Assembly: GCA_903912525.1 (NCBI GenBank)
Contig: CAIWHK010000011.1
Location: 1-32,018 of the forward strand
Origin: an uncultured bacterium
GTDB taxonomy: Bacteria > Krumholzibacteriota > Krumholzibacteriia > LZORAL124-64-63
Direction: 5' to 3'
Length of the DNA: 32,018 nt
Shown here piece after piece: positions 1 to 32,018 of this stretch. The notes under the pieces were generated by a model. It did no database searches. It had not been told where the DNA came from and saw only the letters and a program-made list of their open reading frames with translations. The first letter of the stretch is position 1; each line of letters starts with the position of its first letter. The position numbers and the translations under genes are program-made.

Positions 1-128
1 ATCGCGGGGACAGTCCTCGGCGCTTCGCGCCTGCGGATAGTCCCCGCGATGTTGTGTTCAGGCCGGCGTGCTTATTCAGGCCGGCGGGGCTGGTTGCGCT
101 CGCCCTTGCGGGCATCGCGGTTCGTGAC

Positions 129-142
129 TTGCGCCGGCGCAA
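129..142. repeat. Dispersed palindrome, copy 1
   Basis: This is a perfect copy of TTGCGCCGGCGCAA. It extends to an 18-bp perfect palindrome, ACTTGCGCCGGCGCAAGT, at 127-144, and is intergenic. It is the first of ten perfect copies in the window. Confidence 0.9.
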
Positions 143-316
143 GTGGCGGTGTTCGGCGTTCCGTATCCCGGAAACAGCGTTTGGCGATGCCGGCCGAGTG
201 CAGGTTGGCGGGCGGTGGATGGGCGGGAATGGCGCGATTGATCGGGTGCGTCAAGTGCCCGCAAGCATCGAATGGTCGGACGGAGAACCCGGGGTATTCC
301 AGGCGGTACTTCGTGC

Positions 317-322
317 TATAAT
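317..322 (+). promoter_or_regulatory. Candidate -10 element (TATAAT) for the secreted repeat protein
   Basis: A perfect TATAAT lies 40 bp before the chosen start codon at 362. No good -35 hexamer is present at the usual distance, so the promoter call rests on the -10 and on its position within a locally AT-richer stretch. The predicted leader is about 30-35 nt and contains the GGAGG ribosome binding site at 352-356. Confidence 0.45.
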
Positions 323-361
323 GATTTCGCATTGTCGATCGGAAAAGATTCGGAGGCCAGA

Positions 362-3001
362 ATGCGATTTCCGATACCTTCCGCCGTTGTGTCGTTTTGC
401 ATGGCGACCATACTCTGCTCCGGCAGCGGATCTCTATCCTCATCACTGGAGCCGCCGATCCCCGAGTGTCCGTCGCTTGGTGCTTCTGGCCCGGCGTCGA
501 TACCCCAGGAACGACTCGTGAACTCTGGCGGCACATTGGATCTCGCCAATGGATACCCGGGAAGTGTGTCCACGGCTGGCTGGCGCATGGCGGCGGGCGC
601 ATCTGGGGAACCGAGGTTCGTTCCGGATACAGACCAAACAGCGTCAACCGGCCCTGCTCCGTCGAATGCGTTGCAGTTGACTTCCGTTCCTGAGGATGTC
701 CACTGGGACGGCCGTTTCGGGGCTCCGGGGGTGAATGACAGGGTCAATGCCATGGTCGTGGACGGACGCGGCAACCTGTACGCGGGCGGGGAATTCACCA
801 CAGCAGGCGGGGTGAGCGCGAACTGTATCGCCAAGTGGAACGGGACGGATTGGTCAGCTCTGGGCTCGGGGATGAGCGGTACCGTCTACGCACTGGCTGT
901 GGACGGGAGCGGCAACCTGTATGCGGGCGGAGGGTTCACGCTGCCAGGTGGGATGCTTGCGGGCTATGTCGCCAAATGGGACGGAACTAATTGGTCGACG
1001 CTGGGCTCTTGGATGAACTCTGACGTCTATGCTCTGGCTGTGGACGGCGGCGGCAACCTGTATGCCGGCGGGGCGTTCACCTGGGCTAGTGGCGTGTCCG
1101 CGAACGGTATCGCTAGGTGGAATGGGACGAGTTGGTCGGCTCTGGGATCAGGAGTGAACGGCACTATCCATGCCCTGTCCGCGGACGCGAGCGGCAGTCT
1201 GTACGTGGGCGGGGAATTCACCACGGCAGGCGGGGCGAGCGCGAACCACATCGCCCGATGGAATGGGACGAATTGGACGGCGCTGGGCCCAGGGATGAAC
1301 CAGCGCGTCGACGCCCTGACGGTGGACCGCGGCGGCAGTTTGTACGCGGGCGGATATTTCACCGCAGCGAATGGGGTGTATGCGGGCTATGTCGCCAAGT
1401 GGGACGGGACGAGCTGGTCGTCACTGGGGTCGGGCACGGACGGTATCATCAGTGCCCTGACTGCGGACGCAAACGGCAATCTGTATGTGGGCGGGTGGTT
1501 CACAACGGCAGGCGGGGTGAGCACGAGCAACGTCGCCAAGTGGGACGGGCTGAACTGGTCCACGCTGGGCCCAGGGACGGGTGGTTCCGTTTTGGCACTG
1601 GCCGTGAACGGCAGCAGCACCCTGTATGCAGGCGGGGTGTTCACAGAGGCAGGCGGGCTGATCGCGAGCCGCATCGCCAAGTGGAACGGGAAGAGCTGGT
1701 CGGCGCTGACGCCGGGCTCGGGGATGAACGACTATGTCAACGTCGTAGTTGCCGATGGCGACGGCCCTCTGTATGCGGGCGGGGATTTCACCGTGGCAGG
1801 CGGAGTGAGAGCGAACCGGGTTGCCAAGTGGGATGGGATGAGCTGGTCGGCTCTGGGCTCAGGGATGAATGGTACCGTCTACGCTTTGGCTGTGGACCGT
1901 CGCGGCACCCTGTATGCGGGCGGATCTTTCACCTTGGCCGGCGGGGTGGGCACGAGTTGGATCGCCAAGTGGGACGGAACGAACTGGTCGGCGCTGGGCG
2001 CCGGGCTGAACGGTACCGTCACGGCTTTGGCTGTGGATGGTGGCGGTACCCTGTATGCGGGCGGGTTCTTCACCACTGCGGGCGGGGTGAGCGCGAACCA
2101 GGTCGCCAAGTGGGACGGGACGAACTGGTCGGCGTTGGGCTCAGGCATGAACGGCGTTACTCGATCGCTGGCTGCGGACGGGAGTGGCAACCTGTATGCA
2201 GGCGGATCTTTCACCACGGCTGGTGGGGTGAGCGCGGACTGTGTCGCCAAGTGGAACGGGACGAGCTGGTCCGCGCTGGGTTCAGGGATGAACGGTTCCG
2301 TCCGTGATCTGGCTGTGGATCGCGGCGGCAACCTGTATGCGGGTGGATGGTTCACCACGGCGGGTGGGGTGAGCGCGAACCGAATCGCCAAGTGGGATGC
2401 GACGAGTTGGTCCGCGCTGGGTTCAGGGATGAATGGTTACGTAACCGCTCTGGATGTGGATGCGAGTGGCAACCTGTATGTTGGTGGAGAATTCTCGACG
2501 GCAGGCGGAGCTGGCGCGAACCGGATCGCCAAGTGGAACGGGGCGACCTGGTCCACGCTGGGCTCAGGGACGAGCGGTTACGCTTACGCCCTGACTGTGG
2601 ACGGCAGTGGCGCCCTGTACATGGGCGGCAAATTCGCCACGGTAGGGGGCAAAGCCTCTATTGATCTTGGTATCTGGCACGATCCGACGCCAGCGCCTGT
2701 CGTCACCCACGGAAATTCCGGTCCACACTCGACTCTTCGCAATGCCGTCCCGAACCCGTTCAACCCACGCACCACACTTGCCTTCGTGCTCCCGGAGGCC
2801 GCGCGCGCCCGGGTGGCGGTTTATGACGTTCGCGGACGCCTCGTTGCCGTGCTGCTGGAAGCGAATCTCTCCAGTGGCAGCCATGAAACAACTTGGGATG
2901 GTCGGGACTGGCGTGGCGCCGACGTCGCATCAGGGACCTACTGCGCGCGGATCGACGCGGGACCGATCCATGAGTCGGTGATGATGACTTTAGCACGGTG
3001 A
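362..3001 (+). CDS. Secreted propeller-like repeat protein with C-terminal FlgD-like/sorting domain
   Basis: The predicted 879-residue protein begins with a signal peptide (MRFPIPSAVVSFCMATILCSG). The ATG at 362 was chosen because GGAGG lies 5 nt upstream and the signal peptide follows directly; an in-frame start at 272 would add 30 unlikely residues. From about residue 138 to 790 there are fourteen tandem units of about 47 residues with the core LYAGG-x-FT-x-AGG-(x)6-AKWNG-(x)2-WSALGSG. The regular Gly/Trp pattern suggests stacked beta blades, as in beta-propellers. The last unit is degenerate. The final 80 residues (NAVPNPFNPRTTLAF... to the end) match the FlgD Ig-like/type IX-like sorting domain of FCB-group secreted proteins. 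The unit also repeats at DNA level with a 141-bp period. The ligand and role are unknown; surface display or secretion is inferred. Confidence 0.85.
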   Translation: MRFPIPSAVVSFCMATILCSGSGSLSSSLEPPIPECPSLGASGPASIPQERLVNSGGTLDLANGYPGSVSTAGWRMAAGASGEPRFVPDTDQTASTGPAPSNALQLTSVPEDVHWDGRFGAPGVNDRVNAMVVDGRGNLYAGGEFTTAGGVSANCIAKWNGTDWSALGSGMSGTVYALAVDGSGNLYAGGGFTLPGGMLAGYVAKWDGTNWSTLGSWMNSDVYALAVDGGGNLYAGGAFTWASGVSANGIARWNGTSWSALGSGVNGTIHALSADASGSLYVGGEFTTAGGASANHIARWNGTNWTALGPGMNQRVDALTVDRGGSLYAGGYFTAANGVYAGYVAKWDGTSWSSLGSGTDGIISALTADANGNLYVGGWFTTAGGVSTSNVAKWDGLNWSTLGPGTGGSVLALAVNGSSTLYAGGVFTEAGGLIASRIAKWNGKSWSALTPGSGMNDYVNVVVADGDGPLYAGGDFTVAGGVRANRVAKWDGMSWSALGSGMNGTVYALAVDRRGTLYAGGSFTLAGGVGTSWIAKWDGTNWSALGAGLNGTVTALAVDGGGTLYAGGFFTTAGGVSANQVAKWDGTNWSALGSGMNGVTRSLAADGSGNLYAGGSFTTAGGVSADCVAKWNGTSWSALGSGMNGSVRDLAVDRGGNLYAGGWFTTAGGVSANRIAKWDATSWSALGSGMNGYVTALDVDASGNLYVGGEFSTAGGAGANRIAKWNGATWSTLGSGTSGYAYALTVDGSGALYMGGKFATVGGKASIDLGIWHDPTPAPVVTHGNSGPHSTLRNAVPNPFNPRTTLAFVLPEAARARVAVYDVRGRLVAVLLEANLSSGSHETTWDGRDWRGADVASGTYCARIDAGPIHESVMMTLAR

Positions 3002-3060
3002 TCGACGGACATTCGCGGCTCGGGATCCCAACTTGATGTGTCCGTTTGCTGGGTGAGGTG

Positions 3061-3435
3061 ACTTGCGCCGGCGCAACCCGAACCCGTCGATCCGTCGACA
3101 GCCGATCCATCGACCAAGGGGTCCTCGTCATCCTGACAGTTGCGCCGGCGCAATCATGGTGGCCGATCCGTCGGCCCACGCTTCCTCCGTGCACTTGTGC
3201 GGCGCAACCCGGGCCCGTCGATCCGTCGATGGTCGATCCGTCGAGCGTCGATCCGTCGATTTGGGGGTCCTCGTCATCCTGACGGCTGCGCCGGCACAAG
3301 TCATGTTGGCCGATCCTTCGGCCCCGTGATCCTCCGTGTTTCTTGCACCGGCGCAACCCGAGTCCGTCGATCCGTCGACAGTCGCTCCGTCGACCAAGGG
3401 ACCCTCGTCATCCTGACAGTTGCGCCGGCGCAATT
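3061..3435. repeat. Tandem array of three palindrome-bounded, hairpin-rich repeat units
   Basis: This array fills most of the gap 3002-3438, where no gene is seen. Three imperfect units start with a palindrome at 3063, 3195 (degenerate) and 3343 (one mismatch). Each continues with copies of GTCGATCCGTCGA, then CCTCGTCATCCTGAC or a close variant, then a second palindrome at 3140, 3286 (degenerate) and 3420. Units one and two end in a small stem-loop, GGCCGATCCGTCGGCC at 3161-3176 and GGCCGATCCTTCGGCC at 3308-3323; only the loop base differs. Both are followed by CCTCCGTG. The third unit has no tail because the convergent regulator gene ends at 3439. The spacing of 132 and 148 bp indicates duplication followed by divergence. 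The function is unknown. Confidence 0.85.
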
Positions 3436-3438
3436 CCG

Positions 3439-4968
3439 TTAGCGGAATGCACCCCAATCGATGCCCAGTTTCCGCATTCTCGCCCGCAGCGTGTGCGGGT
3501 TGATCTTCAGCACGCGCGCGGCCCCGTGCGGGCCCTCGATGCGACCCTGCGATGCGGCCAACGCGGTGCGGATGTGGCGCGCGATGGCTTCGTCGAGCGG
3601 GACCACCGGCTGGTCCGCCGTCGGTGCCGCCGGCAGTCCGTGCGTCTGCGACGCGCTGCCTTCCACCGGCCCCTGCGCATAACCCAGCGCCTTGGCCACT
3701 TCCAACCGGCGGCCGCCGCCCAGGATGACCGCGCGGTCGATGACCGAGCCCAGTTCGCGCACGTTGCCGGGCCAGTCGTACGAGGACAGCAGCGCCAGGT
3801 CGGCCGGCGTCGCGGCCTGTGGGCGCATGCCGAAGTGGCGCGAGGCGCGCTGCACCAGCATCTCGACCAGCGCAGGGATGTCCTGCGGGCGCTCGCGCAG
3901 CGGCGGCAGCACCAGGGGGAACACTGCGAGGCGGTACCAGAGGTCGGCGCGGAACTCGCCGCGCTGGACCAGGCCCGGCAGGTCGGCGTTCGTGGCGGCG
4001 ATGACGCGCACATCGACAGTGATGGTGGTCTCGCCGCCGACGCGCGTGATGATGCCGTCCTGCAGCACGCGCAGCAGGCGCACCTGGGCGGCCTTCGGCA
4101 GGTCGGCGACCTCGTCCAGCAGCAGCGTCCCGCGGTCCGAGCGCTCGAACCAGCCGCGCTTGCGGGCCGCGGCGCCCGTGAAGCTGCCCTTCTCGTGGCC
4201 GAACAGCTCGGAGTCGACCAGTTCGGACGGGATGGCGCCGCAGTTGACGCGCGTGAACGGGCCCTCGGCGCGGCGCGAGCGCGTGTGCACGGCGCGCGCG
4301 ATGACTTCCTTGCCCGAGCCCGTCTCGCCGAGGATGAGCACCGGCACGTCCGAGCCGGCGACCATCTCGACGCGTTCCATCACCGGGGCCAGGCCGCCGT
4401 CGCCGCCCACGACGGCGTCGACCAGCTGGCTGCGGCCCAGACGGGTCAGCAGCGAGGTGCGGTCGGCCTCGGCGGCGCTGCGCAGGGCGGCCAGTTCGCG
4501 CAGGCGGCGGTCGTTCTCCAGCGCGGTCGCGAACGGTTCGCGCAGTTCGGCGCACTGGCGGCAGACGGCGGCATCGGCGGGCACGCCCGGGCGCAGGGCG
4601 ACCAGCAGGGCGCCGCGGGCGCCGGGTTCGCCGGGCAGGGGGACCGCGACCAGGGAGGCGGGATGTCCGGGATCGACGAGCGCGGCCACGGCCGGGGGTG
4701 CCGCGGCGCCGGCATGGCAGGTGGCGACCTGGCCGCCGGCGAGCCAGGCCGTGAACATCGCCGCCTGGGCCGGGGTCAGTTCGCGCCGTCCGTCACCGGT
4801 GGCGCCGTCCCCCACGGCCACGAGCGTCACGCCGTCGCGCCGCAGTCGCCAGACCTTCAATCCGGAGATGGGCAACCGTCCGCCCAGCCAGATGGACGCA
4901 TGCCCCGCGAATCCCTCGAGGTCGAGGTGCAGGCTGGCTTCGCGCCACAGTTCGTGCAGGTCGGACAA
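3439..4968 (-). CDS. Sigma-54-dependent transcriptional activator (bacterial enhancer-binding protein)
   Basis: The 509-residue protein has the NtrC-family layout. An N-terminal sensor region of about 150 residues is possibly GAF-like; no receiver domain is visible. The AAA+ domain has Walker A GETGSGKE (214-221), the sigma-54 contact loop GSFTGA (261-266, the usual GAFTGA with Ala to Ser), Walker B LLLDE (to E286), the arginine-finger region ADLWYRL and WPGNVREL (399-406). A Fis-type helix-turn-helix follows at about 465-505. The start is TTG at 4968, with GGGAG 7 nt upstream; a longer TTG start at 5040 would translate the repeat-rich control region. The gene is divergent from the sulfate-type transporter operon, whose promoter has sigma-54 form, so that operon is the likely target. 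The signal sensed is unknown. Confidence 0.92.
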
Positions 4969-4992
4969 TCGACGGCTCCCGATCGGTGAACC

Positions 4993-5056
4993 AGCAAATA
5001 CAACGGCACTGTAAAGCAAATATAACGGAACAGCAAGCAAATATGCTGTATACAGT
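4993..5056. promoter_or_regulatory. Three phased direct repeats: likely activator binding sites
   Basis: AGCAAATA occurs at 4993, 5015 and 5036, 22 and 21 bp apart, so the copies sit on the same helix face. The first two continue as AGCAAATA[C/T]AACGG. The third runs into the 10-bp palindrome CTGTATACAG (5046-5055). ACTGTA at 5008-5013 and TACAGT at 5051-5056 form a wider inverted pair. The block is AT-rich against its surroundings. It lies about 80-145 bp before the predicted start of transcription, where upstream activator sites of sigma-54 promoters normally sit. It is also just upstream of the activator gene, so autoregulation is possible. Confidence 0.7.
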
Positions 5057-5109
5057 ACACCGTGTAGCGGTGGCCGTTGCGATCAAATCAGTTGACGTAA
5101 TCCCCCCGC

Positions 5110-5125
5110 TGGCCCGAGGCTTGCG
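5110..5125 (+). promoter_or_regulatory. Sigma-54 (-24/-12) promoter of the sulfate-type transporter operon
   Basis: TGGCCCGAGGCTTGC at 5110-5124 matches the consensus TGGCACG-R-N3-TTGC at every defined position except one (A to C). The invariant GG (5111-5112) and GC (5123-5124) are separated by exactly 10 nt. Transcription should begin near 5136, giving a leader of about 31 nt that holds the AAGGAG at 5154-5159. No sigma-70-type promoter of comparable quality was seen in the gap. Confidence 0.85.
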
Positions 5126-5166
5126 TTGACGGGCGACACACCTTCAACCCGACAAGGAGTCCGCCC

Positions 5167-6252
5167 ATGTGGTATCGTCATGGCATGAAGAACTGGCGTT
5201 CCCTCGCAATCGTGGGCCTGGCCGTCATCTGCGCGGTCGGGACGGCGGCCCCGGCCCGGGCGGGCAAGGGTGTCACGCTGCTCAATGTCTCCTATGACCC
5301 CACCCGCGAACTTTACCGCGAGTACAACGACGCCTTTGCCGCCCACTGGAAACAGGAGACGGGCCAGGTGCTGACCGTCGACCAGTCGCACGGTGGCTCG
5401 GGCAAGCAGGCGCGCGGCGTCATCGACGGATTGCAGGCCGACATCGTCACACTGGCCCTCGCCTACGACATCGACGCCATCGCCTCACACAGCAAGCTGC
5501 TGGCGCCCGAATGGCAGACCCGCCTGCCGCACAACAGCGCGCCCTACACCTCGACCATCGTCTTCCTGGTGCGCAAGGGGAACCCCAAGGGCATCAGGGA
5601 TTGGGGCGACCTCCTGAAACCGGGAGTCGAAGTCATCACGCCGAACCCGAAGACGTCGGGCGGCGCGCGCTGGAACTACCTGGCCGCGTGGGCCTGGGCG
5701 CTGAAGCGCGAACTGGGCGACCTGAACAAGCTGGACGATCCCAAGCAGGCCGCCGCCGTCGCCGCGGCGCAGGCCAAGGCCAAAGCCTTCGTGGGCGAAC
5801 TGTTCAAGCGTGTGCCGGTGCTCGATTCGGGCGCGCGCGGTTCGACGAACACATTTGTGCAGCGCGGCATCGGCGATGTGCTGCTGGCCTGGGAGAACGA
5901 GGCGTTCCTGGCCGTGAACGAACTGGGACCGGACAAGGTCGACATCATCGTGCCCTCGCTCAGCATTCTCGCTGAACCGACGGTCGCGGTGGTCGATGCC
6001 AATGTGGATGCCCATGGCACGCGCAAGGTGGCTGAGGCCTACCTGCAGTGGCTGTACTCGCCGACCGGACAGAGGCTGGCGGCCAAGCACTTTTACCGAC
6101 CGGTCAGCGTCGACATGGTCGACCCGGCGCTGCTCAAGCGGTTCCCGGCGCTCGAACTGGTGACCATCGACCAGGTCTTCGGCGGCTGGAAGGTCGCGCA
6201 GAAGACCCACTTCGACGACGGCGGCGTGTTCGACGCCATCTACGCCAAATAG
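5167..6252 (+). CDS. sbp: Sulfate-type ABC transporter periplasmic substrate-binding protein
   Basis: The 361-residue protein belongs to the Sbp/CysP family, which captures sulfate or thiosulfate in the periplasm and delivers it to the CysTWA permease. A signal peptide ends at ARA (about residue 32). Family landmarks follow: [17 protein letters not shown], the anion-binding stretch [25 protein letters not shown] and [16 protein letters not shown]. The ATG at 5167 has AAGGAG 7 nt upstream; an internal ATG at 5185 lacks one. It is the first gene of a four-gene operon, 9 nt before the permease gene, under the sigma-54-type promoter. Sulfate is the most likely ligand, but related oxyanions cannot be excluded from sequence alone. 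Confidence 0.95.
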
Positions 6253-6261
6253 GGAGATTCG

Positions 6262-7101
6262 GTGCGCCTGCCCCGGCGACAACATTCGGTATTGCCCGGC
6301 TTCGGACTGACGCTGGGCTTTGCCGTTGTCTACCTGTCGCTGGTCGCGCTGATCCCGATGTGCGCGCTCTTCCTGCGCGCCCGGGGCCTGGGCTGGATGG
6401 GGTTCTGGTCGACGGTGACCGAGCCCCGCGTCCTGGCCGCCTGCCGGCTCAGCTTCGGCGCCGCGTTCATCGGCGCGACGCTGAACGCCGTGTTCGGGTT
6501 CATCGTCGCCTGGACGCTGGTGCGCTATCGCTTCTTCGGCCGCCGGTTCATCGACGCGCTGATCGACCTGCCGTTCGCGCTGCCGACCGCCGTGTCGGGC
6601 ATCGCGCTGACGACCATCTACGCGCCCAACGGCTGGATCGGCCGCGCGCTCGAACCCTTGGGCATCAAGGCCGTGTTCACGCCCCGGGGTGTGGTCATCG
6701 CGCTGACGTTCATCGGGCTGCCGTTCGTGGTGCGTACGCTGCAACCGGCGCTCGAGGACCTCGAGGCCGACGTGGAGGAGGCCGCCGCCAGCCTGGGCGC
6801 CTCGCGGCCGCAGACGTTCCGGCGCGTCATCTTCCCGGCCATCGTGCCGGCGCTGCTGACCGGCTTCGCACTGGCGTTCGCCCGCGCGCTGGGCGAGTAC
6901 GGCTCGGTCGTGTTCATCTCGGGCAACCTGCCGGGCAAGACGGAGATCGCGCCCCTGCTCATCGTCACGCAACTCGAGCAGTACGACTACGCGGGGGCGA
7001 CGGCCATCGCGGTGCTGCTGCTGGTCATCTCGTTCGCAATGCTGCTGTTGATCAACCTTCTGCAGCGCTGGTCCGGCCGCCGGCACCTGAGGGGGATGTA
7101 G
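6262..7101 (+). CDS. cysT: Sulfate ABC transporter permease CysT
   Basis: This 279-residue inner-membrane protein has about six hydrophobic segments and is one half of the permease channel. The cytoplasmic loop that contacts the ATPase is visible as [21 protein letters not shown] (about residues 172-192). [10 protein letters not shown]-like and [14 protein letters not shown] segments are typical of CysT/CysU. The GTG start at 6262 is supported by AGGGAG at 6251-6256, just after the preceding stop. The stop codon lies 1 nt before the CysW start, so the two are probably translationally coupled. Confidence 0.95.
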
Positions 7102-7102
7102 G

Positions 7103-7960
7103 ATGAGCCTGCGCCCCGCCACCGCTGAACCGCGCTGGGTGCGCACGCTGCTGCTGACGATCACCATGCTGTTCCTGGCCGCATTCCTGGTGACGCCGCT
7201 GGTGGCGGTGTTCACCGAGGCGCTGCGCAAGGGCGTGGCTGCGTACTTCGCCGGCTTCGACGACCCGGCCGTGCGCTCGGCCATCAAGCTGACCCTGCTG
7301 ACGGCGGGTATCGCCGTGCCGGTGAACGTGGTGTTCGGGCTGGCCGCCGCGTGGTCGGTGGCAAAGTTCGAGTTCCCGGGCAAGAGCCTGCTGACGACGC
7401 TGATCGACCTGCCGCTGGCCGTGTCGCCGGTGGTGTCGGGCCTCATCTACGTGCTGGTGTTCGGCCTGAACGGCTGGCTGGGACCGTGGCTGAAGGCGCA
7501 TGACCTGCAGGTGATCTTCGCGGTGCCGGGCATCGTGCTGGCGACGGTGTTCGTGACCCTGCCGTTCGTGGCGCGCGAACTGATCCCGTTGATGCAGGAG
7601 CAGGGCACCGAGGACGAGGAGTCGGCGCTGACGCTGGGCGCCTCGGGCTGGCAGACGTTCTGGCGCGTGACGCTGCCGAACATCCGCTGGGGCCTGCTCT
7701 ACGGCGTGATCCTGTGCAATGCGCGCGCGATGGGCGAGTTCGGGGCCGTGTCGGTGGTCAGCGGGCACATCCGCGGCAAGACGAACACGGTTCCCCTGCA
7801 GGTCGAGATCCTGTACAACGAATACAACTTCGTGGCGGCCTTCGCGGTGGCGTCGCTCCTGGCGATGCTGGCGCTGGTGACGCTGGCGGCGAAATCGTTC
7901 ATCGAGTGGCGGATGACCTCGGCTCCCGCCAGTCCGGCTGTCCCGGGAGACCCGACGTGA
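7103..7960 (+). CDS. cysW: Sulfate ABC transporter permease CysW
   Basis: The 285-residue protein is the second permease subunit, with about six membrane segments and the ATPase-coupling loop [22 protein letters not shown]. The segment [23 protein letters not shown] is characteristic of CysW. The start ATG follows the CysT stop by 1 nt and the ribosome binding site lies inside the end of cysT. Its stop overlaps the GTG of the ATPase gene (GTGA), which again suggests coupled translation. Confidence 0.95.
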
Positions 7961-9039
7961 GCATCACTGTCGAGAACATCCGCAAGAGCTACGGGGCGTT
8001 CCAGGCGTTGCGCGGGGTGTCGCTGGATATTCCCGACAGCCAGATCACGGCGCTGCTGGGCCCCAGTGGCTCAGGGAAAACGACGCTGCTGCGCATCATC
8101 GCCGGGCTGGAGAAGCCCGATGAAGGCAGCGGGCCCATCCGCTTCCACCACGAGGACGTGGCCGACCGCCGCGTGCAGGAGCGCCGCGTCGGTTTCGTGT
8201 TCCAGCACTATGCACTCTTCAAGCACATGACGGTGTTCGAGAACGTCGCCTTCGGGCTGCGCGTGCGGCCCAAGCACGAGCGGCCGGCCAACGACGTCAT
8301 CGACCGCAAGGTGCACGACCTGCTGAAGCTGGTGCAGCTGGACGGCATGGCTCATCGGTTTCCGTCGCAACTGTCGGGCGGGCAGCGGCAGCGCGTGGCG
8401 CTGGCGCGGGCGCTGGCGGTGGAGCCGCGCGTTCTGCTGCTGGACGAGCCGTTCGGCGCCCTCGATGCGCGCGTGCGCAAGCAGTTGCGCGCCTGGATCC
8501 GGCGGCTGCACGACGAGATCGCCATCACGACCATCTTCGTCACTCACGATCAGGACGAGGCGCTGGAAGTGGCCGACCGCGTCGTGGTGATGAACGAGGG
8601 CCGCGTCGAGCAGGCGGGCGCGCCCGAGGAAGTGTTTCACGATCCGGCCACCGAGTTCGTGATGAACTTCCTGGGCCACGTGAACGTGTTCGACGGTCGC
8701 ATCGAGGACGGCAAGGTGACGTTCGCCTCGGTGCAGATCGAGCACCCGGTGGCACTCGAGTCGGCGGCGGGCCCGGCGCGGGTGTTCATCCGCCCGCACG
8801 AGCTGTCGCTACACCTGCTGCCGCGCAGCGACAGCCTGCCGGCCACCGTGACGGGCATCCACGCCGCCGGGCCGGCCGTGCGCCTGACCCTGGCCGCCGA
8901 GGGCGACCACACGTTCTCGGCCGACATCTCGCAGGATGTGTACCGGGCGCTGAAGGTCGCGGTCGGCGCCAAATTCTGGGTGCTGCCGAAGGACCTGCGG
9001 GTTTTCCCGGGCGGCGCGCCCGACAGCGACCGCCTGTGA
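7957..9039 (+). CDS. cysA: Sulfate ABC transporter ATP-binding protein CysA
   Basis: The 360-residue ATPase energises uptake through CysTW. It shows Walker A GPSGSGKT (35-42), the Q-loop in FQHYALF (Q83), signature [15 protein letters not shown] (139-153), Walker [13 protein letters not shown] with E164, and the switch histidine in VTHDQDEA (H197). The remaining C-terminal part resembles the TOBE-type regulatory domain of this family. The start was set at GTG 7957, which overlaps the cysW stop by 4 nt; upstream in-frame codons lie inside cysW. It is the last gene of the operon; no clear terminator with a T-tract is seen after it. Confidence 0.96.
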
Positions 9040-9176
9040 CCCGGTAGCGGGACGATCGACCCCGGATTGACGGCAGGCGTCCCGATGTGCAAAAGTCCCC
9101 CGATCAGGCCCCGGCGGGCCGGTCGCCGCCCGCCCCCGCCTGGGGAAACCCCGCATCAACCGGAATCGAGGAGCCG

Positions 9177-10667
9177 ATGAATCCAGCCACGCCAACCCTC
9201 GACCAGATCCGCAACTTCGAGGGCAAGTACCCGAAGCAGCTCTGGTCGCTGTTCACCATCGAGATGTGGGAGCGCTTCTGCTTCTACGGCATGCGCGGCA
9301 TGCTCACCGTCTTCATGGTGACGCAGCTGGGCCTGGGCGACAAGGACGCGAACCTGCAGTACGGCGCCATCCAGGCGTTCGTCTATGCGTTCACGTTCAT
9401 CGGCGGCGTGTTCGCCGACAAGATCCTCGGCTTCCAGAAGTCGCTGATCTGGGGCGCGGCGACAATGATCGTCGGCGGCCTGGTGATCGCCTTCTCGCCG
9501 AAGGACATGTTCTACATCGGCACCTGCTTCTCGATCATCGGCACCGGCTTCTTCAAGCCGAATATCTCGACGATGGTCGGGCAGCTCTACAAGGACGGCG
9601 ACAGCCGTCGCAATGCCGGGTTCAGCCTGTTCTACTCGGGCATCAACCTGGGGGCGCTGCTGGGCGGCGCCATCATGATCTGGGTGGGCAAGAACCACTC
9701 GTGGCGGCTGGCCTTCGCCCTCGTCTCGGTGGCGATGACGATCAGCCTGATCACCTTCATGTTCACGCGGAAGAACCTGGGTCCGATCGGCCTGTCGCCC
9801 TTCGGCCCCGGGGTGTCGGCCTCGCGGCGTAAGTTCCTCGAGATCGCGACCTATGTCGGCTCGCTGCTGACGATCCCGCTGGTCCTCAAGCTCGTCACCA
9901 ACTCGCGCTACACGGACCTGTTCATGTACATCATTGGCCCCGCGACGCTGGTGTGGCTGGGCTGGGAGATGCGGAAGTTCAACCGCCAGCAGAACAAGCG
10001 CATCTGCGCGGCGCTGGTTTTCATCATGTTCTCGGTGCTGTTCTGGGCCTTCTTCGAGCAGAGCGGCGGTTCGCTCAGCCTGTTTGCCCTGAACAACCTG
10101 AACCACTCGCTGCTCGGGATCCCCATGGACCCGAACGTGGTCAACAACTCGTCGAACTCGCTGTTCGTGATCCTGTTCGCGCCGCTGATCGGCATCGTCT
10201 GGGTGTGGCTGAGCAAGCGCAAGCTGGAGCCCAGTTCGGTCGTGAAGTTCGGCCTGGGCTTCTTCCTGCTGGGCCTGGCCTTCCTGGTCTTCGCCTGGAC
10301 GAAGATGTTCGCCAACACGGCGACGGGCATGACTTCGCTCGACGTCTTCACGCTCGGCTACTTCGTGATCACCTTCGGCGAACTCTGCCTGTCGCCCATC
10401 GGCCTGTCGCTGATGACGCAGCTGGCGCCGACGTCGATCCAGGGCCTGATGATGGGCATGTGGTTCCTGGCCAGCGCCTACGGCCAGTACGTGGCCGGCC
10501 TGCTGGGCGCCGGCATGTCGACAGCCGATGCCGCCGCGCCGGCGATGGTCAAGCTGTCCGCCTACACCGACGGCTACCGGCAGCTGGGCATCTACGCGCT
10601 GATCTCCGGCGCGGTGCTCATCGCCCTGTCGCCAATGGTGCGCAGGTTGATGAAGGGCGTGCACTAG
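9177..10667 (+). CDS. Proton-dependent oligopeptide transporter (POT/PTR2 family)
   Basis: This 496-residue major-facilitator protein imports di- and tripeptides with protons across the inner membrane. The first helix carries the ExxERFxxYG motif (E29-x-x-E32-R33-F34...Y37-G38). The two family signatures are present: GGVFADKILGFQKSLIWGA, and FKPNISTMVGQLY with GFSLFYSGINLGALLG. The length and about 12-14 hydrophobic segments are normal for bacterial POTs. The ATG at 9177 follows GAGGAG at 9168-9173; an upstream in-frame start at 9087 has no family similarity. The gene stands alone between cysA and a strong terminator. Confidence 0.93.
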   Translation: MNPATPTLDQIRNFEGKYPKQLWSLFTIEMWERFCFYGMRGMLTVFMVTQLGLGDKDANLQYGAIQAFVYAFTFIGGVFADKILGFQKSLIWGAATMIVGGLVIAFSPKDMFYIGTCFSIIGTGFFKPNISTMVGQLYKDGDSRRNAGFSLFYSGINLGALLGGAIMIWVGKNHSWRLAFALVSVAMTISLITFMFTRKNLGPIGLSPFGPGVSASRRKFLEIATYVGSLLTIPLVLKLVTNSRYTDLFMYIIGPATLVWLGWEMRKFNRQQNKRICAALVFIMFSVLFWAFFEQSGGSLSLFALNNLNHSLLGIPMDPNVVNNSSNSLFVILFAPLIGIVWVWLSKRKLEPSSVVKFGLGFFLLGLAFLVFAWTKMFANTATGMTSLDVFTLGYFVITFGELCLSPIGLSLMTQLAPTSIQGLMMGMWFLASAYGQYVAGLLGAGMSTADAAAPAMVKLSAYTDGYRQLGIYALISGAVLIALSPMVRRLMKGVH

Positions 10668-10710
10668 TTGAAGGGCGCGCCATAGGCGGCGCGACGAGTC
10701 GAAGAAGACG

Positions 10711-10745
10711 GCGGCGCCGGGCGGTGGAGCCCGGCGCCGCTTTTT
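10711..10745 (+). terminator. Rho-independent terminator after the peptide transporter
   Basis: GCGGCGCCGGGC (10711-10722) pairs perfectly with GCCCGGCGCCGC (10729-10740) around a 6-nt loop and is followed directly by TTTTT. A 12-bp GC-rich stem with a T-run is a textbook intrinsic terminator. Confidence 0.92.
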
Positions 10746-10765
10746 CATGTCGGAGGGTGCCGGAC

Positions 10766-10779
10766 TTGCGCCGGCGCAA
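10766..10779. repeat. Dispersed palindrome, between terminator and nuclease gene
   Basis: This is a perfect TTGCGCCGGCGCAA, extended to ACTTGCGCCGGCGCAAGT at 10764-10781. It lies 21 bp beyond the T-run of the terminator and 131 bp before the nuclease start. Confidence 0.9.
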
Positions 10780-10909
10780 GTGGGGTGAGGGCGCGCGTTC
10801 CGGGCACGACCCTTCCATGGGACGCTGCACCAAGTACCTGCCGCGTCGGCCGCAAGGCGGCCGGATCGAGCCGGCGGGACGCCATGCAGTCGATCGGGAA
10901 GGAGTCAAC

Positions 10910-12043
10910 ATGTCTGACAATTCACGTCAGCCGCCGGCGACAACTGAGGCCACCATCGTCGCCGCAGACACCCTCTTTCAGCGAGTTGTCGAGATCGTAT
11001 CCGGTGCGCAGGGCCGCGTTGCGCGAGCCGTGGACACCACCATGGTCCAGGCCTATTGGGAGATCGGTCGGCAGATCGTCCTGGTCGAGCAGCAGGGGGG
11101 CATGCGGGCTGAATACGGCGAACAGGTTCTGGTCCACCTCTCGACGCGCCTAGGCGAACGCTTCGGCAAGGGTTTCAGCGTGCCACACCTCAAGCGTATG
11201 CGGCAGTTCTTCCGAGTCTATGCTTCGAAGGGCATCCAATCAGAACTGCCGGGTGAAAATGATTTTCAACAAATTGGCTCCACACTGTGGAGCCAATTGG
11301 CGCCGGGGGTGCAACCACATTTTCGACAAGAGCTTAGCTGGTCTCACTTCCGTCTGCTGATGGGCGTTTCCGACGCGTCAGCCCGCTCCTTCTACGAACT
11401 CGAAGCCGCCACCCAAGGTTGGTCCGTCCGCGAACTCGAACGCCAGATCGCCTCCCACCTCTACGAGCGCCTCGCCGCCAGTCGCGACAAGGACGATGTC
11501 CTCGCGCTCGCCCACAAGGGCCAGGAACTCCTCACTCCCCAAGACGTCATCAAGGACCCGGTCGTCCTCGAATTCCTCGGCCTGCCCGAACGCCCCCAGT
11601 GGCGCGAACGCGATCTCGAACAGGCGATCATCGACCACCTGCAGGAATTCATGCTCGAACTGGGCAAGGGCTTTTGCTTCATCGCGCGGCAGAAGCGCAT
11701 CACGCTCGACGGCGACCATTTCTTCGTCGACCTGGTGCTCTACAACCGCCTGCTCCGGTGTTTCGTGGTGATCGACCTGAAGCTCGGCAAGCTCACGCAC
11801 CGCGATCTTGGGCAGGTGCAGATGTACGTGAACTGGTTCGACCGCACCCAGCGCGAGGCGTACGAGGAGCCCACTATCGGCATTGCCCTCTGCTCCCGAA
11901 AGAACGACGCCGTCGTCCGCATGACGCTGCCGGAAGGAGAGAACCGCATCGTCGCGGCGCGCTATGAAATGGTGATGCCGACCCCCGAGCAGATCGAGCA
12001 GGCCGTGCTCGACGGCCGACGCGCGGCCGAGCGGCGGAACTGA
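10910..12043 (+). CDS. PDDEXK nuclease-domain protein of the DUF1016/YhcG family
   Basis: The 377-residue protein has the two-part family layout. The N-terminal domain (about 20-165) contains YWEIGRQIV and ELSWSHFRLLM. The C-terminal nuclease-like domain has D274 in FFVDLVLYNR, D289-L-K291 in VVIDLKLGKL, and Q302/Q304 in GQVQMYVNWFDR, the PD-(D/E)xK pattern. Members are often found beside restriction systems or on mobile islands, but the exact activity is unsettled. The ATG at 10910 has AAGGAG at 10899-10904. Codons for about residues 121-130 form a 27-nt inverted repeat (11272-11298). Palindrome copies lie on both sides of the gene and no partner gene is present, which fits an acquired single-gene insertion; that origin is inference. 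Confidence 0.88.
   Translation: MSDNSRQPPATTEATIVAADTLFQRVVEIVSGAQGRVARAVDTTMVQAYWEIGRQIVLVEQQGGMRAEYGEQVLVHLSTRLGERFGKGFSVPHLKRMRQFFRVYASKGIQSELPGENDFQQIGSTLWSQLAPGVQPHFRQELSWSHFRLLMGVSDASARSFYELEAATQGWSVRELERQIASHLYERLAASRDKDDVLALAHKGQELLTPQDVIKDPVVLEFLGLPERPQWRERDLEQAIIDHLQEFMLELGKGFCFIARQKRITLDGDHFFVDLVLYNRLLRCFVVIDLKLGKLTHRDLGQVQMYVNWFDRTQREAYEEPTIGIALCSRKNDAVVRMTLPEGENRIVAARYEMVMPTPEQIEQAVLDGRRAAERRN
11272..11298. repeat. Perfect 13-bp inverted repeat inside the nuclease gene
   Basis: AATTGGCTCCACA (11272-11284) is followed by one base and then its exact reverse complement TGTGGAGCCAATT (11286-11298). It encodes part of the linker before the conserved LSWSH motif and is more AT-rich than its flanks. 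It could fold in mRNA or as a cruciform. Confidence 0.9.
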
Positions 12044-12044
12044 C

Positions 12045-12072
12045 GGCGGACTTGCGCCGGCGCAAGTCCGCC
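12045..12072. repeat. Extended 28-bp perfect palindrome after the nuclease gene
   Basis: This palindrome copy (core 12052-12065) is extended to 28 bp of perfect symmetry, with half-site GGCGGACTTGCGCC. It starts 1 nt after the nuclease TGA. It could fold into a hairpin in the 3' end of the transcript, but no T-tract follows. Confidence 0.9.
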
Positions 12073-12094
12073 CGGCGGAACCCTCCGGCATCAC

Positions 12095-12108
12095 TTGCGC
12101 CGGCGCAA
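12095..12108. repeat. Dispersed palindrome, second copy after the nuclease gene
   Basis: This is a perfect TTGCGCCGGCGCAA with flanks AC...CT. It lies 43 bp centre to centre from the preceding copy, so two hairpins sit in tandem behind the nuclease gene. Confidence 0.9.
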
Positions 12109-12250
12109 CTCCCCCGGAACCATCGGCGTCGCGCCCGGTACAACCGCTTCCCGGCGCGCCACGTGCGCCCGGGGCGATTCGTTTCTAACCTGAGCGCCCG
12201 TAAGGCGTGTCCCCGACAGGAGAGTGACCCGGATGCCCGGAGGTCCATAC

Positions 12251-12898
12251 ATGTTCAAGGTCCTGATTCTCATTACCCTGGTGCTGGGCTCGGCCAGCCT
12301 GGTGGCCTGGCTGACCTCCGAACGGCCGGCCCCCCAGCGGGTGCGCCCCGAACCGGGCGTGTCCGGCCGCGTCGTGGGCGCCATCAGCGCGCCGCTGGCC
12401 ATGGCGGCCTACCGCGACGGCGGGTCCGGGAAGGCCCAGGCGGCCCCCGATTCGGCCGCAGGCGGCGGTGGGTCGGGCGCCGCGCAGCCACCCCAGAAAG
12501 TGAAGAAGACCGCCGCGGAATGGCGCGCCATCCTGGGCGAGCAGGCCTACAACGTGACCCAGTGCAGTGCCACCGAAGCCCCGTTTACCGGCAAGTACTG
12601 GAACAATCACGAGGCCGGGACCTACCTGTGCGTGGCCTGCGGCCAGGTGCTGTTCAGCAGCGACACCAAGTTCGACTCGGGTTCGGGCTGGCCCAGCTAC
12701 TTCCGGCCGGCGGCCGAGGGCGCCATCACCGAGCACGAGGACTCCACGCTGGGCATGCGCCGGGTCGAGGTCACCTGCAGTCGGTGTGACGCCCACCTGG
12801 GGCACGTCTTCCCGGACGGGCCGAAGCCGACGGGCCTGCGGTACTGCATCAACTCGGCCGCGCTGGATTTCAAACCGGCGGACGGGGTCGGCAAGTAG
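12251..12898 (+). CDS. msrB: Exported or membrane-anchored methionine-(R)-sulfoxide reductase MsrB
   Basis: MsrB reduces R-methionine sulfoxide in damaged proteins. The 215-residue product has an N-terminal hydrophobic segment (3-20), a Pro/Gly-rich linker to about 85 and then the MsrB domain. Zinc is held by C127/C130 (CVAC) and C176/C179 (CSRC); the catalytic cysteine is C199 in [14 protein letters not shown]105 in [10 protein letters not shown] is at the place where many MsrBs carry a second redox cysteine. SGSGWPSYF and DAHLGHVF are family motifs. The ATG at 12251 has GGAGG 7 nt upstream; starts at 12224 and 12233 are less well placed. The leader places the enzyme at the periplasmic side, so it probably repairs envelope proteins. 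Its electron donor is not encoded nearby. Confidence 0.94.
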
Positions 12899-12948
12899 GC
12901 GCCCCGGGCAGCCGCGCAGTCGGCCGCAAATCCGTTGCCAATAACCGT

Positions 12949-12976
12949 TTGAGGGCCGCCGTCCACCCGCTATAAT
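12949..12976 (+). promoter_or_regulatory. Sigma-70-type promoter of glgC
   Basis: TTGAGG at 12949-12954 and a perfect TATAAT at 12971-12976 are separated by 16 nt. The pair lies 75 bp before the GTG start of glgC in the gap after msrB. Confidence 0.7.
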
Positions 12977-13050
12977 GACCCCGCAAGACGATCGCGCGCC
13001 GGGCGTCCCCTCGCCCGGTGCCGCCCCCCCCTGGACGACGGGAGCCACCG

Positions 13051-14337
13051 GTGAAAGACGTGACGGCCATCATCCTGGGCGGCGGGCGCGGCCAGCGCCT
13101 GTACCCGTTGACGCTGCAGCGCAGCAAGCCGTCGGTCGCGTTCGCCGGCAAGTACCGCCTGATCGACATCCCCATCAGCAACTGCATCAACTCGGGCGTG
13201 AAGAAGATCTTCGTGCTGACGCAGTTCCTGTCGGCGAGCATGCACCGCCACATCATGCAGACCTATGCGTTCGATGCGTTCACCGACGGCTTCGTCGACA
13301 TCCTGGCCGCCGAGCAGACGCCCGATCGCTCCGACTGGTTCCAGGGCACCTCCGACGCCGTGCGCGCGACGATGCACCACACGATGTACTACAAGACGTC
13401 GCAGGTGGTCATCCTGGGCGGCGACCACCTGTATCGCATGGACTACGCGCAGATGGTGCGCTTCCACCGCGAGATGGGCGCCGACATCACGCTGGCGGTG
13501 TACCCGGTGTCGCGCGAGGACGCGCCGCGCATGGGCCTGCTGAAGGCCAACGAGATGGCCGAGGTGACCGAGTTCGTCGAGAAGCCGCAGGATCCCGACG
13601 TGATCGACCAGTTCCGCGCGCCGCGCGAGCTGTTCGCCGCGCGGGGGATGGTGGCCGACGCCGACACCTACCTGGGCTCGATGGGCATCTACGTGTTCGA
13701 GCCGCACGTGCTGCACGAGCTGCTGCAGGACGAATCGAAGACCGACTTCGGCAAGGAAGTGATTCCCGACGCCATCGGGAAGATGAAGGTGGTGGCCTAC
13801 CCGTTCAGCGGCTACTGGCGCGACATCGGGACCATCTCGTCGTTCTTCGAGGCGAACCTCGACCTGGTGGACAAGAACCCGCCGCTGAACCTGCACCAGG
13901 GCGCGTGGCCGTTCTACACGCGCATGCGCGCATTGCCGCCGTCGCGCATCATCGAGTCGCAGATCGAGAATTCGCTGGTGGTGGAGGGCTCGACGATCAC
14001 CGGCGCGCACATCGACCATTCGATCGTGGGGATCCGCGCGCGCATCCGCAAGGGCGCCTTCCTGAAGGACGTCATCCACATGGGGGCCGACTTCTACGAG
14101 GGCGAGCAGCTGCTGTTCGGCAAGCACCAGCCCGGGGCCAACCTGCCGCCGCTGGGCGTGGGGCGCAACTGCCGCATCGAGCGCTGCATCATCGACAAGA
14201 ATGCGCGCATCGGCGACGGCGTGGTCATCCGCGCGCAGCCGGACGTGAAGGAGCATCGCGACGAATACCGCTGGATCCGCGACGGCGTGACCGTGATCCC
14301 CAAGGGAACGATCATCCCGCCGGGCACCATCCTCTGA
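13051..14337 (+). CDS. glgC: Glucose-1-phosphate adenylyltransferase (ADP-glucose pyrophosphorylase)
   Basis: GlgC makes ADP-glucose from ATP and glucose-1-phosphate, the committed step of glycogen synthesis. The 428-residue length is typical. The nucleotide-binding loop ILGGGRGQRLYPLTLQRSKPSV is at 8-29. RLIDIPISNCINSG, WFQGTSDAVR (97-105), GGDHLYRMDY (123-132), EFVEKP (174-179) and GYWRDIGTISSFFEANL (254-270) mark the catalytic and substrate sites. The last ~130 residues form the left-handed helix domain used for oligomerisation and allosteric control. The start is GTG 13051 with GGGAG 6 nt upstream. No other glycogen gene is in the window; the next gene follows after 13 nt and may be cotranscribed. 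Confidence 0.96.
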   Translation: MKDVTAIILGGGRGQRLYPLTLQRSKPSVAFAGKYRLIDIPISNCINSGVKKIFVLTQFLSASMHRHIMQTYAFDAFTDGFVDILAAEQTPDRSDWFQGTSDAVRATMHHTMYYKTSQVVILGGDHLYRMDYAQMVRFHREMGADITLAVYPVSREDAPRMGLLKANEMAEVTEFVEKPQDPDVIDQFRAPRELFAARGMVADADTYLGSMGIYVFEPHVLHELLQDESKTDFGKEVIPDAIGKMKVVAYPFSGYWRDIGTISSFFEANLDLVDKNPPLNLHQGAWPFYTRMRALPPSRIIESQIENSLVVEGSTITGAHIDHSIVGIRARIRKGAFLKDVIHMGADFYEGEQLLFGKHQPGANLPPLGVGRNCRIERCIIDKNARIGDGVVIRAQPDVKEHRDEYRWIRDGVTVIPKGTIIPPGTIL

Positions 14338-14350
14338 CCGGGAGCCGTCC

Positions 14351-15616
14351 GTGCGACGCCAGTCGTCGATGCTGCCGCTGCTGCTGACGTGCGCCCTGCT
14401 GTTGGCGTGCGCCCGGCCTTCGACGGCCGTCGCCCAAGGTGCCGTCGCCCAAGATGATGTCACCCACGGCGCCGTCGTCTTCCCGGACTCGCTGCTGCTG
14501 GACACGCCCGACTTCACCGACCTGCGCCTCGAGCTGCTGACCCTGGACGCCGCGCGCGTGGCCGAGACGGCCTGGGACCTGGCGCCGCGCCTGGTCGAGC
14601 TGGATCGACCCGACCTGCTGGCCGACTTCCTCGTGTTCTGGGACGACCGCTGCGGCGAGTCGGAGCCGCTGGCGCGTACGCGCGTCCTGGCGGCGATCTG
14701 GGACGGCGCCTTCGATGAGAGCGTGTACGACGGGAACATCGCCGCGCATCTCGAAGCGTGGGAGACACGCGAAGCCGCCACGCTGACGACCGGCCGGAAC
14801 GAGTTCGACGCCTTCATGTCCGCGTTCGCCGACCAGTTGCTGCCGCACCAGGTCACGGGTTCACTGGCCGAGTATTTCTGCCTGGAGTACAGCTGGCGCC
14901 TGGACGAAGCCGCTGCGTTGCTGGCCGAGGACCAGCTGGCCGAGACATGGCTGCGCTGGTACCGCGACCACCCCGAGCAGGCGCGCGACCAGGCGCTGGG
15001 CCTGGACTACGTTGCCGACGAAGATGACGGCGGCGGCGACAGCGGCATCAACCCGGACGGGCCGACCAGCCTGATGGTGACCGTCGGCAGTTGGCGGCCG
15101 CTGGGCGACGTGGCCCTGGTCGGGAACAAGGTCCTGGTGGGCGTCCTGCTCGAGCAGCGCCTGCCGGGGTGGTTCCTGCGGGTACCGGTGGAGGTGCGCG
15201 CCGGGCGGTCCCAACGGCCCTACGTGGTGGCGCACGACGGGATCCGGGACTGGTCGGACCGGTTCGACGCCGTCTACCTGGGACTGGAACTGGGGCGACC
15301 GGTGGTACGCACGGGCCCCGTCACGTTCGACATCTTCGGCGGGCTGGGCTACGACAGCGTGCGCCCGTTCCTCAAGCGGGACTTCGTCCTGGGGACGATG
15401 AACGCCAACCTGGGCGTCGGGGTCCGGTGGCAGCAGCCGGGGCGGTCGGTGGTGTTCGGCCTGGACGCCCGCCGGGAGTGGCTGGGCCCCCGCAACGACA
15501 CCCAGGACGCCCGGGACGACGCCTCCGATTCCCTCTCCGGCGGGGCCTTCAGCCTGCGCCTGGGGGCGGGTTTCCGCTTTGGCCGCCCGACAGCCCCCGG
15601 CGACGGAACTTTCTAA
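14351..15616 (+). CDS. Unknown envelope protein, possible lipoprotein with barrel-like C-terminal half
   Basis: I do not recognise this 421-residue protein. It begins with a signal sequence containing LLLAC (C20), a possible lipobox; a normal cleavage site near STAVAQ is the alternative. Residues 25-45 include a short direct repeat (GAVAQ), from GCCGTCGCCCAAG repeated 15 bp apart at 14426 and 14441. The middle part is acidic and helical-looking. From about residue 235 alternating hydrophobic segments (VALVGNKVLVGVLLEQ, VTFDIFGGLGYDS, FSLRLGAGFRFG) resemble strands of an outer-membrane barrel, and the chain ends in Phe. The GTG start at 14351 has GGGAG 6 nt upstream. It lies 13 nt after glgC, but a shared role is not evident. 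Confidence 0.75.
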   Translation: MRRQSSMLPLLLTCALLLACARPSTAVAQGAVAQDDVTHGAVVFPDSLLLDTPDFTDLRLELLTLDAARVAETAWDLAPRLVELDRPDLLADFLVFWDDRCGESEPLARTRVLAAIWDGAFDESVYDGNIAAHLEAWETREAATLTTGRNEFDAFMSAFADQLLPHQVTGSLAEYFCLEYSWRLDEAAALLAEDQLAETWLRWYRDHPEQARDQALGLDYVADEDDGGGDSGINPDGPTSLMVTVGSWRPLGDVALVGNKVLVGVLLEQRLPGWFLRVPVEVRAGRSQRPYVVAHDGIRDWSDRFDAVYLGLELGRPVVRTGPVTFDIFGGLGYDSVRPFLKRDFVLGTMNANLGVGVRWQQPGRSVVFGLDARREWLGPRNDTQDARDDASDSLSGGAFSLRLGAGFRFGRPTAPGDGTF

Positions 15617-15663
15617 AGTAACCTGTTATCCTGCCGATTGTTGCCGGGTTGGGAACAGGCCGG

Positions 15664-15687
15664 CGCGACCGCGGACAGGCGGTCGCG
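15664..15687. promoter_or_regulatory. Inverted repeat in the leader of the hybrid kinase gene
   Basis: CGCGACCGC (15664-15672) pairs perfectly with GCGGTCGCG (15679-15687) around a 6-nt loop, in the 114-bp gap before the kinase start. No T-run follows. It may be an operator or an mRNA structure; nothing in the sequence decides between them. Confidence 0.4.
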
Positions 15688-15730
15688 TATGTGCTGTCAT
15701 CATCCCGGGGGACAACCCGCCTTGTCGTCC

Positions 15731-17680
15731 ATGCACGACCTGCCGATTCGCACCAAACTCAGGTGGATCCTGGGCGTGTCCGTCACCGTGGCCGTCCTGA
15801 TGGTCAGCCTGGTGATGACCGTCTACGACCACTACAGCTTCCGCGCGCGCCTGTCCCGCGAACTGGAGATCACCGCCGAGGTGTTCGGCAGCACGTGCGC
15901 CGCGGCGCTGATGTTCGACGACCACACCGTGGCCAGCGAGATCCTGCAGTCGATGCGCGCGAACCCCGCCATCGTCGAAGCCTGCCTGTTCGACAAGAGC
16001 GGCAAGCTGTTCGCGAGCTTCTCGCGCGATCCGGGGCAGGTGCCCGAGTCGCACGAGTCCGGGGAGCCGCGCACCGTCTTCGACGGGACCGGCATGGACG
16101 TCTACCGCACTGTCGCCTTCGACGGCGAGCGCATCGGCGTCATCCACCTGCGCAAGAGCCTCGAGTCGGCGCAGGCGCGTTTTTTCAGCATGGTGATGAT
16201 CCAGCTGGGGGCGATGGTCCTGGCGCTGCTGGTGGTGCTGGCGCTGTCCGAGCGGCTGCAGCGGCTGATCACGCGGCCGCTGGGCGAACTGGTCAAGGTG
16301 GCGCGGCGCGTGTCGGCCGAACAGGATTTCTCGCTGCGCGCGCAGCGGACGAGCGGCGACGAGACGGGCACGCTGGTCGAGGCGTTCAACGACATGCTCG
16401 AGCAGATCCGCGAGAAGACCGTCGCCAAGGAGAACGCCGACGCCGCCAACCTGGCCAAGAGCGAGTTCCTGGCCAACATGTCGCACGAGATCCGCACGCC
16501 GATGAACGGCATCCTGGGCATGACCGGCATCCTGCTGGACACCGACCTGAACGACGAACAGCGCGGATATGCGCGCATCGTCTTCGATTCGGGCCAGTCG
16601 CTGATGGCGATCATCAACGACATCCTGGACTTCAGCAAGGTGGAGGCGGGCCGCCTGGAGATCGAGCCGGCGCCGTTCCACATGCATCGCCTGCTGGCCG
16701 AAGTGACCGAACTGATGCGCGGCACGGCCGAGGCCAAGGGCCTGCGCATCGCGTGCCGGCTGTCGCACGGCGCGCCGGGGGCCGTGGTCGGCGACGCCGG
16801 GCGCATCCGCCAGATCGTCACCAACCTGGTCAACAACGCGATCAAGTTCACCGAGAGCGGCAGCGTGGCGATCGAGGGCGCGTGGCGCGAGGGCCCCGGC
16901 GGCGTCACGGTGTGGACGATCAGCGTCACCGACACGGGCATCGGCATCCCGCCCGAGCGGCTGCCCGACCTGTTCCAGCGCTTCACGCAGGCCGACTCGT
17001 CGACGACGCGCCGCTACGGCGGCACCGGCCTGGGCCTGGCGATCAGCCGGCAGCTGGCCGAGTTGATGGAGGGCTCGCTCGACGCGGAGAGCAGCGTCGG
17101 GCAGGGCTCCAGCTTCCGGTTCGAGGTGCCGCTGCCCCGTGCGTCCGAGGTGGAGATCGCGCAGGCCGAACTGGACGGCAACCCGCTGGGCGGCGAACCG
17201 GTCGTGCCGGCCGGCAGCCTGCACGGGTGCCGCGTCCTCGTCGCCGAGGACAACCCGTTCAACCAGAAGGTGGCGCAGTACATCCTCGAGAAGATCGGCG
17301 TGCGCGTCGACATGGTGGCCAACGGCCGCGAGGCCGTGCAGATGCTGGAGAACTTCGAGTACGACCTGGTCTTCATGGACTGCCAGATGCCCGAGGTGGA
17401 CGGCTACGAAGCCACCGGCCGGATCCGCCGCATGGACAGCCGTGCGGCCCGTACCCCCATCATCGCCATGACGGCCCACGCCATGGCCGGCGACCGCGAG
17501 CGCTGCACCGCTGCGGGCATGGACGACTATCTCAGCAAGCCGGTGCGCGCTGAACTCGTCACCGAAATGCTCCGTCGCTGGGTGCTGGGCGAGGGCCTGC
17601 CTGCGGGGGCGGTCGCGGGCGTTTCGGACAAGGCGGTCACGGCGCCATCCGGACCGGTGCCGGTCTTGTTGGCTCTCTAA
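15731..17680 (+). CDS. Hybrid sensor histidine kinase (CHASE8-like, HAMP, HisKA, HATPase, receiver)
   Basis: This 649-residue inner-membrane sensor has two membrane helices (about 12-30 and 155-175) that enclose a periplasmic domain resembling CHASE8 ([18 protein letters not shown]). A HAMP linker (about 176-230) follows. The kinase core has the phosphorylated H252 in [12 protein letters not shown]-box [10 protein letters not shown] (365-374), DTGIGIP (401-407) and [15 protein letters not shown] (428-442). The receiver (about 500-620) has the acceptor D550 in LVFMDCQMP and K603. The start is uncertain: ATG 15731 precedes the first helix but lacks a close ribosome binding site, and TTG 15722 or ATG 15689 are alternatives. 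No HPt protein or separate response regulator is adjacent; the Crp-type regulator gene follows. Confidence 0.93.
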
Positions 17681-17710
17681 TTTGTTAATTTTGAATATGT
17701 TACCTCGTTT

Positions 17711-17755
17711 TTCACAATCGGACTGGCCAGCGCGCCGGCCCATCAGTATTGTGAA
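17711..17755. promoter_or_regulatory. AT-rich control region with inverted TTCACAAT/ATTGTGAA pair
   Basis: The 156-bp gap before the Crp/Fnr-type gene is AT-rich at its start. TTCACAAT (17711-17718) and ATTGTGAA (17748-17755) are exact inverted copies 29 bp apart, each containing the TGTGA-type half-site expected for a Crp-like reader. The spacing is unusual, so this is only a candidate autoregulatory site. Confidence 0.4.
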
Positions 17756-17836
17756 CATAGTTATCATTTCCAATGATGGGCCCGCCGGTTGCTGAACGCC
17801 GGTGGCCATCTCCGCCCGGTCCACGGAGACATCGTC

Positions 17837-18514
17837 ATGCACAGCGAACGCATCCTCGAGAAGTTCGAGTTCTACCGGAACGCCCGTCCCGAATTCCAGG
17901 AGAAGGTGCGCGGCGCGGGGCAGCTTGTGCGCGTCAAGCCCGGCGGCTACTTCGTCTGCGAAGGCGACCACGCGCCGGGCGTCGGCCTGATCGGCCAGGG
18001 TGCGCTGCGCGTCTACAAGTCGAGTGCATCGGGTCGCGAGATCACGCTGTACTGGGTGCGCGCCGGCGAACTGTGCCTGCTGAACCTGCTGGGCGCGCTG
18101 ACGGGCGTGACGTCGCCGGCCAGCGCGCGCGTGGAAGAGGAAGTGGTCGCGCTCGTGATCCCGCCCGACACGTTCCGCGGCTGGATCGGCGCCGAGCCGT
18201 CGCTGCGCACACACGTGTTCTCGATCATGGCCGCGGGCATGACCGAGGTGATGTCGCTGGTCGAGGAGATCGCGTTCAAGAAGCTGGACCTGCGCCTGGC
18301 GCAGTACCTGTCCGACGGCTTCTTCGGCCCCGGTGGCGTGCGCGAGCTGCAGGTGACCCACGAGGCCATCGCCGCCGAGCTGGGCGCCGCCCGCGAGCCG
18401 ATCAGCCGGCTGCTGAAGGACTTCGAGAACCAGGGCGCCATCCTGCTGGGACGCGGGCGCATCACGCTGAACGACGCTGAGGGGATGCGGGCACTCGTGG
18501 CCAGCGCCGACTAG
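17837..18514 (+). CDS. Crp/Fnr-family transcriptional regulator
   Basis: The 225-residue protein has an N-terminal cyclic-nucleotide-binding-like beta-roll (about 20-120: GGYFVCEGDHAPGVGLIGQGALRVYK), a dimer helix and a winged helix-turn-helix with VTHEAIAAELGAAREPISRLLKDFE. The recognition helix R-E-P-I-S-R has the Arg/Glu/Arg spacing that in Crp reads TGTGA. The Fnr iron-sulfur cysteines are absent and the cAMP pocket is not conserved, so the ligand is unknown. The segment LYWVRAGELCLLNLLGAL resembles a subgroup with a conserved Cys there. The start ATG 17837 has GGAG 8 nt upstream; TTG 17789 is less likely. An inverted repeat with a perfect TGTGA-N6-TCACA lies 82 bp downstream. Confidence 0.93.
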   Translation: MHSERILEKFEFYRNARPEFQEKVRGAGQLVRVKPGGYFVCEGDHAPGVGLIGQGALRVYKSSASGREITLYWVRAGELCLLNLLGALTGVTSPASARVEEEVVALVIPPDTFRGWIGAEPSLRTHVFSIMAAGMTEVMSLVEEIAFKKLDLRLAQYLSDGFFGPGGVRELQVTHEAIAAELGAAREPISRLLKDFENQGAILLGRGRITLNDAEGMRALVASAD

Positions 18515-18595
18515 TGGCGAGCAGCGACTAGTGGCCTGTAGGGGCTTGCGCAACCGCATCCCCCGCAATCGCTTACGGAATTTTGAAAAAAAAGG

Positions 18596-18627
18596 CCGCC
18601 ATGTGTGACCACGGTCACAGATGGCGG
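18596..18627. promoter_or_regulatory. Long inverted repeat containing a perfect TGTGA-N6-TCACA site
   Basis: CCGCCAT at 18596-18602 pairs with ATGGCGG at 18621-18627. After one mismatch, TGTGACC (18604-18610) pairs with GGTCACA (18613-18619). The inner part contains TGTGA-CCACGG-TCACA, the canonical Crp-type operator. An A8 tract precedes the repeat and TTT follows, so in RNA it could also act as a terminator hairpin, best on the minus strand. It lies between the Crp/Fnr-type gene and the cytochrome operon. The rest of the gene-free gap 18515-18837 shows only a 10-bp duplication, GACTAGTGGC at 18509 and 18526, around the preceding stop codon. Confidence 0.75.
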
Positions 18628-18837
18628 TTTCGCTTCTGAGTATCGTTATCCCCGAAGAGAGATTCAGGACGGCAGGTGTGGCGGTCCCGTCCCAAGGTGG
18701 GCAACCTGCGCGACCGACGGTGGGCGCATCGCCCGCGACCCTTCTGTCGGGTGCATCGACGGGACCGCCTTTCTCCAGCCCCTGACCCCCGGCCGCCTGC
18801 GGCCGCGGCTGGCGGGGAGTGCGGTGACGGGGGAACG

Positions 18838-19965
18838 ATGCACGGCCTTGCGACAAGAATCACGCGACCCTGGTCGCGGCTGGCCAGCGGAGCGATGCGG
18901 AGATCGGTGGGAGTGGCCCTGGCGTTGGCGGTGCATTGGACCGCGGCCGACAACGCCATGGCCCTCCCCCGGTACACCGCGCAGTACGGCCAGGATTGCC
19001 GGCTGTGCCACGTGAACCCGACGGGCGGCGGGCTGCGCAACGCCTACGCGACGCAGGTCCTGGTGCCCACGGAACTGGCGGGCGGCACGGGACGGCCATC
19101 GACGGGGGACGTCGCCGGCGTCGCATTGCCGGTCGACGTGACGTTCGGCGCCGACCTGCGCACGCTCGCCTGGATGCAGGAGGGCGGCCCGAGCATGCTG
19201 CTGGCGATGCAGGGCGACGTCTACGTCGGCATTGCCGCGCCCGGCGACATCCAGATCTACGCCGAAATGGGCCCGCACGAGGCCGAGGTGTTCGGCCTGG
19301 CCTACGGCATCATCCCGCACGGCTACCTCAAGGCGGGGCGCTTCACGCCCGACTACGGCTGGCGCTTCGACGACCATCGCCAATTCTCCCGACGTTACCT
19401 GTTTACGCCCGACGGCATCGACGAGCCGCACGCCCTGCTGGGCGAAGGTGTCGAGGCCGGCATCGCCGTGGGCGGGTTGTCGGCGACGACATCCGTGATC
19501 CAGGGCGGCGCGGAGATCGGCGACGCCTGGGCGGCGCGCGCGCTGATGCGCCGCGAAGTGGGCGCGCTGCGTGTCGGCGTCGGTTCGTCGGTGTGGCAGC
19601 GCGGCGTCGGTGCGGGGGGGCGTCGCGCCGCGGGCGCGTTCTGGTACGCGTCGGCCGGCCCGTGGGCGTGGCTGGGCGAAATCGACGAGACCCGCGGCGA
19701 CGGGCGACGCGGCCGGCTGGTGACGCAGGAGGTGACCCTCGACGTGCAGCGCGGCCTGGCGCTGCGCGCGGTGTACGGGTTCCAGGATCCCGATCGCGAA
19801 CTGCAGAGCGGCGCACGGTACCGCGTCGGCGCCGGCGTGGCCTGGTTCGCGCGGCCCGGCATGGGCCTGCAGGCGATGGCCAGCCACTGGCGCGTGGACC
19901 AGGGTCTCGACGTCGCCGACAGCGATCACAACGACGCCGAGCTGGTGGTGCACTTCCTGTACTGA
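18838..19965 (+). CDS. Exported protein with one c-type heme site and a barrel-like body
   Basis: The 375-residue product has a hydrophobic export segment (about 21-40). The heme-attachment motif CRLCH is at 54-58, in the context QDCRLCHVNPTGGGLRNAY. The remainder has repeated short amphipathic stretches (VYVGIAAPGDIQIYAEMG, LRVGVGSSVWQRG, LALRAVYGFQDPD) and ends VVHFLY; the aromatic C-terminus is usual for outer-membrane barrels. A heme domain joined to a barrel could place a heme at the outer membrane for electron transfer, but this is inference. The ATG at 18838 follows GGGGG; ATG 18895 is an alternative that gives a shorter signal peptide. It is the first gene of a three-gene group with YceI and a cytochrome lipoprotein. 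Confidence 0.8.
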   Translation: MHGLATRITRPWSRLASGAMRRSVGVALALAVHWTAADNAMALPRYTAQYGQDCRLCHVNPTGGGLRNAYATQVLVPTELAGGTGRPSTGDVAGVALPVDVTFGADLRTLAWMQEGGPSMLLAMQGDVYVGIAAPGDIQIYAEMGPHEAEVFGLAYGIIPHGYLKAGRFTPDYGWRFDDHRQFSRRYLFTPDGIDEPHALLGEGVEAGIAVGGLSATTSVIQGGAEIGDAWAARALMRREVGALRVGVGSSVWQRGVGAGGRRAAGAFWYASAGPWAWLGEIDETRGDGRRGRLVTQEVTLDVQRGLALRAVYGFQDPDRELQSGARYRVGAGVAWFARPGMGLQAMASHWRVDQGLDVADSDHNDAELVVHFLY

Positions 19966-19994
19966 ACAGGCCTCGACAGTCGAAGGGGTGGACG

Positions 19995-20597
19995 ATGATG
20001 AAGCGGACGTTCGTGGCGATGTCGCTGGCGCTGGCCGTGCTGGCGGTCTGGGCGCCCACGCAGGCGGCCACCGCGCGCTGGCAGGTGAAGCCGGGTGAGG
20101 GCACGCGCGTCGAGTTCGTCTCGAAGGCGCCCATGGAGACGTTCACCGGCCGGACGAAACTGGTGAGCGGCGCCTGCACCTGCGACATCGCGCGGCTGGT
20201 GGGCGACATCACCCTCGAGGTCGCTGTCGACATGGCCTCGTTCGACACGGGCCTGTCCAAGCGCAACCAGCACATGCGCGAGAACCACCTGCACACCGAC
20301 CGCTTCCCGCAGGCCTGGCTGCGCGGGGGCGTGCTCAAGGCGATCGCTGCTTCCGACCTGCCGGTGGGCGGGGCCGTCAGCGTCGAGTTCTCGGGGGAGC
20401 TCGACCTGCACGGCGTCCGCCGGCCGGTGGTCGTGCCGCTGGAACTGTCGCGCCCGACCGAGGGCACGATCGTCGTGAAGGGCGCCTTCCCGGTCCGCCT
20501 GGCGGATTACGGCATCCCGCGCCCGCAGATGCTGCTGATGAAGCTGGCCGAGGAACAGCTCGTCCGCGTCGCCCTCACCCTCGAGAGGACGCCATGA
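19995..20597 (+). CDS. YceI-family periplasmic protein
   Basis: The 200-residue protein has a signal peptide (MMKRTFVAMSLALAVLAVWA...TQA) and a lipocalin-like YceI domain. Typical pieces are the start of the barrel (WQVKPGEGTRVEFVSK), the helix MASFDTGLSKRNQHMRENHLHTDRFPQAWL and VEFSGELDLHGVRRPVVVPLEL. YceI proteins bind isoprenoid-type lipids, and in many genomes they sit next to cytochromes, which is also true here. GGGG lies 6 nt before the ATG. Its stop overlaps the next start (ATGA), so the next protein is probably translated in a coupled way. The exact ligand is not predictable. Confidence 0.93.
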   Translation: MMKRTFVAMSLALAVLAVWAPTQAATARWQVKPGEGTRVEFVSKAPMETFTGRTKLVSGACTCDIARLVGDITLEVAVDMASFDTGLSKRNQHMRENHLHTDRFPQAWLRGGVLKAIAASDLPVGGAVSVEFSGELDLHGVRRPVVVPLELSRPTEGTIVVKGAFPVRLADYGIPRPQMLLMKLAEEQLVRVALTLERTP

Positions 20598-21100
20598 TGC
20601 GCACCAGGAGGCAGCCCCGCGGGGCAACGGCTTTGCCGGTTCAAGCGTCGTCGCAGTCATCACAAGTACTCATGGCGACGCTGGGCGCGCCGGTGGTTGG
20701 TGGGGCCCTGATCCTGGCTTTCCTGCTGGCGCTCGCAGGGTGCTCGGACAGCGGTGACCCGACCGGCGCGCCGCCAATCGAGATGACGCCGACCGCGACG
20801 TACGCGGCCGACGTGCAGCCGATCTGGGATGCGCACTGCACATCGTGCCATGGGGCGGTTGCCAGTGCCGGCATGGACCTGCGCTCGACGGCGGGAACGG
20901 CGATGCTCGTGGGCGTCGCGTCGGCCACCTACGGCGGCTCGCGCGTGGCGCCGGGCAGCCCGTCGACGTCGGTGCTGTACCTGAAGCTGCAGGGCGATGC
21001 GTCGACCGGCGACCGCATGCCGCTGGGTGGGGCGGCGCTGTCGGCGGGAGAGTTGGAGAAGGTGCGGCTGTGGATCGTCGGCGGGGCGCTCGACAACTGA
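20594..21100 (+). CDS. Cytochrome c-type lipoprotein
   Basis: The 168-residue protein has a long n-region, then a hydrophobic segment ending in LALAGC, a clear lipobox. After a short Pro/Thr-rich linker comes a single cytochrome c domain: AADVQPIWDAHCTSCHGAVASAGMDL with the heme motif CTSCH, and a likely distal methionine in GDRMPLGG. YLKLQGDASTGDRMP and ELEKVRLWIVGGA are typical of the domain found in many environmental cytochromes. A later start at ATG 20672 would shorten the n-region, but the ATGA overlap with the YceI gene supports 20594. It is probably anchored in the outer or inner membrane and exchanges electrons with the barrel heme protein of the same operon. Confidence 0.9.
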   Translation: MMRTRRQPRGATALPVQASSQSSQVLMATLGAPVVGGALILAFLLALAGCSDSGDPTGAPPIEMTPTATYAADVQPIWDAHCTSCHGAVASAGMDLRSTAGTAMLVGVASATYGGSRVAPGSPSTSVLYLKLQGDASTGDRMPLGGAALSAGELEKVRLWIVGGALDN

Positions 21101-21124
21101 CCAGAAGACCCGTGGGGATGGGTC

Positions 21125-21157
21125 GGGGCGGCGCTGGCTTTCGGGCCACGCCGCCCC
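21125..21157 (+). terminator. Probable terminator hairpin of the cytochrome operon
   Basis: GGGGCGGCG (21125-21133) pairs with CGCCGCCCC (21149-21157), and TGGC/GCCA inside extends the stem. The T-run is weak (ATCTTT 4 nt later). Its position, 24 bp after the last stop codon, supports a terminator. Confidence 0.6.
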
Positions 21158-21193
21158 GTGATCTTTAAACAAGAGCAGTGATTGTCGAAGGAA

Positions 21194-21207
21194 TTGCGCC
21201 GGCGCAA
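21194..21207. repeat. Dispersed palindrome, between convergent genes
   Basis: This is a perfect TTGCGCCGGCGCAA in the gap between the cytochrome operon and the convergent repair gene. The only other element in the 183-bp gap is the hairpin at 21125-21157. Confidence 0.9.
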
Positions 21208-21283
21208 GTGGCGGCGCAACTGGCAACGTGGCGGCCGACAATTGGCGTCGCAGAATCGCCGCCCATCCTTAGTGACACCCCCC

Positions 21284-22429
21284 TCAAATCCCCCCGCTGT
21301 CCAGCCCTTCCCACAAATACCACGACCCGATCGACCGGTACGGCCGCCACGGCTCGGCGATGGCCGCCAGCTGCGCGGGCGTCGCGTGCCCGCCCAGCCC
21401 GTACAGCTTGCCGGCAGCCGCGCGCAAACCCAGGTCGCCGGTGGCCAGCACGTCGAGGCGGCCGAGGTGGAAGATCAGGTGCATGTGCGCCGACCACTCG
21501 CCGATGCCGCGCACCGTCGTCAGCGCCTCGATCACCGCGTCGTCGTCCATCCGCCTCAGAGAGCGCAGGTCGAGCCGCCCGTCAGCCACGCGCGCGGCCA
21601 GGTCGTGCACGTAGCCGGCCTTCGCGTTCGAGAGGCCGACCGAGCGCAAAACAGTCGGGTCGATGGCGAGCATCTGCGCGGGCGTCGGGTAGCCGGGGCC
21701 GGGCACCAGGTCGCTTACGCGGCCGGCGATGGTCTGCCCCGCCTTCAACGAGAGCTGCTGGTGGATGATGGCGGTCACCAGCGATTCCCACGGCGGCCGC
21801 GTCCGGTCGGCGCGCGCCAGGTACGGACCATGGCGGCGGATGAGCGCGCGCATCTTCGGGTCCACCTTGCAGAGGTGGGCCAGGCCGCGCGCGTGTTCCT
21901 CATCGCGCACCCAGCCCTCGTCGTGCAGCAGCCGCGCCTTGAGCGGCAGGCCGCCGGCCGACGAGAAGCCGGTCAGCGAGCCGTCGGCCCCGACGCAGCG
22001 GTGGCAGGGCACGATGATGGGCACCGGGTTGGCGCCCATGATGCGGCCCACGGCACGCGAGGCGGTCGGCCGGCCGCAGGCCTTCGCCAGTTCACCGTAC
22101 GTGACGACGCTGCCGCGCGGCACCTTTCGCAGGCGGCGCCAGACCTGGCGGGCGAACTCGGGGGCATCGCCGTCGTCGACGGGGATGTCGCGGTAGTCGT
22201 CGTCGCCGCCGGCCAGGCCGGCGCGCAGCCGGGCCGCGAGCGCGGCGACGGGGGCGGCCGGGCGCGCGACGTAGGGCAGGTCGGGGCACCGCTCGGCGAG
22301 CGACTCCCGGGCGGTGGCGGCGTCGGGCTGGCCGATCTCGAGCCGGCAGATACCGCGCGGCGTCCAGGCCAGGCCGACCGGGCCGCGCGCGGTGGAGAAC
22401 ACGTGTTGTCCGGAGCCGGGCAGGCGCAT
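21284..22429 (-). CDS. Fused O6-alkylguanine-DNA methyltransferase and AlkA-type 3-methyladenine glycosylase
   Basis: The 381-residue protein joins two alkylation-repair enzymes. Residues 1-173 are an Ogt-type methyltransferase, with [11 protein letters not shown], the recognition segment [11 protein letters not shown] and the acceptor C142 in [10 protein letters not shown], followed by [16 protein letters not shown]. Residues 180-381 are a HhH-GPD glycosylase of the AlkA type: [18 protein letters not shown] (221-238), hairpin [15 protein letters not shown] (306-320) and catalytic D332 in [10 protein letters not shown]. The start is ATG 22429. The single uninterrupted frame crosses the junction near residue 175. 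The Ada N-terminal phosphotriester and AraC domains are absent, so it is not Ada. The promoter lies in the 94-bp gap shared with the divergent GNAT gene. Confidence 0.93.
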
Positions 22430-22458
22430 CGCGGGGTGCCTTTCGGGCGCAGTGGGAC

Positions 22459-22486
22459 TATATTCCGCGGGCGGCCGCGCGGCCGC
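22459..22486. promoter_or_regulatory. Divergent control region between repair gene and GNAT gene
   Basis: The 94-bp gap holds TATATT at 22459-22464, a possible -10, and the 16-bp perfect palindrome GCGGCCGCGCGGCCGC at 22471-22486. The GC-rich palindrome may be chance in this composition, but its central place between divergent starts makes it a possible operator. Confidence 0.35.
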
Positions 22487-22523
22487 TGCGGGCCATGATA
22501 ACACACGGACGGAGGCGGCACCC

Positions 22524-23006
22524 GTGTCAGCGCGCGATGAAGATCTCGATGATGGCATCGACGGGGATGACGACGATCGCGTCGTCTTCCGTGTGGCCGT
22601 CACAGCGGCCGATGTGCTGCGCGTGATGGTCGTGCGCGGCATCGTTTTCCACGACGAGCAGGGCGTGGGCTGGTCGGACGAGTTCGACGACGCCGACGCC
22701 GCCGCAGTGCATGTGCTGGGCGAGTGCGACGGGCAACCGGTGGCCAGCGGCCGCCTGTGCCTGCTGGACGGCGGCTGGGCCAAGCTGGGGCGCGTCGCGG
22801 TGCGCGAGCAGTGGCGCGGGCGCGGCATCGCGCACGGCATGGTGGGCGTGCTGATGCAGGAGGCCGCGCGCCTGGGCGTGACGAAGCTGAAGCTGCACGC
22901 GCAGGTCTACCTGGAGGACTTCTACGCCGGCTACGGCTTCACGCGGCAGGGCGGCGTCTTCGACGAGTGCGGCATCGACCACATCCTGATGACCCGGGAA
23001 TCGTAA
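22524..23006 (+). CDS. GNAT-family N-acetyltransferase (YjcF/ElaA-like)
   Basis: The 160-residue protein has an acidic N-terminal stretch of 20 residues and then a GNAT fold. Recognisable pieces are [22 protein letters not shown], the acetyl-CoA loop [17 protein letters not shown] (Q/RxxGxG/A type) and [34 protein letters not shown], all typical of the YjcF/ElaA group. The acceptor is unknown. GTG 22524 was chosen because GGAGG lies 8 nt upstream; the open frame continues upstream only through the shared promoter gap. The RNA methyltransferase start lies 20 nt after its stop, so the two are probably in one operon. Confidence 0.88.
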
Positions 23007-23026
23007 CGACGAAGAGGACGCGACCC

Positions 23027-24169
23027 GTGTACCTGTACCAGCAGCGCCGCCGCTTCTATGCCCAGACCGCCGCCGGCGTCGAGGAACTGGCTGCCGCAGA
23101 GCTCAAGCAACTGGGCGCCAAGCGCGTGCAGCCCGGCAAGCGCGGCATCATCTTCAGCGCCGACCCCGATGTCCTGTGCCGCGTGAACTACCGCGCGCGG
23201 CTGATCTCGCGCGTGCTGGCGCCGCTGGTCGAGTTCCCCGCGTCCACGCCCGAGGCACTGTACCTGGGCGCCAAGAAGATCGACTGGACGCGGCTGATGA
23301 CGCTGGACCAGACGTTCGCGATCTTCGCCAACGTCTACCGCAGCGAGATCTCGCACAGCAAGTACGCGGCCCTGAAGGTGAAGGATTGCGTGGCGGACAT
23401 GTTCCGCGCGCGGTACTACGGCAAGCGGCCCGACGTCGACACGCAGGATCCCGACCTGTCGATCGGGGTGCACATCCTCGACGACATGGTGACCATCTTC
23501 ATCGACTGCTCGGGCGGCTCGCTGCACCGGCGCGGCTACCGGATGGACGCAGTCGAGGCGCCGATGCAGGAGACGCTGGCCGCGGCGATCCTCGACATCG
23601 CGAAGTGGGACGGCAAGCGGCCGCTGTACGACCCCATGTGCGGCTCGGGCACCTTCCTGGCCGAGGCCTGGCTGAAGGCCGGCAACATCCCGGCCGGCTG
23701 CCTGCGCAAGAAGTGGGGCTTCCAGATGCTGCCGGACCACGACAAGCGCACGTGGATCAAGGTGAAGCTGGAGGAAGACAACGCCATCCGCACGGTGCGG
23801 GGCGGGCAGATCCGCGGCAGCGACATCAATCCCGCCGCCGTCGAGATGACGCGCCACAACGTCGCGCGCATCCCCACCGGCGATGAGTTGCGCGTACGGA
23901 CGATGGACTACCGCGACATCGACGCTATCGAGAACAGCGTGATCATCTGCAACCCGCCCTACGGCATCCGCATGCAGCCCGAAGCCGACATGAAGCCGTT
24001 CATGCGCGAGTTCGGCGACTTCCTGAAGCAGAAGTGCAAGGGCTCGGACGCCTACATCTACGTGGGCGACAAGGAGCTGGCCGGCGAGCTGGGGCTGAAG
24101 CCCGCGTTCCGCCTGCCGCTGGCCAACGGCGGCCTGGACGGGCGGCTGATGAAGTTCGAGTTATACTAG
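23027..24169 (+). CDS. THUMP-domain RNA guanine-N2 methyltransferase (RlmL/YpsC-like)
   Basis: The 380-residue protein matches the family that methylates a guanine of 23S rRNA. An N-terminal ferredoxin-like part (FYAQTAAGVEELAAAELKQLGA) and a THUMP domain (about 50-160) bind RNA. The Rossmann methyltransferase domain follows, with the AdoMet loop DPMCGSGTFLAEA (202-214), the acidic strand GSDINPAAVEM and the catalytic NPPYG (309-313) typical of exocyclic amine methylation. The length equals that of stand-alone YpsC/RlmL N-terminal-half enzymes; the RlmK part of the E. coli fusion is absent. GTG 23027 has GAGGA 8 nt upstream. Confidence 0.92.
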   Translation: MYLYQQRRRFYAQTAAGVEELAAAELKQLGAKRVQPGKRGIIFSADPDVLCRVNYRARLISRVLAPLVEFPASTPEALYLGAKKIDWTRLMTLDQTFAIFANVYRSEISHSKYAALKVKDCVADMFRARYYGKRPDVDTQDPDLSIGVHILDDMVTIFIDCSGGSLHRRGYRMDAVEAPMQETLAAAILDIAKWDGKRPLYDPMCGSGTFLAEAWLKAGNIPAGCLRKKWGFQMLPDHDKRTWIKVKLEEDNAIRTVRGGQIRGSDINPAAVEMTRHNVARIPTGDELRVRTMDYRDIDAIENSVIICNPPYGIRMQPEADMKPFMREFGDFLKQKCKGSDAYIYVGDKELAGELGLKPAFRLPLANGGLDGRLMKFELY

Positions 24170-24212
24170 GCGGCACGTTCCTTATTCACGCCCCGGTCGG
24201 AAGAGGACCACC

Positions 24213-24605
24213 ATGCACAACGACAAGCACCACGATCGCGATGATCACGACGAGAAGCCCGCGAAGATGCGGCCGCCCGTGCTCGTCATCTCGAACCAGG
24301 GGATGGGCCACGCGCCCGTCGAGCTGGGCCTCAAGCTGATCAAGACATACCTGGGCCTGCTGGATGCCGACAATCGGCAGCCGAGCGCCATCTGCCTGTA
24401 TGGCGAGGGCGTGAAGCTGGCCATCGAGGGCTCGCCCGTGCTGGACGAGTTGCGCGCGCTGGCGACCAAGGGCGCCCGGGTGGTCGTGTGCACCACGTGC
24501 CTGAACCACTTCGAGGCGCTGGACAAGCTCCAGGCCGGCGAGGCCGGGACGATGAAGGACATCATCGAGCTGCAGTGGGCCGCCAAGAAGGTGGTCACGC
24601 TCTAG
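24213..24605 (+). CDS. DsrE-like protein similar to the C-terminal domain of YedF
   Basis: The 130-residue protein matches the second domain of the 'selenium metabolism' protein YedF. Landmarks are PPVLVISNQGMGHAPVELGLKLIKTYLGLL, ICLYGEGVKLAIEGSPVLDEL and VVCTTCLNHFEALDKLQAGEAGTMKDII, with the CTTC pair near residues 93-96. The TusA-like N-terminal domain found in full YedF is missing; in its place is a His/Asp-rich tail (HNDKHHDRDDHDE) that might bind metal. A role in sulfur or selenium transfer is only inferred from the family. GAGGA lies 5 nt before the ATG. The 43-nt gap after the methyltransferase suggests cotranscription. Confidence 0.82.
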   Translation: MHNDKHHDRDDHDEKPAKMRPPVLVISNQGMGHAPVELGLKLIKTYLGLLDADNRQPSAICLYGEGVKLAIEGSPVLDELRALATKGARVVVCTTCLNHFEALDKLQAGEAGTMKDIIELQWAAKKVVTL

Positions 24606-24749
24606 GGCGTACCAGGGCCGGCGGGCCGGGACCGGGTGGGCGGTTGCGGGCATCCGGGAGTGTCGTTAAGGTGAGGACTGCCCGTCGGCGCGGCCGGCGG
24701 GGCAGCAGCGGAGTGCATCCATCACGAGTCACCCCCGACCGGAGCGGCC

Positions 24750-25571
24750 TTGAACAGCGATTGCCACGATGATCGTGCGCGCCCGCCGCGGGAATCCGTT
24801 TTCCCGGAGGCCATGCCCGACGCGACCTCCGGAGAACAGCTCGTGCGCCCCTGCGACATCAAGGGGATCCTGCACAGTCACAGCCGCTGGACCAACGGCG
24901 CGCACTCGCTGGCCTCGATGGTCTCGACCGCGCAGGAGATCGGGCTCGAGTACCTCGGCATCAGCGACCACTTCCGCAGCACGACCCACAACGACGGCCT
25001 GGACATGCAGGCGGCGCAGGTGCAGCGCCAGGAGATCGAGCGCCTGCGTGCGCTGAACCCCGCCTTCGACATCCTGCAGGGCGTGGAACTGGACGCCAAC
25101 GATGATGGCAGTTTGCCCCTGGACGAGGCCACGCTGTCGTGGTTCGACTTCGTGATCGTCTCGTTCCCGGCCAACGGCGGGTTCGATTCCGGGCGCCTGA
25201 CCGACCAGATCCTGCGCGTGGTCGCGCACCCGCGCGTGGCCATCCTGGGCAAGCCGATGAGCGAGTTCATGCTGCAGGGCGCCAAGGCGGGCGTCGACAT
25301 CCGGCGCGTGCTCGAGGCCGCCGCCGCCCACGACACGGCGGTCGAGGTGACGGCCAACCCGTCCTGCGCCGAACTGGACTGGAGCAATTGCCGGCTGGCG
25401 CAGGAGCTGGGCGTGCGGCTGGCGATCAGCCCCGATGCGCATCGCGCGGCGCGGCTGGTCGACTATCGGCACGGGGCGGAAATGGCGCGGGCGGCGGGAG
25501 TCTGCTGCAATTCGATCCTCAACACGCTGGACCACTTCGAGGTGCGTCGCTACCTCGCGCGCGGGCGCTAG
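24750..25571 (+). CDS. PHP-domain protein similar to the PolX phosphoesterase part, with altered metal site
   Basis: The 273-residue protein resembles the PHP phosphoesterase half of bacterial PolX but has no polymerase domain. Metal-binding motifs present are [11 protein letters not shown] (H42, H44), GISDH (D73, H74), GVELD (E113) and SPDAH (D229, H231). Two histidines normally found in PolX PHP domains are replaced: the SVH motif reads VSFP (P140) and the GHP motif reads GKP (K168). A two-metal site, a changed activity or loss of catalysis are all possible. The TTG start at 24750 has GGAG 5 nt upstream; ATG 24813 has its ribosome binding site too close. The stop codon shares CTAG with that of the convergent kinase. 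Confidence 0.82.
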
Positions 25572-28318
25572 CGCGCCGCCGGCTCCACGGGCTGGGCGCT
25601 GTCATTCTTGACGATCTCCCATTTGCGCATCATGTCCAGCAGCATCGCCTTGGTGATCGGCTTGCTCAGGAAGTCGTCCATCCCGGCGGCGAAGCACGCC
25701 TTGCGGTCGCCGCTGAGCGCATTGGCCGTCATGGCGATGATCGTCACGGCGCCGGCGGGCTGGGGCAGTTCGCGGATGTGGCGCGTGGCCTCGTAGCCGT
25801 CCATCACCGGCATCTGGCAGTCCATCAGCACCAGGTCGTAGCCGCCCTCGCGGGCCATCGCCACGGCCTCAACGCCATTGGCGGCCACCTTCGTGTTGCA
25901 GCCCAGCAGGCTGAGCATCGCCACAGCGACCTTCTGGTTGAACGGATTGTCCTCGGCCAGCAGCACGCGGGGGCCGGCGGCCGGCGCGGGATCGACCTCG
26001 AGTTCCCTGTCGCACGTTTCGGCCAGGTCGATCGGTGCGGGCGACCGTGGTTGCGCCGCCGGCAGCGCCTGTGCCGCAGAATCGGCCAGCAGCGCGGCCA
26101 GGCGCGGCACCAGGACGGGCTTGGCGAGCGTCTGTTCGTAGCCCTTCTCGCCCATCTCCACCTCGTCGACCTGGCTGGTCAGGCGGGTGAGCAGGATGAC
26201 GTGCGGCGTGTGGCGCGGCGCCAGACGCGCGATGTACGGGCGCAGGTCGGGCAGCGGACTCTCCAGGGCGGCCTCATGGTCGAAGAACAGGTGCGTGAAC
26301 GGCAGGTCGGTCGCTGCCGCCCACCCGCCGGCCTGGTCCAGAGCCTCGGGGCCGCCGGCGATGACGCGCCCGGTATGGCCGAGCAGGCGCGCCTTCTCCA
26401 GCAGAACCTCGCCCGTCAGCGTGTGCTGCGTGACGACGAGCAGGTTGGCGGGGTTGTGGGCCACGACCGGCACGGCCGGGCCCCGCAGCGCCGGCAACCG
26501 CAGCGTGAACTCGAACGTCGAGCCTGCGCCCGGCGTGCTGCGCGCAACGATCGTCCCGTCCATCAGCGTGACCAGTTGCTGGGAGATGGCCAGGCCGAGG
26601 CCCGTGCCGCCGTAGCGGCGCGTGGTGCCGGCCTCGGCCTGCGTGAATTTCTCGAAGATCCGCGCGAGCGACTGCTCGGGGATGCCGATGCCCGTGTCGG
26701 TGACGGCGAAGCGCAGGTCGACGTGGTTGTCGCCGGCGCCCACCGGCTCGATGTTCAGGTAGACGTGGCCTCGCTGCGTGAACTTGACGGCGTTGTTCAG
26801 CAGGTTGATCAGCACCTGGCGCAGGCGGCAGGGGTCCAGCAGCACGCGCTGCGGCACGCCCGGGGCCAGGCGGCAGACCATCTCCAGGCCGGCGCTCTGC
26901 GCGGTGAAGGCGATCAGGCCGGCGACCTCGTCGACCAGCGACGGCAGGTCGGTGTCGACCAGGTCGAGTTCGAGCTGGCCGGCCTCGATCTTCGAGAGGT
27001 CGAGGATGTCGTTGATCAGGCTCAGCAGCGCGGTGCCCGAGACGCGGATCATCTCGAGGTACTGGCGTTGCCGCGGCGTGGGGTGCATGTCGCAGAGCAG
27101 GTCGGCCAGGCCGATGACGCTGTTCATGGGCGTGCGGATCTCGTGCGACATGTTGGCCAGGAACTCGCTCTTGGCGCGGTTGCTGGCCTCGGCGGCCTCG
27201 CGGGCCTGCACCAGCGAGCGCTCGACCTCGTGCTTCGACCACACGGTGATGAACAGGTCGGCCACCGTATGCACCAGGTTGATCTGTTCCTGCGTCCAGC
27301 CACGGGCCGTGTCGCTGTCAACGCCCACGAAGCCGAACACCTGGTGGTCGCGGATGATGGGCGCGGCCAGGAACGCGGCGCGCGAGGTGCCCCAGGTGTC
27401 GAGGAACCGCTGGGGAATGCTGGCGTGGCGGCGCAGGTCCTCGCTCATCACCGGGATCTTCATCTCGAACAGGCCCTGCAGCCACTCAAGGTCGGCAACC
27501 GGCATGAACGTGGGCGGCAGGTCGGTCAACTCGGCCTGCGGGTCGCCCCACACGTACTGGCGCACGGCCACGCTGGTCGAGGCGTCGAAGCGGTAGAGGA
27601 ACGCGCGCGAGGTGCCGGTGAAGCGGCCCATGCGGCCGAGCACGCGGTCCATGATCTGTTCCATCTGCTCGCGACCGCAGTGCACGAAGGTCTGGAAGAG
27701 CGCGGCGGCGGTGTGCTCGTAGTCGAGCCGTGCAGCCAGGGCGCTCTCGGCGCGCATCTGCTCGCTGATGTCGATCGAGACGCCCAGCACCTGCGCGACG
27801 CCGCCGATGTCGGCGGGCAGCGGTTTCTTCATCGCGGCGATCCACATCGGCCGGCCGTCGGCGTTCGTGGTGTCGGTGACCGGCAGCGACCAGGGCTCGC
27901 CGCTGGCCAGCGTCTCGCGGTCCTCTTCCAGCCAGGCGCGCGCCTGATCGGCGTCAGGGTGCACCTCGAGCAGGTGGCGGCCCTCGACCTGGTCGACGGG
28001 CATGCCGTAGAAGTCGGCGACGGCCTTGTTGACCAGCGTGAAGCGCCCCGAAGCGTCGCGCGCGAAGATGAAATGCGGGATGGCGTCGATGACCGACCGC
28101 AGGTACTGGTGCTCGCGGCGCTGCCGGTGATGCTCGTGTTCGAGCAGGTGCGCGCGCCACAGCACGATGGTCGTGACGGCGAAGCCGGCGGCCATGAAGA
28201 CCGCGCCCCATTCGGTGACGAGCCCCGATGCATGCAGCGCGATCGGCGACAGGAACGTCGCCGCCATCAGGAATGGGAACCGCAGCTTCGCGGGCAGGTT
28301 GTGGATCCGTCGCTTCAC
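25568..28318 (-). CDS. Hybrid sensor histidine kinase (PAS, GAF, HisKA, HATPase, degenerate and intact receivers)
   Basis: The 916-residue protein has two membrane helices (about 12-32 and 36-54) with almost no periplasmic part, so it probably senses inside the cell or membrane. A PAS domain (about 70-190) and a GAF domain (about 205-365) precede the kinase core: H392 in [21 protein letters not shown] (505-514), DTGIGIP (541-547) and [15 protein letters not shown]. Residues 624-745 look like a degraded receiver (FFDHE with D680, LAKP). The last domain (about 783-900) is a full receiver with D833 in LVLMDCQMP and K887. The start is GTG 28318 with a poorly placed ribosome binding site. No partner regulator is adjacent. 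Its 3' end overlaps the PHP gene by 4 nt. Confidence 0.92.
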
Positions 28319-28802
28319 GTCACCTGTTGCTTCCGGTGATGGCCATGAACTTCCGGGGACGCCCCTTCGCGCCCGGATGTTCCCGTCTGCGATTGATCGG
28401 CGCGCGCCCGGCTAACTTGATCGTTGTTTACGGGTTATTCGGTTTGACAGGTGCGCGGAAATCGACAACCTGAGGGAGCGATCGGGACCAGTTCGGTGGG
28501 AGATCGGACCGGGACAATGTGGGCCCACCGCGCGGGTTGCAGGTGTCTGGAGGGTGCCGCCCACGGGGGCGCGGTTTCTGCGTGGGCAGGGGCAACCACG
28601 GCGAACCGGGCGGCGCAGGCACGCGCGCAGCCGGAACGGCCGGCCCCGACCCGCACCCGTGACGAGATGGGATCGAGGGGGCCCGGGCCCGACCGGCGCT
28701 GTCGCGGCCAGGGGCTGCCTGCCGGGCGGCGGCCCGGTCCCCACGCACAGCGGGGACCCGGCTGCGCCCGGGACGCCGTGGCGACTTATCATGAGGTGGG
28801 AC
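28319..28802. other. Long gap between divergent kinase and outer-membrane protein genes
   Basis: This 484-bp stretch has no convincing gene. An AT-rich patch at about 28415-28450 contains TTGACA (28444-28449) without a good -10 on the plus strand; it is the most likely place for promoters of both divergent genes. The part 28490-28640 is GC-rich with several short complementary runs (for example GGTGGG at 28496-28501 and CCCACC at 28523-28528), but it matches no RNA family I know. No copy of the dispersed palindrome is present. Confidence 0.5.
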
Positions 28803-30980
28803 ATGGCATTACGGCAGTGGTGGGCTGTTTTCGGCGGGGTGTTGGTCGGGCTGGCTCTGGGTGCGGCGCCGCGGGTCTGGGCAGACCCGGCCGCGGTGGC
28901 GGGTGCCGATTCGACCGTTCCGTACCGTGGAACGCTGGAGGCGAGCTTCCCGTGGGCCGACGCGGCCACCGACACGACCCGCGTGGACGCTCCCCGGCTG
29001 AAGGTGGAAGAGCTGCTGGCGGACATCGGCCGCCGCCAGCGCGCCGACCGCGACAGCCTGCGCAGCGTCGCCGTGACCGCGGTGGTGACGGTCGTCCGCA
29101 CCCCGGACGGCGGCGCCATCGACAGCACCGGCACCTGGTCGATCGAACAGACCGCCCTGCGCACCATCCAGGAGCGGGGCCGCCCCGACCGCATCGTGCG
29201 GCTGTGGGAGCGCAAACAGAAGATGAAGGACGGCGTCCTGCAGCCCGCGAAGGAGAAGGCCGTCGGCGCGCCGCGCTGGCAGCCGCAGGCGGCCGACATC
29301 GCGGCCGACCTGCCGTTCTCCGAAGGCAGCGCCGCCCGCTACCGCTACGCGCTGCGCGCGAGCACCCTGGTCGGCACGAGCCTCGTCCACGAGATCGACT
29401 TTGCGCCGCGCGACCGCTTCGCCCCTTTGCCATCGGGCACCATCTGGGTCGACATCGCCGACTGGGCCATCCGTCGCGTGGCGGCGCGCTTTGCGGACGC
29501 GGTGCCTTATCCGTGGATCCTGCGTGGCGTGCCGGACTACCGTCTGCGGCAGTCGCCGTGCGGTGGGGTGTGGTTCCCGGTCGCGGAGACGGCTCGCGTG
29601 GTGCTGCGCGACCTGCCGCTGGTGGACAGCGGCGGTGTGTATGATGTGCGGGTGGAGTTGCTGGACATCGTCATCAACGGGGAGCCGTGCGAGGACGAGG
29701 TGGCGGTGGCGGCGCCGGATACCGCTGAAGCAGTTGTCGATGAGGGCGTCGCGTTCTGGTCGGCGATCGATGGCGCGTGGGAGGCGGCGCTGCCGGCGAC
29801 GCTGCATTCGGCGCCCGTACTTGCGCCGGCGCAACTCGACTCGCTTTCGCACGAGGGCGAGCGCATCCTTGCGGCGATGCCGTCGTCGCCACCGTGGCGC
29901 CTGCGCGTGCGGCCCCTGGCGCCCGCGTACAACCGCGCGCAGGGCTTCGCGCCGCGCGTGGGGCTGCGTTTCGGCCGCGTGGGCAGCCGGACGCGGCTGG
30001 ACGCGCAGGGCGGCCTCGGCCTGACCGATCATCGCGCGATGTGGGGGCTGGGCGCGCAGGCGGCGCTCTCGAATGCGTTCACGTTCAGTGTTACCGGCGC
30101 GCGCGAGACGGCGGCGTTCGCCGGCGATGGCCGCGCCGGCTGGCGCTTCTGGTCGGCGGTGCTGTGGGGTGGCGACCCGAACCACTACTACGACCGCACG
30201 TCGTGGACCGCCGCGCTGGCGTGGCGACACGACGACGACGCGTGGCTGAAGGCGTCGGCCGAGCGCGCGCGCGAATTGCCGCTGGGCGTGCGCACGCGCT
30301 GGAACGTGGCCGGCCACGAGCTGTCGCCGGACGGCATGCGCGTGGCCGAGGCGCTGGATGATCGCGTGGTGCGGGTGGCGGGCGGCGGTCGGGTGGGCAT
30401 CGTCACGTCACACGCCGCAGTGGCGCGGCACTGGCTGCGGGCGCGTGATGGCATCGGGGATGAGCGCACGCTGGACGAATGGCGCCTGAGTATGAAGGCG
30501 CAACGGCTGGACCCGCTGGGCGATCGGTGGACGTTGCGCGCGGGGGGGCGTGGCTTCAGCGGAGTTGCGCCGGCGCAACTGAAGGTCTGGGCCGGCGACT
30601 GGTGGCCAGGCGATGACGTGGACGCGGGCGGCGGCTCATTGTGCGGCTGGCCCGCCGGCACGCTGGCCGGCGATCACGGCGCGTGGGCTTCGCTGGCGGT
30701 GGACCTGAACGTGGATCCGTGGCGGTCGCTGCGCGTGCCTGGGTTGCGATCGTTGCGGCTGCAGCCGCTGGTGTTCGCCGAGTGGGCCGGGGCGTGGGGC
30801 GGGTCGGCAGTTGACGGCGCGGCCACGGGCTCGCGGGCGGATGTGGGGCTGGGGTTCAGCCGCCGGGTGGACCTGCCGCTGGTGGGGGCGGGCAGTCGGC
30901 TGGAAGTGCGGGCGGCGCGAGCGGTTGGCGAGGGGGCGGAGGGGCAGGATTGGCGGGTTGTGGTGGGGATCGGGAGGTGA
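28803..30980 (+). CDS. Predicted outer-membrane barrel protein with LolA-like N-terminal region
   Basis: The 725-residue protein starts with a signal peptide (MALRQWWAVFGGVLVGLALGAAPRVWA). Residues about 30-290 contain LRASTLVGTSLVHEIDFAPRDRFAPLPSGTIWVDIADWAIRRVAARF, which resembles the outer-membrane lipoprotein-sorting fold often found in front of barrels in FCB-group proteins. From about residue 370 the chain is rich in alternating strands (VGLRFGRVGSRTRLDAQGGLG, WTAALAWRHDDDAWLKASAER, RADVGLGFSRRVDLPLVG), as expected of a barrel. The ATG at 28803 has GAGG 6 nt upstream. Two palindrome copies lie in frame and both read APAQL, near residues 341 and 589. Substrate and role are unknown. Confidence 0.8.
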   Translation: MALRQWWAVFGGVLVGLALGAAPRVWADPAAVAGADSTVPYRGTLEASFPWADAATDTTRVDAPRLKVEELLADIGRRQRADRDSLRSVAVTAVVTVVRTPDGGAIDSTGTWSIEQTALRTIQERGRPDRIVRLWERKQKMKDGVLQPAKEKAVGAPRWQPQAADIAADLPFSEGSAARYRYALRASTLVGTSLVHEIDFAPRDRFAPLPSGTIWVDIADWAIRRVAARFADAVPYPWILRGVPDYRLRQSPCGGVWFPVAETARVVLRDLPLVDSGGVYDVRVELLDIVINGEPCEDEVAVAAPDTAEAVVDEGVAFWSAIDGAWEAALPATLHSAPVLAPAQLDSLSHEGERILAAMPSSPPWRLRVRPLAPAYNRAQGFAPRVGLRFGRVGSRTRLDAQGGLGLTDHRAMWGLGAQAALSNAFTFSVTGARETAAFAGDGRAGWRFWSAVLWGGDPNHYYDRTSWTAALAWRHDDDAWLKASAERARELPLGVRTRWNVAGHELSPDGMRVAEALDDRVVRVAGGGRVGIVTSHAAVARHWLRARDGIGDERTLDEWRLSMKAQRLDPLGDRWTLRAGGRGFSGVAPAQLKVWAGDWWPGDDVDAGGGSLCGWPAGTLAGDHGAWASLAVDLNVDPWRSLRVPGLRSLRLQPLVFAEWAGAWGGSAVDGAATGSRADVGLGFSRRVDLPLVGAGSRLEVRAARAVGEGAEGQDWRVVVGIGR
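29821..29834. repeat. Dispersed palindrome inside the barrel protein gene, first copy
   Basis: This is a perfect TTGCGCCGGCGCAA within coding sequence, read as L-A-P-A-Q-L in a proline-containing linker before the barrel. The palindrome has no stop codon in any frame, so it can lie inside a gene without breaking it. Confidence 0.9.
30565..30578. repeat. Dispersed palindrome inside the barrel protein gene, second copy
   Basis: This is a perfect TTGCGCCGGCGCAA, extended to AGTTGCGCCGGCGCAACT at 30563-30580. It is read in the same phase as the first coding copy (V-A-P-A-Q-L). Confidence 0.9.
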
Positions 30981-30983
30981 GGG

Positions 30984-31024
30984 TTGACGGTTTCCCGTGG
31001 TCGCGGTAGTCTTACCAGTAAGAC
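30984..31024 (+). promoter_or_regulatory. Promoter and operator of the AbrB-type antitoxin gene
   Basis: TTGACG (30984-30989) and TAGTCT (31007-31012) are 17 nt apart. A perfect inverted repeat, GTCTTAC (31009-31015) and GTAAGAC (31018-31024) separated by CA, overlaps the -10 element. This is where an autorepressing antitoxin would bind. Confidence 0.7.
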
Positions 31025-31047
31025 ACAAGCCACGAGAGGCAGGTACC

Positions 31048-31407
31048 TTGAAGCCGTCCACTACGAAGATGTCCTCCAAGGGTCAGGTCGTCATCCCTGA
31101 AGAGATCAGGAACCAGCTTGGCCTGGTGCCCGGAACGCAATTCATCGTCATAGGAGACCGGGACGTGGTCATCTTGAAAGCGTTGAATCCGCCGTCACTG
31201 AGTGACTTCGACGGCCTGATCCGTGAGGCGCGTCGCCAGGCCAAGCGGGCCGGATTGACGAAGGCTGCGGTCAAGAAGGTGGTCAACGAACGGCAGTTGC
31301 TGCGAGAGTTGGCGGCGGGCGAACGGGACATTGCCGCGGGTGAAGGCCACAGCCTTGACGACGTGCTCAAGGAGGCCGACGCGTTGCTTGACGGCGGGAA
31401 GGCATGA
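31048..31407 (+). CDS. AbrB/SpoVT-type antitoxin with C-terminal toxin-binding-like tail
   Basis: The 119-residue protein begins with a swapped-hairpin AbrB domain (TKMSSKGQVVIPEEIRNQLGLVPGTQFIVIGDRDVVILKAL, about 7-47). A helical region follows (LIREARRQAKRAGLTKAAVKKVV), and a charged tail LLRELAAGERDIAAGEGHSLDDVLKEADALL, typical of antitoxins that wrap around a toxin. TTG 31048 was chosen because AGAGG lies 8 nt upstream and the domain begins right after; ATG 31069 has no ribosome binding site and would cut the first strand. An inverted repeat overlaps the promoter. Its stop overlaps an ATG (ATGA), as in two-gene toxin-antitoxin operons, but the next frame is only 12 codons long. Confidence 0.88.
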   Translation: MKPSTTKMSSKGQVVIPEEIRNQLGLVPGTQFIVIGDRDVVILKALNPPSLSDFDGLIREARRQAKRAGLTKAAVKKVVNERQLLRELAAGERDIAAGEGHSLDDVLKEADALLDGGKA

Positions 31408-31442
31408 CGATTCGGCCCATGTCCGGGGCATTGAATCGATAA
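31404..31442 (+). pseudogene. Possible toxin gene remnant
   Basis: An ATG that overlaps the antitoxin stop (ATGA) opens a 12-codon frame, MTIRPMSGALNR, ended by TAA at 31440-31442. The overlap is the normal junction of a toxin-antitoxin pair, and MTIRP-like starts are common in RelE-type toxins. No toxin-like sequence continues in any frame before the tRNA promoter at 31464, so most of the toxin would have been deleted. The frame is too short to assign with certainty. Confidence 0.4.
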
Positions 31443-31463
31443 CTGGCCGAAAACCAGACGTTC

Positions 31464-31492
31464 TTGACGCTGCCGAGCCCGCAGGTTATAAT
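31464..31492 (+). promoter_or_regulatory. Sigma-70 promoter of the tRNA gene
   Basis: TTGACG (31464-31469) and a perfect TATAAT (31487-31492) are exactly 17 nt apart. Transcription should start near 31499, giving a precursor leader of about 67 nt. Confidence 0.85.
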
Positions 31493-31565
31493 ATCAGACG
31501 CTTCAAGCGGGGCCCGCCCGTGCCGATAGACATGGGCGTGACTGTTTGTGGCTGCGGATTCTGGT

Positions 31566-31640
31566 TCCTCGGTAGCTCAATGGTAGAGCATGCGGCTGTT
31601 AACCGCAGGGTTGTAGGTTCGAGCCCTACCCGAGGAGCCA
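31566..31640 (+). tRNA. tRNA-Asn (anticodon GTT)
   Basis: All four stems are present. The acceptor stem is TCCTCGG with CCGAGGA and a G discriminator. The D arm is GCTC-AATGGTA-GAGC. The anticodon arm is TGCGG-CTGTTAA-CCGCA with GTT. The T arm is GTAGG-TTCGAGC-CCTAC. The 3' CCA is encoded (31638-31640). GTT reads asparagine codons. No duplicated tRNA 3' end is seen downstream, so there is no sign of an integrated element here. Confidence 0.97.
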
Positions 31641-31685
31641 ATCCTTTTTCAGCGGAATTCGACATACCTTCCGGTTAACGACGTG

Positions 31686-31713
31686 GCCCGGGGCGAGAGC
31701 TCTCGGGCTTTTT
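31686..31713 (+). terminator. Terminator downstream of tRNA-Asn
   Basis: GCCCG (31686-31690) pairs with CGGGC (31704-31708), with an inner GAGAGCTCTC element, and is followed by TTTTT (31709-31713). An extra T5 run lies right after the tRNA itself. Confidence 0.7.
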
Positions 31714-32018
31714 GTTTATCCCCATGTTTGGCAACGGATTGCGCGGTTCTGGCGGGTGGGGTCGGAATCTCTGTTTTGGGAGGAGAGTTTGGGGGTCGGT
31801 GGGAACAGTCAGGGTTTACGACCGGACCCCGGTCGGTGGTAGAAAAACTCTCGGAATCTCTGTTTCACAACCCTCTCTGATTTAGCGCTCGGGGGGCTTG
31901 TGGCGTCCGATCGTAACCGTCACTCCTAGCGATGCATGCACCGTCATGATACGATCAACCGGTTCAACGGACGTATTCGACCCTGTTGAGCCCAAGACTG
32001 GCTACCCAAGGCGAATGC
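31714..32018. other. Gene-free end of the window with direct and inverted repeats
   Basis: No gene is supported here. TCGGAATCTCTGTTT occurs twice, at 31762-31776 and 31851-31865. Between the copies, GAGAGTTT (31783-31790) can pair with AAACTCTC (31845-31852) around a smaller stem-loop, GACCGG/CCGGTC at 31820-31834. The whole could be a structured RNA or a small repeat element. The last 100 bases show nothing recognisable. Confidence 0.5.

Follow-up and report, generated by a model that had tools for sequence, protein, structure and literature searches.

A genus-specific palindrome and its putative partner family of HNH nuclease genes at a tandem array in an uncultured Krumholzibacteriota bacterium

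Between positions 3061 and 3435 of the 32,018-nt stretch of DNA that we analysed (the window), palindromes and small hairpins recur in tandem. What kind of element is this array? A first-pass annotation had proposed either a non-autonomous repeat, possibly linked to a RAYT transposase, or a multi-hairpin RNA. We compared the array with the rest of its own genome (G000), with three genomes of the same genus (the congeners G001, G002, and G003), and with other genomes of the family and class.

Structure of the array and distribution of its palindrome

The array does consist of three composite units in tandem, as the first-pass annotation had described; they start at 3062, 3208, and 3342 (spacings of 146 and 134 bp). 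Each unit comprises a palindrome, 15-bp GTCGATCCGTCGA repeats (two, three, and two in units 1–3), CGTCATCCTGA, and a second palindrome. This order was correctly described for all units, but the stem-loop that was said to complete it follows units 1 and 2 only. The stem is the same in these two units and the loop base differs, as had been noted (GGCCGA-TCCG-TCGGCC after unit 1 and GGCCGA-TCCT-TCGGCC after unit 2). Unit 3 has no stem-loop, and the array terminates at a palindrome. The first palindrome of unit 2 is broken. The features are as follows (strand is given in parentheses; a dot means none).

3061–3435 (.): palindrome-bounded tandem array of three units, flanked by a beta-propeller/FlgD-tail ORF and a sigma-54 regulator gene
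3061–3078 (.): palindrome 1 (ACTTGCGCCGGCGCAACC); homology to all three congeners stops at its left edge
3140–3153 (.): palindrome 2, exact 14-bp core
3194–3207 (.): palindrome 3, degenerate (CTTGTGCGGCGCAA, read directly); its form is identical in G001 and G002
3286–3299 (.): palindrome 4, two mismatches
3343–3356 (.): palindrome 5, one mismatch
3420–3433 (.): palindrome 6, exact; it closes the array on the right and lies 5 bp past the stop end of the regulator ORF
3074–3136 (+): spacer X of unit 1, 15-bp repeats and then TCATCCTGA; open in the palindrome frame, reading QPEPVDPSTADPSTKGSSSS and then stop
3205–3282 (+): spacer X of unit 2, three 15-bp repeats
3354–3416 (+): spacer X of unit 3
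3161–3176 (.): stem-loop GGCCGATCCGTCGGCC in spacer Y1
3308–3323 (.): stem-loop GGCCGATCCTTCGGCC in spacer Y2

Of the nine X spacers from three species, eight have no stop in the LAPAQ frame of the palindrome until a TGA that they share. The neighbouring ORF at 272–3001 (+) has about twelve 141-bp (47-residue) beta-propeller repeats (DUF5122/Rax2 matches) and a FlgD-like C-terminal domain. On the other side, at 3439–9039, the sigma-54-dependent regulator lies opposite a putative sulfate/thiosulfate ABC transporter operon (a binding protein, two permeases, and an ATPase, all named by reading the sequence only). The closest matches to the regulator among database contigs (genome_contigs) reach no more than 52% identity, cover only parts of it, and come from scattered phyla.

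Allowing up to two mismatches, TTGCGCCGGCGCAA occurs 12 times in the window versus 0.53 expected, and shuffled sequences never attained this count, so the array is far above chance. There are three exact copies of CGTCATCCTGA in the window, every one within the array, and 11 matches to GTCGATCCGTCGA (2.0 expected), eight of which are in the array. The 15-bp and TCATCCTGA motifs of the array are local.

The part that repeats genome-wide, beyond what the window alone could reveal, is an 18-bp perfect palindrome, ACTTGCGCCGGCGCAAGT. Its 14-bp core has 296 exact copies in its own genome versus none for the pattern read backwards, and 224, 141, and 176 copies in G001, G002, and G003. In a further 34 genomes from the family and class, the core is missing from 31, one has six copies, and two have one each. 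To describe the genomic context, we used about 412 kb of the genome along with the genome-wide counts. Within these 412 kb, the core is the most over-represented 14-mer (150 counts on both strands versus 0.05 expected). Copies of the full 18-mer are mostly intact: 40 are exact, 24 have one mismatch, 12 have two, and four have three (76 of 80 with at most two). The consensus has no shared flank. As judged from approximate gene calls (a home-made hexamer model), 51 of 75 sites lie between predicted genes, although intergenic DNA makes up just 17% of the sequence, and the other 24 lie inside predicted genes. The intergenic copies are found between divergent (20), convergent (17), and tandem (12) genes.

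Besides those in the array, the window contains these dispersed copies:

129–142 (.): palindrome with a homologous copy in G001
10766–10779 (.): palindrome that follows a terminator-like hairpin; in G001 and G002 it is conserved though the flanks diverge
12052–12065 (.): first of two paired palindromes whose 14-bp cores are separated by 29 bp
12095–12108 (.): second palindrome of the pair; a single palindrome in G002, and one plus a remnant in G001
21194–21207 (.): palindrome whose surrounding DNA is missing from G001
29821–29834 (.): palindrome within a predicted ORF
30565–30578 (.): palindrome within a predicted ORF

Another local cluster, at L069:6559–6686, is a tandem array of four palindromes with a period of 38 bp. 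The exact 18-mer is also found in one 5.3-kb viral contig from IMG/VR (L345:1037–1054).

The proposal of a repeated DNA element thus holds for the palindrome but not for the composite unit. When we searched the genome with the unit as query, we found no second composite locus, and the other matches were short and centred on the palindrome. We rejected a non-autonomous composite element, as the unit has no second genomic locus and the 15-bp and TCATCCTGA motifs are local.

Junctions and palindrome-bounded segments in the genus

The composite unit, although confined to one locus in its own genome, is conserved at that locus in the congeners: all three have the array at the same position, beside the same sigma-54 regulator gene (identified with Pfam). 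G000, G001, and G002 have three units and G003 has one; if everything from palindrome 2 to palindrome 6 of the window is joined out in silico, what is left is arranged as in G003. On the left side of the array, the palindrome itself is where homology stops. Past it, the species differ in gene content: G000 has the beta-propeller ORF with the FlgD-like tail, G001 and G003 have a gene that resembles a sigma factor, and G002 has a Fic-like gene (the last two named by reading the sequence). In G001 only, an inserted GC-rich hairpin of about 100 bp separates the array from the regulator gene (L216, about 13100–13235), and this insert looks like a different repeat family.

Statistically, palindromes in this genus mark junctions where the adjacent DNA is replaced. 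Where congener DNA could be compared, 20 of 73 informative palindrome sites coincided with an end of homology, versus 15 of 266 intergenic positions chosen at random (p = 1e-6, odds ratio 6.3). This ratio is partly inflated: two palindromes will always align with each other, which makes the alignments slightly longer, and the true value is somewhat smaller. Also, when the flanks of neighbouring palindromes were joined in silico, the joined sequences matched a congener in 22 comparisons versus one for mismatched flanks (the control); these 22 are redundant and correspond to about seven or eight independent events, not all of them clean. The clearest cases are the pair at 12052 and 12095, which is one palindrome in G002, and the pair at 48714 and 48748 on contig C9, which is one in G001. 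The genomes are draft assemblies in which contigs may be misjoined at repeats, yet the same junctions recur between genomes.

The segments that are gained or lost whole between palindromes include array units, gene modules, and a 43-bp piece. On contig C7, genes of the DUF1016/YhcG, IrrE/HTH, NYN, and AbiEi types lie between palindromes, and blocks are missing in G001. (This gene cluster spans L065:11000–19300 in G000. Several of the palindromes on C7 are followed, about 50–60 bp on, by an operator-like inverted repeat of the AATTyTCCCGACAGTGTCGGGAnAATT type.) The window has a similar candidate, which shares 82% DNA identity with a paralogue on C9 whose protein matches YhcG_C and DUF1016_N:

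10909–12043 (+): DUF1016/YhcG-type nuclease gene, candidate cassette between the palindromes at 10766 and 12052 (start approximate)

A single palindrome was missing from otherwise continuous congener sequence at a handful of sites, none of them with a target-site duplication. At orthologous sites, 18 of 26 exact cores are unchanged, and identity is 0.88 in the core versus 0.76 in the flanks.

A family of HNH nuclease genes that carries the palindrome

By searching with a palindrome-rich stretch of contig C8, we found a gene family with about ten copies per genome (5–16 in this genus). The C-terminal part of the encoded protein is an HNH domain (PF01844, above the Pfam cut-off), and the N-terminal part has no Pfam match. 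In two members, DUF222 (PF02720) had no match at E values up to 10, and we ruled out membership of the DUF222 family for this reason. Among the copies, which were sampled from the best matches, nearly every one from this genus has the palindrome at residues 163, 277, and/or 362, so that it lies inside the gene and at its 3' edge. When the paralogues are aligned, homology is lost exactly at the palindrome after residue 362; the 5' homology begins near TTTTACTTGCGG, which resembles a palindrome half. One copy in G003 is adjoined by a decayed HNH module with a palindrome on either side. Some copies have an in-frame TGA and look decayed (G000:C58, G000:C59, G001:C290, G002:C256, and G003:C54).

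Among the G003 copies, identity is 90–97% from the palindrome at 277 to the one at 362 but 68–78% in the N-terminal parts. This difference indicates that the 277–362 module has been exchanged among these copies. Overall, the modules are mostly inherited vertically, and exchange is clear in G003 only. For most copies there is an orthologue in the congeners, with an identity of about 0.9, which implies that the HNH genes are not hopping now.

Across the bacterial family, HNH genes of this kind are present in 36 of 38 genomes, and a genome can have as many as 37 copies. In other genera, a perfect palindrome of 14–24 bp lies at residues 236–260 or 300–312 in 38 of 53 genes, versus 0.11 palindromes per whole gene after codon shuffling; about a quarter of the genes lack a 14-bp palindrome in the linker. 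Examples are AGTCCAGACGTCTGGACT, TTTACACGTGTAAA, GTTCCCCCCGGGGGGAAC, ACCCGCCGGCGGGT, and AAATCGCTCCCCGGGGAGCGATTT. The sequence of the palindrome varies while its symmetry stays, so symmetry is what matters. In another bacterial family, HNH genes have linker palindromes at two of three loci. One gene in G022 (L322) has two unlike perfect palindromes, of 24 bp near residue 151 and of 16 bp at residue 244, which suggests site turnover.

Two of the palindromes carried by HNH genes in other genera were used to predict which sequences would be repeated. TTTACACGTGTAAA occurs 40 times in G018 and is absent from the 37 other genomes. ACCCGCCGGCGGGT has 59 copies in G046, 11 in G041, nine in G019, four in G012, and at most one in each of the other 34. 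For G018, we sampled 14 copies from twelve contigs that were picked for their absence from the listed HNH contigs, and all 14 were in unrelated DNA with no HNH gene within 400 bp. Of ten copies sampled in G046, four were in HNH genes, two were near them, and four were far away. Dispersal outside the HNH gene is therefore not peculiar to the genus of the window, though among the genomes tested it is strongest there. Overall, these genome comparisons show that gene and palindrome are matched by lineage.

Explanations for the array

We give an even chance to the following account of the array: it is a six-copy cluster of a genus-specific 18-bp palindrome, and this palindrome is the partner site of a multi-copy family of HNH endonucleases that would cut and rejoin DNA there. 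The HNH protein, probably as a dimer, would recognise the palindrome of its own lineage and nick or cut it (on one or both strands). Since all of the resulting ends would be alike, repair could join or copy in another palindrome-ended segment. Such repair would add units, swap neighbours, and spread the palindrome, and the array could have grown by palindrome joining from one unit, as in G003, to three. This scheme would account for the symmetric sites, the mixed gene orientation, the tandem arrays, the loss of whole units, and the palindromes at module borders. Several observations speak against it: most HNH copies have orthologues in the congeners, clean gains of a single palindrome were not seen, some HNH genes of other genera lack a linker palindrome, and at least four of the ten G046 copies simply sit in HNH genes. 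More tentatively, we see it as possible, if somewhat doubtful, that the lineage's own palindrome and the HNH nuclease form a cassette system, in which any two palindrome ends opened by the nuclease can be rejoined; genes, modules, and spacers move as palindrome-bounded pieces; and the gene for the enzyme carries its own site at its module borders.

The main rival is binding without cutting. The palindrome would be only a binding site for the HNH protein or another dimeric DNA-binding protein (as in autoregulation or chromosome organisation), kept by selection, and the junctions would be a by-product of intergenic rearrangement. Perfect symmetry that is retained while the sequence differs by lineage fits this idea, as do the preservation of orthologous cores relative to their flanks and the presence of copies between divergent as well as convergent genes. 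By itself, though, binding leaves the exchange of modules among HNH genes, the detached palindrome-bounded HNH module, and the exact ends of homology unexplained, and we consider it unlikely. It is improbable that the palindrome is a mobile or selfish element in its own right, spread by some recombinase or by replication errors, with the HNH genes as favoured landing places. Such an element could explain why palindrome-bounded segments come and go and why about a third of the sites (24 of 75) are in predicted genes, including genes other than HNH. It does not explain the fixed linker positions in HNH genes of many genera despite different sequences, the success of the HNH-borne sequence as a predictor of the repeated one in two tests, or the lack of clean single-palindrome insertions.

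Could the array instead be a transcribed RNA or a cluster of hairpin terminators? It lies at a gene's 3' end, between convergent ORFs, and its predicted fold is very stable (z of -8.5). But these palindromes pair mutually by construction, and because any array of palindromes gives a strong fold, the z score is expected. There is no Rfam match, the hairpin arms degrade in G003, and many dispersed copies are between divergent genes. In total there was a single compensatory change, which is not convincing covariation. The multi-hairpin RNA of the first-pass annotation therefore found no support, and we rejected a structured RNA on these grounds; an RNA or terminator of any kind seems very improbable. 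We give hardly any credence to the units being remnants of a coding tail, in which the palindrome encodes LAPAQ and is followed by 15-bp (5-residue) VDPST repeats and a stop. The open spacers with their shared TGA would fit, and the LAPAQ frame of the palindrome is also used in HNH genes. However, one unit is frameshifted, the changes (as judged by eye) are not mainly synonymous, and our search of the genome found no parent gene at another locus. As for REP or BIME elements moved by a RAYT transposase, a short palindrome with hundreds of copies, clusters, and lineage specificity is what would be expected. But PF01797 (the Y1 transposase family) has no matches in G000, G001, and G003 and one weak, interrupted match in G002; the 18-mer is perfectly symmetric, without an unpaired GTAG or CGTC tag; and the partner gene is HNH, not Y1. 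With no PF01797 gene in its own genome, the suggested link to a RAYT falls away, and we rejected this explanation as having next to no chance of being correct.

The reading of the palindrome as the partner site of the HNH nuclease can be compared to several known systems. The HIP1 element of cyanobacteria is a highly iterated palindrome of 8 bp that is mostly genic. It is likewise a very over-represented short palindrome that is conserved among relatives, but ours is 18 bp, mostly intergenic, and matched by lineage to a nuclease gene. Integron gene cassettes are small genes, some of toxin-antitoxin or nuclease types, that are delimited by a repeated site; integrons have attC sites and an IntI-type tyrosine integrase. 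Here too, small genes are delimited by a repeated site and are present or absent as units, but the site, a short perfect palindrome, lacks attC structure and gene orientation is mixed. Free-standing HNH homing endonucleases share the HNH domain and the (here predicted) link to one long DNA site. Homing normally destroys the target site, whereas in our family the site persists both within the gene and next to it.

The nearest system in behaviour is REP/RAYT, and the nearest by gene type is REP13E12. REPs are short, species-specific, clustered palindromes with over 100 copies, and a nuclease-type gene carries the palindrome, with copy number following the gene (PMC2817692). The high copy number (296), the genus specificity, the clusters, and the nuclease-type gene with the same palindrome are all similar here. 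REPs have a GTAG/CGTC tag and are mainly between unidirectional and convergent ORFs (PMC3733652). In contrast, we found an HNH partner, no Y1 transposase, and no such tag; this palindrome also lies within coding sequence, where it delimits gene modules, and gaps between divergent genes are common locations. According to the available portion of the source on REP13E12, a DUF222-HNH family of Mycobacterium tuberculosis, it is a multi-copy HNH family with strong gene conversion among paralogues, and that portion does not describe a dispersed palindrome (PMC13061034). The C-terminal HNH domain and the several copies per genome are shared, but the N-terminal domain of our family has no DUF222 match. 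Rickettsia palindromic elements are in-frame palindromes inside genes (PMC10969869), which is the sole trait they share with ours: they are about 150 bp, in unrelated genes, and have no partner enzyme, whereas here the palindromes are 14–24 bp, at fixed positions, and in one nuclease gene.

We found no HNH-linked dispersed palindrome described in the open-access literature. To our knowledge, the dispersed palindromes of bacteria have been tied to just one class of enzyme, the RAYTs, and many families of palindromes have no known enzyme. Here, an HNH family that is unrelated to RAYTs is matched, lineage by lineage, to the repeated palindrome of its own genome, and two new repeat families were predicted correctly. 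If the cassette system is real, it would recombine DNA by a mechanism with no relation to transposases, integrons, or RAYTs, and its site specificity would change between genera. The family would offer many natural pairs of enzyme and site with differing specificities, making the origin of dispersed palindromes directly testable, and the match between nuclease and palindrome suggests a route by which small gene cassettes may be reshuffled.
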